Shown here: one piece after another, positions 1-64,000 of the stretch | How positions within the stretch are numbered: position 1 is the first letter of the stretch | Layout of the letters: each line of letters starts with the position of its first letter | Assembly: GCF_003070865.1 (NCBI RefSeq) | Contig: NZ_CP026948.1 | Coordinates: forward strand, 806,001 to 870,000 | Direction: 5' to 3' | Source: Corynebacterium liangguodongii | Lineage (GTDB): Bacteria > Actinomycetota > Actinomycetes > Mycobacteriales > Mycobacteriaceae | DNA length: 64,000 nucleotides | Notes under the pieces: generated by a model | Databases searched by the model: none | The model's input: the letters and a program-made list of their open reading frames with translations, nothing else | Told to the model about the DNA's origin: nothing | Program-made: the position numbers and the translations under genes

Positions 1-1
1 G

Positions 2-64
2 GTAACACTCGTGTGGCTCTACACCGAGATCCTGCACCTGCTCTCGCAGGCGCAACGCGACTAG
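2..64 (+). CDS. C-terminal end of a Bax inhibitor-1/YccA-like membrane protein (partial)
   Basis: Frame 2 reads through from the window edge for 20 codons and ends VWLYTEILHLLSQAQRD at a TAG. The pattern VWLYxEILxLL is what is expected of the last transmembrane helix of BI-1/YccA family proteins, which in actinobacteria end this way. Only the tail is present, so the assignment rests on one short motif. A strong hairpin with a T-run follows immediately, which agrees with this being the end of a gene. Confidence 0.5.
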   Translation, partial: VTLVWLYTEILHLLSQAQRD

Positions 65-74
65 CACAGGCGAC

Positions 75-110
75 AAAAATCCCGCCCAGACGCCACCGGG
101 CGGGATTTTT
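75..110. terminator. Bidirectional intrinsic terminator
   Basis: A 13-bp perfect inverted repeat (AAAAATCCCGCCC at 75-87 and its complement at 98-110) with a 10-nt loop is flanked by A-runs on one side and T-runs on the other. It sits between two convergent genes and can end transcription from both directions. Confidence 0.9.
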
Positions 111-123
111 CAGTTTTCGGGGG

Positions 124-627
124 CTAGTACTGGGTACCCGGGTTGACCGAGACGCCAGCGACGCTCACCGTCGTGTACTGGAGGCCGCCGTTGACTTCCT
201 GCGGGCTGCCGAGCACGATCTCGGTGTTCTCAACCCGGCGGTCCGGGTCAACTGTGACGCGCGTGCCGGTGCCGGTGGCGATGGTGGAGCTCCACTCGTC
301 CCAGGTGATGTCCTCAATAAAGTCGTTCTGGTCCTGGCACGACAGGGTGATGCGCTTTGGCTCGGAACCCGCCGGCTTGCCGCAGTCGATGAAGACGGGG
401 GTGCCGGAAGCCTCGATCGGTGCTGCGGCTTCGGCGACGTTGGAGCGCGGTGCTGATTCCGCGCTGGCCTGCGCAGCGCCCGCCAGGGAGCGCGGGTCTT
501 GCGTGGTGGCGGTGTCAACCTTCTCCGCGGAGTCGACCTGGTGAGGCGGGGAGCACGCCGCTAGCCCGAGCGCGGCGAGCGCGAAGAATCCGGCGGCGAT
601 GGCTTTGGAGGTGTGCTTGCTATTCAC
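124..627 (-). CDS. Putative lipoprotein of unknown function
   Basis: This 167-residue protein starts at a GTG at 627, preceded by AGAAGG about 10 nt upstream. A longer in-frame reading exists but lies inside greA. The N-terminus has a basic stretch, a hydrophobic segment (about residues 9-24) and a lipobox LAAC with Cys25, so it should be exported and lipid-anchored. After a low-complexity Ala/Ser/Glu linker, the C-terminal half (about residues 75-167) has two cysteines and looks like a small beta-rich domain. I do not recognise the family. It lies 16 bp downstream of greA on the same strand and shares the terminator at 75-110. Confidence 0.75.
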   Translation of the reverse strand: MNSKHTSKAIAAGFFALAALGLAACSPPHQVDSAEKVDTATTQDPRSLAGAAQASAESAPRSNVAEAAAPIEASGTPVFIDCGKPAGSEPKRITLSCQDQNDFIEDITWDEWSSTIATGTGTRVTVDPDRRVENTEIVLGSPQEVNGGLQYTTVSVAGVSVNPGTQY

Positions 628-643
628 AGTCTGTGATCCTTCT

Positions 644-1168
644 CTACGAGCGCGAGCGTGGGGTTGCGGCCTTATCCGAATCATACGGCTCCGCGGTGAC
701 GACGGTGACCGAAATCTCGCGGCCGTTCGGCGCGAGGTAGGTGCGCGTCTCGCCCTCGGAGGCACCGACAACGGCGGCACCGAGCGGGGAGCTCTCGGAG
801 TAGGTCTCCAGGTCCTTGTTGTCGGTTGAGGCGGCGCGGGTGCCGATGAGGAAGGTTTCCTTGTCGCTCTCGTCACCGTTGTAGTAGACGTGGACGACGG
901 ACCCGACCTGGGCGACGCCCTCGACGATGCCGGCGCGCTCGGTCGTGGTGTTGGCCAGGATCTCCGAGATCTGCTTGATCCGGGCCTCCTCCTGGTCCTG
1001 CTGCTCGCGCGCCGCGTCGTAGCCGGCGTTTTCCTTCAGGTCGCCCTCTTCGCGGCGTTCGTTGATCTCCGCGGCGATGACCGGGCGGTTGTCGATGAGG
1101 GCCTGCAGCTCGTTTTCGAGCTTCGCCTTCATCTCCGGGGTGATGTACTGCTTCTGGGCTTCAGCCAT
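644..1168 (-). CDS. greA: Transcription elongation factor GreA
   Basis: GreA binds the RNA polymerase secondary channel and stimulates cleavage of backtracked transcripts. The 174-residue product has the N-terminal coiled coil with the acidic tip (NERREEGDLKENAGYDAAREQQ, split by a turn near residues 42-52; the D-L-K-E-N-A-x-Y signature is clear) and a C-terminal FKBP-like domain with GxR...SPLGxAxxG. The start at 1168 (MAEAQKQY) is preferred over an ATG 7 codons upstream because GGAAGG sits 10 nt before it. Length matches corynebacterial GreA. The downstream lipoprotein gene is probably cotranscribed. Confidence 0.96.
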   Translation of the reverse strand: MAEAQKQYITPEMKAKLENELQALIDNRPVIAAEINERREEGDLKENAGYDAAREQQDQEEARIKQISEILANTTTERAGIVEGVAQVGSVVHVYYNGDESDKETFLIGTRAASTDNKDLETYSESSPLGAAVVGASEGETRTYLAPNGREISVTVVTAEPYDSDKAATPRSRS

Positions 1169-1232
1169 GCGGGATGCACCTTCCGTCACTGGGGATTACA
1201 TGGAATACTCGCCGGCGAATTCTATCACGCAG

Positions 1233-1661
1233 CTAGGGGGTGACATCCATGTAGAAGGGGATATCGGTTGAGCACCCATAGACCCGGCCGGAAACCGCGG
1301 GGGCGCGCACGGGGAGCTCGATGCCGACGTGGGTGAGCTTCTCGCCCCCCGCGGGTACGATCACTTCACGACGCCCCACCTCAGCGAAGTCGTAATCCAC
1401 CGCGGTGACGATGCAATACGATGGCACCGAGGGGTCTTTGCGGGTGATGTCGATCCAAAGCTTCGTGGAGGCGTCGTCAATCGCTTCTTGCGTGACAAAG
1501 TTGGCCGACACCGGCACCTGCAGGCGCTGAAGCAATCGAGTAGCGCCCGCGACGATGACGAGCAGCACCATGAGCGTTGCGGCGATGGCGAACACCTTGC
1601 CCCCCGGCCCGGAAGCGGGGTTGGCAGAGTAGCGTGCGCGCGGGGGTGCGGGGGGAGTCAC
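1233..1661 (-). CDS. DUF4307 family membrane-anchored protein
   Basis: This 142-residue protein has a short proline-rich cytoplasmic N-terminus, one transmembrane helix (about residues 22-42) and an extracytoplasmic domain with two cysteines. The sequence matches the actinobacterial DUF4307 family, which usually sits beside greA and mca. The start is a GTG at 1661. It lies 64 bp upstream of greA on the same strand and diverges from mca. Function is unknown; the conserved neighbourhood is the only clue. Confidence 0.85.
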   Translation of the reverse strand: MTPPAPPRARYSANPASGPGGKVFAIAATLMVLLVIVAGATRLLQRLQVPVSANFVTQEAIDDASTKLWIDITRKDPSVPSYCIVTAVDYDFAEVGRREVIVPAGGEKLTHVGIELPVRAPAVSGRVYGCSTDIPFYMDVTP

Positions 1662-1770
1662 GTCGAGATGGTCCTTAGAGTAAGCGGGTGTTCGCGTCGA
1701 TGCTACGTCGATGGTACTAAGATGGGGGGCCGTTCATGAAGTCATCACCACACACGGCTGGAGAAGCGGT

Positions 1771-2637
1771 ATGCGCCTACTAGCAGTTCACGCTCACCCG
1801 GACGACGAGTCTTCGAAGGGAGCGGCGACCCTGGCGCGCTACGCGGATCAAGGGCACCGCGTCAAGGTGGTCACCTGCACCGACGGTCAGCGCGGCGACA
1901 TCTTGAACCCGGCGATGGATCGCCCCGGCGTGCTAGAGAACATGACCACGGTGCGCCGAGAAGAGATGGCCCGCGCGGCCGCCGCGCTCGGCGTCGAGCA
2001 CGAGTGGATGGGCTACGTCGATTCCGGGTTGCCCGAGGGCGACCCGCTCCCGCCCCTGCCCGAGGGGTGCTTCGCGCTCGTCGATACGCTGGAAGCCACG
2101 CGGTCTCTCGTCCGCGTCATCAGGGAGTTTCGGCCGCACGTCATCATCACCTACGACGAAAACGGCGGGTACCCCCACCCCGACCACCTCAAGGTGCACG
2201 AGATCTCCATGCGCGCGTGGGAGCTCGCGGGAGACGCGGGGTTTGCGCCCGAGGAGGGTGAGCCCTGGACGCCGCTGAAACTCTATTACACCCACGGGTT
2301 CATCCTGCAGCGCATGCAGCTGCTGCACGACCGCCTCCTTGACCAAGGCAAGCCGAGTCCGTACGGGTACATGATCAAGCGCTGGGCGGAAAACGAGGCC
2401 GACGTGATGTCGCGGGTGACCACCCGCATCGAGTGCGCGGACTACTTCGAACACCGCGCCGCCGCGCTGACGGCGCACGCGACCCAGATCGATCCGGCCG
2501 GCGCGTTTTTAGCCAGCCCGATCGAGGACCAGCGGGAGGTGTGGCCGACGGAGGAGTTCGAGCTCGCCCGCACCCGCGTGACCACCCACCTACCGGAAGA
2601 TGATCTGTTCGCGGGCATAGAGGAGGATGCACAGTGA
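1771..2637 (+). CDS. mca: Mycothiol S-conjugate amidase Mca
   Basis: Mca hydrolyses mycothiol S-conjugates of electrophiles to a mercapturate and GlcN-Ins, in the cytoplasm. The 288-residue product carries the PIG-L/LmbE zinc-site motifs AHPDDE (residues 8-13) and HPDH (136-139) and the Mca-like reading V-D-S-G-L-P near residue 84. It differs from the MshB paralogue at 57.8 kb in the region after CTDGQRGD. The ATG at 1771 is chosen because GGAG lies just upstream and the catalytic motif begins at residue 8; an upstream in-frame ATG at 1711 would add 20 residues with no family match. It overlaps the next gene by 4 bp. Confidence 0.95.
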   Translation: MRLLAVHAHPDDESSKGAATLARYADQGHRVKVVTCTDGQRGDILNPAMDRPGVLENMTTVRREEMARAAAALGVEHEWMGYVDSGLPEGDPLPPLPEGCFALVDTLEATRSLVRVIREFRPHVIITYDENGGYPHPDHLKVHEISMRAWELAGDAGFAPEEGEPWTPLKLYYTHGFILQRMQLLHDRLLDQGKPSPYGYMIKRWAENEADVMSRVTTRIECADYFEHRAAALTAHATQIDPAGAFLASPIEDQREVWPTEEFELARTRVTTHLPEDDLFAGIEEDAQ

Positions 2638-2921
2638 CGACGGCGACGCACGCGGCGATGTGGGTGGTTGCCCAGGCACCGCCGGAGACCCCGGTCGGCC
2701 CGGAGTTCGGCAAAGCCTCGCCGGTCGGGCTTTTCATTCTCGTCGTGCTGGGGGTGGTCATCCTCGGGATCGGCTACGCCTTCCACCGCCGCCTCTCGCG
2801 GTTCAACCGGCGCCGCCTCTTCGCCGAGCAGCACGGCATCGACCCTTTCGACCGCGAGGCGATCGACGCGGCGATGGAAGAGGCAGGCCTGCGCGACCTC
2901 AGTCGTACGTCGTACCTATAG
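2634..2921 (+). CDS. Small single-pass membrane protein, conserved in the mca-uppS cluster
   Basis: This 95-residue protein has a short extracytoplasmic-like N-terminus, one strong transmembrane helix (about residues 32-51, FILVVLGVVILGIGYAF) and a basic then acidic cytoplasmic tail. The GTG start overlaps the mca stop (GTGA), with AGGAGG ahead of it, so translation is coupled to mca. Its function is unknown. The position between mca and a cis-prenyltransferase is typical of corynebacteria. Confidence 0.85.
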   Translation: MTTATHAAMWVVAQAPPETPVGPEFGKASPVGLFILVVLGVVILGIGYAFHRRLSRFNRRRLFAEQHGIDPFDREAIDAAMEEAGLRDLSRTSYL

Positions 2922-2942
2922 GGGTGCGCAGGGGGCTGTAGA

Positions 2943-3722
2943 GTGGAGCCCGTGACTGCGCTGGTGAAATTCCTCTACCCCTTCTACGAGGCGAGGCTGA
3001 AGCGTGAGCTGCGCGGAAAGAAGGGGCCGCGACACATCGCGGTGATGGCCGACGGTAACCGCCGCTGGGCCCGCGAGTCCGGGTACGTCGACGTCTCCCA
3101 CGGGCACCGCGCGGGCGCGGCGAAGATCGGCGAGCTGGTGCGCTGGGCCGCGGAGATGGAGATCGAGGTGGTCACCATCTACCTGCTCTCGACGGAAAAC
3201 CTCAAGCGCACGACCGAAGAGGTTGAGCTGCTTTTCAATATCATCTCCGGCGTTATCGAAGACCTCGCGGCCGACGACCATTCCTGCCGCGTTAGGCTCG
3301 TCGGGCACTTAGAGCTCCTGCCCGCGGAGGTGGCCGCGGGCATGCAGCGCTCCGCGCAGGCTACGACGGACAAGGTGGGGCTGACCGTCAACATTGCCGT
3401 GGGCTACGGCGGGCGCCAGGAGATCGTCGACGCGGTGCGGACGCTGGTGGCCGAGGAAGCGGACGCGGGAAGGTCGGCGGAGGAGATTGTTCAGGCCGTC
3501 ACAGCGGATTCGATCGAGGCGCACCTCTACACATCTGGCCAGCCGGACCCGGACCTGGTGATTCGGACCTCGGGGGAGCAGCGCTTAAGCGGGTTCTTGC
3601 TCTGGCAGGCGGCCTACTCGGAGATCTGGTTTACCGATACATACTGGCCAGCGTTTCGGAAGATCGATTTCCTGCGCGCCCTGCGCGACTATTCGAAACG
3701 CTCAAGACGCTTCGGCAAGTAA
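2943..3722 (+). CDS. uppS: cis-prenyltransferase (Z-isoprenyl diphosphate synthase, UppS family)
   Basis: The enzyme elongates an allylic diphosphate with isopentenyl diphosphate in cis. The 259-residue product shows the family signatures MADGNRRWA (catalytic Asp about residue 37), TIYLLSTENLKR near 80 and the C-terminal DPDLVIRTSGEQRLSGFLLWQ block, split here around residues 205-225. Corynebacteria have two such enzymes, a short-chain Z-prenyl synthase and the decaprenyl synthase; linkage to mca, coaA and glyA suggests the short-chain form, but the sequence alone does not decide. The start is GTG 2943, with a GTG three codons later as an alternative. Confidence 0.92.
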   Translation: MEPVTALVKFLYPFYEARLKRELRGKKGPRHIAVMADGNRRWARESGYVDVSHGHRAGAAKIGELVRWAAEMEIEVVTIYLLSTENLKRTTEEVELLFNIISGVIEDLAADDHSCRVRLVGHLELLPAEVAAGMQRSAQATTDKVGLTVNIAVGYGGRQEIVDAVRTLVAEEADAGRSAEEIVQAVTADSIEAHLYTSGQPDPDLVIRTSGEQRLSGFLLWQAAYSEIWFTDTYWPAFRKIDFLRALRDYSKRSRRFGK

Positions 3723-3737
3723 GGCACACCTAAGGCC

Positions 3738-4661
3738 CTAGAGCTTGCGCATTCGCACCCGCTCTACGCTGTGGTCGGCGCCCTTGCGGAGCACGAGGGA
3801 GGCGCGCACGCGGGTGGGCAGGATGTTCTCCACGAGGTTGGGCAGGTTGATCGATTGCCAGATTTCCCGCGCCTCGCGGGCGGCCTGGGCGTCGGAAAGC
3901 TGCGCGAAGCGCGCGAAGTGGGCGCCGGGCTCGCGAAACGCGGTCTCGCGCAGCTCGAGGAAGCGATCGATGTACCACTTTTCGATGTGTTCGGTCTTTG
4001 CGTCGACGTAGATGGAGAAATCGATAAGGTCGGAGACCATCAGCGTCGGGCCCGTCTGTAACACGTTGAGTCCCTCGAGGATGACGATGTCCGGGCGGTC
4101 GACGACCTGTTTCTCCCCCGGTATGATGTCGTAGAACTTGTGGGAATACACCGGCGCGGCTACCTCGCTCGCGCCCGACTTGACGTCGGTGATAAACCTC
4201 ATGAACTCGCGCCGGTCGTAGGACTCTGGGAACCCCTTGCGCTCGAGCAGGCCGCGCTCCCGCAACACCGCGGTGGGGTAGAGGAACCCATCTGTGGTCA
4301 CGAGGTCGACCCGGGGGTGGGTCTTGCCCCTTTGCAGCAGGGCCTGGAGCACGCGGGCGGTGGTGGATTTGCCCACAGCAACCGAGCCTGCGATGCCGAT
4401 GATGTACGGCACCCGCATGGATTCCCCCAGGAAGGTTGCGGTGGCCGCGCCGAGCCGTTGAGCAGCCGCGACGCGTAGGTGGATGAGGCGGGCGACAGGC
4501 AGGTAGATATCCGCAACCTCGGCCAGATCGATGTTCTCCCCAATGCCGGCGAGCTTGTTGAGCTCGACCGCGGTGAGCAGCTGGGGCATGGAGGCGCGCA
4601 GCTGACGCCAGTCGCCGCGGTTGAAATCGACGTAGGGGCTGGAATCTACAGCGCGAGACAT
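3738..4661 (-). CDS. coaA: Type I pantothenate kinase CoaA
   Basis: CoaA phosphorylates pantothenate, the first committed step of coenzyme A synthesis. The 307-residue product has the type I P-loop GSVAVGKS (92-99), the [11 protein letters not shown] block after it, the [10 protein letters not shown] motif and [11 protein letters not shown] of the bacterial PanK family. Length and motif order are standard. It is convergent with the cis-prenyltransferase (15 bp apart) and diverges from glyA across a 69-bp region that must carry both promoters. Confidence 0.97.
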
Positions 4662-4685
4662 GGCCCCATTGTGTCATCTCGGGCA

Positions 4686-4691
4686 TATACT
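4686..4691 (+). promoter_or_regulatory. Candidate -10 element for glyA
   Basis: TATACT lies 40 bp upstream of the glyA start in the short coaA-glyA divergent region. No good -35 hexamer is visible at 16-18 bp, which is common in corynebacteria. Downstream, AGAAGG provides the ribosome-binding site. Confidence 0.5.
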
Positions 4692-4730
4692 GGCTAAAAA
4701 CTATCCCCCACTAAAGAAGGACCCGGAAAG

Positions 4731-6023
4731 ATGAACGAGGATTTCCGCTACCAGGATCTCGCCTCTTTGGACCCCGAAGTCCACGAGGCCATCGTGAGCG
4801 AGCTCGGCCGCCAGCGCAACACGCTGGAGATGATCGCTTCTGAAAACTTCGTCCCCCGCGCGGTGCTCCAGGCCCAGGGATCGGTGCTGACAAACAAGTA
4901 CGCCGAGGGCTACCCGGGCCGCCGTTACTACGGCGGCTGCGAGTACGTTGACGTCATCGAGGACCTCGCCCGCGAGCGCGCGAAGGAGGTCTTCGGCGCG
5001 AAGTACGCCAACGTGCAGCCGCACTCGGGCGCCCAGGCCAACGCCGCCGTCCTCATGGCGCTGGCTGAGCCGGGGGAGACGATCCTCGGCCTCGACCTCG
5101 CGCACGGCGGTCACCTCACCCACGGCATGAAGATCAACTTCTCCGGCCGCCTCTACAACGTCGCGGCCTACCAGGTGGAGAAGGATACCCACCTCATCGA
5201 CATGGACAAGCTGCGCGAGCAGGCGCGCGAGGTCAAGCCGAAGGTCATCATCGCGGGGTGGTCGGCCTACCCGCGGCAGCAGGACTTCGCGGAGTTCCGC
5301 TCGATTGCGGACGAAGTTGGCGCCTACCTGTGGGTGGACATGGCCCACTTCGCCGGCCTGGTTGCTGCCGGCCTGCACCCCAACCCGGTGCCGCACGCCC
5401 ACGTGGTCTCCTCCACCGTGCACAAGACGATCGGCGGGCCCCGGTCCGGCTTCATCCTCACCAACGACCTCGACCTGCACAAGAAGCTCAACTCCACGGT
5501 CTTCCCCGGCCAGCAGGGAGGGCCGCTCATGCACGTCATCGCCGCGAAGGCTACCGCCTTTAAGATCGCGGGCCTGCCCGAGTACAAGGACCGCCAGCAG
5601 CGCACCATTGACGGCGCGAAGATCCTCGCCGAGCGCCTCACGCGTGACGACGCCAAGGGGGCCGGCGTCGACGTCGTCTCCGGCGGCACCGATGTCCACC
5701 TCGTCCTCGTGGACCTGCGGAACTCGACGATGGATGGCCAGCAGGCGGAGGATCTGCTGCACGAGGTGGGCATCACGGTCAACCGCAACGCGGTGCCTTT
5801 CGACCCGCGCCCGCCGAAGGTGACCTCCGGCCTGCGCATCGGCACCTCCGCGCTTGCCACCCGCGGGTTCGGCGATGCGGACTTCGCGGAGGTTGCGGAG
5901 GTGATCGCGCGCACGCTCATCGATGGCGAGGGCGCCGACCGCGAGGCCCTTCACGCCCGCGTCGATGCGCTGGCGGAGAAGTACCCGCTCTACCCGGGCC
6001 TGGAGGACTGGAAGCTGCTGTAA
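4731..6023 (+). CDS. glyA: Serine hydroxymethyltransferase
   Basis: GlyA converts serine and tetrahydrofolate to glycine and methylene-THF, a major one-carbon source. The 430-residue product has the fold-type I PLP site with Lys232 in [14 protein letters not shown], the N-terminal MIASENF block, GGHLTHG near residue 127 and the C-terminal [12 protein letters not shown] block. The start ATG 4731 follows AAGAAGG. The antisense strand carries a 547-codon open frame that is only a shadow of the biased codon use. It is transcribed away from coaA. Confidence 0.98.
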
Positions 6024-6058
6024 GCGGGGCGAGGCGGCGCGGGAATCTGATTTATCTG

Positions 6059-6064
6059 TATTAT
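6059..6064 (+). promoter_or_regulatory. Candidate -10 element for the LGFP lipoprotein
   Basis: TATTAT lies 41 bp before the start codon in the AT-rich glyA-lipoprotein spacer. GAAAGG precedes the ATG. The spacer base composition contrasts with the flanking genes, which supports an own promoter. Confidence 0.45.
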
Positions 6065-6105
6065 GGAATAAGTAATCAAAATTCCCTAGATGAAAGGTTT
6101 TCACA

Positions 6106-6660
6106 ATGAATACCCAGCGCACGATCGCCGCCGCAGTCGCAGCAGCCATGCTCGCTACCGGGCTGGCCGCCTGCTCCTCCGCCGAGCAGGGCGGGGCCGG
6201 AGAGAAGACCACTGTCGAGGAGACGGCAACCGAGACCAACACGGTGAAGGAGTCCGCACCCGCCGAGGCCAAGGGCGAGACGGTTCCGGTTACCACCGCC
6301 GATGGCCAGCAGGCCATGGTCCCCGCGGGGCTCGCCGAGGCCATGAAGACCTACGCCGAGCAGCCCGCGTGGGGCGAGCCGTTGAAGGTCGAGGAGAAGG
6401 AAGGTGGCTGGATCGCCTCTTACGACAACGGCCACTACGTCACCTGGAACGAGAACACCGGCGGCGCACCCACCTGGGGCGAGATCGCTAACAACTGGCT
6501 GACCACCGTCGAGCCGGAGCAAAACCTCGGCTTCCCGGTCGCCCCGGAGAAGAAGATCGAGAACGGTTCCGGCTGGGTTCAGGAGTTTGAAAACGGCACC
6601 ATCGAGTGGGCCCGCGGCGGCTCGAACGGCGAGTTCCAGGCAAACGTCAACGTCAAGTAG
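6106..6660 (+). CDS. Lipoprotein with an LGFP repeat
   Basis: This 184-residue protein has a signal peptide ending in a lipobox LAAC (Cys23), a Glu/Thr-rich linker (25-65), and a C-terminal region with a single LGFP unit (LGFP at 141-144) followed by WVQEFENGTIEWARG, the typical continuation. LGFP repeats occur in corynebacterial envelope proteins such as the C-terminal repeats of a mycolyltransferase and are proposed to bind the cell wall. The likely role is a surface lipoprotein contacting arabinogalactan or peptidoglycan; this is inference. It has its own AT-rich upstream region. Confidence 0.85.
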   Translation: MNTQRTIAAAVAAAMLATGLAACSSAEQGGAGEKTTVEETATETNTVKESAPAEAKGETVPVTTADGQQAMVPAGLAEAMKTYAEQPAWGEPLKVEEKEGGWIASYDNGHYVTWNENTGGAPTWGEIANNWLTTVEPEQNLGFPVAPEKKIENGSGWVQEFENGTIEWARGGSNGEFQANVNVK

Positions 6661-6708
6661 CCTCGCCGCGGATTGCGTCCCCGCCGGATTCGTTAGACAA
6701 TATGGGCC

Positions 6709-7248
6709 ATGTCTCATTCAACCCACGACGGATTTAACCTCCGTCCGATCCGCCCGGCCGACTACCCGCAGGTCCGCGACATTTACGAGATGGGGCTGGG
6801 ATCGGGGCACGCAACCTACGAAACCGCTGGTCCGAGCTGGGAAGAGTTCCGGGCCCGCAAAATCATGGAGACGGTGTTCGTGGCTACCCCAGCCGAGGAT
6901 GACGAGCGCATCCTCGGCTGGGTTTCCGCCGCTAAGGCGTCCTCGCGCAGCGTCTTCCACGGGGTCGTGGAAGACTCCATCTACACCCACCCCGACGCCC
7001 AGGGGCGCGGTATCTCAGGAGCCCTGCTCGACAGGCTCATCGAGACGTGTATCGCGCTTGATAAGTGGTCCATCCACTCGTGGATCTTCCCCGAGAACGA
7101 GGGCTCGGCGCAGCTGCACCTCTCCCGCGGGTTTGAAAAGGTGGGCACGTTCCACCACATGGCCCAGATGTCCTACGGGGAGATGGAGGGGCAGTGGCGC
7201 GACACCGACATCTACGAGCTTCTCCTGCCCAAGCCGGGCGAGAAGTAG
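6709..7248 (+). CDS. GNAT family N-acetyltransferase (phosphinothricin/Met-sulfoximine acetyltransferase-like)
   Basis: The 179-residue product begins with FNLRPIRPADYPQVRDIYEMG and has EDSIYTHPDAQGRGISGALLDRLIE near residues 87-112, where QGRGISG is the acetyl-CoA pyrophosphate-binding loop. The order of motifs resembles the PAT/YncA branch that acetylates small amine compounds such as methionine sulfoximine or phosphinothricin. The HHMAQMSYGEMEGQWRDTDIYEL tail fits that branch. The true substrate cannot be told. It stands alone, 48 bp after the LGFP gene, and is convergent with the MFS gene. Confidence 0.85.
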   Translation: MSHSTHDGFNLRPIRPADYPQVRDIYEMGLGSGHATYETAGPSWEEFRARKIMETVFVATPAEDDERILGWVSAAKASSRSVFHGVVEDSIYTHPDAQGRGISGALLDRLIETCIALDKWSIHSWIFPENEGSAQLHLSRGFEKVGTFHHMAQMSYGEMEGQWRDTDIYELLLPKPGEK

Positions 7249-7254
7249 CCCGGC

Positions 7255-8691
7255 CTAGCTAATCGTCTCTTTAAGCGGGTCTTCGCGGACCCAGGCGAGC
7301 AGCACGAGCGCGCCTAGCGTCAGCGGCGCCATGAGCGCGAACACCGGGGTGAGCGCGTCGTTATAGCCCGTGGCCACCGCCGCTTTGAGCTCCGGCGGGA
7401 GCCCGGCGACGGCGCCCGGGGTCAGCGTGCTTATCGACGCCCCTGCGAGCTTTTCCCCGAGATTATGAATAAACAGGGAGCCTACGAGCGAGGCCCCGAG
7501 CGCGGAGCCGAGCTGGCGGAAGAAGTTGTTCGCCGCGGTGGCGGTGCCCACGACGCTTACCGGGAACGAGTTTTGGACAATCAACATGAGGACCTGCATA
7601 ACGAGCCCGATGCCCACACCGAAGCAGAAGAGGCAGGCCGCGAGGAACGCAAGGCGCGAGGAGGCCTCTAGCCTCGAGAGGGCAACGAGGGACAGGGTGA
7701 TCATCCCCATCCCGGCAATGGGGTAGGCCTTATACCGCCCGGTGCGAGAGATAACGAAGCCCACCGAGACGCCGACGAGCAGCATCCCGGCGACCATGCT
7801 CACGAGCACCAGGCCGGCCTGGGTAGGGGTGAGGCCGTGCACCATCTGGAGGTAGGTGGGCACATAACCGATCACCCCCGTCATAGAAAACCCGAGGATT
7901 ACCCCTGCCACGGTGGTCAGCGCCATGTTCCGGTTGGCAAAGAGGTTCATCGGCACAAGCGGCTGCGCCGCTCGCATCTCGACCGCGACGAAGAGGGTAG
8001 TAAAGACGACGGCGGCGCAGATGAGGACAATGTCCTTCCACGTCGTGGCCGCGATGATGCCCCCGGTGGCCAGCACCATGAACACCGCGCCTAAGACATC
8101 GAAATTCACCGGGCCGTCCGAGCGCCCGCGCAGACGCAGGACCGCCGCGGACACCGCGATGGCGGCCAGCCCGAACGGGACGTTGATCCACAGCGCCCAG
8201 CGCCAGCCGGGGCCCTCGGTAAACCAGCCGCCTAGGACCGGTCCGAGCACGGAGGAGACGCCGAAGACCACGCCCATGGCACCCATGTACTTCCCGCGCT
8301 GGCGGGCGGGGATGATCTCGGCGATGATCGCCTGAGAGTTGACCATCATCCCGCCGGCCCCGAGGCCCTGGATCCCGCGGGCGAGGATCAACAGGCCCAT
8401 CGAGTCCGCGAGGCCCCCGAAGATAGATCCAGCGACGAACAGGCCGATGGAGCCGAGGTAGAGCCAGGTGCGCCCGAGGGCGTCGCCAAGCTTGCCGTTG
8501 AGCGGCATGGCAATGGTCATCGTCAGCATGAACATCGCGATGACCCAGCTCATGTGCTCGACCCCGCCGAGCTCGCCGACGATGGTGGGCAGCGCGGTGA
8601 CAAAGATCATCTGCCCGAGCGAGCTCATGAGCATGGTGAGCATGAGCGCGGAGAAGATGACCCCGACCCGGGGAGCCTTGGCCCCTTCCAC
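7255..8691 (-). CDS. MFS drug-exporter-like transporter, DHA2 (14-TM) family
   Basis: The 478-residue protein has about 14 hydrophobic helices and the MFS motif A reading NGKLGDALGRTW (residues about 65-76) and motif C with GPVLGGWF near 157. These fit the EmrB/QacA drug:H+ antiporter group. The GTG start at 8691 shares one base with the fumC stop (TAGTG), so it is probably translated by coupling to fumC; no separate Shine-Dalgarno is seen. The fumC association looks positional rather than functional. The substrate is unknown. Confidence 0.88.
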   Translation of the reverse strand: MEGAKAPRVGVIFSALMLTMLMSSLGQMIFVTALPTIVGELGGVEHMSWVIAMFMLTMTIAMPLNGKLGDALGRTWLYLGSIGLFVAGSIFGGLADSMGLLILARGIQGLGAGGMMVNSQAIIAEIIPARQRGKYMGAMGVVFGVSSVLGPVLGGWFTEGPGWRWALWINVPFGLAAIAVSAAVLRLRGRSDGPVNFDVLGAVFMVLATGGIIAATTWKDIVLICAAVVFTTLFVAVEMRAAQPLVPMNLFANRNMALTTVAGVILGFSMTGVIGYVPTYLQMVHGLTPTQAGLVLVSMVAGMLLVGVSVGFVISRTGRYKAYPIAGMGMITLSLVALSRLEASSRLAFLAACLFCFGVGIGLVMQVLMLIVQNSFPVSVVGTATAANNFFRQLGSALGASLVGSLFIHNLGEKLAGASISTLTPGAVAGLPPELKAAVATGYNDALTPVFALMAPLTLGALVLLAWVREDPLKETIS

Positions 8692-10091
8692 TAGTTGCGG
8701 TCGGTGTTAGCCATCGAGAGCACGTCGAGGCGGCGATCGAGCTCGTCTTCAGTGAGCTTCTCGCCGTCGACGAAGCCCAGGGTGATGACGGTCTCGCGGA
8801 TCGTCTTGCCCTCCTTGAGCGCGGTCTTGGCCACCTTGGCGGCGTTTTCGTAGCCAATCGCCGAGTTCAGCGGGGTGACGATGGACGGCGAGGACTCCGC
8901 CAGGGTCTGCATGCGCTCGATGTTCGGCTCGATGCCGTCGACAAGCTTGGTGGCGAATTGGCGGGCCGTGTTCGCCAGCAGACGGGCGGACTCGAGCACG
9001 TTGCGGGCCATGACGGGGATGAACACGTTGAGCTCGAACTGGCCCTGCGTTCCGGCGAAGGCGACGGCGGCGTCGTTGCCGATGACCTGGGCGGAGACCT
9101 GCGTTGCGGTCTCGCACAGCACGGGGTTGACCTTGCCCGGCATGATGGAGGAGCCCGGCTGGAGGTCCGGCAGGTGGATCTCCGCGAAGCCGGCGAGCGG
9201 GCCGGAGCCCATGAGCCGGATGTCGTTGGCGATCTTGTAGAACGACACCGCCACCGAGCGCATCGCGCCGGAGAACTCGACGAGGCTGTCGCGGTTGGCC
9301 TGGGCCTCGAAGTGGTTGGCCGCCTCGGAGAGCTGCTCAACACCGGTGAGCTTGACCAGCTCCGCGGTGACGCGCGCACCGAAGTCAGCCGGGGTGTTAA
9401 TCCCGGTGCCCACCGCGGTGCCGCCGATCGCGAGCTCGCCGAGGTGGCGCAGGCTCGCCTCGACGCGCTCGATGCCGAGCTCGATCTGGCGGGCATAGCC
9501 GGAGAACTCCTGTCCCAGGGTCACCGGGGTGGCGTCCATCAGGTGGGTGCGCCCGGACTTGACCACGGTGTGCCACTCCTTCGCCTTCGCGGCGAGCGAG
9601 TCGTGGAGCACGCGCAGGCCCGGGATGAGGTCAGAGACGGCGGCCTCGGTGGCGGCGACGTGGGTCGCGGTGGGGAAGGTGTCGTTGGAGGACTGGCCCA
9701 TGTTGACGTCGTCGTTCGGGTGGACCTCAACCCCGCGAGCCTTGGCGATGGAGGCGATGACCTCGTTCGTGTTCATGTTCGACGAGGTGCCCGAGCCGGT
9801 CTGGAAGACGTCGATCGGGAACTGGTCGTCGTGCTTGCCCTCGGCGATCTCGTGCGCGGCCGCGATGATCGCGTCGGCCTTGTCGGCCGGGAGGTTTCCC
9901 ATATCCTTGTTCACCTGCGCGCAGGCGGCCTTGAGCAGGCCGAGCGCGCGGATCTGCTGGGACTCCAGGCCGCGGCCGGAGATGGGGAAGTTCTCCACCG
10001 CGCGCTGAGTCTGTGCGCGCCACAGCGCGTCCACGGGGACCTTGACCTCGCCCATGGTGTCGTGCTCGATGCGGTATTCCTGTTCAGCCAT
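8691..10091 (-). CDS. fumC: Fumarate hydratase class II
   Basis: FumC interconverts fumarate and L-malate in the TCA cycle, in the cytoplasm. The 466-residue product carries the aspartase/fumarase signature [11 protein letters not shown] (313-323), the substrate-binding GSGTSSNMN (99-107) and [11 protein letters not shown] with His183. Length is standard for the homotetrameric class II enzyme. AGGAGAGAGAC precedes the ATG. The downstream MFS gene overlaps it by one base. glpX lies 38 bp upstream in the same direction, suggesting a glpX-fumC-MFS transcript. Confidence 0.98.
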
Positions 10092-10129
10092 GTCTCTCTC
10101 CTAAAAATCTTGGGTGCTTACTGCTACTG

Positions 10130-11146
10130 CTATTCCGTCGGGTCAGAGTAGTCGACGACGGAGAACTCCTGCAGCTTCGACAGCTGGTGGATGGACTCCA
10201 CGAAGCGCACCGTGCCGGAGGTGCCTCGCATCACCAGAGAGCGGGTCGTCGCGCCGTTCTTGCGGTAGGACACCCCGCGCAGCATGTCGCCGTTGGTCAC
10301 GCCCGTCGCGGCGAAGTAGCAGTTGTCGGTGGAGACCAGGTCGTCGATGGTGAGCACCCGGTCGAGGTCGTGCCCGGCGGCGAGGACGCGCTCGCGTTCC
10401 TCGTCGCTCTGCGGGGCCAGCTGGCCCTGGATCTCGCCGCCGAGGCACTTCAGGGCGCACGCGGCGATGACGCCCTCAGGAGTGCCGCCGATGCCCATCA
10501 TGATGTCGATCGAGTTCGTGTCCTGCGCCGCGGAGATCGCGCCGGCGACGTCGCCGTCCATGATGAAGCGAACCTTCGCGCCCGCCGCGCGGATGTCCTC
10601 GACGAGCCCAGCGTGGCGGGGGCGATCGAGCACCACCACGGTGACCTCTGCAGGCTTGATGCCCTTGGCCGCCGCGACAGAGCGGACGTTGTCCGCCACC
10701 GACGCAGTGATGTCGATCTTGCCCACGGCATCGGCGCCGACGGCGATCTTGTTCATGTAGAACGCATCCTTGGGGTTATACATCGCCCCGCGCTCGGCTG
10801 CGGCGATGACGGAAATGGCGTTCGGGCGGCCCTCCGCCATGAGGCGGGTGCCGTCGACCGGGTCGACCGCGAGGTCAACCTTCGCGCCCTCGCCGTTGCC
10901 GACCTTCTCGCCGTTGTAGAGCATGGGGGCTTCGTCCTTTTCGCCCTCGCCGATGATGATGACGCCGTCCATGGTGACGGAGTTGATCATTTTGCGCATC
11001 GCGTCCACGGCTGCGCCGTCGCCCTCGTTCTTCTTGCCGCGGCCAACCCAGCGGCCGGAGGCAAGCGCCGCCGCCTCAGTCACTCGCACCAGCTCGAGGG
11101 CGAGGTTGCGGTCCGGGTATTGGGTGGGGACGGTCTGGTCAGACAT
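10130..11146 (-). CDS. glpX: Fructose-1,6-bisphosphatase class II
   Basis: GlpX dephosphorylates fructose 1,6-bisphosphate in gluconeogenesis; corynebacteria rely on this class. The 338-residue product shows the lithium-sensitive phosphatase metal-site motifs [15 protein letters not shown] (about 70-84) and [12 protein letters not shown] (about 97-108), plus [12 protein letters not shown] near 224. AGGAGG precedes the ATG at 11146. It is followed by fumC and diverges from the DUF4245 gene. Confidence 0.97.
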
Positions 11147-11263
11147 GGGTGGCAGCCTCCTGAGCTACATAAGTGGGGCAATATCGCCTCCCCATTGTGT
11201 CACTTGTGGCCGCGCATCCGGCTTATTGTTCCTCATTCGGGGGTACGTGCCATACTTAAGCTC

Positions 11264-11806
11264 GTGGCAGGCGAGAACAAACCCCGCATCTTTACCGACG
11301 GGCGCGACATGCTTATCAACGTCGCGCTCATCATCGTGGCCATGCTCGCCGTCGTCGGGTTTACGGGACTGTGCTCCTTCAACCCCGGTGCCCCTGAGCA
11401 GGGGCCGGTCCAAGAGGTCGACGCCCGAGCCTTTATCGACCTCGAGTCGCGCGCCGTCGATTTTCCCGTGCGCTACCCCGAGGTCCCCGCAGAGTGGGTG
11501 GCCAACTCCGCGCGTCGCACGATGGTCGGGGGAGCGCCGGCGCCGGTCATCGGGTGGGTCACCCCCGCGGGCAGCTACCTCCAGCTCACCCAGACGGCGG
11601 CTTCGCTTGACGACGCCATCTCCGCCGTCGACCCCACCCCGCGCGAGCTGGCCCGCACGGAGGCCATCTCGGGCCACGATGCCGAGGTCTATGCAGCGCC
11701 CGGCGTCCGCGACATCTGGGCGGTCGACGCGGGGCAACGGCGGCTCGTCGCCACCGGCGCCGCCACCGACGAGGAGTTCCGCGAGCTCATCGCGGCGGCG
11801 CTCTAG
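11264..11806 (+). CDS. DUF4245 family membrane-anchored protein
   Basis: This 180-residue protein has a short cytoplasmic head, one transmembrane helix (about residues 20-40, [20 protein letters not shown]) and an extracytoplasmic domain. The sequence fits DUF4245, a mycobacterial/corynebacterial family commonly placed between glpX and xseB. The GTG at 11264 is chosen because the helix then begins at about residue 20; the open frame continues far upstream only as an antisense shadow of glpX. No clear Shine-Dalgarno is seen. Its stop overlaps that of the convergent xseB by two bases. Confidence 0.85.
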
Positions 11807-12063
11807 CTATCGGCGGGTTGTTGCGATTGGGCGATGGCTTCCTCGACGCGCTTCGAGGCGCCGTCGAGGAGCACCTCGCACCGCTTCGCCAGTGCCTCTC
11901 CGCGCTCCCAGTACTTCAGCGACTCGTCTAGGCTCATCTGCCCGAGCTCGAGGATCTTGACCGTTTCGACGAGCTGGTCGCGGGCCTCTTCGTAGCTCAA
12001 GCTTGCTGGGTCTTCGAAGGCGTTTTCTCCCGGGTGTCCGGCGCCGAATGTGGTCTCTGCCAT
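11803..12063 (-). CDS. xseB: Exodeoxyribonuclease VII small subunit
   Basis: XseB is the small subunit of exonuclease VII, which degrades single-stranded DNA. The 86-residue product contains [18 protein letters not shown] and [23 protein letters not shown], the conserved helical core of the family. It follows xseA by 25 bp on the same strand. The ATG at 12063 gives a normal family length; the longer frame upstream reads into xseA. Confidence 0.95.
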
Positions 12064-12088
12064 GGGTTTTATCCTCTCTGTCGTGGTT

Positions 12089-13330
12089 CTAGTCTGCCTG
12101 GTGTGTGGCAATCGATGCCGCTGTGACCGAGCCATCGGCCACGCGCATGCGCAGCTGCGAGCCCGGCGGGGCTTGCTCGATGCTCGTGACCACCTGCGCC
12201 TCTGAGCCATCGCGGGGCACAACCTGGACGACCGCGTATCCGCGGGCGAGCGTTGCCGCCGGGCCGAGGGCGGCGACCTGCGAGCGCAGGGCCGCAACGC
12301 GGGAAGATTCCTCGCGCACGAGGTAGGTGATGTCGCGGCGAATCAGTGAGCGGGCGCGGTCGAGCTCGTCGCGGCGCTGCTCCAGCGTTGCCATCGGGTT
12401 GGCCAGCGCGGGGCGGGAGCGCACCGCGCGAAGAGAGGAGCGTTCCCGCTCCACCCAGCCGCGCAGCGCGGCGCTCGTGCGCGCGCGGGCCTCGGCAATA
12501 AACGCGCGCTCCTGCGCGGCATCCGGGACCACCCGCTTGGCGGCATCCGTCGGGGTTGCAGCGCGCAAGTCGGCGACGTTGTCGAGCACCGGGTTATCGG
12601 GTTCGTGACCGATCGCGGAGACCACCGGGGTGCGCGCCGCGGCGACCGCGCGTTGCAGCGCCTCCTCGGAGAAAGGAAGGAGGTCCTCGACGGAGCCGCC
12701 GCCGCGGGCGATGATGATGACGTCGACCTCGTCGTCAGCGTCGAGGCGGCCCAGCGCCTCGACGATCGCGGGTACGGCAGTCGCGCCCTGGACCGGGGTA
12801 TTGATCACGGTGAAAGACACCGCGGGCCAGCGGGACTGGGCCACCGACATGACGTCTCGCTCCGCCGCTGAGCCCTTCCCCGTGATGAGGCCGATGGTGC
12901 GTGGCAGGTAGGGCAGCGGGCGCTTGCGCGCCGGGTCACAGAGGCCCTCGGCGGCGAGCTTCTTGCGCAGCTGCTCGATGCGGGCGAGCAGCTCGCCTTC
13001 GCCGACGTGGCGGATGTCGGTGACATACATCGAGAACCTGCCCCGGCCCGGATAGAACGCGGGCTTACCCAGGACCACGACCCGGTCGCCTTCCTTGAGC
13101 GGGGTGGGCATGCTCCTGATAAGCGACGTCTCCGCGGTGAGCTCCACAGAGGCCTGCTCCTGGGTGTCGCGCAGCGTGAGGTAAGACATCCGCCACGACG
13201 GCTTCACGCCCACCTGCGTGAGCTGGCCCTCCACCCACAGCCACCCGAGGCGTTCGATCCACTGCTTCACGCTGGAATTGAGCTTGGACACCGGCCACGG
13301 ATTCTCCGGCGTGCTCTTCGGTTTCGTCAC
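12089..13330 (-). CDS. xseA: Exodeoxyribonuclease VII large subunit
   Basis: XseA is the catalytic subunit of exonuclease VII. The 413-residue product has the N-terminal OB fold ([24 protein letters not shown]), the catalytic domain with [17 protein letters not shown] (about 144-160), the [18 protein letters not shown] block (about 206-223) and [26 protein letters not shown] (split around 243-268), followed by coiled coil. The GTG start has AAAGGGGA upstream. The two xse genes form an operon divergent from ispH. Confidence 0.97.
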
Positions 13331-13410
13331 CGCGTCCCCTTTCTCGATTCGCTCGGTTCAGTCTAGCGGCCCCGGCTTTTCCGGCCGCCTATTCTTTTAG
13401 ACTGCTTTTG

Positions 13411-13416
13411 GATACT
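13411..13416 (+). promoter_or_regulatory. Candidate -10 for a leaderless ispH transcript
   Basis: GATACT preceded by TTTTG lies 9 bp before the ispH ATG and no Shine-Dalgarno is present between them. The expected start of transcription therefore falls within a few bases of the start codon, as in leaderless actinobacterial genes. Confidence 0.5.
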
Positions 13417-13425
13417 CTTGGTTCC

Positions 13426-14379
13426 ATGACTGATCAGGCTAAAAACATCCTTCTTGCCGCGCCCCGCGGGTACTGTGCGGGGGTCGACCGGGCCGTCGAG
13501 ACCGTGGAGAAGGCGCTGGAGAAGTATGGCGCGCCGGTCTACGTGCGCAAGCAGATCGTGCACAACAAATACGTCGTGGAGACGCTGGAGAAGCGCGGCG
13601 TGATCTTCGTTGAGGAAACCGATGAGGTCCCTGAAGGCGCGCACCTCGTGTTTTCCGCGCACGGCATCTCCCCGGCGGTGCGCGAATCGGCCGTGGAGCG
13701 CAACCTGTTGACGCTTGATGCGACCTGCCCTTTGGTGACGAAGGTGCACAACGAGGCCAAGCGCTTCGCTCGCGATGGCTACCACATCCTGCTCGTCGGC
13801 CACGAGGGCCACGAGGAGGTCGAGGGGACGGCCGGTGAGGCGCCCGAGGTCACACACCTTGTCGACGGCGTCGCCGGCGTCGACGCACTGCCGGACTTTG
13901 CCCCGGAGCAGAAGCTGGTGTGGCTGTCCCAGACGACGCTGTCCGTCGACGAGACGATGGAGATTGTCACCAAACTCCACGAGCGCTTCCCGCACCTAGA
14001 AAACCCGCCGAGCGATGATATTTGCTACGCCACCCAGAACCGGCAGGTGGCGGTCAAGGCGATCGCGCCGAAGTGCCAGCTTATGATCGTGGTGGGCTCG
14101 CAAAACTCCTCGAACTCGCGGCGGCTGGTTGAGGTCGCGCTCGAGGCGGGTTCACAGGAGGCCCACTTGGTCGACTACGCCGCGGAGATCCAGGAAGAGT
14201 GGCTCGAGGGCGTGGAGACCATCGGCGTGACTTCGGGGGCGTCGGTGCCGGAGATCCTCGTGCGTGAGGTGCTGGAGTTTCTCGCCGAGCGTGGCTTCGG
14301 CACCGTCGAGCAGGTCACGACCAGCACGGAGACTATCACGTTCTCCCTGCCGCGGGACCTGCGGCCGGCCCGGGTCTAG
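13426..14379 (+). CDS. ispH: 4-hydroxy-3-methylbut-2-enyl diphosphate reductase
   Basis: IspH makes IPP and DMAPP in the last step of the MEP pathway. The 317-residue product has all three iron-sulfur cysteines: Cys17 in [12 protein letters not shown], Cys102 in [11 protein letters not shown] and Cys201 in [11 protein letters not shown], with the SSNSRRL block before the C-terminus. The ATG at 13426 is chosen; an in-frame ATG six codons upstream would overlap the likely -10. It supplies precursors for the cis-prenyltransferase at 2.9 kb. Its end overlaps the convergent DUF6542 gene by 4 bp. Confidence 0.97.
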
Positions 14380-14909
14380 CGTTGGTCTCGCTCCACGCGG
14401 GCTAAGATTTCTTCGACGCTAAGGGTGCGCTCGCGCGTGCGGCGGTTCGAACGCGCTATGCGGCGGCGCTCCGCGCGCTCAGCGCGAGCGATGGCGGCGT
14501 TGTGGCGTCGCAGGAGGCTATAGCGCACCGCGGCGATGATGAGCGCGCCGAGGGTCGCCGCGGCGAGGACGGGGAAGAGCTGGAGGACGGGGTAGGCGAT
14601 CACGAGCGCGTCCGCGCGCGAGAGCGCCGCCGAGGTTGATGCGGCGATGCCCCACCCGGTGGCCAGCGCCGCGACGACGAAGAGCAGCGGGATGAACGCC
14701 ACGGTGAGAAACAGCCCGCGCGGGTTGACCAGGGTCGCGCAGGAGAGCGCGGCGATGGTGAAAAGCGCGAGGAACGGCCACGAGATCTGACCCGCGTGGA
14801 CAGAGAGCAGCGCGCCCGTGAACAGGGCGGCGCCGACGATGGCGATGGAAGACACCGTGGGAATGCCCTCGAAGGCTGGGCGTTGGGCGCGGGGCAAGAC
14901 GTGTGACAC
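14376..14909 (-). CDS. DUF6542-like multi-pass membrane protein
   Basis: The 177-residue protein has four hydrophobic helices (about residues 17-120, including [19 protein letters not shown] and [18 protein letters not shown]) and a strongly basic, Arg-rich cytoplasmic tail. This matches the corynebacterial DUF6542 proteins usually found between ispH and rmuC. The GTG at 14909 is chosen; it lies 5 bp after the rmuC stop, so the pair is likely cotranscribed. Function is unknown. Confidence 0.75.
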
Positions 14910-14914
14910 GTGCT

Positions 14915-15952
14915 CTACATTACCGCGTGGCGCGGCGCCGCGGACACGCTCTCGAGGTGCGGCGAGCCGGAGCGTCGGGGCCCGACCACGCCGAGCTGCT
15001 CGAACTTCCGCGCGGTGACCATGACCCGCGAATCGAGGGAGGCGAGCGTGGAGTTGTACGCCTCGACGGCGCGCTCGAGGGACTGGCCGATCTTGTTGTA
15101 GTGCTCGCTCATGGTGCCGAGGCGCTGATAGAGCTCTGTGCCGAGACGCTGGATTTCTTTTGCCTGGTCCGCGGCCGCCTCGTTGCGCCAACCGAGGGAG
15201 ACGGTGCGCAGCAGCGCGAAAAGCGTCGTGGGGGTGGCGATGACGACGTCGCGGGCAAACGCGTAGTCGAGAAGCTCGGGGTCGATGGCAAGCCCGGCGT
15301 CGAGGAAGGGATCGGCGGGGACGAACATGACGACGAACTCCGGGGTGGGGTGGAAGGCGGCGACGTAGGCCTTGGCGGAGAGCGCATCGACGTGGGAGCG
15401 CATGAGGTGGGCGTGCCTGCGCATGTACGCCTGCTTTTCCTCCGGGTCATCGGTGTTGAGGGCGTCGAGGTAGGAGGAAAACGGCACCTTGGCATCGACG
15501 ACGATGTGGCGCCCGCCGGCAAGGCGGATGATCATGTCGGGGCGGACCCTGGTGCCGTCGGCAAGAGCGGTGACTTGTACGTCGAAGTCGCAGTGCTCGA
15601 CCATGCCGCCGAGTTCGACGACCCGCTGGAGCTGCACCTCGCCCCAGCGCCCGCGTGTCTGGGGCGAGCGCAGCGCGGAGATGAGCTGGTCCGTGCGGTC
15701 CGCCAGGCGGGCCGAGGTGCGGGTAATGGATTGTACCTGACTGGCCAGGGCGTTCATCGCGAGCGCCCGGTCTTCGTCTAAGTCGTCGAGCTGAGCGGCG
15801 AGCCGTTCGAGCGCCGCCGAGATCGGCTCCGCGTCAAGCGCCGGCGGGCCGACAGGGGCAGCGTGACGACGCTCATAGGCGCGGCCGACGAAGAACCCGG
15901 CGAGCGCGGTGGCGAGCAGAAGGAGGACAACGAGTCCGGGTGCAACATGCAT
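14915..15952 (-). CDS. rmuC: RmuC family DNA-recombination-limiting protein
   Basis: RmuC proteins are predicted nucleases that limit inversions at short inverted repeats. The 345-residue product has an N-terminal membrane anchor (about residues 4-22), a coiled-coil segment, and the conserved nuclease-like core: RGRWGEVQLQRVVELGGM, RPDMIIRLAGGRHIVVDAKVPFSSYLDAL and FARDVVIATPTTLFALLRTV. The ATG at 15952 is preferred to one six codons earlier because the anchor then starts at once. It is followed by the DUF6542 gene. Confidence 0.9.
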   Translation of the reverse strand: MHVAPGLVVLLLLATALAGFFVGRAYERRHAAPVGPPALDAEPISAALERLAAQLDDLDEDRALAMNALASQVQSITRTSARLADRTDQLISALRSPQTRGRWGEVQLQRVVELGGMVEHCDFDVQVTALADGTRVRPDMIIRLAGGRHIVVDAKVPFSSYLDALNTDDPEEKQAYMRRHAHLMRSHVDALSAKAYVAAFHPTPEFVVMFVPADPFLDAGLAIDPELLDYAFARDVVIATPTTLFALLRTVSLGWRNEAAADQAKEIQRLGTELYQRLGTMSEHYNKIGQSLERAVEAYNSTLASLDSRVMVTARKFEQLGVVGPRRSGSPHLESVSAAPRHAVM

Positions 15953-15999
15953 GTCTACACCTTGCCACACGGTCCGGACACGCCCTTAACCGTATCGAA

Positions 16000-17409
16000 C
16001 TAGTGTTCCTCTCGGGTGGTTTTCTTGCGTCGCGCGCGGGACAGCTCGCGCATGACCGCCCTCCAGCTCGTGCTCCCGCCTCTGGATCGCGCGTGGGTTT
16101 CGTCCGTGGCCACGGGGGTTTGCGCCCATGTCCTCTCGCCAATCCATTCGCGACGCTCGAAGACCGACTCGCGCTGCTCGACCTCGGCGATCTCGCGCCC
16201 CTCCGGGGTGGCAAACGTGATGGAGGCGGCCGTGCGCTCGCCGGAATGGATCGTGATCATGTCCATGATGTAGCGGAAGACCACGGCGACCATCGCGGCT
16301 GCCGGCACCGCGAGGAATGCCCCGACCAGGCCGAAGAGGCCGCCGCCGATGGTGACGGAGACGAGCACGATCACCGGGTGGAGGTCCATCGCCTTGGATT
16401 GCAGCACGGGGGAGAGCACGTTGCCCTCGAGCTGCTGGACCAAGATGACGATGGCGAGAACGATGAGGGCCTCGGTGAGACCGAGCGAGACGAGCGCGAC
16501 GAGCACGGCGAGCGCGCCGGCGACGACGGCGCCGACGATCGGGATAAAACCGGCGGCGAAGGTGATCACGGCCAGGGTAAAGGCCATGGGAACCCCGACG
16601 AGCCAGACTCCGGTGCCGATGACCGCGGCGTCGACAAAAGAGACGATGGCCTGGGCGCGGATGTAGCCCGAGAGTGTCCGCCACGCCCGCGTGAGCAGCT
16701 CGGTGGCGTGCAGGCCGGTGCGCCCCCCGGTCGCCCCGCGCAGCCAGGGCAGGAAGCGGGGGCCGTCTTTCAGGAAGAAGAACGTCAACACGAGCACGAC
16801 CATGAGCGTGACCATAAGGCCAGCGGCAGTCCCGATGCCGGCGAAGACACCACCGGCGATCGCTCCGGCCTGGTTTTGCAGCCAGCTCGAGAGCTGGTTG
16901 ACACCGTCGTTGAGTTCGTCGGGGTCGAGGTTGAGCGGCGGGCCCTGCATCCACAGCTGGAGGCGCTGCAGGCCCTCGAGGCCCTGGATGGCCAGCACGC
17001 GCGACTGTGACGCGACGTCCGGGGCGACGAGGGAGACCAAGGCCGCGCCGAGGCCGAAGAACGCGAGCAGCGAGATGGCCGCGGCCAGGCCCCCGGGGAG
17101 GTGGAGCCTGCGCAAGGCAGAGGCCACAGGCGCGAGCACGGTGCACACAATGAGGGCGAGGATGACCGGGAGGATGCCCTCCCAAAAGGCCCCGATGAGC
17201 ATCGCCAGGGCGTAGAGGAACACGCTGACGATGAGGATGCGCAGGGTAAACATTGCCGCCGACTTCAGCCAGCTGTTGAGCACGACGCCCCGGTCGACCC
17301 GTTGACGCGGGCCCGTCCCTTCTGTGGCCTCTGTGGCCCCTGTGTCCTCTGTGTTCTCTGTGTCCCCAGTGTGTTCGGGTTCTTCAGGCGTAGTCACGCG
17401 AACCATCAT
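16000..17409 (-). CDS. AI-2E family transporter (PerM/YdiK-like)
   Basis: The 469-residue protein has an acidic low-complexity N-terminus (about residues 8-35, Thr/Glu/Asp repeats), eight predicted helices and the family motif block ITFAAGFIPIVGAVVAG followed by QQLEGNVLSPVLQSKAMDLHP, which identifies the AI-2E/PerM group. The C-terminus is a charged Arg/Lys/Glu tail. These permeases export various small molecules or ions; the substrate cannot be stated. Start 17409 is one of two adjacent ATGs. It diverges from ychF across 48 bp. Confidence 0.88.
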   Translation of the reverse strand: MMVRVTTPEEPEHTGDTENTEDTGATEATEGTGPRQRVDRGVVLNSWLKSAAMFTLRILIVSVFLYALAMLIGAFWEGILPVILALIVCTVLAPVASALRRLHLPGGLAAAISLLAFFGLGAALVSLVAPDVASQSRVLAIQGLEGLQRLQLWMQGPPLNLDPDELNDGVNQLSSWLQNQAGAIAGGVFAGIGTAAGLMVTLMVVLVLTFFFLKDGPRFLPWLRGATGGRTGLHATELLTRAWRTLSGYIRAQAIVSFVDAAVIGTGVWLVGVPMAFTLAVITFAAGFIPIVGAVVAGALAVLVALVSLGLTEALIVLAIVILVQQLEGNVLSPVLQSKAMDLHPVIVLVSVTIGGGLFGLVGAFLAVPAAAMVAVVFRYIMDMITIHSGERTAASITFATPEGREIAEVEQRESVFERREWIGERTWAQTPVATDETHARSRGGSTSWRAVMRELSRARRKKTTREEH

Positions 17410-17443
17410 GCCCCATCGCGCCCAGGCGCGTCGGGGGGTGGGA

Positions 17444-17449
17444 TAGGAT
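17444..17449 (+). promoter_or_regulatory. Candidate -10 for a leaderless ychF transcript
   Basis: TAGGAT lies 8 bp before the ychF GTG with no Shine-Dalgarno between them. The transcript should begin at or next to the start codon. Confidence 0.5.
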
Positions 17450-17457
17450 TGTCTCCC

Positions 17458-18543
17458 GTGAGTCTTACCCTTGGAATTGTCGGCCTGCCCAACGTGGGGA
17501 AATCCACCCTCTTTAATGCCTTGACGCGTAACGACGTCCTCGCGGCGAACTACCCGTTCGCCACCATCGAGCCGAACGTCGGCCTCGTCGAGCTGCCCGA
17601 CCCGCGCCTGCAGCGGCTGGCGGAGATCTTCTCCTCCGAGCGCATCCTCCCGGCGACGGTGTCTTTTGTGGATATCGCCGGCATTGTCAAGGGCGCCTCC
17701 GAGGGCGAGGGGATGGGCAATGCGTTCCTCGCCAACATCCGCGAAGCCGACGCGATCTGCCAGGTCGTGCGCGCCTTTTCCGACGACAACGTCATCCACG
17801 TCGATGGCAAGGTCGATCCCGCCAGCGACATCTCCGTGATCAACACCGAGCTCATCCTGGCGGACCTGCAAACCATTGAGAAGGCCCTGCCGCGCATGGA
17901 AAAGGAAGGCCGCAAGAACAAGGACGTCGCGGCCCAGGCCGAGGAGGCGAAGAAGGCCCAGGCTGTTCTGGAGGACGACCGAACGCTCTTCGCCGCCGCC
18001 AAGTCCGGTGAGATTGACCTCGCGCTGGTGCGCGATCTTCACCTAATGACGGCGAAGCCCTTCCTCTACGTGTTTAACTCCGACGAGGCTGTGCTGACCG
18101 ACGAGGCGCGCAAGGCCGAGCTGCGCGATTTGGTGGCCCCGGCCGAGGCTGTGTTCCTCGACGCCCAGACCGAAACCGAGCTGCTCGAGCTTGACGCCGA
18201 TGACGCGGCCGAACTGCTCGCGGCCGTGGGACAGGACGAGCCAGGGCTGGCGACGCTGGCCAAGGCCGGCTTTGACACGCTCGGCCTGCAGACCTACCTG
18301 ACGGCGGGCCCGAAGGAGTCGCGTGCCTGGACCATCCGCAAGGGCGACACCGCACCGAAGGCGGCAGGCGTGATCCACTCTGACTTCGAGAAGGGGTTCA
18401 TCAAGGCCGAGATCGTCGCCTTCGACGACTTGGATGAGCTCGGATCGATGGCCGAGGCGCGAGCCAAGGGCAAGGTGCGCATGGAGGGCAAGGACTACGT
18501 CATGGCGGATGGCGACGTCGTGGAGTTCAAGTTCAACGTCTAA
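17458..18543 (+). CDS. ychF: Redox-regulated ATPase YchF (Obg-family)
   Basis: YchF is a universal ribosome-associated P-loop ATPase. The 361-residue product has GLPNVGKS (9-16), the FATIEPNVG switch I, DIAGIVKGASEGEGMGNAFL (about 67-86), a central coiled coil with KNKDVAAQAEEAKKAQ, and the C-terminal TGS-like domain ending GDVVEFKFNV. The GTG at 17458 gives the normal N-terminus; earlier frames are antisense to the permease. Its 3' end is duplicated twice downstream as direct repeats, and the gene itself is intact. Confidence 0.97.
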   Translation: MSLTLGIVGLPNVGKSTLFNALTRNDVLAANYPFATIEPNVGLVELPDPRLQRLAEIFSSERILPATVSFVDIAGIVKGASEGEGMGNAFLANIREADAICQVVRAFSDDNVIHVDGKVDPASDISVINTELILADLQTIEKALPRMEKEGRKNKDVAAQAEEAKKAQAVLEDDRTLFAAAKSGEIDLALVRDLHLMTAKPFLYVFNSDEAVLTDEARKAELRDLVAPAEAVFLDAQTETELLELDADDAAELLAAVGQDEPGLATLAKAGFDTLGLQTYLTAGPKESRAWTIRKGDTAPKAAGVIHSDFEKGFIKAEIVAFDDLDELGSMAEARAKGKVRMEGKDYVMADGDVVEFKFNV

Positions 18544-18546
18544 CGT
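18511..18546 (+). repeat. ychF 3'-end direct repeat, copy A (native)
   Basis: The last codons of ychF plus the stop form the first of three direct repeats. Positions 18520-18546 are identical (27 bp) to 20409-20435, and 18511-18539 are identical (29 bp) to 21074-21102. It is the upstream boundary of the TIR-SLATT interval and behaves like an attachment or recombination site. Confidence 0.9.
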
Positions 18547-18785
18547 GTAGAGGCGCTGCCGAGTCGCGCCGTGAACGTTCTGCATGAATTGGGGCTGCCC
18601 GGAGAGCGTCCGAGAGGCCCTTCGCGGTAAGTCAGAACTCCGTGCGCGACCAAGTCGGTAGAGAGGTGTGGAGACCCCTAGCTTCCGCTCGGTGCTGCCG
18701 GTGGGTCGCAGGCGATCGAAACTCTGGAGATGCGTATCCTTGGCGCAGGGGTCTGCGCCGCGGCAGGCCCAGAGGAGGAACGTTC
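18547..18785. other. Non-coding leader between ychF and the TIR gene
   Basis: About 240 bp without a credible gene separate copy A from the TIR start. The segment has no strong hairpin with a T-run. It ends in AGAGGAGGAACG, the ribosome-binding site of the TIR gene, and probably also carries the cassette promoter, which I cannot place. Confidence 0.4.
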
Positions 18786-19340
18786 ATGGAACTGGGTCAA
18801 CACACTCGACGGAAGTGTTTCATCTCCTATCACCACGATGATGAGTACGAGGTGCAACAGTTCATCCAAGACTTCGATCATGACCAAGACGTCCTCATTG
18901 CGCGGGGCATCGGCGCGAGCATGGCCGGAGACATCATCAATAGCACCAACGAGGACTACATCAAGGCGAGGATTCGCGAGAAGTACCTGCGCGATACGAC
19001 CGTGACCATCGTTCTTGTGGGCAGATGCACGTGGGCTCGCAAGTTCGTGGACTGGGAGGTTGCTGCTTCATTGCGAAACACCTCAACTGCCAGCCGGAGT
19101 GGGCTGCTGGCTATCACGCTACCCTCGGCGGCTGACTACTACGACAAGAAGCTGCCTGCACGTGTGCGGGACAACATCATGGGTGCCAGTGGTGAAGATG
19201 GATACGCCCGCTGGTGGAAATATCCCAGCAGCGCCAGTAGCCTCGCGAACCTTATCGAGACAGCCTATGACGCGCGCACGTCGCGGGCCCACCTTGTTGA
19301 CAACAACCGTAACCTTCGGTCCTATAATTCCTCCTGCTGA
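18786..19340 (+). CDS. TIR-like (DUF1863/ThsB-type) domain protein
   Basis: This 184-residue protein starts at the ATG behind AGAGGAGG. It opens with KCFISYHHDDE (10-20), the first strand and loop of TIR-like domains of the MTH538/DUF1863 type, followed by DTTVTIVLVGRCTW (70-83) and KFVDWEV (86-92). Glu91 sits where NADase-active bacterial TIRs have their catalytic Glu. ThsB proteins of the Thoeris system belong to this class and make a nucleotide signal from NAD+. It has no transmembrane helix. Its stop overlaps the next start (TGATG), so it is coupled to the SLATT gene. Base composition is clearly lower in GC than ychF. Enzymatic activity is inferred. Confidence 0.82.
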   Translation: MELGQHTRRKCFISYHHDDEYEVQQFIQDFDHDQDVLIARGIGASMAGDIINSTNEDYIKARIREKYLRDTTVTIVLVGRCTWARKFVDWEVAASLRNTSTASRSGLLAITLPSAADYYDKKLPARVRDNIMGASGEDGYARWWKYPSSASSLANLIETAYDARTSRAHLVDNNRNLRSYNSSC

Positions 19341-20230
19341 TGCCTGGCCCACTGACCGAAACGGACCTGCCGGAGTTCTGGCGGAATGCTGATGCTGCAT
19401 CTCAGAGCGGGCAGAAGTGGACTCTGCGGTACGAGCGCCTGCGGCTGGGAGGGAGCATTGTGGCAGCCCTTGGGGCGGCATTCTCGCTCCCCGTGGGGCG
19501 CGTAGATCTGGCGGCATCGGTGATCCTGCTTGGTTTCATGGTGGCGCTCATTGCCGAACTCGCTGCATGGGCCCACAAGCCGGCGGAACGTTGGTACGAC
19601 GGTCGGGCGCTCGCTGAGTCCGCTAAGACACTGGCATGGCGATACGCTGTGGGGGCCGACCCATTCCCCGTCTCTTTGGACCAGTCTGCGGCGAAGGACC
19701 TGCTGCGCGAGCGTCTGGCCAAGATCGCTGAGGAGGCATCGGAACGAGTTACGGTCACCGCGCCTGGGCCGCTCGTAACCTCGGGGATGCAGGCCTTGCG
19801 CGACGCACCCTTTCATGCGCGTCGCGATGCCTACTTGAATGGCCGCACCAAGGACCAGCAGAGTTGGTACGCAACCAAGGCCGATGACAATCGAAAGCAC
19901 GCTACGGGCTGGCGAATTGCGCTCGTGAGCGCCGAGGTGGTCGCCCTTGTGCTTGCTTCCCTGCGGGCGGTTGGAGGGTGGCGTGTGGACCTTGCAGGCC
20001 TCATGGCGGCTCTCATCGCGGCAGGGGCAGCATGGGTGGGCGTGAAACAGTTCTCGCCGCTAGCGGCTGCCTACTCTATGGCAGCGATGGAGCTGGCGAT
20101 ACAGACAGACAAGTTGGAGTCTGTCCCTGAGCAGGACTGGCCGAGCGTGGTTGCTGATGCCGAGGAGGCCATCAGTCGTGAGCACACAATGTGGCTAGCG
20201 TCCAGGACGGGGAAGCGGCCGAAGGTGTAG
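19340..20230 (+). CDS. Tandem SLATT-domain four-helix membrane protein (DUF4231-like)
   Basis: The 296-residue protein has two halves, each with a hairpin of two transmembrane helices: about residues 36-53 and 57-77, then about 191-211 and 217-236. Between them lies a soluble charged stretch, and after them a short helical tail. This architecture, with FWRNADAASQSGQKWTLRYERLRL before the first pair and SWYATKADDNRKHATGWR before the second, matches tandem SLATT domains. SLATT proteins are predicted two-helix membrane effectors of nucleotide-signalled conflict systems. No sensor domain is visible, so the signal may be received by the soluble stretch. It is translationally coupled to the TIR gene. 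Confidence 0.8.
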   Translation: MPGPLTETDLPEFWRNADAASQSGQKWTLRYERLRLGGSIVAALGAAFSLPVGRVDLAASVILLGFMVALIAELAAWAHKPAERWYDGRALAESAKTLAWRYAVGADPFPVSLDQSAAKDLLRERLAKIAEEASERVTVTAPGPLVTSGMQALRDAPFHARRDAYLNGRTKDQQSWYATKADDNRKHATGWRIALVSAEVVALVLASLRAVGGWRVDLAGLMAALIAAGAAWVGVKQFSPLAAAYSMAAMELAIQTDKLESVPEQDWPSVVADAEEAISREHTMWLASRTGKRPKV

Positions 20231-20399
20231 GCGGAGGATGTTGCTCAGGTGTTGACTGAGGGAGCGTCACGGCGACGTCCTGCCTGAAGGTCTCTTCGAC
20301 GAAGAGAACGCATCAAGCGACCTCTGAATCCTCGCAATGACACTCTGACCAGGGCAATCACTCCCTGACGTCCTCGAGCCCCGTCATCGTTCAATGCGT
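20231..20399. other. Spacer after the SLATT gene
   Basis: The 170-bp spacer holds a small perfect hairpin (TCTCTTC at 20291-20297, GAAGAGA at 20301-20307) without a T-run. I see no gene and no recognisable integrase remnant. Confidence 0.4.
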
Positions 20400-20435
20400 G
20401 GCGATGTGGTGGAGTTCAAGTTCAACGTCTAACGT
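20400..20435 (+). repeat. ychF 3'-end direct repeat, copy B
   Basis: The segment matches the ychF end with two substitutions (positions equivalent to 18516 and 18519) and then 27 identical bases, including the TAA stop and the following CGT. It is detached from any ychF reading frame. It closes the TIR-SLATT interval and opens the toxin-antitoxin interval. Confidence 0.9.
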
Positions 20436-20462
20436 CTGGTTGTGGCCTTGCACGCCACTTGG

Positions 20463-20484
20463 GTACAACTTGTACAAGTTGTAC
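20463..20484 (+). promoter_or_regulatory. Perfect 22-bp palindromic operator of the Phd/RelE module
   Basis: GTACAACTT and AAGTTGTAC flank a central GTAC, making a 22-bp palindrome with no mismatch, ending 9 bp before the antitoxin start codon. Phd-family antitoxins bind such palindromes with the toxin to repress their own operon, so this is the likely autoregulatory site. Its closeness to the start suggests it overlaps the promoter or early leader. Confidence 0.8.
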
Positions 20485-20493
20485 GATGGTGTC

Positions 20494-20739
20494 ATGACTT
20501 CCGTGACTTTGTCCCAGTTCCGTCGCCAGCAGAGCGACTACATTGCCGCGGCTCAGCGCGAACCCGTTGAGATCACGTCGCGTGGCGCGGGCTGCCGCGC
20601 GGTTGTCGTGTCGCCGGAATTCTACGACCGTGCGGTACGCGCACTGGAGGATCAGGCTGATATCTGCGTCGCTGCTGAAGCGCGCAACGAGAAGGGGCGC
20701 GTCTCGCACGAAGAACTCGTGCGCGAGCTCGGTCTTTGA
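20494..20739 (+). CDS. Phd/YefM family antitoxin
   Basis: The 81-residue protein starts MTSVTLSQFRRQQSDYIAAAQREPVEITSRGAGCRAVVVSPEFYDRAV (split here near residue 30 in reading: VEITSRG is the DNA-binding fold core, AVVVSPEFYD the second strand). This is the standard Phd/YefM N-terminal fold; the acidic C-terminal part would bind and neutralise the toxin. The ATG at 20494 is chosen because the palindrome lies just upstream; an in-frame ATG at 20398 would run through copy B and the operator. The RelE toxin gene follows after 9 bp. Confidence 0.88.
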   Translation: MTSVTLSQFRRQQSDYIAAAQREPVEITSRGAGCRAVVVSPEFYDRAVRALEDQADICVAAEARNEKGRVSHEELVRELGL

Positions 20740-20748
20740 ACCTGCTAG

Positions 20749-21006
20749 ATGTCGTACACGATCACTTATGTCCCTTCAGCAGCGAAGGCGATCCGGAAGC
20801 TCGACAGGTCGACGGCACGCCGCTTGCTGGATGCAATCGAATCGCTCGCAGGCGATCCCCGTCCTCCTGGGAGCATCCAGCTGAAGGGAGGTAGCGGTGA
20901 GTTCCGAATTCGCGTGGGAGACTACCGAGTCGTGTACGACATCCACCACGACGAACTGGTGGTACTCGTGCTCAGGGTCGGGCACCGCCGAGAGGTTTAC
21001 CGCTGA
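20749..21006 (+). CDS. RelE/ParE family toxin
   Basis: The 85-residue product reads SYTITYVPSAAKAIRKLD near the start and ends with the conserved core FRIRVGDYRVVYDIHHDEL then VLRVGHRREVYR, the RelE superfamily C-terminal sheet. RelE toxins cleave mRNA on the ribosome. Basic residues Arg53, Arg55 and Arg60 and the C-terminal RREVYR fit an active toxin. It forms a two-gene operon with the Phd antitoxin inside the copy B-copy C interval. Confidence 0.88.
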   Translation: MSYTITYVPSAAKAIRKLDRSTARRLLDAIESLAGDPRPPGSIQLKGGSGEFRIRVGDYRVVYDIHHDELVVLVLRVGHRREVYR

Positions 21007-21073
21007 AAGGGGCTCACACTTACAGGACGCATCCAACGACGAGGGAACGGCTAGCGCGGGTTCAAAAGACTAC

Positions 21074-21108
21074 GGCGACGTCGTGGAGTTCAAGTTCAAC
21101 GTGTAGCG
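21074..21108 (+). repeat. ychF 3'-end direct repeat, copy C
   Basis: The first 29 bases equal those of the native ychF end, then diverge, keeping a stop codon (TAG). The bases before it read AAAAGACTAC, like the native AAGGACTAC but lacking the next 12 bp of ychF (codons for VMAD). Copy C thus looks like the end of a divergent ychF allele joined by recombination. It closes the toxin-antitoxin interval. Confidence 0.88.
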
Positions 21109-21143
21109 CTATTGACGCTTCGCGTTGTGGCGGATACGGCGAA

Positions 21144-21405
21144 GCTATTCAGTCGTTCGCCGACAAGGACACTGAGCGGTTGCGGAATCGAGAACGGGTT
21201 CGCTCGATCAATTCTGCGGAAGCCCTGCCAACTTGTGTATTTGCAGAGGCTTCAGGAGTCGCGGAATCCTCAGGGAAACCGGACCGGGTCGTTGAAGGGC
21301 GATCGGCGGGGTCAGTACAGCATTCGAATCAACGACCTGTGGCGGATCTGTTTTCGGTGGAACGCGGCTCGGCGAGAGGGGGTCGAGATCGATGACTATC
21401 ACTGA
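21144..21405 (+). pseudogene. Degraded HigB/RelE-like toxin gene
   Basis: The first frame encodes AIQSFADKDTERLRNRERVRSI, the typical N-terminus of HigB host-inhibition toxins. The continuation (LRKPCQLVYLQRLQE, NPQGNRTGSLKGDRRGQYSIRI, NDLWRICFRW, EIDDYH) is in another frame, so an indel near 21210 breaks the gene. The expected ATG before the first segment is missing. The stop overlaps the start of a HigA-like gene, as in intact higBA pairs. Confidence 0.75.
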
Positions 21406-21600
21406 CAAGCCCCTTCCGGTCCACCCGGGAGTAATCCTCATGGAGGACTTTGTCGGGAGATGGGGATAACCCGACACAAGCTCGCCGTCTTCATCGGCGT
21501 TCATCCTTGCCGGATTAACGAGATTGTGAGGGGAAAGCGCGATCACTGCGGACACGGCGCTTCCGGTGGCGAAATTTTTCGGGATCGAGCAGATCAAGCC
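21392..21600 (+). pseudogene. Degraded HigA-like antitoxin gene (XRE family)
   Basis: The start MTITDKPLPVHPGVILMEDF is typical of HigA, but the frame stops after GRWG. The helix-turn-helix segment GITRHKLAVFIGVHPCRINEIVRGKR follows in a second frame, and ITADTALPVAKFFG in a third. At least two frameshifts have destroyed the gene. With the broken toxin upstream it forms a dead higBA module at the edge of the accessory segment. Confidence 0.75.
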
Positions 21601-21646
21601 CAGTGAAATTGTCTCGACGCAGCAGGCGGGCTGCTTTCAACCGAAG

Positions 21647-22237
21647 CTAGATACGTTGTGCGAGGTGAGGATAGTAAAGGACAACCCCTTCCCTGTCGAC
21701 TTCCAGCTCGACGTCCACCCCGCGCGTGCCGCTCGAGTAGCGGACGGCCCCAGGGCTGATCGAGCTGTAGTACTGGTCTGAAGCAATCACCTGGAGAGAG
21801 GGAACATCAATCCAGGCCATGAGAAGTTGAGTACTGGGAACTTCCGCTTCGAGCAGACCCAGGCGACGGATCGGCATTGTATTCGTGAGGGGGCACAGGG
21901 CGAGGTCGCAGTCCAGCGCAGTTGAAAGATCAGCTGACTCGGCGATGCCGGGGGAGGGGAGACCTAGTGGCTGGATGCCCGATTCCTCGATCGCCGACGT
22001 CCACTCGCCGCCGTCGGTCCTCACAAGGTCAAGGTGTCGCCTCCATCCCTCGCCCACAACGTCGATTGCGACGCGCTGGGTAACCCAGTTCTCCACAGCG
22101 CTCAACGTCCATGCGGCACTGTACCCCTCGCCATGTTGGGTGCCGGTCGCGGATAAACCAGCATCGTGAAACCGCACCCGTGCTTCGTTTCTGATGCTTG
22201 GATTATTGATGTGCTGCCACGCGTAGGTACGCTCCAT
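21647..22237 (-). CDS. Putative glycolipid-binding family protein (PF06475-like)
   Basis: The 196-residue protein shows YSAAWTLSAVENWVTQRVAIDV near residue 40, the segment DLALCPLTNTMPIRRLGLL at about 110-128, and a C-terminal VELEVDREGVVLYYPHLAQRI. These agree with the putative glycolipid-binding family, whose members share the pattern of N-T-x-P-I-R-R-L and a final hydrophobic-D-Y-P segment. There is no signal peptide. It reads toward the decayed higBA genes and has no obvious operon partner. Confidence 0.75.
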   Translation of the reverse strand: MERTYAWQHINNPSIRNEARVRFHDAGLSATGTQHGEGYSAAWTLSAVENWVTQRVAIDVVGEGWRRHLDLVRTDGGEWTSAIEESGIQPLGLPSPGIAESADLSTALDCDLALCPLTNTMPIRRLGLLEAEVPSTQLLMAWIDVPSLQVIASDQYYSSISPGAVRYSSGTRGVDVELEVDREGVVLYYPHLAQRI

Positions 22238-22435
22238 GGCGATAAGTCTATCGGCCCGCTACGATGTCGGCGCTCGTTGAAAAGTTGTCCACCCGGAAAA
22301 GTCCGCAATGCGGAGTCACGGTGTGACCACACGGGGCTTTATATTACAGAGCGCCAGCGGGCTAGGTTTCGGGCAGCGCTTACCGACGAAACCCCACATC
22401 GCGTATTTTGTCCCGCCGCGATGCGGGGATCGCGT
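22238..22435. other. Intergenic region between glycolipid-binding gene and cap operon
   Basis: The 198-bp region contains a short palindrome GTCACGGTGTGAC (22315-22327) upstream of the glycolipid-binding gene and a GC-rich stem at about 22412-22430 just past the end of the cap operon. The stem has no T-run in the transcribed sense, so it is at best a weak terminator. Confidence 0.35.
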
Positions 22436-22861
22436 TTAACGGATGGCCCAGGACGTCACGGTGTGGCCGTCGGCGTCGGTGAGGGCGATGCGGTTGGAGG
22501 CGTCGTCAAGATGGCGCGATCCGTGGAATGCGAAGCGGAGGCTGAGCGTCTCGCCCGCCGAGATGACCTCCGATCCCGTGATCTCGCGCAGTCGCATGTT
22601 GGTCTCAGGGTCGCGCTCGGTGAGCGTGGAGGCCACGGCGACGGCCTGCCCATCGCCGGTGGTGATGCGCAGGCGATCGGCGGAGACGGCGAAGGCGCCG
22701 TCGCCGGTCAAGGTGAGGCCGATGTAGCCCTCGCTGCCGCCGTCTTCCGCGACGGTGAGTGCCGAGGCCTCGGCGATCGTCGGGGTCGCCTGGGCGGGGG
22801 CAGGGGAGAGGAGCGCGATGGTGGCGGCGAGGATGGTGCCGACGAGTGTGGTTTTCTTCAT
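22436..22861 (-). CDS. Small secreted protein, last gene of the cap-like operon
   Basis: The 141-residue protein has a clear Sec signal peptide (KK then about 16 hydrophobic residues, cleavage near APAQA at residue 25). The mature part of about 115 residues is rich in Thr, Gly and alternating hydrophobic positions, as in a beta-sandwich domain, and has no cysteine. I do not recognise the family. It follows the amidohydrolase gene by 15 bp with AAAGGA as ribosome-binding site. Its place suggests a role in holding or releasing the polymer, which is inference. Confidence 0.7.
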   Translation of the reverse strand: MKKTTLVGTILAATIALLSPAPAQATPTIAEASALTVAEDGGSEGYIGLTLTGDGAFAVSADRLRITTGDGQAVAVASTLTERDPETNMRLREITGSEVISAGETLSLRFAFHGSRHLDDASNRIALTDADGHTVTSWAIR

Positions 22862-22876
22862 GGGTGAGGTGTCCTT

Positions 22877-23647
22877 TCAGTGAAGTGATTCGAGCGCGCC
22901 TTCTAGCGCGTCGATGGTGTATCCGACGTTGAGGTCGCCGGGATTGCGCATGGATTGCGCCATTTCGACCTGCAGCGCGTCGTGCCCGCGACCCTGCATG
23001 TGCCGGGTGTCGGTGTAGGCGGCCTTGGCCGTAAATGTTTCGTTGATCTCGGCGGCGCCGCCGAAGGAGTCCTTGATTCCCTCGGCGATCTCCATGCTCG
23101 GACCGGAGTCTTTCTTCCCGGTGCCGAGCGAGATCGGCTCCGCCGCCGAGCTGTCGGCCATGCCGTGGAGGTCGATGATGATGGCCTCGTCGGGCAGGTC
23201 GTGGAGGATGCGGGTGAACTCGTCGTCGCGGTCGTCCCACTGCTCATTCCAATCGGAGACTTCTCCGGTGGTGGTGAGCACGCTGGCGCCGAGCCGCCGG
23301 GCGAGGATCTCGGCGATGGGGCCGGTGTAGCGGTCGGCGGGTTTCGGCTCGCCGTCGCGGTGGTGGTTCACGGCGTGTGGGGCGACGATGACGAGCGGCG
23401 AGGAATCGGTGCGGTCGACCCAGTGCACGGCGTCGGGTTCGCCGCGCCCGGAGCTCGCGTTCGCTGCGTATCGACGATCCCGCGCAGCCACCTCGGCGGC
23501 CGTGAACGCCCGGCCGATCCGGTCGAACGCGGAGACCGAGCCGTCTTTGGCGACCGGTGTTCCGTTTGTCAGCGCAACCACGGTCATACCCGCGCCCACC
23601 GCGAGGACGGCGAGCAGGGCGAGGAGAGTGGAGATGATCTTTCTCAC
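22877..23647 (-). CDS. Exported N-formylglutamate amidohydrolase/poly-gamma-glutamate hydrolase-like protein
   Basis: The 256-residue protein has an N-terminal signal or anchor helix (about residues 5-27) and a zinc-peptidase-like domain with VIVAPHAVNHHRDGE (86-100; His91 and Glu100), IIIDLHGMADSS (156-167; His161) and LQVEMAQSMR (226-235; Glu228). This order resembles N-formylglutamate amidohydrolases and the phage poly-gamma-glutamate hydrolases related to them. Placement 12 bp after the CapC-like gene strongly suggests it acts on gamma-linked glutamate chains outside the membrane. The start is a GTG at 23647. Substrate is inferred from context. Confidence 0.72.
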   Translation of the reverse strand: MRKIISTLLALLAVLAVGAGMTVVALTNGTPVAKDGSVSAFDRIGRAFTAAEVAARDRRYAANASSGRGEPDAVHWVDRTDSSPLVIVAPHAVNHHRDGEPKPADRYTGPIAEILARRLGASVLTTTGEVSDWNEQWDDRDDEFTRILHDLPDEAIIIDLHGMADSSAAEPISLGTGKKDSGPSMEIAEGIKDSFGGAAEINETFTAKAAYTDTRHMQGRGHDALQVEMAQSMRNPGDLNVGYTIDALEGALESLH

Positions 23648-23659
23648 CAGTTATTCTGC

Positions 23660-24661
23660 CTACGCGAAGAGTGTGATCGAAGTCGCCAACGTGGTGCATC
23701 CGGCGGCGGAGAGACCGAAGCCTGCCGCGGTGCGCTTGGGCCCGTACTGGACGAGGTCGTTGACGATGATGGCGGGAAGAACGGTAAACACGATGTTTTG
23801 CGGGCCGTCGAAACGAGTGCCCGCGGCGGCGTAGAGCGCGATCTCGGCGGTGATGCTGAAGGTAAAGGAGAGCATCAACAGGATGAAGAATCGGTCCTTG
23901 CCAAAGAGAGGGGTGCGGCGGGAGTACGGGATCCACACCGCGGCGACGAGCGCGACCACCACCGCAATGACCGCGAGCACGATGGGGGAGGCGAGCATGG
24001 AGCTCGCGAGCACGCCCGCGGTGACGTAGCCGGCCGTGCGCAGCTTAACGCTGCGGACCGTGGATTCCTGGATGATCACGGCGAAGATGACCGAAGCGGC
24101 GCTCAGGGCGAAATTGGTGGCGACCGTGGCCTCCCCGCGCGGTGCGAAGACTGTGTTGGACACGGACAACGGCACGAGCCAGGCGGCCGCAAGGCCGATG
24201 GCCCCGGAGAGGGGAACCATCCAGGCCAGCGGGATCAAGGTCTTGGCCACGCCCTGCTTGACCAGGGAGTTGCACAGCATCCCGGGCACGATCACGCCGA
24301 CGAGCTGGAGCGGGTCATCCTCGGCGGTGCCGGGGAAGAAATAGGTGCTTGCCGCGATCCAGGCCGCGTCCAGGACGACGCCGACGGCCAAGCCGATGGC
24401 AAAGATCTGGCGCGGGCGCGGGAGGAAGACCTTCAAGATGACGAGGCGGATGAGAAGGAACGCGACAAGCGCGACGGCGATGGTGGCCAACACGTTGAGC
24501 GGGGCGTAGAGGGACGAGGCCAAGTAGCCGATCGCGAGCGTGCCGCCAATGGAGACGCGGCGGCGCCGAAAGTAGATGAAGCCGACGATGATGCCGGTGA
24601 GGAAGGACAGGTGGACGAAGTCGGTGAGGATACCGTAGTTGTCAAAGAGAGCCGAGATCAC
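23660..24661 (-). CDS. Fused double PgsC/CapC-like membrane protein
   Basis: CapC is the membrane partner of the CapB ligase in poly-gamma-glutamate synthesis. The 333-residue product is about twice the usual CapC length. Residues about 10-165 read like CapC, including FAIGLAVGVVLDA and GVIVPGMLCNSLVKQGV; residues about 185-333 repeat the pattern, with ILLMLSFTFSITAEIAL and VLPAIIVNDLVQYGPKRTA. About ten helices are expected. The GTG start overlaps the capB stop (GTGA), so the two are coupled. The tandem fusion is known in some CapC families and would provide both halves of a dimer in one chain. Confidence 0.8.
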   Translation of the reverse strand: MISALFDNYGILTDFVHLSFLTGIIVGFIYFRRRRVSIGGTLAIGYLASSLYAPLNVLATIAVALVAFLLIRLVILKVFLPRPRQIFAIGLAVGVVLDAAWIAASTYFFPGTAEDDPLQLVGVIVPGMLCNSLVKQGVAKTLIPLAWMVPLSGAIGLAAAWLVPLSVSNTVFAPRGEATVATNFALSAASVIFAVIIQESTVRSVKLRTAGYVTAGVLASSMLASPIVLAVIAVVVALVAAVWIPYSRRTPLFGKDRFFILLMLSFTFSITAEIALYAAAGTRFDGPQNIVFTVLPAIIVNDLVQYGPKRTAAGFGLSAAGCTTLATSITLFA

Positions 24662-25893
24662 GCCACACCGACCTCAGCGCGGCTGCCCTCGACGAGGGCG
24701 GTGATGTATCGCTCCATGGCGCCCACGGCCTCGGTGTGGATGTTAACCATCCCGTAGACGGCGACGTTCTCATCCGGCTCGAAGCGCATCCGGGCGGCGT
24801 TGACGAGCTCCCGGCCGTCGGAGTCGTCGGCCTCGAGGGTGGTGACGATCTTGTCATCGGGCACGCCGAGGTCGAGCAGCTTCTTCTGCACGACCTCCTG
24901 GATCTCGCCGTAGAGCACGATGAGGTCCGAGGAATCGAGCAGCTCCTCGCAGACGAGGTCGACGAACATCGCGGCGCGGTCGGTGCGGTCCGCGCGGTTG
25001 TTCAGCGCGATGACGTGGTGGCAGTCATCCGGCAGGCCCTGCTTGACGTCGTCAAAGACCCGGACGGTGGACTCCCAGTCGTTGATGGCGAACATTGGAA
25101 CCCAGTAGAGATCGGGGGCCTCAGGGTCGGCGATGCGGGTCACGCGCGTCGTCCCGGGATCGGGGGCGGCGGCGAGCATGCCGCGGGTGGCTGTCTCGGG
25201 GTCGATGCCGAGGAGGTCTGCGACGGCGAGGACCACCGCGACGTTTTCCTCGAACTGCTGGTAGTCAAACTTGTCCACGAGCGAGCGCGATAGCGCGGAT
25301 TCTTCAGCGACGACGAGGCGGGCGCCCTTGGCATCGCAGTGCTCCTGAAGGATAGCCACGAGGTCGGGGTTGCGCTCTCCGGTGACGACGAAGCCGTGGT
25401 CGGGCACAGTCGAGCAGAGGGACGCGGCGATCTCCTCGACGGTGTCTCCCATGTCTTCCTGGTGGTCGAGGCGCACGTTGGTGATCACGCAGATGGGGGA
25501 GCGCAGGATGACGTCTTGGCACAGCGTCTGGTACTTGGGCTTGACGGCCATGCACTCGAAGACGGCGGCGGTGATCTCGGGGGTGACCCACTGCTTGAGG
25601 ATGTCGTATTGCTCGTTGATGTTGGCGGGGCCGCTGCGCGCGATCGCGTGCTCGCCACCGGCCTGGTCGATGACGCAGGCGTAGGTGCCGGTGGTCTTGG
25701 CAATCGCGCTGTAGCCGGCGGCGCGCAAAACCCCGCCGATCATGCGGGTGACGGTCGACTTGCCGCGGATGCCGTTGACGTGGACGTTGACGTCAAGGCT
25801 GTGCAGGGTCTGCGTGTGGCGGTTCTCGCGGCGGCGAAATCCTTCCATGGCTATCGCTGCCGAGGCACCGGCAGCGGCCAGAAAAGTAAGCAT
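24658..25893 (-). CDS. capB: Poly-gamma-glutamate synthase PgsB/CapB-like ligase
   Basis: CapB is a Mur-ligase-type amide ligase that joins glutamates through the gamma carboxyl using ATP. The 411-residue product has an N-terminal membrane helix (about 3-17), the P-loop GIRGKSTVTR (41-50), KTTGTYACVID, the ECMAVKPKYQ block and TNVRLDHQEDMG (near residue 140), all typical of CapB. It ends with LNNRADRTDRA and a C-terminal domain. GGAG precedes the ATG. It leads a four-gene operon: capB, double capC, an amidohydrolase and a small secreted protein. No CapA/PgsA gene is present in the window. Confidence 0.88.
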   Translation of the reverse strand: MLTFLAAAGASAAIAMEGFRRRENRHTQTLHSLDVNVHVNGIRGKSTVTRMIGGVLRAAGYSAIAKTTGTYACVIDQAGGEHAIARSGPANINEQYDILKQWVTPEITAAVFECMAVKPKYQTLCQDVILRSPICVITNVRLDHQEDMGDTVEEIAASLCSTVPDHGFVVTGERNPDLVAILQEHCDAKGARLVVAEESALSRSLVDKFDYQQFEENVAVVLAVADLLGIDPETATRGMLAAAPDPGTTRVTRIADPEAPDLYWVPMFAINDWESTVRVFDDVKQGLPDDCHHVIALNNRADRTDRAAMFVDLVCEELLDSSDLIVLYGEIQEVVQKKLLDLGVPDDKIVTTLEADDSDGRELVNAARMRFEPDENVAVYGMVNIHTEAVGAMERYITALVEGSRAEVGVA

Positions 25894-25930
25894 GTTGTGC
25901 GCTCCAATAAAAACTTTGGAAAGAGGATGG

Positions 25931-25936
25931 ATTATG
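25931..25936 (-). promoter_or_regulatory. Candidate -10 of the cap operon
   Basis: On the minus strand CATAAT lies 37 bp before the capB ATG, in the only AT-rich stretch of the region. A weak TTCGAA is seen 16 bp further upstream. The assignment is tentative. Confidence 0.35.
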
Positions 25937-25949
25937 GGCGGGCGTCATT

Positions 25950-26566
25950 GTGTTCGAAGCAATTGGCGCTCCTGAGACCTTAGGAGCTACGACTTGGATT
26001 CGTTGCGTCGCCGCGTATAACTTTCGGCAAAAATGGCTATCGATGCAGGTGGAAGCCATTTATGATTATCGTCACGGTACGAAAGTAGATTCGCCTTCAT
26101 TGCGGGCGATTGATGACGCGTGCAGAAAAGCCCGTGGGGCGTGCGTCGGTAGTTTCGAACAGGTAATCGCCTCGGCTACCGTGCCCGGCGTCGCGCTCGT
26201 TCTCAACGCGCTGCTCACGGCCGGGTTCGCACTGCGCGTCTACGCCGGCCCGAAGTACTCGCCGTTCGGCCAGCTCTCCGTGCGCTTCCTCGCGGACGCG
26301 GTGTTCGGCAGGCAGCACATTGTCTCGGGGGCGCCCAAGCAGTTCGCGCAGTGCATCGGGTTGGCGTTCTCGCTCACTGCGTTGGTGTTCATGACGCGTT
26401 CATGACGCTCGGGGGCCTTGCCGCGGCGCAGGTCACGCTGTTGTTGCTCATCCTGGCCGCCTCCGCCGAGGCTTTCCTCGGGTTCTGTGCGGGCTGCTGG
26501 ATCTACCGCCACGGCCAGCGCGCCGGAATCATCCCACCGGATGCGTGCGAGACCTGCGCGATGTAG
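25950..26566 (+). pseudogene. DUF4395 membrane protein gene broken by an 11-bp tandem duplication
   Basis: The first frame contains GPKYSPFGQLSVRF and APKQFAQCIGLAFSLTALVF, both typical of DUF4395, then stops at TRS. The C-terminal part, FMTLGGLAAAQVTLLLL and FLGFCAGCWIYRHGQRAG, is in another frame and ends at 26566. Removing one copy of the 11-bp direct repeat at 26387-26408 joins the two halves perfectly. The family match begins near 26166; the reading upstream of that is not recognised and may not be translated. DUF4395 proteins have four helices and a CxxCW-like motif. Confidence 0.75.
26387..26408 (+). repeat. 11-bp tandem duplication causing a frameshift
   Basis: GTTCATGACGC occurs twice in immediate succession (26387-26397 and 26398-26408). 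Eleven bases shift the frame by two, which splits the DUF4395 gene. Loss of one unit would restore it. Confidence 0.92.
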
Positions 26567-26648
26567 TCTCCAGGGCACTTATCGGGAGCCTATTGGGCGT
26601 AAAGTTTAGTGAGTAAGGCTAAAGACTTCCTCCGCGAAAGGGACACCC

Positions 26649-27150
26649 ACGAAGGCAGCGCGGCTCTACGGCCCGGAAGACTTGCGTGTCGACGACGCCG
26701 AGGAGCCCGCCTCAACCTCCCGCTGGGAGTGGGGCATCAACCCCATGGAAGGGGACCTGGAAGCGAAGATCCGCGAGGTTAGCGAGGTCAGGCTTGTCGA
26801 CGTCACCTTCGACTGTTTCGACTGCGCCGGCGTCGTGCCCGTCATCTCCTCCCTCGCCGCAACCCTCCACCCCGGCGGGAGCCTGCAGCTCGTTGCCATC
26901 CCCTCGAAGCAGCTCGACTTCGACGTGCTCTCCCAGCTGCACCGCGCCGAGATTGTGGTCAAGTGCGCCTACGGGTACTACCGCGAGGACTACGACGAGG
27001 CGATTACGCAGGTGCGCTCGGGGGCGATCGACCTGGAGCCGTACTTCACGGCAAAGATCGCCCCCGAGGGCATCGTGGAGAAAGGCTTTGCCGCCCTGTT
27101 GGACCGCGAGGGGGACCTCGGTCAAGATCCTCGTCTCCCCGCAGAGGTAG
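26649..27150 (+). pseudogene. Remnant of a zinc alcohol dehydrogenase, (R,R)-butanediol dehydrogenase-like
   Basis: A ribosome-binding site AAAGGGACACCC is followed by ACG instead of ATG, then by KAARLYGPEDLRVDDAEEP, the usual N-terminus of these enzymes. The frame jumps directly to INPMEGDLEAKIREV and LVDVTFDCFD, so about 150 residues including the catalytic zinc domain are deleted. The C-terminus continues with AYGYYREDYDEAI and GIVEKGFAALLDREGDL, and the expected VKILVSPQR end lies in a different frame. Start mutation, internal deletion and a 3' frameshift make it clearly non-functional. Confidence 0.8.
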
Positions 27151-27152
27151 GG

Positions 27153-27659
27153 TTACTTCTTCGCGCTGACCCAGATGTCGATCTCGGCAGTGACCGGGAC
27201 GGTTCCGGAGTCGTCGACAAGCGTGCATGCGATGGTGACGAGCTGCCCGCCCGTCTCGCGCGTGATGGAGGAGTACTCAGGCCAGTCTGCCGTAGCCGTC
27301 ACGGTGAGGCCCCCGGTGGACTTCGCGGGGTAGTCCGCGCGCATCCCGCGGGGGATCCAGCGGTGCGTTGGGGGCACGGTCGCTTCCGCGAGAAGCCCCA
27401 TCGCGGCCTCCGCGCCGTTGAGGGCAGCGATAGCGTGGAAGGTGCCGATGTGGTCATTCACGCCCCACCATTGTGGAATGCGTACGGTGCAGTGGCTGCC
27501 CGGGACAAGCTCCTGGATGCGGGGCAACACCGTGCGGAAGTACGGCGCCTTGAGCGCGTACATTGCGGAGAACAGCCCGCGTTTAATGGGCGAGCCGGAG
27601 GACTTCTCCCACAGGCGGGCGATCTGGCTGGTCGGGGGCGTAGCTGGGGCGTTTGTCAT
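27153..27659 (-). CDS. DUF4442 hotdog-fold thioesterase-like protein
   Basis: The 168-residue protein has KAPYFRTVLPRIQELVPGSHCTVRIP near residue 38-62, then GVNDHIGTFHAIAALNGAEAAMGLLAEATVP, the central helix and strand of the hotdog fold in DUF4442 proteins. These resemble PaaI-type acyl-CoA thioesterases but lack an assigned substrate. The ATG at 27659 is preferred over one six codons earlier, on family length. It is convergent with the broken dehydrogenase gene. Confidence 0.82.
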   Translation of the reverse strand: MTNAPATPPTSQIARLWEKSSGSPIKRGLFSAMYALKAPYFRTVLPRIQELVPGSHCTVRIPQWWGVNDHIGTFHAIAALNGAEAAMGLLAEATVPPTHRWIPRGMRADYPAKSTGGLTVTATADWPEYSSITRETGGQLVTIACTLVDDSGTVPVTAEIDIWVSAKK

Positions 27660-27755
27660 AGCGCGACAGTAGCGCACACCGACATTTTTCGCCCCGCCTT
27701 ACTACGGTGGAAGTGTGCACGACACGCACCGATGAGCGAAAGGTAAGGAGAAAAT

Positions 27756-28961
27756 ATGGTTTCGAAGAAATTTGTTGCTATCGCGGCTGTGGCATCCGCG
27801 GCTGCCCTCGCCACGATTGCGCTGCGGCCGAAGAGCGCTACCCGCACTGAGACCGATACGGTGGATGATTCGGTCGCCATCGACGAGGCGGCCGTAGGCA
27901 CCATCCTCAAGCAGGAAGAGCTTCCCGCAGAGAGGATTATCTCCGCTCCCAACGGAGCGAAGACCCTTCGAGTGACCTACGGTGCCCGCAACGCCCACGG
28001 CACCCCGATCGCCGTGACCGGGCTCGTGACCTTCCCCGTCGGAGAGGCGCCGCAGGGCGGCTGGCCGGTGCTGAGCTGGGCGCACGGCACGACCGGAATT
28101 ACGAGGCAGGCCGCGCCCTCCCTCGCCATTGACACGCACCCCGACCACGAGGCGTTTGAACTCGTGGTCGAGGACTACCTGCAGGTCTGGCTGGATAAGG
28201 GCTTCGCGGTGATTCAGCCCGATTACGAGGGCCTGGGCACCACGGGCAATGGCACCTACATGGACCGGCACTCCCTGGCCTCGTCCGTCAACGAGATGGT
28301 GCGCGCGACGCGGGAGAAGTTCGGCTTCGCCGAGACCTGGTACAACACGGGGTGGAGCCAGGGCGGGTTCGCCGCGGTCTCCGCGGCCTCTGCCGAGAAC
28401 GTCGCAACGGGATTGGTCAAGACCCTCGCGATCGCGCCGGGCGATACCTTCGTGCCGGCGACGGAGATCCCGGCCGAGGTGGCCAAGGAGATGGCGGCGG
28501 GCATCGACGAGGAAAATCTCGCCTACTCCGCGTTCGCCCTTCAGGGAGCGATGAACTTTAACCCGGCGATCCGCGCCGATGATTTCCTCAGCGAGGAAGG
28601 AAAGAAGGTCATGGACTTCGCCTCGAAGGTGTGCCTGACCACCTTCAAGGAGGAAAACACGACCCCCGGCAAGGACATTTTTAACGACGCCCCCACGCTC
28701 ACCCCACTGCTCGAGCACCTCGCGGCGAACTCTATGGCGAAGATGTACCCGAAGACCCCGGTTGTCATCTTCAGCAGCGAAGACGACGAAATCATCAACT
28801 TCGAGCAGATCAGCGCCGGGGCGAAGGCACTCCAGGGCAACGACGGCACCGACGTCACCTTCGAGGTGCGCACGGGCGAGGGCCACCGCGACATGGTGCG
28901 CCGCGCCATCGAAGACCAGACCCCGTTCGTCCCCGAGCTGCAGGATGGCCCCGGAAAATAA
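27756..28961 (+). CDS. Secretory lipase family alpha/beta hydrolase
   Basis: The 401-residue protein has a short N-terminal hydrophobic segment (about residues 5-23) and no lipobox. The hydrolase core shows the oxyanion region WPVLSWAHGTTG (103-114), DYEGLGTTG (156-164) and the nucleophile elbow GWSQGG with Ser201; the likely acid is in SSEDDEI and the likely base in GEGHRDM. The pattern fits the secretory lipase family of actinobacteria that hydrolyses esters or glycerides. AGGAG lies before the ATG. It is monocistronic. Confidence 0.88.
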   Translation: MVSKKFVAIAAVASAAALATIALRPKSATRTETDTVDDSVAIDEAAVGTILKQEELPAERIISAPNGAKTLRVTYGARNAHGTPIAVTGLVTFPVGEAPQGGWPVLSWAHGTTGITRQAAPSLAIDTHPDHEAFELVVEDYLQVWLDKGFAVIQPDYEGLGTTGNGTYMDRHSLASSVNEMVRATREKFGFAETWYNTGWSQGGFAAVSAASAENVATGLVKTLAIAPGDTFVPATEIPAEVAKEMAAGIDEENLAYSAFALQGAMNFNPAIRADDFLSEEGKKVMDFASKVCLTTFKEENTTPGKDIFNDAPTLTPLLEHLAANSMAKMYPKTPVVIFSSEDDEIINFEQISAGAKALQGNDGTDVTFEVRTGEGHRDMVRRAIEDQTPFVPELQDGPGK

Positions 28962-29014
28962 CCAGACCGCCATGTAGCGTTTACTCACACTTCACCTCGC
29001 TGTGGTGAGATTGA

Positions 29015-29037
29015 CAGGTCTCTTCCCGCCAGACCTG
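29015..29037 (+). promoter_or_regulatory. Leader hairpin next to the ribosome-binding site
   Basis: CAGGTCT (29015-29021) pairs perfectly with AGACCTG (29031-29037), with a 9-nt loop. The stem ends where the ribosome-binding site GAAGGTG of the phosphatase begins, so it could modulate translation. No function is proven. Confidence 0.4.
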
Positions 29038-29048
29038 AAGGTGTTCAC

Positions 29049-30605
29049 ATGCGCTCTGCATCGTCCGCATCGCCCGTGTCGTCCGTGCTCTCCGCAGCCA
29101 CTGTGCTCGTCCTCGCCCTCGTGCTAGGGGCGGAGGCGCCGGCCGACGCAGCGCCGGGCTCGTCGTCGTCATCGTCATCGCCGTCCGATACATCCTCGGG
29201 CCCGGTCTTCCGCGCCGCCACCCAGGTGGGGCCGGATGCCAGCAGCGTGAACTTCTCCTGGCGGACGAGCTTTAGCGGCCCCGAGGTCGTGCGCATCTAC
29301 CCCGACGGCAGCCCGGAGCGCGCGATCGAGGTGCCCGGGCGCGAGGTAGACTTCGGGGCTATCGCCTACCGCTCCCGGTTTGCCGAGGTCACCGGGTTGG
29401 AGCCCGGGGTTGCCTACAGCTACCAGATCGGGTCCGAGGCGGGCGGGTGGAGCGCCCCCGAGACGGTCACCATCGACGACGGGGACGATCATTGGCGCTT
29501 CGTCGCCGTGACCGACGCGCAGATCGGAGTCGGCGCGCGGATTAGCGAGCAGGCGCGCACGTGGCGTGAAACCGCCGCGCGCGCCGCGGAGCAGGCCCCC
29601 GACGCGTCCCTCTTCGTCAGCCTCGGCGACCAGGTCGAGGGCTGGGGCGACCTGATCGGCACCCTCGGCCAGTACAACGCCTACTTCTCCGCCCCGCAGC
29701 TGCGCCGCTACCGCTTCGCGGCCATCGAGGGCAACCACGAGACGTACCCCTCTAGCCTGGCCACCCGCCACTTTAAGGAGCACTGGGACCTGCCCAACGA
29801 GCAGGGCGATACCTCGAACTACTTCTTCGAACAGAACAACGCGCTGTTTATCGCCTTGAACTCCAACCGCAAGGATGACGCCGGCCTGGCCGAGCAGGCC
29901 CAGTTCGTGCGCGAAGCCGCCTCCGCCCACGGCAGCGACAAGGACTGGGTGATCGTGCTGAACCACTTCGCCTTCCACTCCCACGGCGGGCGCTACACCG
30001 ACGAGGACATCGTGCGCATGCGCGAGACCCTTAGCCCGGTCTTCAGTGAGGTCGGCGTGGACCTCGTGCTCAACGGCCATGACCACATGTACAACCGCTC
30101 GCACCTGATGAACGGCCTTTCCCCGCGCGTCCCTAACGCACCTGCCGCCCCGGGGGATGTCCTGGAGAAGGAAGACGGTGAGGTGCTCTACCTCACCTTC
30201 AACACCGCCGGCGGCGGCAAGTACTACGACTTCGAGGGCAACGACGGCAAGGAATACCCGGGGATGACCCTTGAGCAGGCCCGCGAGGCCGGGCTCAACC
30301 AGCCGACGATCGCGCTGTGGAACCAGGATTACACCCCGGATTATTCGGTGGTCGAGGTCGACGGGGACGCGCTCAACGTGCGCAGCTACAACACCTTTGA
30401 CGGCTCGCTTGTCGACGACGTCACGCTCTCGCACTCGGCAGTCGACGCCCCGGGCGACGGGCAGCCAGAAGCCCCCACCGGTGGATCCTCCGAGGCAGCG
30501 GCCGGGATCGGCATCGCCGCGGCCGTCATCGGCGCGATCGGAATCGTCGCCGCGTTGGTGGGCAACCTGCCGCAGCTCGCAGAGCGGTTCGGCATCACCC
30601 TCTAG
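29049..30605 (+). CDS. Secreted purple-acid-phosphatase-like metallophosphoesterase
   Basis: The 518-residue protein has a signal peptide (to about residue 35), a Ser-rich stretch, an N-terminal Fn3-like domain typical of purple acid phosphatases, and the metal-binding motifs FVAVTDAQIG, SLGDQVEGWGD, EGNHET, VLNHFAFHSHGG and NGHDHMYNRS in the expected order. The C-terminus has a transmembrane helix (about 482-505) that would anchor it to the membrane after export. It should release phosphate from organic esters outside the cell. The next gene is convergent and its stop is adjacent. Confidence 0.88.
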   Translation: MRSASSASPVSSVLSAATVLVLALVLGAEAPADAAPGSSSSSSSPSDTSSGPVFRAATQVGPDASSVNFSWRTSFSGPEVVRIYPDGSPERAIEVPGREVDFGAIAYRSRFAEVTGLEPGVAYSYQIGSEAGGWSAPETVTIDDGDDHWRFVAVTDAQIGVGARISEQARTWRETAARAAEQAPDASLFVSLGDQVEGWGDLIGTLGQYNAYFSAPQLRRYRFAAIEGNHETYPSSLATRHFKEHWDLPNEQGDTSNYFFEQNNALFIALNSNRKDDAGLAEQAQFVREAASAHGSDKDWVIVLNHFAFHSHGGRYTDEDIVRMRETLSPVFSEVGVDLVLNGHDHMYNRSHLMNGLSPRVPNAPAAPGDVLEKEDGEVLYLTFNTAGGGKYYDFEGNDGKEYPGMTLEQAREAGLNQPTIALWNQDYTPDYSVVEVDGDALNVRSYNTFDGSLVDDVTLSHSAVDAPGDGQPEAPTGGSSEAAAGIGIAAAVIGAIGIVAALVGNLPQLAERFGITL

Positions 30606-31340
30606 CTAGTCTCGCCGGGCCGCCGCGCCGCAGGCGATCTCGCGCGCCCGCCGCTCCCCGGGCAGTTCGGTGTCCGAGCCGGCCAGGACGATGTTGCCGT
30701 AGGCCCGCCCGGCGAGGATATCCGGGGTTGATACCACCCCGATGTGCGCAAACACCTCTGCCATCCCGGCGAGCTCCGCGCTCGACTGCGAAAGACCCGG
30801 CAGGTCACCGACGTTGGCGGCGTAGATCCCGCCGGGAGCGAGGGCGGTGCGGGCCGCGCGGTAGAACTCCACCGTGGTGAGCGGGCGCGGGGTGGCGGGG
30901 CCGGCGAAGACGTCTCGAACGATGACGTCTTGCGACCCCGGGGCAAGCGCGTGGGTGTAGGCGCGGGCCTCCGCGACAACAATTGGGGCGGCCGGTTCGA
31001 AAGCCCAGCGCACGAGCCTCGCGAGCGCCGCGTCGACCTCCACGGCGGTGTGGCTGCCGCCCCAGCGCTGCTGGAAGTACGACGCCAAGGTGCAGGCGGC
31101 GCCGCCGAGGTGGGTGCTGGTGAAGGGGGCGTCGCCACGCATGAGGCCCGCGATCCACTCCATGTAGTCGTATTCGAGCACCTCCGGCGCGCCGAGGACG
31201 ACGTAGGAGGATGGAACGTTGTTGACCTCGAGCGTGTAGCCGCCGTCGCGCAGCGGATCCTCGATAATGCGCGCGGTGCCCGTGTCGATGCGATAGGTGC
31301 CCGCGATGCGCTTCTTCGGCGCGCGGGGCTTACGCGCCAC
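30606..31340 (-). CDS. Spermidine-synthase-like SAM-fold protein
   Basis: The 244-residue protein has LEVNNVPSSYVVLGAPEVLEYDYMEWIAG then THLGGAACTLASYFQQRWGGSHTAVEVDAALARLV, where GG and E-V-D form the SAM/dcSAM-binding Rossmann motif, followed by DVIVRDVFAG. Such proteins without an experimental substrate are called spermidine-synthase-like. The GTG at 31340 overlaps the upstream GNAT gene by 11 bp, implying coupling; the frame upstream of it is a GNAT shadow. Whether it makes polyamines is not clear, since key acidic residues cannot be checked by eye alone. Confidence 0.8.
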   Translation of the reverse strand: MARKPRAPKKRIAGTYRIDTGTARIIEDPLRDGGYTLEVNNVPSSYVVLGAPEVLEYDYMEWIAGLMRGDAPFTSTHLGGAACTLASYFQQRWGGSHTAVEVDAALARLVRWAFEPAAPIVVAEARAYTHALAPGSQDVIVRDVFAGPATPRPLTTVEFYRAARTALAPGGIYAANVGDLPGLSQSSAELAGMAEVFAHIGVVSTPDILAGRAYGNIVLAGSDTELPGERRAREIACGAAARRD

Positions 31341-31785
31341 GGCCGAATTCGCGCACGTAGAGGTACATGTCCTTGCCCGTTTCCGGATCGGTCTTGGAGT
31401 AGCCGTGCCGCTCGTAGAAGCGGCGCGCATCGACATCCCCCGCATCGACGCTGATGTGCATCTCCTCGCAACCGCGCTCCCGCAGCTCCGTTTCCACGCG
31501 CGAGAGGAGGCGCGAGCCGATCCCGCGCGAGCGGTGCTCCGGGACGACGTAGAGCTCATCGAGCACCGCGAGGGGGCCATCGGAATAGGGGGTGGGGCGC
31601 AAAGTAACCTGCGCAAACCCCTGGAATCCGTCCGCGAGCACAACAAATCCCGCGCCCGAGGAGATGAGCTTTTCGTACCGTCTGGTCAAGGCGTCGAGGT
31701 CGGGTGCGGCGCAGCCGAACTCCACGTTGAACTCGCGCAGTAGCCGCGCGGCCGACGCGGCATCACGAAGCTTCGCGATCCTCAT
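31330..31785 (-). CDS. GNAT family N-acetyltransferase
   Basis: The 151-residue protein is a single GNAT domain: IAKLRDAASAARLLREF at the start, VLDELYVVPEHRSRGIGSRLLSRVETE (about 83-109) with the acetyl-CoA loop HRSRGIGS, and ARRFYERHGYSKTDPE at the end. The substrate is unknown. It overlaps the spermidine-synthase-like gene by 11 bp, and the pair may be one unit. It diverges from the VOC gene. Confidence 0.9.
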   Translation of the reverse strand: MRIAKLRDAASAARLLREFNVEFGCAAPDLDALTRRYEKLISSGAGFVVLADGFQGFAQVTLRPTPYSDGPLAVLDELYVVPEHRSRGIGSRLLSRVETELRERGCEEMHISVDAGDVDARRFYERHGYSKTDPETGKDMYLYVREFGRGA

Positions 31786-31869
31786 AATCGAACATCCGCC
31801 TTCCTGGGGTGCCTGGAGCGCCGGGTAAGTTGCCAGGTGAGCTCGCCACGGTTGTGCAAAGATGAGTGT

Positions 31870-32286
31870 ATGCCTGCAACCTACCCCTACATTTCCTTCC
31901 ACGGCAACGCCGCGGAGATGTTCACCTACTACCACTCCATCTTCGGCGGCGAGCTCGAGGTCCTCACCTACGGCGACCAGCTCGACAACGGCGCCGAGTT
32001 CCCCTTCCCGGCCCCGCGCGAGGCCGTCGCCCACGGAAAGCTCACCGGCACCTTCAACCTCACCGGAAGCGATGACCTCTCCGATAACTCCGGAGCGCTC
32101 AACCGCGGAGACTGCTCCTTCGTCTACGAGGCAGACGACGTGGAGGAGGGCCGCCGCATTATCGACGCACTCACGAAGGACGGCGGGCGGGTGACCATGC
32201 CCTTCGAACGCGCCCCGTGGGGTGACCACTACGGGCAGTGCGAGGACGCCTACGGCATGGCCTGGCACATCTCCGCCACCGCCTAA
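31870..32286 (+). CDS. VOC/PhnB-like glyoxalase-fold protein
   Basis: The 138-residue protein begins with YISFHGNAAEMFTYYHSIFGGELEVLTYGD, the signature of PhnB/YjdN-type VOC proteins, and ends WGDHYGQCEDAYGMAWHIS, which contains the usual final GxxxDxxGxxWxI block. These proteins have the two-module glyoxalase/dioxygenase fold but usually no assigned reaction. The start is ATG 31870. Its stop overlaps that of the convergent MFS gene by 4 bp. Confidence 0.92.
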   Translation: MPATYPYISFHGNAAEMFTYYHSIFGGELEVLTYGDQLDNGAEFPFPAPREAVAHGKLTGTFNLTGSDDLSDNSGALNRGDCSFVYEADDVEEGRRIIDALTKDGGRVTMPFERAPWGDHYGQCEDAYGMAWHISATA

Positions 32287-33641
32287 GGGCGCGACCATGC
32301 CTCGGTGCGGGCAAAGGCCGTGCCAATGACCGCACCGAGGCACATCACAGCTGCGGGCAGCAACATCGACGTCCCCATCGCCGCCGACAAGGAGCCGTGG
32401 CGGGCGACCTGGGCGCCCATGAGCGCGGCGACGGCAGCGGATCCGATCACGGATCCCACCTGGCGCATCGTGTTATAGACCGAAGAGCCAGCCCCGGCGA
32501 GCCGCGGGTCGAGGTTGCGCGTGGCAATCATCGACAAAGGTCCCCACATCATCGCATTGCCCAGGCCCGTGACCACCGAGACGGCGAGCAACCAGCGCGG
32601 GTCAGCCTCGGAGGTGGTGATGAGCGCCATGAGCACCACGGAGATCCCGATCAAGGCCATCCCCGCCACGGCGAACGGCTTCGGCGGCAGCGTGTTGGTG
32701 AGCCTGCCGATGTACGGTGAGAGCGCGCCGGAGACCACACCGGCGGGGAGCACGAGGAGCGCGGCCTGGGTCGGGGTGTATCCGACGCCCTGCTGGACGT
32801 AGATCATCCACGGGATGGCGTAGGTGGCCACGGTGAAACCGATGGCGAAGATCGCGAGGATTGATAGCGTGTAGTTGTGGTCACGGAATAGCGCCGGTGG
32901 GACAAGCGGGTCTGTCCTCGTGCGCCTTTGCCAGGCGGCGAAGCCGAGCAGGAAGGCGAGCCCCGCCGCAACGAGAACCCACGACCAGGACACGCGCTGG
33001 ATTTCCTGGATGCCGAAGATGAGGCAGAACATGCCCACGGCGCTCATTGCCACCCCGGCCCAGTCGAGGCGGCGGGCCGTGCCTTCGAGTACCGGGACGA
33101 AGCGCCACGCCAGGGCGAGCCCGACCACGCCGATGGGGACGTTGACGAAGAAGATCCAGGGCCAGCCGGCGGCGTCGACAAGCACGCCGCCCACGAGCGG
33201 GCCCGCGACAGTGGCCACACCCGCGGTCGCTCCCCACACGCCCATCGCGCCGCCGCGGATGTCCGGCGGGAAGATGCGGATCATCACACTCATCGTCTGC
33301 GGGGTCAACAGCGCCCCGCCGAGGCCCTGGAAGATCCTCGCGGCCACGAGCAGCGGGATCGAATGCGCCAGGCCGCACGCCAGGGACGAGGCGGTAAACA
33401 ACGCCAGGCCCGCGAGGTAGACCGAGCGCGGGCCGAAGCGGTCGCCCAGCCGGCCGGTGATGAGCAGCGGCACGGCGTAGGCGAGGAGGTAGGCGCTGTT
33501 GACCCAAATGACCTCGTTGTAGCGCGCCCCGAGGTCGGCGGCCAGCGCCGGTATGGCCACGGAGACGATGGTCGAGTCGAGCAGGATCATAAAGAACCCG
33601 ATCATCATCGACCACAGGGCGAGCCACGGGGTAGTTTTCAC
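32283..33641 (-). CDS. MFS transporter, DHA2-like drug exporter family
   Basis: The 452-residue protein has the motif D1-like LLDSTIVSVAIPAL (about 20-33), motif A TGRLGDRFGPR (about 61-71) and motif C GPLVGGVLVDA (near 146), typical of EmrB/QacA-type proton antiporters, with about 14 helices. It is related in type to the MFS gene at 7.3 kb but not close. The ATG gives a normal start close to the first helix. The substrate is unknown. Confidence 0.88.
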   Translation of the reverse strand: MKTTPWLALWSMMIGFFMILLDSTIVSVAIPALAADLGARYNEVIWVNSAYLLAYAVPLLITGRLGDRFGPRSVYLAGLALFTASSLACGLAHSIPLLVAARIFQGLGGALLTPQTMSVMIRIFPPDIRGGAMGVWGATAGVATVAGPLVGGVLVDAAGWPWIFFVNVPIGVVGLALAWRFVPVLEGTARRLDWAGVAMSAVGMFCLIFGIQEIQRVSWSWVLVAAGLAFLLGFAAWQRRTRTDPLVPPALFRDHNYTLSILAIFAIGFTVATYAIPWMIYVQQGVGYTPTQAALLVLPAGVVSGALSPYIGRLTNTLPPKPFAVAGMALIGISVVLMALITTSEADPRWLLAVSVVTGLGNAMMWGPLSMIATRNLDPRLAGAGSSVYNTMRQVGSVIGSAAVAALMGAQVARHGSLSAAMGTSMLLPAAVMCLGAVIGTAFARTEAWSRP

Positions 33642-33668
33642 CCCGGAGAGTCTACCTCCCTAGAACGG

Positions 33669-35753
33669 CTAGAACGGGAAGCCAGGGACGTAGGCGCGCA
33701 GCATGCCCAGCAGCTGCGGCTGGTTAGCCAGGATGCCGCCAACCCCCAAGGCAATAGCGGCGACCACGGCGGCAATGGTGGCGATCACGCCGGTGATCAG
33801 GCCGGTCGACGAGCCGCCAGTGAAGGCGCCGGAAGAGCCATCAGAGGAGCCGTCGGAAGAGGGCTTCGGTGCCGGCGTGGGGGTCGTGGCCTTCGCCGGT
33901 GCGACGGTAAGGGGAAGGGAGACATCCGTACCGGCATCGGTGGTGACGCGGAGGGTGTACTCACCGGCGTAGTCCTTCGGAATTCCGAACGTGAAGTTCG
34001 CCCGGCCCGCCTCGTTGTAGTTAGCCGGGCCGAAGTCGTAGTCGATCTCCGAGCTGTACTTGAGGTCTCCCAGTTCGATCGTGACCGTCTTTGCGGTCTC
34101 GCCCTGGGTGTAGATCAGCGAGGTCAGGTCGATGGTGGCCTGCTCGCCCGCCACGAGCGGCTTGTCGATGTGGATGCCGACGTTGGATTGCCCGGTGCGC
34201 GGTGCCGGGGCGTCCCCGCCGCCGAGGTAGGTGGTGAGGTATTCCTCGAAAGCCTGGACGTCGATGTAGCCGATGAGGGAAAGCGGGGTACCTTTCTTCA
34301 GCGCGCTGAACCGGTCGCCGCCGCCGAGCAGGAAGGTCGAGCCGGCCACGACGTAGTCCTTGTCCGGGTCGAGCGGGACGCCATCGATGGTGACGGAGGT
34401 GATGTGCTCGCCCTGCGGAGCGGTGGGGTCGTAGGTGTAGGAGACGTTGTTGGACACGCCGAGGGAGAGGAAGGGCCGGCCCTGGGTGGGGTCTTGCCAC
34501 TGCTGCTCGAGGGCTTCCTTGAAGTCGGATCCCTTCAAGGTGGTGTAAGTGATCTCGTTGCCGAAGGGCTGGACTAGAAAGGCTTCCTCGTAGGTCACCT
34601 CACCCTCGAGCAGGTCCGTACGGACGCCGCCGGCGTTCATCACCGCGATGTCGGGCGTGATCCGGGAGTTCTTGGCTAGGCCCCATGCGGCGACCTCGGC
34701 CAGGAGGTTGTTGAGCTGGGACTCGACGCCGCGGTTCGAGCCCGAATCCGCGCCCGCGTTGGTGCCGCGGTAGAGCGTCTGATCGAGGGTGCCGATCACC
34801 TTGGAACCTTCGATTTTTGCTTCGGCCACCGCCGCGTCGATGACTGCCTGGATCTCGGGGTTGGGGGTGTCGCAGGCGGTGATGTCGGCGGGCTTGAGCA
34901 GCTCGGCCTTCTGCACGGTGAGCGTGTCGGTGGCCTTGTCGTAGGCGAAGTCGACATTCGCCAGGCCCTGGGAGTACTGGCCCGCCTGGATGATGAGCGG
35001 GGTCTTGCCTGCCTCGGGTGCGATGTACTCGTGGGTATGCCCCATGAAGACGGCGTCAACATTGTCGGACCACGCGTCGGCGGCGATCTTGCCCTCGTGC
35101 GGCAGCGCGATGACGACGTCGGCTTCGCCGCTGGCGGTGAGCGTGTCGGCGAGCGCGTTGATAGAGTCCACTGGGTTTACCCAGGTGATCCCCTCGATGC
35201 CGGCGGGGGAGACGAGGTTAGGCATGTCGTCGGTAACAGCACCGATGAAGGCGACCTTGACCCCGTCGAGTTCCATGATCTTGTAGCCCTCCACCCCGGT
35301 GGAGCGGTCCAGGCCATCAGCCCCCGCGGCGAGGTAGGTCCACTCCGCCTCGGGGACGACGCGGTTGGTCAGGTCGTCGGCGCCCTTGTCAAACTCGTGG
35401 TTGCCCACCGCGGAGACGTCGAGGCCCATGAGGTTCATGATGTCGATCGTGGGTTCATCGTCAAGAATCATCGAGGCGAACGTAGAGGCGCCGATGAGGT
35501 CGCCGGAGGAGGTCAGGGCGTGGGCGCGGCCCTCGGCAGCCTTATCGACGGCGCACTTGAGTGCGACGGCGCCGGGGATGGTATTCTCCGGCTTTTTCGT
35601 GTCAATTACTTGCTCCCAGCGGCCGTGGAAGTCGGTGAAGTTGGACACGGTGAACTCGCCGGCGGTCTGCGCGGAAGCGACCGGCAGGCCGGAGAGCGCC
35701 AGGGCGCTGACGGAGACCGCGGCGACCGCGGCGCGGGGCAGGGAGAAGCGCAT
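33669..35753 (-). CDS. Surface 5'-nucleotidase/UDP-sugar hydrolase family protein
   Basis: The 694-residue protein has a signal peptide (to about residue 28), a metallophosphatase domain with SNFTDFHG, SGDLIGAS, GNHEFDKG and MGHTHEY, then the 5'-nucleotidase C-terminal domain with NAGGVRTDL and GSTFLLGGGDRFSAL. A further beta domain, a Ser-rich linker and a C-terminal membrane helix (about 660-680) follow. It should hydrolyse nucleotides or UDP-sugars outside the cell while anchored to the membrane, scavenging phosphate or nucleosides. It is monocistronic and shares the C-terminal anchor design with the phosphatase at 29-30.6 kb. Confidence 0.92.
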   Translation of the reverse strand: MRFSLPRAAVAAVSVSALALSGLPVASAQTAGEFTVSNFTDFHGRWEQVIDTKKPENTIPGAVALKCAVDKAAEGRAHALTSSGDLIGASTFASMILDDEPTIDIMNLMGLDVSAVGNHEFDKGADDLTNRVVPEAEWTYLAAGADGLDRSTGVEGYKIMELDGVKVAFIGAVTDDMPNLVSPAGIEGITWVNPVDSINALADTLTASGEADVVIALPHEGKIAADAWSDNVDAVFMGHTHEYIAPEAGKTPLIIQAGQYSQGLANVDFAYDKATDTLTVQKAELLKPADITACDTPNPEIQAVIDAAVAEAKIEGSKVIGTLDQTLYRGTNAGADSGSNRGVESQLNNLLAEVAAWGLAKNSRITPDIAVMNAGGVRTDLLEGEVTYEEAFLVQPFGNEITYTTLKGSDFKEALEQQWQDPTQGRPFLSLGVSNNVSYTYDPTAPQGEHITSVTIDGVPLDPDKDYVVAGSTFLLGGGDRFSALKKGTPLSLIGYIDVQAFEEYLTTYLGGGDAPAPRTGQSNVGIHIDKPLVAGEQATIDLTSLIYTQGETAKTVTIELGDLKYSSEIDYDFGPANYNEAGRANFTFGIPKDYAGEYTLRVTTDAGTDVSLPLTVAPAKATTPTPAPKPSSDGSSDGSSGAFTGGSSTGLITGVIATIAAVVAAIALGVGGILANQPQLLGMLRAYVPGFPF

Positions 35754-35883
35754 GGGGGTGGGGGTCCTTTCGGGGAACGCTCAGAGTGTTATGCGCAGTT
35801 CACGATATTGTGATGAGGTAACCCCCAGGTACCCCGAGGTTGAACACTCGGTGAAGTCTCTCCCGGCGGGTATCGTCGAGGCC

Positions 35884-36390
35884 ATGACCTACCTCGATTC
35901 CGAATACCTCGGCAACATCTCATCCCTGTGCGGGCGCCCGCCGAGCTTTGACACCAATGACCTTCCGGACGACCCTTTCGAGCTGTTCACCCAGTGGTTC
36001 CACGCTGCGGTCGAGGCGGGTTGCGAAGACGTCCGCGCGGCCACGGTCGCCACGGTCGACGAAAACGGGGTGCCGGACGCCCGTGTGATGAACCTGATGG
36101 AGCTAAGCGATAAGGGCTTCAGCTTTGGCACGGGCGCGCACTCGACCAAGGTCGAGCAGCTCACCGACAGCCCAGTCGCCGCCTTGAACTTCTGGTGGCA
36201 GCCGATGAACCGCACCGTGCGGGTGCGCGGCGCCGCGCGCCTTGATGAGCACTCCACGGAAGGCTTCCACATCTGGCGGGTCGAGCCGGTGCGCCTAGAG
36301 TTCTTCCAGGCTGTCGACGCGCGAAACGCGACGCGGGTGGAGTATGCCTTCGAGGCCAACGGGTGGGCCGTTAGCCTCCTCGATGGGTAG
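35884..36390 (+). CDS. Pyridoxamine 5'-phosphate oxidase family flavin-binding protein
   Basis: The 168-residue protein has DPFELFTQWFHAAVEAG, ATVATVDENGVPDARVMNL and STKVEQLTDSPVAALNFWW, the FMN-binding split-barrel order of the PNPOx family, and ends with a short WAVSLLDG. It lacks the long C-terminal PNPOx region, so the role may be another FMN- or F420-linked reaction. The start at ATG 35884 is supported by a TATCGT element 8 bp upstream and no Shine-Dalgarno at good distance, so the transcript may be leaderless. The next gene is convergent and abuts it. Confidence 0.85.
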   Translation: MTYLDSEYLGNISSLCGRPPSFDTNDLPDDPFELFTQWFHAAVEAGCEDVRAATVATVDENGVPDARVMNLMELSDKGFSFGTGAHSTKVEQLTDSPVAALNFWWQPMNRTVRVRGAARLDEHSTEGFHIWRVEPVRLEFFQAVDARNATRVEYAFEANGWAVSLLDG

Positions 36391-37596
36391 CTAGCGGGCG
36401 GCGCCGAAGAAGGAGTCGAGGCCGCGCACGGTGAATTGGGTGGCGTTGTAGCGGCTGTTGTCCGCGGTGTTCCACTGCGAGATGACGATGTTTAAGTCCG
36501 CGAGCGTGGAGCCGGGCACGATGTACCCGCCGTAGGGTTGGGAGAAGTTCATGGGGGATTGTTTGTTTTCCCACGGGCCATGCTTGGCGACGACTGCGGT
36601 AGGCACCGAGTCCCACTCCCGTGCCAGCGTCGTCGAGGCGCGCACCTCGACCTGGAGCGTCTCGTTGTTGAACATGGCGAGCACCCAGTGGCCGTCGATG
36701 TAGCGCAGGTTGAGCTCGCCGGCCTTCACGCCGCCGCTCAGAATCGGCGCCCCGTCGCGCGACCACGCTCCCGTGGAAGGGTCGAAGAGCTGCCAGCGGG
36801 TGCGCTCGGTGATGTCGGGCAGCGCGAAGCGCGAGAGGTAGACCGGGTTGCTGCGCGTAAAAGAGGTAGAAACGACGTAGATCAGCCCGTCTGGCCCCCG
36901 CTCCCAGGAAATGAGGTTTCCCACCCCGCCGAGGTAGCCCGGATCGGTCGCGCCCACGCTGCGCCATGTGCGCCCGCGATCGCGAGAGGCCCAGATCTCC
37001 GTCGTGTCCACGTTGCCGAGGCCGTGGTGCCACATGCCCTGCATGTAGAGGGTGCCGTCGATGTTGATGATGTCGGAGGGGGTGAGGGTGAAGTTGTGGG
37101 TCGGCCGGTTGTAGGCGATGAGCTGTGTGACACCGGCCCCGGCGTTGAGGGGGCGTTCGACCTGGATGGTGCCGTCGGCAAGCGTGGCGACGACGCCGAC
37201 GGGGCTGAGCCACTCACCGAGCAAATTCACGCCGCGGAACGAATCCCCAAATACGACCGCGAACTCGCCGTTGCCGAGCGGGGCCATCACCCCCAAATCG
37301 CCGGAGCGCAGCCCCACGTGCGGGGTGAGCGTGGGGCCGAGGAGGTCGCGCACCATCCGCACGGAATACCCGCCGGGCATGGCCACGGGTTCCGAGGGAC
37401 CCAGGATCCTGGCGTTGTCGGCCTGGGGCTTGCTCGAGCCGAGCGAGGAGCCCAGCGACGAACCAGGGCGTGCGTCGGCCGGCGGGGCGGCGCTGACGAG
37501 GGCTGCGGACAGGGCAAGGGCGATGAGCCGGGAACCTGGATGCCTGAGCACGAAAACCTCACTGAGGTGCGAAGGGTGGACGACGAATGTAGACAT
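36391..37596 (-). CDS. DUF4185 (GH183-like) secreted protein, copy 1
   Basis: The 401-residue protein has a hydrophobic signal segment (about residues 22-41, cleavage near ADA) and a DUF4185 domain with PGGYSVRMVRDLLGPTLTPHVG, GDLGVMAPLGNGEFAVVFGDSF and repeated WASRDRGRTWRS and PVYLSRFALPD blades, as in a five-bladed beta-propeller. DUF4185 members have been shown to include endo-D-arabinanases (GH183) acting on mycobacterial arabinogalactan, so cell-wall arabinan remodelling is plausible. A GTG at 37551 with GAGG upstream would also keep the signal peptide. Its 3' 602 bp are almost identical to copy 2. Confidence 0.8.
   Translation of the reverse strand: MSTFVVHPSHLSEVFVLRHPGSRLIALALSAALVSAAPPADARPGSSLGSSLGSSKPQADNARILGPSEPVAMPGGYSVRMVRDLLGPTLTPHVGLRSGDLGVMAPLGNGEFAVVFGDSFRGVNLLGEWLSPVGVVATLADGTIQVERPLNAGAGVTQLIAYNRPTHNFTLTPSDIINIDGTLYMQGMWHHGLGNVDTTEIWASRDRGRTWRSVGATDPGYLGGVGNLISWERGPDGLIYVVSTSFTRSNPVYLSRFALPDITERTRWQLFDPSTGAWSRDGAPILSGGVKAGELNLRYIDGHWVLAMFNNETLQVEVRASTTLAREWDSVPTAVVAKHGPWENKQSPMNFSQPYGGYIVPGSTLADLNIVISQWNTADNSRYNATQFTVRGLDSFFGAAR
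36401..37002 (-). repeat. 602-bp near-identical repeat, copy 1 (inside DUF4185 gene 1)
   Basis: The segment aligns without gaps to 37638-38239; only three differing bases were seen, all near the 3' end of the coding strand. The parts of the two genes upstream of it diverge much more. This sharp border indicates gene conversion or a very recent partial duplication. Confidence 0.9.
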
Positions 37597-37627
37597 ACCA
37601 TAACCCTTTGCCCGGCGTCGTGCCGGA

Positions 37628-38677
37628 CTAGGCTCTGGCGCCGAAGAAGGAGTCGAGGCCGCGCACGGTGAATTGGGTGGCGTTGTAGCGGCTGTTGTCC
37701 GCGGTGTTCCATTGCGAGATGACGATGTTTAAGTGAGCGAGCGTGGAGCCGGGCACGATGTACCCGCCGTAGGGTTGGGAGAAGTTCATGGGGGATTGTT
37801 TGTTTTCCCACGGGCCATGCTTGGCGACGACTGCGGTAGGCACCGAGTCCCACTCCCGTGCCAGCGTCGTCGAGGCGCGCACCTCGACCTGGAGCGTCTC
37901 GTTGTTGAACATGGCGAGCACCCAGTGGCCGTCGATGTAGCGCAGGTTGAGCTCGCCGGCCTTCACGCCGCCGCTCAGAATCGGCGCCCCGTCGCGCGAC
38001 CACGCTCCCGTGGAAGGGTCGAAGAGCTGCCAGCGGGTGCGCTCGGTGATGTCGGGCAGCGCGAAGCGCGAGAGGTAGACCGGGTTGCTGCGCGTAAAAG
38101 AGGTAGAAACGACGTAGATCAGCCCGTCTGGCCCCCGCTCCCAGGAAATGAGGTTTCCCACCCCGCCGAGGTAGCCCGGATCGGTCGCGCCCACGCTGCG
38201 CCATGTGCGCCCGCGATCGCGAGAGGCCCAGATCTCCGTGGAGAGCACGTTGCCGATACCGCGGTTCCACATGCCCTGCAAGTAGAGGGTGCCGTCGATG
38301 TTGACGACGTCGGAGGGGATGAGCGTGAGGTTGTCGCCGGGAGGGCGCGGGTAGTCGATGAGCTGCTCGACTCTCTCCCCGGCGCCGAGGGGGCGGAGGA
38401 TGGCCACCTGGTCGTCGATAAGCGTGGCGGCAACCCCGACAGGGCTGAGCCACTGACCCCGCAGATTTTCCTCGCGGAACGAGTCGCCGAAGATGAGCGC
38501 GAAGGTGCCATCGCCCAGCGGCGCCATCACGCCCACATCGCCCGAGAGGAAGCCGACGTGGTCGGAGATGCCCGGGCCGAGGACGTCGCCGATGACCTGC
38601 ACGGTGATACCGCCCGGCATGGGCACGGGGGAGCCGGGGTGGGAATGGGGCGGTGTGAGGGGACTGCGTGAATTCAT
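37628..38677 (-). CDS. DUF4185 (GH183-like) protein, copy 2, without visible signal peptide
   Basis: The 349-residue protein shares the DUF4185 propeller of copy 1: PGGITVQVIGDVLGPGISDHVG, GDVGVMAPLGDGTFALIFGDSF, then an identical C-terminal region from STEIWASRDRG to nearly the last residue. The N-terminus is a short Pro/Ser/His-rich stretch with no hydrophobic segment, and no other in-frame start lies upstream. Thus export is not explained. It is 31 bp upstream of copy 1 on the same strand, so the pair may be one transcript. Function as an arabinan hydrolase is inferred from the family. Confidence 0.75.
   Translation of the reverse strand: MNSRSPLTPPHSHPGSPVPMPGGITVQVIGDVLGPGISDHVGFLSGDVGVMAPLGDGTFALIFGDSFREENLRGQWLSPVGVAATLIDDQVAILRPLGAGERVEQLIDYPRPPGDNLTLIPSDVVNIDGTLYLQGMWNRGIGNVLSTEIWASRDRGRTWRSVGATDPGYLGGVGNLISWERGPDGLIYVVSTSFTRSNPVYLSRFALPDITERTRWQLFDPSTGAWSRDGAPILSGGVKAGELNLRYIDGHWVLAMFNNETLQVEVRASTTLAREWDSVPTAVVAKHGPWENKQSPMNFSQPYGGYIVPGSTLAHLNIVISQWNTADNSRYNATQFTVRGLDSFFGARA
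37638..38239 (-). repeat. 602-bp near-identical repeat, copy 2 (inside DUF4185 gene 2)
   Basis: Partner of 36401-37002. The shared tract begins 10 bp inside the stop codon side of the gene and ends inside the codons before STEIWAS, where the sequences switch abruptly from identity to frequent differences. Confidence 0.9.
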
Positions 38678-38716
38678 GGGGTGGTAGGTGCGTGAGCTGG
38701 TGGTTGGAATTGCTGC

Positions 38717-38749
38717 GTTTATACGGTGTTTATACGGCGTCTATCCGGC
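38717..38749 (-). repeat. Three 11-bp direct repeats carrying two -10-like boxes
   Basis: Units GTTTATACGGT, GTTTATACGGC and GTCTATCCGGC lie head to tail. Read on the minus strand, the two perfect units each contain TATAAA (about 38718-38723 and 38729-38734), 40-52 bp before the DUF4185 copy 2 start. The last unit overlaps the 3' end of the upstream gene. Confidence 0.75.
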
Positions 38750-39697
38750 CCGGTGGCGGCCGGAACCGCGGTGCGAGTCCTGCCGCCGCAGGAGCGCGAG
38801 CTTTTCTACCTCCGTGAGGTAGGTCACCGCCGATGCGCGGAAGCTCGTGGTGGGCGTGAAGTCGATCCCTGCGGCAGGGGAGGAGACGCGCCGCGCGCCC
38901 GCGGCGGGATGGGCGCGGTCCTCCTCGTCGACGGCGCGGTCGCGCTCGACGGTAATCCCCCAGGTGCCGTCCGGGAAATCGGTCACGTGCCACGCCTCGA
39001 CGGGCTCGAATCTCTCCTCCGCGATCGCGGGTAGGGGGGCTGGCGCTCCTGCAGAGACATCAAGGCCAACCATGCCCTCGAGCACGTGGGCGCGGGCGCA
39101 GGCTGCGCCGCCCGCGACGAGCGGGGCGAGGGCGGCGGAATCGTCATCGCCAAGCGGGCCAAGCACCCGCCCGCCAAGCGAGGCCACCACCACGTCCCTG
39201 ACGAGGTCTAGCCCCACGATCCACTGCCCGGGGGATCTCCCCGCGAGCTCGGCGGCGTCGAGCTCCCCGCGGGAGGCGTCGACGGGGTACATGTCCCCGG
39301 CGGGCAGGACAGCGCGGCCTGCGGGGCAGTTATTGCGCGGGACGCACAGCTGGGCGGGCGGGAGGTAGACGTCGAGAAGAAACGCGCCGCGCGAAGTGTC
39401 GATTTGTGCCCCCGCCACAGTGGTGGGGACGTGCCCCGCGGCGTGGACGCGGTCGAGGGCCTCGAAGCGCTGCCGCTCCCCCTCCTCAACAGCGCCGATG
39501 ATGCACCCGTCGCTGGTGCGGACGCGCCAGCCCCGCGTCAGGGGGTCGGGCTCCAAAGAGACATCGAGGTAGGTGGTCGTCGAAGGGTCAGCGAGACCCC
39601 CGAACAAGATGGCCTGCACCACATCGACAACCGGGATCTCCTCGCCCGCCCCCCACGCGGACGGCGCGAGGAGGTAGGAGGTTGGTCCGTGCACCAC
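38741..39697 (-). CDS. Hypothetical protein, likely translationally coupled to the cupin gene
   Basis: The 318-residue protein has no signal peptide, transmembrane helix or motif that I recognise. It contains a short segment CVPRNNCPAGRAVLPAGDMYPVDAS with two cysteines and a later WHVTDFPDGTWGITVERDR. The GTG start immediately follows the cupin stop (TAG then GTG), so the two genes are coupled. The C-terminal tail is short and basic. No function is proposed. Confidence 0.65.
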   Translation of the reverse strand: MVHGPTSYLLAPSAWGAGEEIPVVDVVQAILFGGLADPSTTTYLDVSLEPDPLTRGWRVRTSDGCIIGAVEEGERQRFEALDRVHAAGHVPTTVAGAQIDTSRGAFLLDVYLPPAQLCVPRNNCPAGRAVLPAGDMYPVDASRGELDAAELAGRSPGQWIVGLDLVRDVVVASLGGRVLGPLGDDDSAALAPLVAGGAACARAHVLEGMVGLDVSAGAPAPLPAIAEERFEPVEAWHVTDFPDGTWGITVERDRAVDEEDRAHPAAGARRVSSPAAGIDFTPTTSFRASAVTYLTEVEKLALLRRQDSHRGSGRHRAG

Positions 39698-40123
39698 CTA
39701 GTGTTCGGCGTGCTCGGCGGCGTCCGCGTCGGCCTTCGTGGCGTGGAAGGTGCCGTGGGCGTGCTCCGGCGGGGCGTAGATGGAGTAGAGCTTCGCAGTC
39801 TCGGTACCCTCGTTGACGAAGTTGTGCCACTTCCCGGCGGGGACGAAGATCGCGTCGTCATCGCGCACGATGGTATCGACCTCGAGTTCAGACTCGCTCG
39901 CGCCGATCATGGCGTGCAGTGAGCCGGACTCCAGGCGGAGGAACTGGTCGTGGTCATCGTGGATCTCGGCGCCTACCTCGCCGCCTGCCGGGATGGACAT
40001 GACCGTGAGCTGCAGGTTCTTACCCGTCCACAGCGTGTCGCGGAAGGCCTCGTTGTTCACGGTGGCCTGTTCAATGTTCACGGTGTAGGGCTGCGGGCCC
40101 CGATCGCCTACGGGCTGAGACAT
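39698..40123 (-). CDS. Cupin domain protein
   Basis: The 141-residue protein is a single cupin barrel: LTVMSIPAGGEVGAEIHDDHDQFLRLESGSL (about 39-69) contains motif 1 with G-x-E-I-H-x-x-x-D-Q, and DAIFVPAGKWHNFVNEG (about 89-105) is motif 2 with P-x-G-x-x-H. His and Asp/Glu positions fit metal binding. The C-terminus ends in a run of His, Ala, Glu and Asp that could bind metal weakly. The reaction is unknown. Confidence 0.9.
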   Translation of the reverse strand: MSQPVGDRGPQPYTVNIEQATVNNEAFRDTLWTGKNLQLTVMSIPAGGEVGAEIHDDHDQFLRLESGSLHAMIGASESELEVDTIVRDDDAIFVPAGKWHNFVNEGTETAKLYSIYAPPEHAHGTFHATKADADAAEHAEH

Positions 40124-40184
40124 GTGCGTACTCCTTAAAAGTATCCAGATAATCCTTCTGACACCTACGATACGCGCGAATCCC

Positions 40185-42527
40185 TCAGCGGCCCGTAAAC
40201 TTTCTCAAATACTTTCCTGTGACGGAGGAGGCTGCGCCCGCGACCTGCGAGGGCGTGCCCTGGGCGACGACGCGGCCGCCCGCCGAGCCCGCGCCGGGCC
40301 CTAGGTCGATAATGTGGTCCGCCCGCGTGACCACGGCGGGGTTGTGCTCGACGACGATAACGCTCGCGCCCGAGTCCACGAGCCTGTCGCACAGCGCGAC
40401 GAGTGTTGCGGAGTCCGCGGCGTGCAACCCGGTCGTCGGCTCATCGAGGACGTAGAGGGTGGCCTTGTCGTTGAGGTGGCTGGCCAGCTTGAGGCGCTGG
40501 CGCTCCCCGCCGGAGAGCGTAGTCAGCGGCTGGCCGAGCCGGATATAGCCGAGCCCGACGTCGACAAGGTAGCCCGAGATGCGGGTCGCGGCGGCGACCT
40601 TGTGGTCCTTGGCCGAGAAGAACTCCCGCGCCTCCGCCGCCGGCATGTCGAGCACCTCCGCGATGGTGCGCCCGCCGAAGGTGTAGCCGAGCACGGCGTC
40701 GTCAAAACGCTTGCCCTCGCAGACCTCGCAAACCACGTCGATACCTTGCATGATGCCCAGGTCGACGTAGACCACCCCGGCGCCCTTGCAGTGGGGGCAA
40801 GCACCCTCGGAATTGGGGGAAAACAGCGCGGGCTTGACCCCGTTTTCCTTGGCAAAGGCCTTGCGAATCGCATCGAGCGCCCCGGTGTAGGTCGCCGGGT
40901 TGGACCGGCGCGAACCGGAGATGTGGGACTGGTCGACCCACACCGTGTGGTCATCGAGCGGCAGCGCCGCGAGCAGGGAGGACTTGCCGGAACCGGCGAC
41001 GCCCGTGATCGCGACGAGCACGCCGCGCGGGATATCGACGTCGACCGAGTCGAGGTTGTTCGCGCTCGCCCCGCGCACCTCGATGACTCCATTGCCCGCG
41101 CGGCACTCCTCGTCGGGCTTGAGGCGGTAGCTGTCGTGGAGGTGGCGGCCCGTGAGCGTCTGCGCCGCTTTGAGCTCATCGACGGTGCCGGCGAAGACGA
41201 CGGAGCCGCCGTCGGCACCGGCGCCCGGGCCGAGCTCGACGACGTGGTCGGCGATCTCGATGGTCTGGGCCTTGTGCTCGACGACGAGCACGGTGTTGCC
41301 CTTGTCACGCAGCTCAAGCAGCAGCGTGTTCATCCGCTCGATGTCGTCCGGGTGCAGGCCCGCGGTGGGCTCGTCGAAGACGTACGTGACATCGGTCAGC
41401 GCGGAGCCGAGGTGGCGGATCATCTTGATGCGCTGCGCCTCCCCGCCCGAGAGCGTCGATGTCGGCCTGTCGAGCGTGAGATAACCCAGCCCAATGGTGA
41501 CGAAATGGGCCAGCGTGTCGCGGATCGCGGCAACGAGCGGAGCGACGGACGGCGCATCGATGGCGTCGAACCAGGAAGCGAGGTCGCCGACCTCCATCGC
41601 GCACAGCTCGGCGATGTTCTTCCCGTTGATCTTCGAGGCCAGCGCGTGCGGGGCCAGGCGCGTGCCGCCGCAGGACGGGCACGTCCCGGTGGTCACGGCG
41701 CGCTCGACGAACTCGCGCATCGCCTTGTGCAGCCCCTCCTTGTCCTTGCTCAGCAGCGACTTCGACAGCTTCGGGATGAGCCCTTCGTAGGTGGAGTTAA
41801 ACCCGAGGTAGTCCATCTTGCGCGGCTCGGCGAACAGCAGAGCGTGGCGCTGCTCGTCGGTGAAGTCAGCCACAGGCGTATCGGCGGGGTAGAGGCCGGA
41901 CTCGGCGTACGCGCGCAGCTGCCAGGAGCCGGGTTTGTAGCCGGGGACGGTAATGGCGCCGTCGTCAAGCGACTTGCTCGTATCGACGACCTCGTCGACG
42001 TTAAAGGTCGACGCGCGGCCCGTGCCCTCGCACTCGGGGCACATCCCGCCTGTGCGCTTGTAGTCCTTCACCACTTTCTTCTTGCCCTTGGCGTCGGTGA
42101 GAACGCCGCCGCCGCTAACGGAGGGCACGTTGAAGGAATACGCACCGGGCCCTCCCGCGTTCGGCTCGGCCACGCGCGAGTAGAGCACGCGCAGCATCGC
42201 CGTGGCGTCGGTGGCGGTGCCCACCGTGGAACGCACGTTCGCCCCGAGCTGCTCCTGATCGACCGTGATGGCGGTGGTGATGCCCTCGAGCCTGTCGACG
42301 TCGGGCCGCGACATCGAGGGCATGAAGCCCTGCACGAACGACGAGTACGTCTCGTTGATAAGCCTGCGCGACTCCGCGGCAATGGTGTCGAAGACCAGCG
42401 AAGACTTTCCCGAGCCTGACAACCCGGCGAAGACGGTGAGCTTGTGCTTCGGGATGGTCAGCGAGACGCCCTTGAGGTTGTTCTCGTGGGCGCCCGTGAC
42501 CCGGATCGCGTCGTGAGGGGCTGTCAA
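40185..42527 (-). CDS. UvrA-like ABC-ATPase (DrrC/UvrA class II type)
   Basis: The 780-residue protein has two ABC cassettes with GLSGSGKSSLVFDT near residue 33 and GVAGSGKSSLLAAL in the second half, each followed by LSGGE(A/R)QR signatures, and zinc-binding pairs CPECEGTG, CPSCGG and CPHCKGAG/CEVCEGK. It is about 170 residues shorter than UvrA because the UvrB-binding and related inserts are reduced. Such proteins (UvrA2, DrrC) give drug resistance or act on damage. The TTG at 42527 overlaps the DUF808 stop; no ATG or GTG gives a better start. Its natural drug or lesion is unknown. Confidence 0.85.
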   Translation of the reverse strand: MTAPHDAIRVTGAHENNLKGVSLTIPKHKLTVFAGLSGSGKSSLVFDTIAAESRRLINETYSSFVQGFMPSMSRPDVDRLEGITTAITVDQEQLGANVRSTVGTATDATAMLRVLYSRVAEPNAGGPGAYSFNVPSVSGGGVLTDAKGKKKVVKDYKRTGGMCPECEGTGRASTFNVDEVVDTSKSLDDGAITVPGYKPGSWQLRAYAESGLYPADTPVADFTDEQRHALLFAEPRKMDYLGFNSTYEGLIPKLSKSLLSKDKEGLHKAMREFVERAVTTGTCPSCGGTRLAPHALASKINGKNIAELCAMEVGDLASWFDAIDAPSVAPLVAAIRDTLAHFVTIGLGYLTLDRPTSTLSGGEAQRIKMIRHLGSALTDVTYVFDEPTAGLHPDDIERMNTLLLELRDKGNTVLVVEHKAQTIEIADHVVELGPGAGADGGSVVFAGTVDELKAAQTLTGRHLHDSYRLKPDEECRAGNGVIEVRGASANNLDSVDVDIPRGVLVAITGVAGSGKSSLLAALPLDDHTVWVDQSHISGSRRSNPATYTGALDAIRKAFAKENGVKPALFSPNSEGACPHCKGAGVVYVDLGIMQGIDVVCEVCEGKRFDDAVLGYTFGGRTIAEVLDMPAAEAREFFSAKDHKVAAATRISGYLVDVGLGYIRLGQPLTTLSGGERQRLKLASHLNDKATLYVLDEPTTGLHAADSATLVALCDRLVDSGASVIVVEHNPAVVTRADHIIDLGPGAGSAGGRVVAQGTPSQVAGAASSVTGKYLRKFTGR

Positions 42528-43432
42528 CGCTTCATCGCCTTCGTGGCCAGGGCGACGATTCCGACGACGATGAAACCGGCGATCAGGCCAACGATAAGCG
42601 AGATTCCCGTCTCGACGAACCAGCCGGCCGCGCCCCCGCCGACAGCCTCCTGACCAGCGACGATGAGGTGGTGGATCCCGTGGAGGCCGATGACCTCGTC
42701 GAGGCCGCGGATGATGAGGTGGCCACCGACCCAGAGCATGGCCACTGTGCCGATAATCCCGATCGCGCTGAGGACATAAGGCATGGCCTTGACCAGTACA
42801 CGGCCGAACCCGGGGGCGTTGTCGCGCTTGATCATGCCGAGCCCGATGTCGTCGACCTTGACCAAGAGTGCGACCGCGCCGTAGACGACGAGGGTGATGA
42901 AGACGCCGACGCTGGCTAACACGGCCGCCTCCATCCATAGTGGTTCGTTCTTGACCTCGTCGAGGGAGATGATCATGATCTCAGCGGAGAGGATCATGTC
43001 CGTGCGGATAGCGCTGCTGACCAGCTGGTCCTCGCTCTGCGGGGCCTCGGCGGCGGCGTGCTCTTCCTCGCCGCGGTGAGCGATTTTGTGCAAGATCTTC
43101 TCTGCTCCCTCGAAGCAAAGATAGGCGCCGCCGAGCATGAGAATGGGCACGAGCGCCCACGGTGCAATGGCGTTGAGGATCAGCGCGATGGGAAGGATAA
43201 TTAGCAGCTTGTTGCGCAGCGATCCCTTGGCGATGCGCCAGATCATCGGCAGCTCGCGCGCCGGTGTGACGTCCTGGACGTACTGGGGAGTCACGGCGGC
43301 GTCGTCGATGACGACGCCCGCGGCCTTCGCGGAGGTCTTCACCGTCATTGCGGCAACATCGTCGGTGGATGCGGCCGCGGTGCGGGCGATCAAAGCGACG
43401 TCATCAAGCAGTGCAAGTAGGCCACCGGCCAT
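42524..43432 (-). CDS. DUF808 (YedI-like) membrane protein
   Basis: The 302-residue protein begins MAGGLLALLDDVALIAR and contains TPQYVQDVTPARELPMIWRIAKGSLRNK, hallmarks of DUF808. About five to six helices follow, for example IALILNAIAPWALVPILMLGGAYL. E. coli YedI is the type member and has no firm function. It is the first gene of a two-gene unit with the UvrA-like protein, whose TTG overlaps its TGA. Confidence 0.9.
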   Translation of the reverse strand: MAGGLLALLDDVALIARTAAASTDDVAAMTVKTSAKAAGVVIDDAAVTPQYVQDVTPARELPMIWRIAKGSLRNKLLIILPIALILNAIAPWALVPILMLGGAYLCFEGAEKILHKIAHRGEEEHAAAEAPQSEDQLVSSAIRTDMILSAEIMIISLDEVKNEPLWMEAAVLASVGVFITLVVYGAVALLVKVDDIGLGMIKRDNAPGFGRVLVKAMPYVLSAIGIIGTVAMLWVGGHLIIRGLDEVIGLHGIHHLIVAGQEAVGGGAAGWFVETGISLIVGLIAGFIVVGIVALATKAMKR

Positions 43433-44148
43433 GGGGGTACCTTTCGGGAAAGAGGGTGCGGAAATACTCCGGGATAGACAGTGCGATCCTAGTAGATCGG
43501 GTGGGGTCCGGCTGTGCGGCGGGGAGTGGGGGAGGCCGTGCCGAAGGTGTATCGGGGGTAAACAAGGGGTAGATTCCTGCGGCCGAACTGAAGCTGTTTA
43601 CCGGCAATAATGTACTTACCCCTCGGGAATTTTTGCGATATTTCCAATAGTTGGATGGAGCTTATGGTTAGATACCTGCCAATAGATAGATGAGTTAGAC
43701 CTGGGAGGTTCTCTTTGGCGGTAGTGAAAGAGGGGATCGCCGTTGTCGTCGCTCCGGAAGGCGGCGATGCCGGGGAGAGAGCGCCTGACTTCAAGGGGTC
43801 GGGTTCGAAGCGCCTGGGCGCGGAGGCCGATACTCTCTCCTCGATTGTTGGCACGCTCAGCAGTTTCTACAACTCAGCCGGGGGGTGTCAAGAGTGGGTA
43901 GCACCCACCGCGACCTCGATGTGTCATAAGCGTATGTCGTTAGGGTTGCATTCGGGGGAACGTCTCACATCGGTTGCTAGAACGACTAATCCTCGTCCGG
44001 CAGCACCTTCTCTCAGGACTTTCTGGCTGGGGCCTGCTCCACCTGCATCACCTGACCGCGAAAGATTAGTTCTCGCGGTGGCCCCACGAAGGCGGGCGAA
44101 AGTCGGACGCACCAGTCATTTTCACACAGACATCTAAGGAGAAGTGTC
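43433..44148. other. Long intergenic region between DUF808 and the oligopeptide operon
   Basis: About 700 bp lack a recognised gene. The stretch near 43620-43690 is AT-rich and looks like a promoter zone. A short open frame (43715 onward, TTG after GGGAGG) may be translated. A stem CCGCGA/TCGCGG lies near 44058-44080. AAGGAG at 44138-44143 is the oppA ribosome-binding site. I see no riboswitch consensus. Confidence 0.45.
43715..44137 (+). CDS. Possible short hypothetical protein or gene remnant
   Basis: A 140-codon frame starts at TTG 43715, 9 bp after GGGAGG. Its first 50 residues (AVVKEGIAVVVAPEGGDAGERAPDF and on) look protein-like, while the rest is Arg/Pro/Ser-rich and resembles noncoding translation. 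It could be a truncated gene. I do not recognise the family. Confidence 0.25.
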   Translation: MAVVKEGIAVVVAPEGGDAGERAPDFKGSGSKRLGAEADTLSSIVGTLSSFYNSAGGCQEWVAPTATSMCHKRMSLGLHSGERLTSVARTTNPRPAAPSLRTFWLGPAPPASPDRERLVLAVAPRRRAKVGRTSHFHTDI

Positions 44149-45741
44149 ATGTCGATCAAAAAATTTTTATCCCTGGGCGCGGTTGGCGTGATGACGCTCG
44201 GTCTGGTCGCATGCGGGGGCGAGAGCACAGACGGATCCGCCTCTGGCCAGGGCGGAGACAATTACGTTCTGGTCAATGGTTCGGAGCCACAGAATCCTCT
44301 CATCCCCGGGGACACGAATGAAAACGGAGGCGGTCGGATCATCGACAGCATCTACTCGGGTCTCATTTACTACGACGGCGAGGGCAAGGCCCACAACGAT
44401 ATCGCGGAATCTATCGACTTGGTGGGGGAGAAGATCTACCGGGTGCGGTTGAAAGAGGACGCAAAGTGGTCCGACGGCACTCAGGTGACAGCCGAGGACT
44501 TCGTCAAGGCCTGGAACTACACGATGGAGAACGCCTTGATGTCGGCGTCCTTCTACGAGCCGATCCTCGGTTTCGAGGAAGGAAAGTCCGAGATGGAGGG
44601 GCTGAAGGTCGAAGACGCCCAAACCTTCACTATCGAACTGGCCGAGCCCATGGCTGATTTCCCGGAACAGCTCGGATACTCTGCGTTCTTCCCGCTGCAC
44701 CCCTCTGCCTATGACAACATCGAAAGCTACGGGGAAAAACCGGTAAGCAACGGCCCGTACAAGCTGGAGGCCTGGAACCACAACCAGGACGCGACCATCG
44801 TGCCCAATGAGGAGTACACTGGGGAGCGCAAGGCCCAGAACGACGGGGTCACCTTCGTGTTCTACGCCCAGCAGGATGCGGCTTACGCAGACCTCTTGGC
44901 GGGCAACCTCGACGTGCTCGATGTGGTTCCCGATTCCGCTTTCGCGACTTTCGAAAACGAACTCGGCGAACGAGCGGTCAACCAGCCGGCGGCAGTTTTT
45001 CAGTCATTCACCATCCCGGACAACCTCGAACACTTCTCCGGAGAGGAAGGGAAACTACGCCGCGCCGCGCTCTCCCGTGCGATTAATCGCGAAGAAATCA
45101 CCGACACCATTTTCCAGGGGACGCGGACCCCGGCGACCGATTTCACCTCCCCGGTAATTCCGGGGCACTCGGAGAACCTAAACGGCGCGGAGGTTCTGAG
45201 CTACGATCCCGAGGAGGCCAAGCGCCTGTGGACAGAGGCTGACGCCATCTCGCCGTTCACTGGGGAATTCTCTATCTCTTACAACGCCGATGGCGGTCAT
45301 CAGCCGTGGGTCGACGCGGTCGCAAACTCCATCCGGAACACGCTTGGAATCGAGGCCGTCGGAAACGCGTACCCCGATTTCAAGTCGCTGCGTGACGACG
45401 TGACCAACCGAACCCTCAAGGGTGCCTTCCGAACCGGTTGGCAGGGCGATTTCCCGCTGTTGGGCAACTTCATCGTCCCGCTCTACCGCACCGGAGCGAG
45501 CTCCAACGATGGGGATTACTCTAACCCCGAGGTCGACAGGCTGCTCGATGAGGCTGCGGGCGCGGCCAATCTTGAGGAGGCTTCTCCGACCTACAACCAA
45601 GCGCAGGAAATCCTTCTCGCGGATCTGCCGTCGATCCCGTTGTGGTACTCCAACGTCACCGGCGGTTTCTCCGAGAACGTCGATAATGTCACCTTCTCCT
45701 GGAAGTCACAGCCCCTCTACTACGCCATCACGAAGAAGTAG
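44149..45741 (+). CDS. oppA: Oligopeptide/dipeptide ABC transporter substrate-binding lipoprotein
   Basis: The 530-residue protein has a signal peptide and lipobox LVAC (Cys22) and a family-5 solute-binding domain: ILxNG-like start with VNGSEPQNPLIPGDTNENGGGRIIDSIYSGL, then LKEDAKWSDGTQVTAEDFVKAWNY (about 102-125), the usual family signature. It should capture peptides at the outer face of the membrane for the OppBC-DF transporter. AAGGAG lies 6 bp upstream. It heads an operon oppA-oppB-oppC-oppDF. Exact substrate is unknown. Confidence 0.93.
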   Translation: MSIKKFLSLGAVGVMTLGLVACGGESTDGSASGQGGDNYVLVNGSEPQNPLIPGDTNENGGGRIIDSIYSGLIYYDGEGKAHNDIAESIDLVGEKIYRVRLKEDAKWSDGTQVTAEDFVKAWNYTMENALMSASFYEPILGFEEGKSEMEGLKVEDAQTFTIELAEPMADFPEQLGYSAFFPLHPSAYDNIESYGEKPVSNGPYKLEAWNHNQDATIVPNEEYTGERKAQNDGVTFVFYAQQDAAYADLLAGNLDVLDVVPDSAFATFENELGERAVNQPAAVFQSFTIPDNLEHFSGEEGKLRRAALSRAINREEITDTIFQGTRTPATDFTSPVIPGHSENLNGAEVLSYDPEEAKRLWTEADAISPFTGEFSISYNADGGHQPWVDAVANSIRNTLGIEAVGNAYPDFKSLRDDVTNRTLKGAFRTGWQGDFPLLGNFIVPLYRTGASSNDGDYSNPEVDRLLDEAAGAANLEEASPTYNQAQEILLADLPSIPLWYSNVTGGFSENVDNVTFSWKSQPLYYAITKK

Positions 45742-45757
45742 TTTTTGGTGAGGTCTA

Positions 45758-45785
45758 CACCCCGCTTGCACCCAGCAGCGGGGTG
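45758..45785 (+). terminator. Stable intercistronic hairpin between oppA and oppB
   Basis: CACCCCGC (45758-45765) pairs perfectly with GCGGGGTG (45778-45785), with a 12-nt loop. There is no long T-run after it, so it is more likely a partial terminator or a 3'-end stabiliser that favours the binding protein over the permease. Confidence 0.6.
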
Positions 45786-45844
45786 CTGGCTTTGCTTCCC
45801 CATCGAATGTAAATCACTACATCCACAAAGGAGGGTACGCGACC

Positions 45845-46771
45845 ATGCTTCGCTACATCGGACGCCGCCTGCTCCAAATGATCCCCGTTTTCTTCGGCGC
45901 AACACTGCTCCTTTACGCGCTTGTGTTTCTCATGCCTGGGGATCCAGTCCAGGCTCTCGGTGGCGATCGCGGATTGTCGGAGGCGGCCAGGGCTCGCATC
46001 GAGGCCGAATATAATCTGGACAAACCATTTATCGTGCAATACCTGCTCTATATCAAGGGCATTTTCGCGGGCGACTTCGGTGCGACATTTTCTGGCCAAC
46101 CGGTCGCCTCTGTCATGGCGAACGCGTTTCCCGTCACCATCAAGCTTGCACTGATGGCGCTCGTTTTCGAAGCAGTCCTCGGCGTCACCTTCGGCGTGAT
46201 AGCTGGGGTCCGCCGTGGAGGAGTTTTCGATTCGACGATCCTGCTCGTCTCGTTGTTCGTCATTGCGGTGCCGTCATTTGTTATTGGGTTCGTGCTCCAA
46301 TACGTCGTCGGCGTGAAGTGGGGTCTGCTGCCCGTTACTGTTGGCAGGAATGAATCTTTCATGGCGCTTCTCATGCCCGCGGTGGTTCTCGGGGCGCTTT
46401 CTTTTGCCTACGTGATCAGGCTGACGAGGCAAGCGGTGAGCGAGAACCTCCGTGCCGATTACGTGCGGACCGCACGAGCAAAGGGACTGTCCTCCCAGGC
46501 GGTCATGGGGCGGCACGTGCTGCGCAATTCCCTTATCCCCGTGGTGACTTTCCTCGGTGCCGACCTTGGCGCGTTGATGGGCGGTGCGATTGTGACCGAA
46601 GGAATCTTCGGAATTAACGGTGTCGGGGGGACGATATACCAGGCCATCATCAAAGGTGAACCAGCCACCGTCGTCTCCTTTACAACCGTGTTGGTCATCG
46701 TCTACATCGTTGCCAATCTCATCGTGGATCTCCTCTACGCCGTACTCGACCCAAGGATTCGATATGCCTGA
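45845..46771 (+). CDS. oppB: Peptide ABC transporter permease OppB/DppB
   Basis: The 308-residue protein starts YIGRRLLQMIPVFFGATLLLYALVFLMPGDP, the standard DppB N-terminus, and has about six helices plus the cytoplasmic EAA loop SENLRADYVRTARAKGLSSQAVMGRHVLRNSLIP (about 197-230) that contacts the ATPase. AAAGGAGG precedes the ATG. It overlaps oppC by 8 bp. Confidence 0.95.
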   Translation: MLRYIGRRLLQMIPVFFGATLLLYALVFLMPGDPVQALGGDRGLSEAARARIEAEYNLDKPFIVQYLLYIKGIFAGDFGATFSGQPVASVMANAFPVTIKLALMALVFEAVLGVTFGVIAGVRRGGVFDSTILLVSLFVIAVPSFVIGFVLQYVVGVKWGLLPVTVGRNESFMALLMPAVVLGALSFAYVIRLTRQAVSENLRADYVRTARAKGLSSQAVMGRHVLRNSLIPVVTFLGADLGALMGGAIVTEGIFGINGVGGTIYQAIIKGEPATVVSFTTVLVIVYIVANLIVDLLYAVLDPRIRYA

Positions 46772-47729
46772 GAACTCCTTTGAACGCGCCGTCCTGCGCA
46801 AGGGCCAGGACTACTTCATCGCGGAGACCGATGAGGTTGGCCTTGGCGCTGTTGACGCCGTCGCCGACAATTCTGCCCCCTCCAGCCAATGGAGCGAAGC
46901 ATGGCGCTACCTGCGTCGCAGGCCGGTGTTTTGGGTCTCGGCAGTGCTCATTGCGATGGCGCTCGCACTCGCCATGTTCCCGAGCCTGTTTACCTCCGTC
47001 GACCCACGTGAATGCGCGCTATCCCGTTCGCTGGGTGGCCCAGAGACCGGGCACCCTTTCGGATTCGACCGTCAAGGCTGCGATATTTACTCCCGGACTG
47101 TTTACGGCGCGCGCGCCTCTGTCACGGTAGGCGTGCTCACCACGATTGTCGTTACCCTAATCGGGTCCGTCGTGGGTGCGATTGCCGGATACTTCGGGGG
47201 ATTGTGGGACACGCTGCTGTCTCGTTTGACTGATATCTTCTTTGCGGTGCCGCTCGTTCTTGCCGCCATCGTGGTGATGTCGATGTTCCAGAATCAACGT
47301 TCGATTTGGATGGTGGTCTTCGCCTTGGCAATGTTTGGGTGGACCCAAATTGCACGTATTACCAGGGGAGCCGTGCTCGGTGTAAAGAACGACGAGTTTG
47401 TTACAGCTGCTCGGGCGCTTGGGGCCTCAGACGCACGGATCATCGTCAGCCACATCATGCCCAACGCAGCAGCTCCGATCATCGTCTACGCGACTGTGGC
47501 GCTTGGCACCTTTATTGTCGCCGAAGCGACACTGTCGTTCCTCGGTATCGGGTTGCCCACGACGGTGGTGTCGTGGGGAGGGGACATTTCGGCCGCCCAG
47601 GCGTCGCTACGCACCCAACCCATGGTCCTTTTCTATCCGGCGATCGCGCTCGCGCTGACCGTCCTGAGTTTCATCATGATGGGTGACGCTGTGCGCGACG
47701 CCCTAGACCCGAAGGCGAGGAACCGATGA
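46764..47729 (+). CDS. oppC: Peptide ABC transporter permease OppC/DppC
   Basis: The 321-residue protein has an N-terminal cytoplasmic head, WRYLRRRPVFWVSAVLIA before the first helix, FDRQGCDIYSRTVYGARASVTVG near residue 98 and the EAA loop VLGVKNDEFVTAARALGASDARIIVSHIMPN (about 208-238). These are the DppC features. The ATG lies inside the end of oppB, and its own stop overlaps the oppDF start (ATGA), so the operon is tightly coupled. Confidence 0.95.
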   Translation: MPENSFERAVLRKGQDYFIAETDEVGLGAVDAVADNSAPSSQWSEAWRYLRRRPVFWVSAVLIAMALALAMFPSLFTSVDPRECALSRSLGGPETGHPFGFDRQGCDIYSRTVYGARASVTVGVLTTIVVTLIGSVVGAIAGYFGGLWDTLLSRLTDIFFAVPLVLAAIVVMSMFQNQRSIWMVVFALAMFGWTQIARITRGAVLGVKNDEFVTAARALGASDARIIVSHIMPNAAAPIIVYATVALGTFIVAEATLSFLGIGLPTTVVSWGGDISAAQASLRTQPMVLFYPAIALALTVLSFIMMGDAVRDALDPKARNR

Positions 47730-49426
47730 GCACACCTTATGAAGAACCCCTCCTGGATATCACCGGTCTCAAGGTTGCATTCGAATCCACCACTGGAACC
47801 GTTGAAGCCGTCCGAGACTTCGACCTGCAGATCTATCCAGGGCAGGCTGTTGCCATCGTCGGGGAGTCTGGGTCTGGCAAGTCCACCGCGGCGATGTCCA
47901 TCCTTGGGCTATTGCCCGGTACCGGAAAAGTGACCGCGGGCTCGATCAAGCTCGAGGGTGAAGAATTGACTAAGTTGGATCAGAAGGGATGGCAAGAGAT
48001 CCGCGGTAGCCGCATTGGGCTTGTGCCGCAGGACCCGATGAGCAACCTCAACCCCGTGTGGAAGATCGGTACCCAGGTCGAAGAGTCTCTGCGGGCCAAC
48101 AACATCGCTGAGGGGTCAAAGCTCCACGAACGCACCTGCGAGCTTCTGGAAGAAGCCGGCTTGCCAGATGCTCAGCGGCGGGCGAAGCAGTACCCACACG
48201 AGTTCTCGGGTGGCATGCGGCAACGCGCTCTCATCGCGATCGGCCTGGCGGCTCGTCCGAAGCTTCTCATTGCGGATGAACCGACGTCGGCGCTAGATGT
48301 GACGGTGCAGAAGAAGATCCTGGACCACCTGGGACAGCTGACCAGTGAACTCGGGACGGCGTTGCTCTTTATCACCCATGACCTCGGGCTCGCGGCGGAA
48401 CGCGCGGACTACCTCGTGGTGATGCACCGCGGGCGGATCGTCGAGCGAGGCCCGAGCCTTCAGATCCTCCGTAATCCTGGTCACCCTTACACGAAGCGTT
48501 TGGTCAAGGCGGCGCCGTCGTTGGCCTCGGCACGTATTCAGTCTGCAAAGACGCAGGGCCTCTCTACGTCGGAATCCTTGACCAGCGGGGCGGGCAGCGC
48601 CGATGTAGTGGTTAACGTCGAGCATCTGGTTAAAGAGTTTGACGTCCGTGGAGCGAAGGGAGACAAGAAGACGCTGCGCGCGGTTGACGACGTCTCCTTC
48701 GAGCTGCGTCGCGGTTCGACGCTTGCCCTGGTCGGTGAATCCGGGTCCGGCAAGTCCACGGTGGCCAACATGGTGCTCTCTCTGCTTAAGCCCACGAGTG
48801 GCGCGGTGATCTTCGAAGGACGCGACGTGTCTTCGCTCAAAGGCAGAGAACTTTTCGCCATGCGGAGAAAAATGCAGGTTGTTTTCCAAAATCCGTACGG
48901 TTCTCTCGACCCGATGTATTCGATCTACCGCTGCATCGAGGAACCGCTGGCGTTGCACAAGGTCGGCGGTAGAAAGGCGCGTGAAGCACGGGTGGCGGAG
49001 CTGCTTGATATGGTGCAGATACCACGTTCGGCAATGCGACGCTACCCAAACGAGCTCTCCGGAGGACAACGCCAGCGCATCGCCATCGCTCGCGCTTTGG
49101 CGCTGAAACCCGAGGTAATCGTGCTCGACGAGGCGGTCTCCGCACTCGATGTGCTTGTCCAGAACCAGATCTTGGAGCTCTTGACTGGATTGCAGAGCGA
49201 ATTGGGATTGTCCTACCTCTTTATCACGCACGACCTTGCCGTCGTGCGCCAGACTGCGGACGACGTCGTGGTGATGCGCCAGGGCAAGGCAGTAGAGATA
49301 GGCGCTGCGGACGACATATTCGGCAATCCGCGAGAGGAGTACACGAAAAATCTTCTCAACTCGGTGCCAGGACTGGGCGTTGAGCTGGGGACAGGGGAGA
49401 ACCTCGGCTTCGATATCGGCTCCTAG
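47726..49426 (+). CDS. oppDF: Fused double ATPase of the peptide ABC transporter (OppD-OppF)
   Basis: The 566-residue protein holds two complete ABC domains: N-terminal GESGSGKSTAAM (about 48-59), FSGGMRQRALIAIGLAARPKLLIADEPTSALD, and C-terminal GESGSGKSTVAN, LSGGQRQRIAIARALALKPEVIVLDEAVSALD. Each is followed by the Opp-type C-terminal extension GHPYTKRLVKAAPS and REEYTKNLLNSVP. OppD and OppF are separate proteins in many species; the fused form is common in actinobacteria. In the second Walker B region the residue after E is A rather than P (DEAVSALD), still compatible with activity. Confidence 0.95.
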   Translation: MSTPYEEPLLDITGLKVAFESTTGTVEAVRDFDLQIYPGQAVAIVGESGSGKSTAAMSILGLLPGTGKVTAGSIKLEGEELTKLDQKGWQEIRGSRIGLVPQDPMSNLNPVWKIGTQVEESLRANNIAEGSKLHERTCELLEEAGLPDAQRRAKQYPHEFSGGMRQRALIAIGLAARPKLLIADEPTSALDVTVQKKILDHLGQLTSELGTALLFITHDLGLAAERADYLVVMHRGRIVERGPSLQILRNPGHPYTKRLVKAAPSLASARIQSAKTQGLSTSESLTSGAGSADVVVNVEHLVKEFDVRGAKGDKKTLRAVDDVSFELRRGSTLALVGESGSGKSTVANMVLSLLKPTSGAVIFEGRDVSSLKGRELFAMRRKMQVVFQNPYGSLDPMYSIYRCIEEPLALHKVGGRKAREARVAELLDMVQIPRSAMRRYPNELSGGQRQRIAIARALALKPEVIVLDEAVSALDVLVQNQILELLTGLQSELGLSYLFITHDLAVVRQTADDVVVMRQGKAVEIGAADDIFGNPREEYTKNLLNSVPGLGVELGTGENLGFDIGS

Positions 49427-49474
49427 AATCGAATAGTCGGTGCGGGGTTGCGCCCTGTATCGTGGTCTCCACAA

Positions 49475-49583
49475 CCAACACGGGTGCTCCCGAACTTTCG
49501 CGCGGGGGCTGAGACGTGGCGGCGCGCGCAGTCCCCTACGAACCGTTGAACCTGGATCCGGGTAATGCCGGCGCGAGGAAGGA
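49475..49583 (+). promoter_or_regulatory. TPP (THI-element) riboswitch
   Basis: The leader of the ykoEDC operon contains the TPP consensus in order: ACGGGTGCTCCC (49480-49491), GGGCTGAGA (49506-49514) and GAACCTGGATCCGGGTAATG then CCGGCGCGAGGAAG (49548-49581). The last part includes the ribosome-binding site, AGGAAGGA, of the GTG at 49591, so ligand binding most likely blocks translation initiation. Confidence 0.95.
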
Positions 49584-49590
49584 CAACTAA

Positions 49591-50196
49591 GTGGCAGCGA
49601 ATAACTCCCGCAATACCTGGCGGGTCATTGACATCGTCACCGCAGCGGTGCTCGGGGTTGCCTGCGGGCTGATTTTTTGGGTGTGGAACTCCGTCGGTTA
49701 CGCCGGTTTTAGCGCTCTCGATGCGTTGACGCCTGGGCTGGGAGGGCTCTTTAGCGGGGTCTGGTTCCTCGGCGGCGTCCTCGGTGGGCTAGTCATACGC
49801 AAGCCGGGAGCGGCGTTGTTCGTCGAGGTTCTCGCAGCGAGCATCTCTGCGGTTCTCGGCAGCCAGTGGGGCATGCCGACGATTTATTCCGGCCTCGCCC
49901 AAGGTTTGGGCGCGGAGGTTGTTTTCGCGGCCTTTGCTTATCGACGCTTCTCGGCCGACGTTGCGGTCATCGCCGGTATGGGGGCGGGTATCGGTGCCTT
50001 TATTCTCGAGCTGTTCACCTACGGGAACTTGGCAAAGAGCTTCGCCTTCAACGCCATCTACTTGACCTGTACGGTGTTCTCCGGCGCCGTGCTCGCGGGC
50101 CTGCTCGGGTTCTGGTTGGTGCGCGCGCTGGCACGAACGGGCGCGCTGGATCGCTTCGGTCCGGGCCGTGAGCGCTTCTCGGCGCCCACGGAATAG
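49591..50196 (+). CDS. ykoE: Thiamine-related ECF transporter S component YkoE
   Basis: YkoE binds hydroxymethylpyrimidine or thiamine in the membrane. The 201-residue protein has six helices and the YkoE signature WRVIDIVTAAVLGVACGLIFW, followed by GGLFSGVWFLGGVLGGLVIRKPGAALFVEVLAA and SQWGMPTIYSGLAQGLGAE. The GTG at 49591 lies within the riboswitch-regulated ribosome-binding site. It is the first gene of ykoE-ykoD-ykoC-kinase. Confidence 0.95.
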   Translation: MAANNSRNTWRVIDIVTAAVLGVACGLIFWVWNSVGYAGFSALDALTPGLGGLFSGVWFLGGVLGGLVIRKPGAALFVEVLAASISAVLGSQWGMPTIYSGLAQGLGAEVVFAAFAYRRFSADVAVIAGMGAGIGAFILELFTYGNLAKSFAFNAIYLTCTVFSGAVLAGLLGFWLVRALARTGALDRFGPGRERFSAPTE

Positions 50197-50207
50197 CTAG
50201 GTAGGCC

Positions 50208-51527
50208 ATGCCGGTCATCTCTGCGCGAGGGCTGGGTTACCGCCATGCCACGAGGCCCCAGCCTGCCTTCCAGGGGGTGGACCTGGACGTCGAGCGCGGC
50301 GAGCGCATCCTCATCACCGGCGATTCCGGTTCCGGAAAATCGACGCTGCTCTCTCTCATCGCAGGCCTGGCGGGAGACGACGAGGACGGTCACCGCCTCG
50401 GCACCCTCGCCATCGAGGGCACCGTGGGCATGGTTCTCCAAGATCCCGATTCGCAGGTCATTTACGGCCGCGTGGGAGACGATGTTGCTTTCGGCGCCGA
50501 AAACACGGCCACGCCCCCGGCCGAGATCTGGCCGAGGGTGCGCTCCGCACTAGACGCGGTCGGCCTCGATCTCCCGCTCAACCACCCCACGGCGCGGCTT
50601 TCCGGAGGGCAGAAGCAGCGGCTCGCCCTGGCCGGGATCTTGGCGATGGGCGCGCAGATCATCGTGCTCGACGAGCCCACCGCGAACCTCGACCCGCGCG
50701 GCCGGGCCGAGGTAATCTCCGCCGTGGACCGAGCGTGCGAGGTAACGGGAGCGACACTGATCGTCGTCGAGCACCGCCCCCACTTTTGGGAAGGGGTGGT
50801 GCAGAAGTACTACCGCCTTGACGGCACTGGTCTGGAGCAAATTTTCGAGCTGCCGACCGGGCCTCAGCTGCCACCGTCGCGTGGCGTGGCGCACGGAACG
50901 CAACCGGCCGTGGCCGCGGACGAGTTGGTTACGCGGGCTGGAGCCGCAGCGCCGCTGCGGGTTCCCGAGGGGTATTCAACCGTGATCACCGGGCCCAACG
51001 GTTCCGGGAAGACGACGCTTGCACTGACCCTCGCCGGTCTCCTCCAGCCGCGCGCCGGGCGGGTCGCCTATTCAGATGGCATTGCGCGCGGGTTGTCCAC
51101 CGCGCCGCACACGTGGTCCTCGCTGCATCTCGCGCAGCGCATCGGGTACGTGTTCCAGGAGCCGGAACACCAGTTCGTTACATCGTCGGTGAGGGCCGAG
51201 CTGGAGCTCACCGGCGCGAGCCCGGGGCGTATCTCCGAGCTCACCCAGCGTTTCCGTCTCACGCATGTCATGGATGCCAACCCGTTTACCCTCTCCGGCG
51301 GCGAAAAACGCCGTCTCTCCGTGGTCACCGCGTTGGCCAACGCGCCGCGGTTGGTGGTCCTCGATGAGCCGACATTCGGCCAGGACGACCGCACGTTCAC
51401 CGAGCTCGCAGGCCTCCTCCGGGAGCTCACCGCGGATGGGGTGACCGTGGTTTCAATCACTCACGACGAAATCTTCATCGACTCGTTGGGGGATCACACG
51501 ATTGAGGTGGGCAGGGGAGCGGAATGA
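50208..51527 (+). CDS. ykoD: ECF transporter double ATPase YkoD
   Basis: The 439-residue protein contains two ABC domains, GDSGSGKSTLLSL (about 39-51) and GPNGSGKTTLALT (about 265-277), with LSGGQKQRLALAGIL and LSGGEKRRLSVVTAL signatures and DEPTANLDPRG and DEPTFGQDD. It drives the EcfT-like YkoC and the S component YkoE. It lies 11 bp after ykoE and overlaps ykoC by 4 bp. Confidence 0.95.
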   Translation: MPVISARGLGYRHATRPQPAFQGVDLDVERGERILITGDSGSGKSTLLSLIAGLAGDDEDGHRLGTLAIEGTVGMVLQDPDSQVIYGRVGDDVAFGAENTATPPAEIWPRVRSALDAVGLDLPLNHPTARLSGGQKQRLALAGILAMGAQIIVLDEPTANLDPRGRAEVISAVDRACEVTGATLIVVEHRPHFWEGVVQKYYRLDGTGLEQIFELPTGPQLPPSRGVAHGTQPAVAADELVTRAGAAAPLRVPEGYSTVITGPNGSGKTTLALTLAGLLQPRAGRVAYSDGIARGLSTAPHTWSSLHLAQRIGYVFQEPEHQFVTSSVRAELELTGASPGRISELTQRFRLTHVMDANPFTLSGGEKRRLSVVTALANAPRLVVLDEPTFGQDDRTFTELAGLLRELTADGVTVVSITHDEIFIDSLGDHTIEVGRGAE

Positions 51528-52285
51528 ACCTGCTGAGCCGGGTCAATCCCGTCACGAGAATCGTCGGGCTTGCGGTCATGACCACCCCCATCTTGTTCAC
51601 ACTCGATACCGTCACCGCGGCGATCAGTCTCGCGATCACCCTCGCCGCAGCACCCTTGTGTGGAGTCGTCCCCTCTAACCTCGCCCGCCGCGCGTGGCCA
51701 CTGCTCATCGCTGCGCCACTGGCCGGGATTCCGATGGCGCTCTACGGCAAGAGCGGGGGAGAGACCTACTTCTCGTGGGGCCTGGTCAACGTCACTGAAC
51801 TCTCGCTGAGCCTGGCGGTGGCTGTTAGTGTTCGGGTGCTCGCCGTCGCGCTGCCCGTGGTGGTGCTATCAAAGGGGGTCGATCCGACCGACCTCGGCGA
51901 CGGCCTCATCCAGGTCCTCAGGCTGCCGGAGCGCTTCGTCATCGGGGCGGTCGCGGCGCTTCGCACCCTCGAGCTTTTGCGCGATGACCTGGCCGCGATG
52001 CGGCTATCTCGGCGCGCGAGGGGAATCAACAACGCAGATCGGGCCCGCTACTGGCTCTCGCTCGCGTTCGGCGTTCTCGTCATGTCCCTGCGCCGTGCCG
52101 GGAAGTTGGCCACCGCGATGGAGGCGCGGGGGTTCGGCACCGGGGCGCGCACGCACGCCCGTACCTCGCGGCTCACCGGTCGCGATTGGCTGCTTGTGGC
52201 GGCCTGCGCGGCGGCCGCGGCGGTGAGTATCGGTGCCTCGTGGTGGCTGGGCACGCTGCGCCCGGTGTGGGCGGTGTCGCTGTGA
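51524..52285 (+). CDS. ykoC: ECF transporter transmembrane component YkoC
   Basis: The 253-residue protein has about five helices and the EcfT coupling motifs in DDLAAMRLSRRARGINNA and AGKLATAMEARGFGTG, where A-R-G repeats contact the ATPases. It is the integral membrane energy-coupling protein. Its ATG overlaps the ykoD stop, and its stop overlaps the following kinase start (GTGA). Confidence 0.93.
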   Translation: MNLLSRVNPVTRIVGLAVMTTPILFTLDTVTAAISLAITLAAAPLCGVVPSNLARRAWPLLIAAPLAGIPMALYGKSGGETYFSWGLVNVTELSLSLAVAVSVRVLAVALPVVVLSKGVDPTDLGDGLIQVLRLPERFVIGAVAALRTLELLRDDLAAMRLSRRARGINNADRARYWLSLAFGVLVMSLRRAGKLATAMEARGFGTGARTHARTSRLTGRDWLLVAACAAAAAVSIGASWWLGTLRPVWAVSL

Positions 52286-52749
52286 GCCGCTACACCCTGC
52301 TTATCGACGGCCCATCCGGCGCGGGGAAGACCACCCTCGCCGAGCTCATCGGCAGTGCTCTGGGCATCCGCGTGGTCCACATGGATGACTTCTACCCCGG
52401 GTGGGCGGGCCTTGAGGAGGGCGCGCGCATGGTCGCCGAGGACGTCTTGGATCCCGTCAACCCCGGCTACTGGCGGTGGGACTGGGAGCAGGAGCGCCGA
52501 GGGGACTGGGTGCGCCTCGATCCGCGCGCCGACCTCATCGTGGAGGGGGTCGGCGCGGTGACGGAGGCGTCGATACGCGCGGCGCGCGCGCTTGGCGACG
52601 TGGACACGCTGCGCGTTGTCGCAGACCCCGCTACGAGGAAGGCGCGGGCGCTGGCGCGCGATCCCGGGTTCGCCGCCTACTGGCGAATGTGGGCCGAGCA
52701 GGAAGCCCGGCTATCGTGTGCCGAGGTCGACGCTACGGTTTCTCGTTAG
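52282..52749 (+). CDS. Small P-loop kinase coupled to the thiamine transporter operon
   Basis: The 155-residue protein has the P-loop GPSGAGKTT (10-18), an HMDDFYPGW segment near residue 34 typical of uridine-kinase-like small-molecule kinases, and RWDWEQERRGDW. No substrate lid motif is recognised. The GTG overlaps the ykoC TGA, so it is coupled to the ykoEDC genes; a role in phosphorylating the imported pyrimidine or thiamine moiety is possible but not established. Its end overlaps the convergent DUF402 gene by 17 bp. Confidence 0.8.
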   Translation: MSRYTLLIDGPSGAGKTTLAELIGSALGIRVVHMDDFYPGWAGLEEGARMVAEDVLDPVNPGYWRWDWEQERRGDWVRLDPRADLIVEGVGAVTEASIRAARALGDVDTLRVVADPATRKARALARDPGFAAYWRMWAEQEARLSCAEVDATVSR

Positions 52750-53278
52750 CTGGCATGAGCTCAACCGCATCCGCCCACGTGAGGTCCGCCCCCACCGAGC
52801 GCAGCCACGCCATCGGGTCGTCGTGGTGCCGGGCGATGCCGTCGACGGCGGCTAGCGTGGCCTCGATGGCGCGCTCGACCTCCGCGGCGGTGACGAGCCC
52901 GGCCGCCGCGGCCGCGGCGAGCTCGTCGATGTCGACGACCTCGGCTGGGCGGCCCGTCTTCGATACGAGGTCGATGTAGAGGTCGCGGGTGCGCCACACG
53001 GGCCCATCGACAGTGATGTCTGCGATGTCGAAGTAGAAGTCCTGGTCTCGCTGAAAGCCGGGACGGAAGTGGAAGATGTTGGCGCGCAGGCCGTAATCGG
53101 GCAGCAGCCAGCTCTCGAGGTAGCCGAAGCCCGGGTGGTTGGCGCCGCGGGCCATGTAGAGGCCGAAGTCGGCCTCGCGGTAGACCTCGACAGTGCGCAC
53201 GAACCCTTTCGGATCGGTGTTGGTGAGCGCGCAGGTGTCGAAGGTCTCTTGCTTGACGGGGTGAAGGTCGACGGCCAT
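52733..53278 (-). CDS. DUF402 domain protein
   Basis: The 181-residue protein has ANIFHFRPGFQRDQDFYFDIADITVDGPVWRTRDLYIDLVSKTGRP, in which DFYxDIA and RDLYIDL are the DUF402 beta-barrel metal and substrate motif, followed by a VVDIDEL and a helical C-terminus. Some DUF402 members are nucleoside di- and triphosphate phosphatases, so a similar role is possible. It lies just after the secreted-protein gene in the opposite sense to the kinase. Confidence 0.85.
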   Translation of the reverse strand: MAVDLHPVKQETFDTCALTNTDPKGFVRTVEVYREADFGLYMARGANHPGFGYLESWLLPDYGLRANIFHFRPGFQRDQDFYFDIADITVDGPVWRTRDLYIDLVSKTGRPAEVVDIDELAAAAAAGLVTAAEVERAIEATLAAVDGIARHHDDPMAWLRSVGADLTWADAVELMPANEKP

Positions 53279-53285
53279 GGCTCTG

Positions 53286-53984
53286 CTAGTGGACGTGAAA
53301 CGCCGCGGCCGTGGGGGCGAAGCCGCAGGCGCGGGCCTCGGTGTGCACCCGCCCGGCGGCGACGGCGAGGACGAAGCCGGGGCCGGTATCGGCCGTTCCG
53401 GACAGCGTTGTCGGCCCGGTGGGGTTAATCCCGTTGTTGCCCAGGGCGGTCACTCCGGCGCGGAGGTTTTCTACATTGACCCAGTAGACGTTCATCTCAC
53501 CTTGCTCAGCGGCGGCCGCGGGGGTTCCCAAGGCGGTGAAGGCAAACGCCACCTGCCCTGGGCCGGCGCCCGGCGCGGGGATCTCGGTGGGGCCGGGCGC
53601 AGCGATCGCAGAGGCGGTGGAGTGTAGGCCCGGGCCGATGCAGTCCCGGGAGATGGTGGGCCAGGCGAACTGGGCGATGGCGGGGGCGTCCTCGGGCAGC
53701 GGCGGGCCCCCGGGCTCGCCGTTGCCGGCGAAGAAATCAATGCCCGCCCGCAGCGCGTCGGCCACCTCGGGCGGGACGCCGGGCTGGGCAGCGAAGGCGT
53801 AGACGGCCTCCACGGCGAGCGGGGTGGGCCGCCCGAGCCCGTCGATGTAGAGGGGAATGCGGGAGGAGAGGTCCTCGGGCTGGGCGTTAGCCTGGGGGGC
53901 CGCGGCGGCGATGAGCGCTGCGGCGGAGGCGGCGGCGACCATGGCGGTCAGTGGTCTGCGGGCAAACGAGGCGAAGGAGGGCAC
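53286..53984 (-). CDS. Secreted protein of unknown function, conserved beside typA
   Basis: The 232-residue protein has a signal peptide (residues about 1-35, FARRPLTAMVAAASAAALIAAAAPQANA) and a Gly/Pro-rich mature part with CIGPGLHSTASA and RACGFAP, one cysteine in each half, which could form a disulfide. Proteins of this kind lie next to typA in corynebacteria, but I know no function. It lies 7 bp upstream of the DUF402 gene on the same strand, so they may be cotranscribed. Confidence 0.8.
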   Translation of the reverse strand: MPSFASFARRPLTAMVAAASAAALIAAAAPQANAQPEDLSSRIPLYIDGLGRPTPLAVEAVYAFAAQPGVPPEVADALRAGIDFFAGNGEPGGPPLPEDAPAIAQFAWPTISRDCIGPGLHSTASAIAAPGPTEIPAPGAGPGQVAFAFTALGTPAAAAEQGEMNVYWVNVENLRAGVTALGNNGINPTGPTTLSGTADTGPGFVLAVAAGRVHTEARACGFAPTAAAFHVH

Positions 53985-54173
53985 GGGGAAGGGTTCCTTA
54001 TTTCAGGGTGAGGTGGGCGTTGAGCGCGTGGCAAATCTTCACTAGCAAGTAACTCTAGTCACAATAGTCACCGCAGTGGAGGAGTCAAGGAGGCGAGGGA
54101 GTGCAATGGCGGGGTGATGCGGGTAGGGTTTAGGCGTTATTTACCACCACCTCCTAGAAGGAGCACCGGCTCA

Positions 54174-56090
<1,917 letters not shown>

Positions 56091-56100
56091 GCAGCGTGCT

Positions 56101-57729
56101 GTGGGCGATCTGGCATACCGCAGGGTAGGCCTGGCGCTCGCCGCCGCGGCAGCGCTTGCGGCCGCGGGCTGCGCGGCGCGCCCCGGCCCGCCCCCGCTCG
56201 TGCAGCAGGGGGAGGAATACCCGGGTGAGGCGGAGCCGACAACGACGACGACCCCGGCGCCGCCCAGGCCACAGCGCACCCAGGTGCAGGTGGCTTCGCA
56301 GCCCCTGCGCGCAGGGCTCAATCCCCACCTCCTTGCGGATGAATCCGCGCTGGTGAGCGCCATTGCCGATCTCACCTTGCCGAGCGCCTTCTCCGGCGGG
56401 GAGCGCAACAGTGACCTCCTTGCGGGCGCGACCGTGCTGCCGAGCTCGCCCGGGGCGATGACGGTGCGCTACGTCATCACCGGGGAGGCGCAGTGGTCCG
56501 ACGGGACGCCGATTACCGGGGCCGATTTCGTCTACCTGTGGCGCGCGATGAAATCGACCCCGGGGGTCATTGACCCGGCCGGCTACCGGGCGATTTCAGA
56601 TATCCGCGTCAGCGGCCCGCTAGGCAAGACCGTCGATGTCAATTTTTCAGCTCCGGTGGGGGATTGGCGCGGGTTGTTTGCCCACCTCATGCCCTCCCAC
56701 CTGCTTGAGCCGGACGCCTCCGATTTCGCCACCGCCGCCGCAGAGACGCTTCCGGCGTCGGCGGGAAGGTTCATGGTGCACGGCGTCGATCGCGCTCGCG
56801 GGACGATCACGCTCAACCGCAACGACAGGTTTTGGGGGCGGGGCACGGCGGCTGTCGACGTGGTGAGCATTGTGGCGTCGAGAAGCACGGCCCAAACCAC
56901 GGACCGCCTCCGCTCAGGCCAGGTCGCGTTCGTAGACATGATCCCCGACCAAACGACGCGGGAGGCGTTCTCGCTGCTCCCCGGGACCCAGGTCCGCATG
57001 GTCGACGGGCCCCGCACCCTCGGCGTGAGCGTGTCTGTGACCTCGCCGATCGTGGGGGATATCGAGGCGCGCGAAGCGCTGAGCTCGCTTATCGACGTCC
57101 CGCTCGTCGCCCGGCTCGCAGCCGGCCGAGACGCCGACCTTAGCGTCGCTGCGTACGACAACACCGCCTCCCCAAACCCCGGGGTGCTCACCCAGCGCGC
57201 CACCCCCTCTCGCCCCCTGCGGATCGCGGCCGACGCCGCGGACCCCGAGGCCACCGCCGCCGCGCGCTCCATTGTTGACCTGGCGGTGCGCCGCGGCGTG
57301 CCGGCCAAGGTGGTATCGACGGATGCGTTAAGCATCGTCAGCGGGGGCCTTGCGAGCGATTCGATCGACGCCGTGGTGCACTACGTGCCGGGCACACAAG
57401 CCCCCAACGAGCTCGCCAGCAGGCTCTACTGCCAGCCCGCCGACTACCGGGCGGGCAACCTCACGGGGCTGTGCACGCCGCACACCGAGGAGCTCGCCGA
57501 TGCAATCCTGGCGGGCCGAATTGCCCCGGCGCAGGCGCGCGCGGCCGTCGAGGAGGCGCTCGGGCGGGAGCGGGTGTGGATTCCGCTGCTCTACGAGCGC
57601 CGGATCCAGGCCCTCGGTCAGGGTATCGTGGGACCAGACCCTGACGTGGCGAACTGGCCCGGTGGACTTGATACGGCCGCGAGCTGGCGCCTCGCGGAAG
57701 GCTACGCCGAGGCGTCGGGGAAGCAGTAG
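56101..57729 (+). CDS. lpqW: LpqW-like lipoprotein of the family-5 solute-binding fold
   Basis: In mycobacteria LpqW steers phosphatidylinositol mannoside synthesis toward lipoarabinomannan. The 542-residue product starts with a signal peptide and lipobox AAGC (Cys24), a Pro/Thr-rich linker, then a periplasmic-binding-type domain with TGEAQWSDGTPITGADFVYLWRAM and later RIQALGQGIVGPDPDVANWP. The location between typA and mshB is the same as in mycobacteria. The GTG at 56101 gives a proper signal peptide; an ATG at 56050 lies within the typA end. The short spacer suggests cotranscription with typA. Confidence 0.85.
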   Translation: MGDLAYRRVGLALAAAAALAAAGCAARPGPPPLVQQGEEYPGEAEPTTTTTPAPPRPQRTQVQVASQPLRAGLNPHLLADESALVSAIADLTLPSAFSGGERNSDLLAGATVLPSSPGAMTVRYVITGEAQWSDGTPITGADFVYLWRAMKSTPGVIDPAGYRAISDIRVSGPLGKTVDVNFSAPVGDWRGLFAHLMPSHLLEPDASDFATAAAETLPASAGRFMVHGVDRARGTITLNRNDRFWGRGTAAVDVVSIVASRSTAQTTDRLRSGQVAFVDMIPDQTTREAFSLLPGTQVRMVDGPRTLGVSVSVTSPIVGDIEAREALSSLIDVPLVARLAAGRDADLSVAAYDNTASPNPGVLTQRATPSRPLRIAADAADPEATAAARSIVDLAVRRGVPAKVVSTDALSIVSGGLASDSIDAVVHYVPGTQAPNELASRLYCQPADYRAGNLTGLCTPHTEELADAILAGRIAPAQARAAVEEALGRERVWIPLLYERRIQALGQGIVGPDPDVANWPGGLDTAASWRLAEGYAEASGKQ

Positions 57730-57762
57730 AGACCACCAATGAGAGACCTAAGGAGTCCTCCC

Positions 57763-58638
57763 TTGACCCAGCGAGACCTTGCAGGCTATCGCGTCGTCGC
57801 GGTGCACGCCCACCCGGACGACGAGTCCATTTCTACCGGCGGTGCGCTCGCCAGCCTCGCCGCCCGCGGCGCCGACGTGCTCGTGGTCACCTGCACCCTC
57901 GGCGAGGAAGGCGAGGTGATCGGGGAGACCTACCAGGGCCTGGTGGCGGACGAGGCCGACCAGCTCGGGGGCTTTCGCATCGGTGAGCTCGAGCGCGCCT
58001 GCCGCATCCTCGGGGTGCGGCAGGTCTTCCTCGGCGGGCCCGGCCGCTACCGCGATAGCGGCATGGTAGGGGCGCCCTCGCACGCCAACCCCCGGGCGTT
58101 TGTCAACTCGGGGGAGGCTGCGGTGGAGGACCTCGCGCAGCTGCTTGCCATCGAGCGCCCCCATCTCGTGCTCACCTACGGACCGGACGGCGGCTACGGC
58201 CACCCGGACCACATCCGGGCCCACGAGATCACCCACGCCGCCGCACGGCGGGTAGGCGGGGTACCGCGCATCCTGTGGGCGGTACGCCTGCGCAGCGACC
58301 TTGAAGCCAGCCTGCCCGCGGACGCGCCCGCGGGGTGGTCCTACCCGGCGCCGGGCGAGCTCGACGCCGTCGAAGCCGCCGACACGTTCGTCGAGCTCGA
58401 CGATCGGGCCTACAGTGCGAAGGTCGAGGCGATGCGCTCCCATGCGACCCAGGTGTGGATCGCCGACGGCTACGCGGGGCAGACCAACCCCCACTCTGTG
58501 CGCGCCGCGGGCCCGGTGACGGCGTATGCGCTATCGAACCTCAAAACCCAGGCGGTGACCCGCCGAGAGTACTACCAGTTCGGGGAGGGCGTGGAGCTCG
58601 AGCCGGGCGCAGACCTGCTCAGTGGGATCGAGTGGTGA
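57763..58638 (+). CDS. mshB: N-acetyl-GlcN-Ins deacetylase MshB
   Basis: MshB deacetylates GlcNAc-Ins, the second common step of mycothiol synthesis. The product (291 residues from TTG) shows VAVHAHPDDES, with the zinc-binding AHPDDE at residues 16-21, then GGYGHPDHIRAHEITHAA and QTNPHSVRAAG. I choose TTG 57763 because AAGGAG lies exactly 8 bp before it; an in-frame ATG at 57739 would add eight residues and has no Shine-Dalgarno. It is a paralogue of mca at 1.8 kb and overlaps the next gene by 4 bp. Confidence 0.93.
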   Translation: MTQRDLAGYRVVAVHAHPDDESISTGGALASLAARGADVLVVTCTLGEEGEVIGETYQGLVADEADQLGGFRIGELERACRILGVRQVFLGGPGRYRDSGMVGAPSHANPRAFVNSGEAAVEDLAQLLAIERPHLVLTYGPDGGYGHPDHIRAHEITHAAARRVGGVPRILWAVRLRSDLEASLPADAPAGWSYPAPGELDAVEAADTFVELDDRAYSAKVEAMRSHATQVWIADGYAGQTNPHSVRAAGPVTAYALSNLKTQAVTRREYYQFGEGVELEPGADLLSGIEW

Positions 58639-58958
58639 GAACCCGCGGGGAGGTCGTCGGCGCCTACGTGTGGCTGAGCGCGGGTGCGGCGGCTTCGGCG
58701 CTTTTGGAGGTGGCCTCGCTCGATTCGCTGCCCGCGGCGCCCATAGCGGTTACCGCGGCGGCGCTGTTTAATTCCGTGCTCACGCGCACGGCGGCGCTCT
58801 GGCCGGTGCCTCGCGCGGCACTATTCATCCCGCTCGCCGTGTGGCTCGCCAGCGCAGTTGCGATGTGTTTCGGCAATAATATTCGCGCCGTATCGGCGGC
58901 GACGCTGCTCGTCGCCGGGATGGCCGGAGGTGTGTGGCCCGCTCAACGACGAAGGTGA
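58635..58958 (+). CDS. Small three- to four-helix membrane protein
   Basis: The 107-residue protein has hydrophobic segments at about residues 8-26, 33-47, 52-72 and 77-99, with a basic C-terminus. The GTG overlaps the mshB stop (GTGA). A conserved membrane protein of this kind follows mshB in mycobacteria too. I do not recognise a function; it may assist mycothiol metabolism only by position. Confidence 0.8.
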
Positions 58959-58964
58959 CATAAT
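58959..58964 (+). promoter_or_regulatory. Candidate -10 for a leaderless fdxC transcript
   Basis: CATAAT lies 7 bp before the fdxC ATG with no Shine-Dalgarno at a workable distance, so transcription should begin at or within a few bases of the ATG. Confidence 0.5.
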
Positions 58965-58971
58965 AGCTGGC

Positions 58972-59295
58972 ATGACTTACATCATTGCTCAGCCGTGCGT
59001 CGACGTGCTGGATCGCTCGTGCGTCGAGGAGTGCCCCGTCGACTGCATCTATGAGGGGAAGCGGATGCTCTACATCCACCCGGACGAGTGCGTCGACTGC
59101 GGCGCCTGCGAGCCGGCCTGCCCGGTGGAGGCCATCTTCTACGAAGACGACACGCCCGAGGAATGGGCCGACTACTACGACGCCAACGTGGGTTTCTTCG
59201 ACGAGCTCGGCTCGCCGGGCGGCGCGATGAAGCTCGGTGCACAGGACTTCGACCACCCCTTCATTGCCGCGCTCCCGCCGCAGAACCAGGAATAG
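58972..59295 (+). CDS. fdxC: Seven-iron ferredoxin FdxC
   Basis: The 107-residue protein has the actinobacterial 7Fe ferredoxin cysteine set: Cys9, Cys17, Cys21 and Cys25, then Cys40, Cys43, Cys46 and Cys50, in [17 protein letters not shown] and [12 protein letters not shown]. It carries a [3Fe-4S] and a [4Fe-4S] cluster and donates electrons to partners that are not identified here. The ATG at 58972 is chosen because the longer frame contains no extra family sequence. The next gene is dapC, 7 bp after its stop, an arrangement common in corynebacteria and mycobacteria. Confidence 0.95.
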
Positions 59296-59302
59296 GACGC
59301 CT

Positions 59303-60424
59303 ATGACCCGCACCCCGCTGGGGGCGCAGCTGCCGGACTTTCCGTGGGATACGATCGCGGAGTACAAGGCGCTGGCGAACGCCCACCCAGATGGCATCGT
59401 TGACCTCTCCGTTGGCACGCCCGTCGACCCGGTAAGCCCGTCGATCCAGCTCGCGCTGGCCAATCACGCCGCCGAGCCGGGCTACCCGCAGACGATGGGC
59501 ACGCCCGAACTGCGCGCCGAGATCGTGCACAGCTTGGAGCGGCGCTACCACGCTGCCGGGCTGAGCGAGAAGAGCGTGCTGCCGGTGATTGGCACGAAGG
59601 AGGCCATCGCTTGGCTGCCGACGATGCTCGGGGTGCGAGGCTCCACCGTCGCCATCCCCGAGGTGGCCTACCCCACCTACGAGGTCGGGGCGTTGATCGC
59701 CGGCTGCCGCGTGGTGCGCGCCGATGCACCGGCCGACGCCGAGGGTGCAGAAATCGTCTTTATCAATTCCCCGTCGAACCCAACGGGGCGGGTGGCTTCG
59801 GTCGAGGAGCTGCGAGCCTGGGCCGGCTTCGCTCGCGAGACCGGCGCGATCATCGCTTCCGACGAGTGCTACATGGGCCTGCCGTGGTCGGCCGATCCCG
59901 TCTCCCTGCTCGACCCGCGGGTCACCGGCGGGGACAACACGAACCTGCTCGCGATCCACTCACTGTCGAAGACGTCGAACATGGCCTCCTACCGCGCGGG
60001 CATGCTCGCCGGCGACGAGCGCCTCATACAGGAGCTCTTGGCCGTGCGCAAGCACGCGGGGCTCATGGTCCCCGGCCCGATTCAGCACGCGATGGTCGCC
60101 TCGCTCGCCGACGACGACCACGAGGCCGCGCAGCGTCTCATCTACGCGAAGCGTCGCGCGCTGCTCATCGACGCCCTCATAACGGCCGGGTTCAGCATCG
60201 ACTACTCCGAGGCCGGGCTCTACCTCTGGGCGCGCCGTGATGGCCTCGACTCCCGAGGCAGCCTCGACTGGCTGGCGCGCCGCGGAATCCTCGCCGCCCC
60301 CGGCGACTTCTACGGCCCCTCCGGTTCCCAGCACGTGCGGGTGGGGCTCACCGCCACCGACGAGCGCATCGCCGCCGCCGCCGCGCGGCTCGGCGGTCGG
60401 GGGGCTGATTTCCCAGTTGGCTAG
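59303..60424 (+). CDS. dapC: Succinyldiaminopimelate aminotransferase DapC
   Basis: DapC transaminates N-succinyl-2-amino-6-ketopimelate in lysine and peptidoglycan precursor synthesis. The 373-residue fold-type I protein has the PLP lysine Lys223 in SLSKTSNMASYRAG, NPTG (159-162) and SDECYMGL near 186-193. These agree with the actinobacterial DapC and with its location after fdxC. The ATG at 59303 lies 7 bp after the fdxC stop. dapD, the enzyme acting just before it, is convergent 1.5 kb away. Confidence 0.93.
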   Translation: MTRTPLGAQLPDFPWDTIAEYKALANAHPDGIVDLSVGTPVDPVSPSIQLALANHAAEPGYPQTMGTPELRAEIVHSLERRYHAAGLSEKSVLPVIGTKEAIAWLPTMLGVRGSTVAIPEVAYPTYEVGALIAGCRVVRADAPADAEGAEIVFINSPSNPTGRVASVEELRAWAGFARETGAIIASDECYMGLPWSADPVSLLDPRVTGGDNTNLLAIHSLSKTSNMASYRAGMLAGDERLIQELLAVRKHAGLMVPGPIQHAMVASLADDDHEAAQRLIYAKRRALLIDALITAGFSIDYSEAGLYLWARRDGLDSRGSLDWLARRGILAAPGDFYGPSGSQHVRVGLTATDERIAAAAARLGGRGADFPVG

Positions 60425-60947
60425 CACTTCTGTGCGGCTTGCGGCAAGCGCGCGGGAGTTCGTCAAGTTCGGGCTCGTCGGCGGTTCCGGGGTCGCTGTG
60501 AACCTCGTCGTCTTCTACGTGCTGAAGAAGACGATCGACCTGGGCTTCGGAATCCACGAGGCCGATGTGTTTTTCAACCTCTTCGGCACCCGCTTCAACG
60601 TGCGGTGGTACCACGTGCTCTCGACGCTGTCCTTCGTCGCCGCCAACGTGTGGAATTATCAGCTCAACCGGTACTGGACGTTTAAGCACATACCGAGGAA
60701 GCCGTGGCTCAAGGGCTTTGTGCCTTTCATCGCCACCGGCGTCCTCGCCTTCGGGGTGTCGTTGACGGTGATGACGCTTCTTATGAATCCGACATCGCCG
60801 ATCGCGCTGCCCAGCGAGATTTTCGACGACTCCTCGGGCCTGCGCACCAAGTCTTACTGGGCGCAGGCGATCTCGACGCTCATTGCGATGCCGGTGAACT
60901 TCGTCATCAACAAGTTCTGGGCGTTTCGCAAACCCAAGGCCGTCTAG
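60417..60947 (+). CDS. GtrA family membrane protein
   Basis: The protein is about 176 residues from TTG 60417 (or 171 from GTG 60432). It has four helices, with the GtrA signatures FVKFGLVGGSGVAVNLVVFYVL and FVAANVWNYQLNRYWTFKH, and ends with NFVINKFWAFR, the second copy of the motif. GtrA proteins are small flippases for polyprenyl-linked sugars in wall assembly. The TTG start overlaps the dapC stop. The gene abuts the convergent dapD end. Confidence 0.85.
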   Translation: MASTSVRLAASAREFVKFGLVGGSGVAVNLVVFYVLKKTIDLGFGIHEADVFFNLFGTRFNVRWYHVLSTLSFVAANVWNYQLNRYWTFKHIPRKPWLKGFVPFIATGVLAFGVSLTVMTLLMNPTSPIALPSEIFDDSSGLRTKSYWAQAISTLIAMPVNFVINKFWAFRKPKAV

Positions 60948-61928
60948 CTAGTTCTTGTGTAGCTCGGCGTTGAGCTCAATGCCCTTGGCGCGCAGCGCCT
61001 CCACGGCGCCGGTGAGCGAGTTGCGGCGGAACAAGATGCCCGATTTACCGGAGAGCTCGAGCGCCTTGATCTCCTCGCCGTCGGCGTAGCCGTAGGCGGC
61101 GGCGATATCTGCGGAGAGTCGCACGCGGGTACCGGCGGTGACGTAGAGCCCGGCCTCGACCACGCAGTCGTCGCCAAGCGAGATGCCCACGCCCGAGTTC
61201 GCTCCGAGCAGGCAGCGCTTACCCAGCGAAATGGTCTCCTTGCCGCCGCCGGAGAGCGTGCCCATGATGGAGGCGCTGCCGCCCAAATCGGTGCCGTCGT
61301 CGACGGTGACGCCCGCGGAGATCCGGCCCTCGACCATGGAGGCGCCGAGCGTGCCGGCGTTGAAGTTGACAAAACCCTCGTGCATCACCGTCGTGCCCTC
61401 GGCAAGGTGGGCGCCGAGGCGGACGCGGTCAGCATCGCCGATGCGCACGCCGGAGGGGACGACGTAATCAACCATGCGGGGGAACTTGTCCACAGAGAAG
61501 ACCACGACCGGGCCCTTCGCGGCGAGGCGGCTGCGGGTCACCTGGAAATCGGAGACCTCGCACGGGCCGTAGTTCGTCCACACCACGTTGGCCAACAGCC
61601 CGAACACGCCATCCATGTTCGCCTCGTGAGGTTTGATCAGGCGGTGGGAGAGCAGGTGGAGGCGCAGGTAAACATCGTAGGCATCGATGGCGGGGGCGGA
61701 GAGATCCGCAATCGTCGTCTCCACCTGGACGCGGGCGACACCGCGGTCCTCGTCGGGGCCGACCAGCGCGTCGAAGCGGGGATCCGGGGAGTCAACGCGC
61801 TGCGTGCCGGTGCCCTCGACGGCCTCGCCCAGCTTCGGGGCGGGGTACCACACATCGAGGACGGTGCCGTTATGGGTGACGGTGGCGACGCCGCGGGCGC
61901 TCGCCGAAGTGTGTAGAGCAGAAGTCAT
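60948..61928 (-). CDS. dapD: Tetrahydrodipicolinate N-succinyltransferase DapD
   Basis: DapD adds succinate from succinyl-CoA to tetrahydrodipicolinate, starting the succinylase branch of lysine synthesis. The 326-residue product has an N-terminal helical domain and a left-handed beta-helix with hexapeptide repeats, such as [47 protein letters not shown] (read in pieces of this pattern around residues 170-220). This long actinobacterial form is typical. Together with dapC it completes two adjacent steps of the pathway. Confidence 0.95.
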
Positions 61929-61946
61929 GCCTCACACCTTAGAGCA

Positions 61947-63305
61947 TCAGGCGGGGTTGCTCCCGGAGCGCATGCGGTTGAGGAAAGAAAGCCCAATCAA
62001 CACTGCGGAGAGGGCGGCGACGGCGAGGATCTGGTAGCGCGCGGAGGCGTCGAAAAGCATGAGCGCGACGATGCCGATGAGCACGACGAGCGTGGCGGGA
62101 GCAAGCCACGCCGGGCTGTGCTCCATGCCTGCCGCCGCGAGCCGGGGGCGCAGCCGCCGGTAGCTCAGCGCGATCATCACCCAGGTGACGATGAGACAGC
62201 CGCCGACAGCGTTCATGAGAAACGCCAGGAGCCCCGGCGGGTTCCACCACTGCAGGCCCACCGAGCAGAACGCGAAGAACACCGAGACGAGCACGGAATT
62301 AATGGGCACACCTTGGGCGTTCGTCGCCCGCAGCCAGGCCGGGGCGTCGCCGTCGAGTGCCTGCTGGTAGGCCATGCGGGAGGAGCCGAAGATCTGCGCA
62401 TTGAACGCCGAGAGCAGCGCGAGCACGATGATCGCCTCCATGAAACCGGCCGCGCCCGGGATATGCGCCATGCCGAGCACCTGGGTAAACGGCGAATCCG
62501 CCGCCGAATCAGCGGCGTCAATCTCTGAGTACGGCAACAGCAGGATGATGATGATCACCGAGCCGATGTAGAACAACCCGATGCGCCAGATGATCGAGTT
62601 CACCGCCCGCTTGACCGCAGCGACCGGGTTTTCCGACTCGGCCGCGGCGATGGTGACCACCTCAATGCCGCCGAAGGCAAACGCCACCGCCAGCAAGCCC
62701 GCGGCGATACCCGCCACCCCGTTCGGGGCAAAACCCGCCTCGGCGGCATTACCGAAGCCGACGAAGCTCGTACCGGGGAACAGGCCGAAAAACAGCGCCG
62801 CGCCCACGATCAGGAAGCCCACGATGACGACGACCTTGATCATGGCGAACCAGTATTCAAACTCGCCGAAGCCCTTGACCTGCGCCAGGTTCACCGCGGC
62901 GAAGAACGCCACCGCGATCAGCGCCGGGATCCACTGGGGGACGTCGAACCAACCTGCCATGATCGCCGCGGCGCCGGTGATCTCCGCGCCGCCGACCATG
63001 ATGAGGAGGAACCAGTAGAGCCATCCCAGCAGGAACCCCGCCCAATTGCCGAAGGCGAGGCGCCCGTAGGTGGCGAACGACCCAGGTGAAGGATGCGCAG
63101 CCGCCATCTCCCCGAGCATGCGCATCACGGCCACGACGATGGCCCCGGCGATGACGTAGGCGATGAGGATCGCAGGCCCGGCCGCGCGGATGCCCGCGCC
63201 GACTCCAAGAAACAGGCCCGCGCCGACGGCCATGCCCAGGCCCATCAGCGTCAGGTGGCGCGACTTTAACCCCGTGCCGAGGGCGGGGGTGTGCTTAGTT
63301 GTCAT
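61947..63305 (-). CDS. Amino-acid permease (AroP/GabP-like APC family)
   Basis: The 452-residue protein has 12 helices and the APC family N-terminus LKSRHLTLMGLGMAVGAGLFLGVGAGIRAAGPAILIAY, followed by MLGEMAAAHPSPGSFATYG. The unwound helix 1 pattern G-x-G-x-x-x-G fits an amino-acid/H+ symporter; the substrate is not determined, though aromatic or branched-chain amino acids are common. Its start overlaps the end of the upstream paralogue by 11 bp. Confidence 0.9.
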   Translation of the reverse strand: MTTKHTPALGTGLKSRHLTLMGLGMAVGAGLFLGVGAGIRAAGPAILIAYVIAGAIVVAVMRMLGEMAAAHPSPGSFATYGRLAFGNWAGFLLGWLYWFLLIMVGGAEITGAAAIMAGWFDVPQWIPALIAVAFFAAVNLAQVKGFGEFEYWFAMIKVVVIVGFLIVGAALFFGLFPGTSFVGFGNAAEAGFAPNGVAGIAAGLLAVAFAFGGIEVVTIAAAESENPVAAVKRAVNSIIWRIGLFYIGSVIIIILLLPYSEIDAADSAADSPFTQVLGMAHIPGAAGFMEAIIVLALLSAFNAQIFGSSRMAYQQALDGDAPAWLRATNAQGVPINSVLVSVFFAFCSVGLQWWNPPGLLAFLMNAVGGCLIVTWVMIALSYRRLRPRLAAAGMEHSPAWLAPATLVVLIGIVALMLFDASARYQILAVAALSAVLIGLSFLNRMRSGSNPA

Positions 63306-64000
63306 GAGAGTTCTCCTCGAGGGTGAGTGCAGCGCGTCGGGAAAACGCGCCGGAGGTGGTCCATAAAATACCAGCGAAGGTGATTACGCCGACAACAACG
63401 GCGACGGAGAGCATCTGGGCACGGCCAGCGGGGTCGGTAAGCATGAGCACCACGATCCCGCCCGCCAGCGCGATCGTCGCCCACGGCAAGACGGAGGGCC
63501 ACCACATCCGCACCTCGGTGACCTCACCGCGCTCGGCCAGGCGCGGGTGCAGCCGGATGAACGACAGGGCAATGGCAAACCAGAGCACGATGAGGCAGCC
63601 GCCCACCGCATTGAGGAGGAAAGCCAAGAGCCCCGGCGGGTTCCAATACTGCAGGGCGACGGCGACAAACCCGAAGAACACGGAGACAATCACGGCGCGC
63701 AGCGGCACCCCGCGAGAGTTAGTGGCGGCGAAGGCCGCGGGGGCGTCGCCACGCAGAGCGAGGTTGTGCAAAAACCGCGACGAACCGTAGATCTGTGTAT
63801 TGCATGCCGAGAGCAGCGCAATCGCGATCACGGCCTCCATGATGCCTACCGAACCTGGGATGCCCGCGAGCTGGAGCACCGCGGTGAAGGGCGACTCAGA
63901 TGCATCCCGCGCACCGCCGATCTGTTCGAACGGCAGCAACAGAATGATCAGCGCCACCGAGCCGAGGTAGAACACCGTGATCCGCCAAATGATCGAGCGA
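63295..64000 (-). CDS. Amino-acid permease, paralogue (partial, N-terminal part beyond the window)
   Basis: The window edge cuts this gene: about 234 codons of the C-terminal half are present. They align well with the neighbouring permease over FYLGSVALIILLLPF, AIALLSACNTQIYGSSRFLH, NPPGLLAFLLNAVGGCL and other helices. The pair is a tandem duplication with clear divergence. Its stop overlaps the next gene's start by 11 bp, so both are translated together. The substrate is unknown. Confidence 0.9.
   Translation of the reverse strand, partial: RSIIWRITVFYLGSVALIILLLPFEQIGGARDASESPFTAVLQLAGIPGSVGIMEAVIAIALLSACNTQIYGSSRFLHNLALRGDAPAAFAATNSRGVPLRAVIVSVFFGFVAVALQYWNPPGLLAFLLNAVGGCLIVLWFAIALSFIRLHPRLAERGEVTEVRMWWPSVLPWATIALAGGIVVLMLTDPAGRAQMLSVAVVVGVITFAGILWTTSGAFSRRAALTLEENSHDN

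Follow-up and report, generated by a model that had tools for sequence, protein, structure and literature searches.

Large serine recombinases (LSRs) of one family in Corynebacterium most probably (at about 80%) use the 3' end of ychF as their attachment site, attB, where elements insert, stack and are partly moved in trans. This gene end appears to be a docking site at which members of the genus stack and swap small phage-defence, toxin-antitoxin and resistance cassettes. According to the proposed mechanism, recombination at a GT dinucleotide would place an element immediately ahead of the ychF stop codon, the element's own codons would rebuild the YchF C-terminus, and the old ychF end would be pushed downstream and stay there as a repeat. 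Repeated insertion would produce arrays of a single orientation. Some elements encode the recombinase themselves; in many it is absent or shortened, and those lacking an intact enzyme would probably be moved in trans by the enzyme of a relative. The cassette boundaries, the left-side switch at GT, the sharing of cassettes, the location of the LSRs and the matching arms were read directly from the sequence. From these observations we infer cutting by the LSR family, its action in trans, the stacking order and the route between species.

In the window, i.e., the whole analysed stretch of 64,000 nucleotides of the Corynebacterium liangguodongii chromosome, the target gene ychF occupies positions 17458..18543 of the forward strand (PF06071, 2.9e-38; PF01926, 2.8e-22), and the placement of the GT switch point puts its last six codons and stop on the right-hand side of the crossover core. 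A repeat search of the window revealed a single family, made up of three direct repeats of 37 nt, all on the forward strand. Copy A (18510-18546; core GT at 18520-18521), located by the repeat search, the pattern scan and the switch point, is the native ychF end. Copies B (20399-20435; core GT at 20409-20410) and C (21073-21109; core GT at 21083-21084) are 95% and 89% identical to it, and the spacing is 1889 bp from A to B and 674 bp from B to C. Copy B would comprise the right arm of the first cassette and the ychF end carried by the second, while copy C would comprise the right arm of the second cassette and the oldest ychF end. The 20-mer GTGGAGTTCAAGTTCAACGT, with up to two mismatches, was found three times on the forward strand and never on the reverse strand of the whole 2,357,924-bp genome, and its reversed control pattern had no matches there. 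Scanning both strands of the window with a degenerate ychF-end pattern (up to two mismatches) returned only copies A, B and C. The repeat search and the whole-genome count bear out the preliminary description of this locus, which had reported three ychF-end copies in the same direction, and copy A shares a 27-bp block with B and a 29-bp block with C, just as it first described. An explanation by a dispersed repeat was set aside, there being only three copies in the genome.

The two intervals each contain a single module, as had been proposed, and Pfam identifies them as TIR-SLATT between A and B and Phd/YefM-ParE between B and C. Cassette 1 (18520..20408, forward strand), delimited by the repeats and Pfam matches, is 1889 bp long from core to core. 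It encodes a TIR-like protein of 184 aa (ThsB_TIR; 18786..19340, forward strand; PF08937, 4.4e-19; PADLOC ThsB, 1.7e-10) and a 296-aa protein with SLATT_3 and SLATT_1 domains, which are predicted 2TM effector domains (19340..20230, forward strand; PF18184, 4.1e-44; PF18181, 5.1e-39). A Thoeris system would combine a ThsB-type TIR protein with a ThsA partner; here the TIR protein matches ThsB models, but its partner is a SLATT protein in Pfam and had no match in PADLOC. A search of 242 genomes of the genus found no other copy of the whole cassette 1, the only relative being 77% identical at the gene level in G078, whose ychF lies elsewhere.

Cassette 2 (20409..21082, forward strand; 674 bp) is a toxin-antitoxin module, encoding an 81-aa antitoxin of the Phd/YefM family (20494..20739, forward strand; PF02604, 9.6e-10) and an 85-aa toxin of the ParE family (20749..21006, forward strand; PF05016, 7.9e-16). 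It has matches in the genomes G021 and G179. In G021 (C74), which represents another species, the sequence is 97% identical over 20406-21084, a match that begins 3 bp ahead of core B and extends to core C, so that both its ends lie within 3 bp of a core; in G179 it is 98% identical over 20406-21013. The precise ends of the G021 match, together with the occurrence of the same architecture in many genomes of the genus, argue against the idea that the window copies are an old relic without a mobile history of their own, formed when the ychF end was duplicated locally and genes landed between the duplicates. Such a relic would agree with the lack of an LSR match in this genome and with the weak arms of copies B and C (see below), but we regard it as very improbable.

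A HigB-like ORF follows copy C (21112..21405, forward strand; PF05015, 1.4e-7), and many DNA matches of 70%–79% in genomes of the genus begin near copy C, a similar junction being present in relatives. Next comes a broken higA-like stretch, named by eye (21392..21600, forward strand), where DNA matches to the units of relatives reach about position 21590. Since the HigB-like ORF is open and the ORF list holds no higA ORF, the term "decayed module" previously applied to this region fits the higA part only and not the HigB-like part; the only ORF scanned there (21566-21781) had no Pfam match. The pattern scan of the window detected no fourth boundary after the higBA-like unit within two mismatches. 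The window would represent a two-cassette array, TIR-SLATT followed by Phd-ParE, with an older higBA-like unit behind it. In relatives, higBA units past the last ychF-end copy can themselves be bounded cassettes, a point that the preliminary description had missed.

Across the genus, a strict ychF-end pattern matched 174 of the 242 genomes, 36 of which (of 242) had two or three copies; in multi-copy genomes the copies never lay on both strands, and the reversed control gave no matches. At the loci examined, ychF-end copies bound intervals of 0.45–17.6 kb with varied cargo. The 66 intervals formed 37 families, eight of which span different genomes. Interval family 6 was not counted as shared because its members, L069 and L161, lie on contigs of equal size (255,635) and were taken as one assembly. 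The genomes G204 and G206 differ by one precisely delimited cassette, located between two cassettes common to both. The variable cargo between ychF-end copies and the presence of cassettes common to different species in different orders support the view of the ychF 3' end as the modular insertion hotspot that had been suggested. The comparison with related genomes proposed for this purpose showed variable cargo bounded by ychF-end copies and some genomes with a single copy, and neither a fixed cargo nor a repeat dispersed in the own genome was observed. A looser control at the named loci was weaker than the strict scan of the genus, yielding 21 copies at up to four mismatches in 78 loci, against 17 for a fivefold number of control 20-mers. 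Cargo tallies were based on 118 hand-picked representatives of 435 ORF clusters (827 ORFs) and illustrate the cargo rather than measure it; the matches listed cover 25 of 82 and 25 of 145 families, the matching member not being named, and among them relaxase domains occurred in 2 of the 118 scanned ORFs.

The position of the exchange was apparent from pairs of loci sharing their left side, which diverge directly after the GT, with a mismatch of 0.53 at +2 and at most 0.17 at -15 to -1 (106 pairs). Each element begins, right behind the GT core, with the terminal ychF codons in a copy of its own, NGARTTYAARTTYAAYGTN plus a stop, and it is the cassette on the right of a junction that supplies these codons. 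This rewriting of the YchF C-terminus by the elements had likewise escaped the earlier description. Pairs sharing the right side displayed a gradient with no step, the mismatch falling from 0.49 at +2 to 0.04 at +17 (129 pairs), a pattern not expected from a clean 2-bp crossover.

The exchange gradient in the ychF-end tract would be in line with homologous recombination between the short ychF-end repeats, which could shuffle cassettes with the recombinase being incidental, and arrays offer repeated homology for it. This was one of the two mechanisms originally offered. It is not supported as the main one and seems unlikely, because the shared tracts are only about 20 bp long and contain wobble differences, the left breakpoint falls at one GT dinucleotide in the 106 left-shared pairs, and LSR elements also begin at GT with a ychF-end copy at loci other than ychF ends (G036, G238, and G260). 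The origin of the first insertion would also be left unexplained.

The right arm of the elements has a consensus of about AGGTTA...CGGAACGTG. Ranked against 3513 GT sites with an arm model built from 32 non-LSR cassettes, the right arms of all eight LSR intervals (8/8) were in the top 0.11%, and LSR-bearing elements and LSR-less cassettes have the right-end arm in common. The window arms were weak, copy B falling in the top 1.3% or 2.1% and copy C in the top 2.1% or 1.1% of the same 3513 sites. High scores are not confined to cassette ends: native ychF ends reach a median of 8.7 and window copy A ranks in the top 0.23%, and in leave-one-out analysis some training arms scored as low as -12.2.

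The LSR contains the domains PF00239 (2.5e-31) and PF07508 (1.4e-13). Of the 27 genomes bearing full-length homologues, 20 have them downstream of ychF at a distance of 25 bp to 8.1 kb, and in eight genomes the LSR starts 25–27 bp after the gene; among the other seven of the 27, the LSR was far from ychF in two and on another contig in five. LSRs only about 41%–61% identical to the 503-aa LSR, the sequence of which comes from C. mucifaciens (L071), were also found after ychF. The right end of the element with the 503-aa LSR is not firmly placed, and its arm in G036 and G238 looks different. In a search for the empty site of the secondary insertion in G036, the match of the best relative ended 94 bp short of the junction. 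Some cassettes of relatives start with LSR fragments, and some genomes with altered ychF endings, such as G021, G025, and G180, gave no LSR match.

Integration at the 3' end of a gene with its restoration is typical of tyrosine integrases too, and an enzyme of this type, from a phage or an ICE, might have made the ychF-end duplications, the LSR elements being later guests that copied the site. Some intervals are as long as 10–18 kb, and a phage attB of Streptococcus pneumoniae lies beside ychF, between this gene and a DUF951 gene (PMC8637289, Table 4). The pneumococcal attB, however, is unrelated in sequence to the Corynebacterium site, and the part of that paper concerned with it describes no cassette arrays. 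With LSRs lying no more than 8.1 kb past ychF in 20 of 27 genomes, a common arm of LSR and non-LSR cassettes in 8/8 intervals and a constant GT core, this origin of the duplications appears quite unlikely, and the LSR family is preferred.

In the C. liangguodongii genome, neither PF07508 (E ≤ 0.001) nor the LSR of relatives (E ≤ 1e-20; 6 of 16 first-look candidates scored) gave a match, and a tblastn search of the window at E ≤ 1 found no LSR remnant. These results bear on the earlier statement that no integrase is present and cover the serine type. Since no LSR was found in its own genome, the window array looks stranded or dependent on help in trans. Of the two mechanisms initially considered, the supply of a recombinase in trans is to be preferred; the LSR family found after ychF is the candidate enzyme, and its action in trans would be exerted from a relative's element.

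The same cassettes recur at 92%–99.9% identity in hosts whose ychF ends are 70%–97% identical, and shared cassettes also occur in other orders. Of 59 pairs, 57 showed higher identity between the cassettes than between the host ychF genes, and the two exceptions were one assembly compared against itself; after removal of these two pairs and of five repeats from that assembly, this was true for 52/52 pairs. It is conceivable, at somewhat less than even odds, that ychF is a shared port of an actinobacterial cassette-exchange network, in which a family of diverse serine recombinases, all recognising this one conserved gene end, move bare single-module cassettes between species in trans. Such a network would trade defence, toxin-antitoxin, and metal- and drug-resistance modules, each element supplying a working ychF end, and would be the serine-recombinase counterpart of integrons for Corynebacterium and its relatives. 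Integrons are one-orientation arrays of small cassettes exchanged at a common site by a tyrosine recombinase. The ychF cassettes are similarly small, of one orientation and traded at a shared site; unlike in integrons, the recombinase is of the serine type and each boundary is a copy of the host gene end.

The sequence data are best read as a system resembling the staphylococcal cassette chromosome (SCC), located at a new site and made of unusually small cassettes. According to the relevant parts of PMC6222049 and PMC10581047, SCC and the Enterococcus cassette chromosome (ECC) have large serine recombinases, insert in the 3' region of a conserved gene with repeats on either side, and show variable cargo and composite islands. 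By these descriptions, the ychF elements resemble them in the LSRs of relatives, 3' insertion in a conserved gene, variable cargo, composite islands and att repeats, which in ychF arrays are present both at the ends and between stacked cassettes. The target differs, being ychF instead of rlmH, and so does the core, the GT deduced here contrasting with the central GA required by CcrAB according to the pertinent section of PMC10581047. An element-encoded LSR, a trait of SCC/ECC, is present in the ychF relatives but was not found in the window genome, and ychF cassettes, unlike SCC/ECC, go down to less than 1 kb. The part of PMC5704250 devoted to CIMEs and the site-specific accretion of ICEs and IMEs describes elements whose integration genes have been lost, which retain attL and attR and stack beside a target gene. 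Cassettes 1 and 2 of the window likewise lack integration genes, retain both att sites and are stacked at ychF, but they are single modules without transfer genes. The tandems of CIME and accretion islands are transferred with conjugative elements, as stated in that part of PMC5704250, whereas mobilisation here would be by an LSR in trans.

Papers containing both "Corynebacterium" and "ychF" were judged by the title and the start of the abstract; among the matches listed in the open-access literature (PMC), none dealt with ychF integration in Corynebacterium. A search of the C. aurimucosum genome paper (PMC2830990) found nothing on the ychF site. If correct, the proposed role of ychF would supply a definite location, and with it a candidate enzyme, for the spread of defence and resistance modules among Corynebacterium, and the repeats make ychF arrays easy to find. 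The ychF end would also be a naturally small and precise site for recombination, situated in a conserved gene, and the system would provide a clean test of the movement of bare cassettes in trans.

A phage origin of the LSR was also looked into; a search of viral contigs, with a reach limited to close relatives, found none. Four matches to window DNA in the phage collection were unannotated records. One of them, MT836021.1, contains a ychF end followed by higB-like sequence, repeated 1.67 kb on, and looks like bacterial chromosome.

The 3' end of ychF occurs three times on the same strand of the window, as the native end (copy A, 18510-18546) and as copies B (20399-20435) and C (21073-21109), and a whole-genome pattern scan at ≤2 mismatches found no further copies in the 2.36-Mb genome of Corynebacterium liangguodongii. 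Among named hits to ychF, the top nine all come from Corynebacterium. The interval A-B (cassette 1) carries a TIR-like gene and a SLATT gene, and the 674-bp interval B-C (cassette 2) carries a Phd/YefM-ParE pair. A HigB-like ORF lies beyond copy C and is followed by a broken stretch, named higA-like by eye. The array end is adjoined by a minus-strand Glycolipid_bind protein (PF06475, 6.1e-34) at 21647-22237.

The degenerate ychF-end pattern matched, at ≤1 mismatch, in 174 of the 242 genomes of the genus set, which holds one genome per species. Two or three matches were present in 36 genomes, always confined to one strand; reversing the pattern, as a control, gave no match. The count at ≤1 mismatch is an underestimate, since many inner boundaries open with ACCGT or TCCGT and need two mismatches. 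In 48 fetched loci, 78 intervals between ychF ends and pattern copies (≤1 mismatch) ranged from 451 to 17,649 bp. The longest row consisted of six boundaries (locus L177), and single-copy loci were also found (L194-L196 and L199-L205, over roughly 5 kb after ychF). We propose that the ychF 3' end serves as the attachment site of a family of large serine recombinases (LSRs), whose cassettes would stack in one orientation, the newest adjoining ychF.

Comparison of boundaries, 141 after exact duplicates were dropped from a set of 150, placed the switch at a GT dinucleotide, the core, located at 20409-20410 in copy B and 21083-21084 in copy C. The 106 pairs sharing only the left side were alike up to GT and differed from the next base, with a mismatch of 0.53 at +2. 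For the 129 pairs sharing only the right side, mismatch was mostly 0.3-0.7 left of GT and dropped gradually from 0.49 at +2 to 0.04 at +17 across the ychF-end tract, with no step at GT. The left limit of the switch is sharp, and the right limit is a gradient without full explanation; possible causes are codon drift in a cassette during its time as the ychF end, or extra exchange within the tract. LSR elements of genomes G036 and G238 open at GT, followed by their own ychF-end copy, at a non-ychF locus, and in G260 such a start lies about 2.5 kb after ychF. Since these elements start with their own copy away from the ychF end, the copy belongs to the mobile DNA. The non-ychF arrays begin at 1515942 in G036 and at 274211 of contig C81 in G238; in G012, a higBA-like match lies about 2.7 kb from a locus matching this array site.

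The candidate LSR contains Resolvase (2.5e-31) and Recombinase (1.4e-13) domains, and its solved structural relatives are integrases and resolvases. Matches at E ≤ 1e-20, fragments counted, were found in 54 of 242 genomes, and reading of the search results gave 27 genomes with near-full-length homologues of ≥41% identity, 24 as a single piece (that of G036 with a stop) and three in pieces (G215, G260, G243). In 20 of the 27, the ychF end is followed by the LSR at a distance of 25 bp to 8.1 kb (25-27 bp in eight); in two the LSR is on the same contig but far from ychF (G036; G160, at 48.6 kb), and in five it is on another contig (G238, G249, G215, G246, G091). In G253 and G243 it is downstream of ychF in the opposite direction. 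Several cassettes start with a shortened LSR, which offers one way for non-autonomous cassettes to arise. The C. liangguodongii genome had no PF07508 matches, and a search of it with the LSR of relatives, in which six of 16 first-look candidates were scored, gave no match at E ≤ 1e-20.

YchF proteins end in EFKFNV or EFRFNV, in FNVT where the 503-aa LSR or its shortened form comes next, and in FNTTSANKK in G003. RTGLTSGxKK and similar endings occur in several genomes with other LSRs downstream (e.g., G015, G020, G083, G124, G158) and in some genomes with no LSR match (G021, G025, G180). A separate group ends in CDFKIGG; it includes G036, whose ychF lacks the usual site and whose LSR element is elsewhere.

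The sequence left of GT (arm) was modelled over 26 bp on a training set of 32 distinct arms from intervals without an LSR; the window, the Gordonia locus, L232, L235, L245, and one tandem pattern hit were kept out of the training. All eight LSR-bearing intervals with a right boundary found had that boundary in the top 0.11% of the window's 3513 GT sites, where an unseen inner boundary could assign some arms to a neighbour. Window arms B and C ranked only in the top 2.1% and 1.1%, respectively; a first model, built from 42 arms, had placed them in the top 1.3% and 2.1%. Since native ychF ends also obtain good scores, the model demonstrates resemblance among arms and not a signature exclusive to them.

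Over 20406-21084, a stretch that opens 3 bp ahead of core B and closes at core C, cassette 2 is 97% identical to G021; its identity to G179 is 98% over 20406-21013, where the match stops inside the cassette. The left neighbour of the toxin-antitoxin cassette in G021 ends in a strong arm (L233:4562) that outscores every one of the 3513 background GT sites; the left flank of the G179 match had no arm-like score in the arm model. Because G021 DNA after the right core matches window positions 24971-25905, 3.9 kb beyond copy C, a deletion or rearrangement via GT in the gene matching this segment is suggested. Outside the window, the genus search did not recover the TIR-SLATT cassette in full; a 77% gene-level relative is present in G078, far from its ychF. 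Positions 18763-19036 are 81% identical to 274 bp of a Rothia terrae plasmid, which has a weak LSR-like stretch ~1.2 kb upstream of the match; a second Rothia terrae plasmid record also matches.

Judging by sequence comparison, cassettes appear to move between species. Sixty-six intervals formed 37 blastn families, eight of which span different genomes, often at differing array positions (a ninth multi-member family, one assembly present twice, was left out). In 57 of 59 pairs from different loci, the cassettes were more alike than the final ~300 bp of ychF; both exceptions are L161 versus L069, taken as the same assembly, and without them and five repeats from that assembly the cassette was more alike in 52/52 pairs. 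Hosts whose ychF ends are 70% identical share, for example, a 3.2-kb cassette at 97% identity. The arrays of G204 and G206 differ only in a single exact cassette, which G206 has in addition.

Pfam and PADLOC scans of 118 hand-picked ORFs out of 435 clusters gave matches that include Abi_2/AbiD, ApeA, AAA_13, type I and II methyltransferases, and Mads proteins, as well as an nSTAND NTPase scoring just above its cut-off. Also among the matches were E1-E2 ATPases, alkylmercury lyase, rRNA adenine dimethylase, transposases, and two relaxases. The 2.3-kb cassette distinguishing G206 (L177:8660-10974, oriented) carries, behind a shortened LSR start, the rRNA adenine dimethylase-like ORF (the one PF00398 match among the 118), which we take to be likely Erm-type; it has relatives in L160, L164, and L171, and its start is present in L069. 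An 8.4-kb cassette (L176:8625-17012, oriented) with P-type-ATPase-, multicopper-oxidase-, and histidine-kinase-like ORFs, named by eye, is common to five genomes at 97-99%, one with a longer version.

SCC and ECC, as outlined in PMC6222049 and PMC10581047, are elements with an LSR that occupy the 3' region of rlmH, bear att repeats, and vary in cargo. The proposed ychF system works alike, yet lacks the two defining features tested, the rlmH target and the GA core. CIMEs and accretion, as presented in PMC5704250, describe the stacked remnant state well. The pneumococcal phage attB beside ychF, described in PMC8637289, sits between ychF and the neighbouring gene, unlike the ychF-end site here.

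Searches with each gene's own 20-bp ychF end at ≤3 mismatches found 12 copies in 67 non-Corynebacterium loci, against six matches for a tenfold larger set of control 20-mers drawn from these genes. The arm ranked in the top 1% for six of the 12, including Mycobacterium sp. URHD0025 (L142) and Dietzia aurantiaca (L082), and not for the other six. In Brevibacterium senegalense (L136, near 16802), a copy of the ychF end whose arm is Corynebacterium-like is followed by TAGCGTTATTGACGG, which resembles the start of Corynebacterium higB units. MT836021.1 (L034), deposited as a bacteriophage and probably a bacterial chromosome, contains the ychF end and higB-like sequence in two copies.
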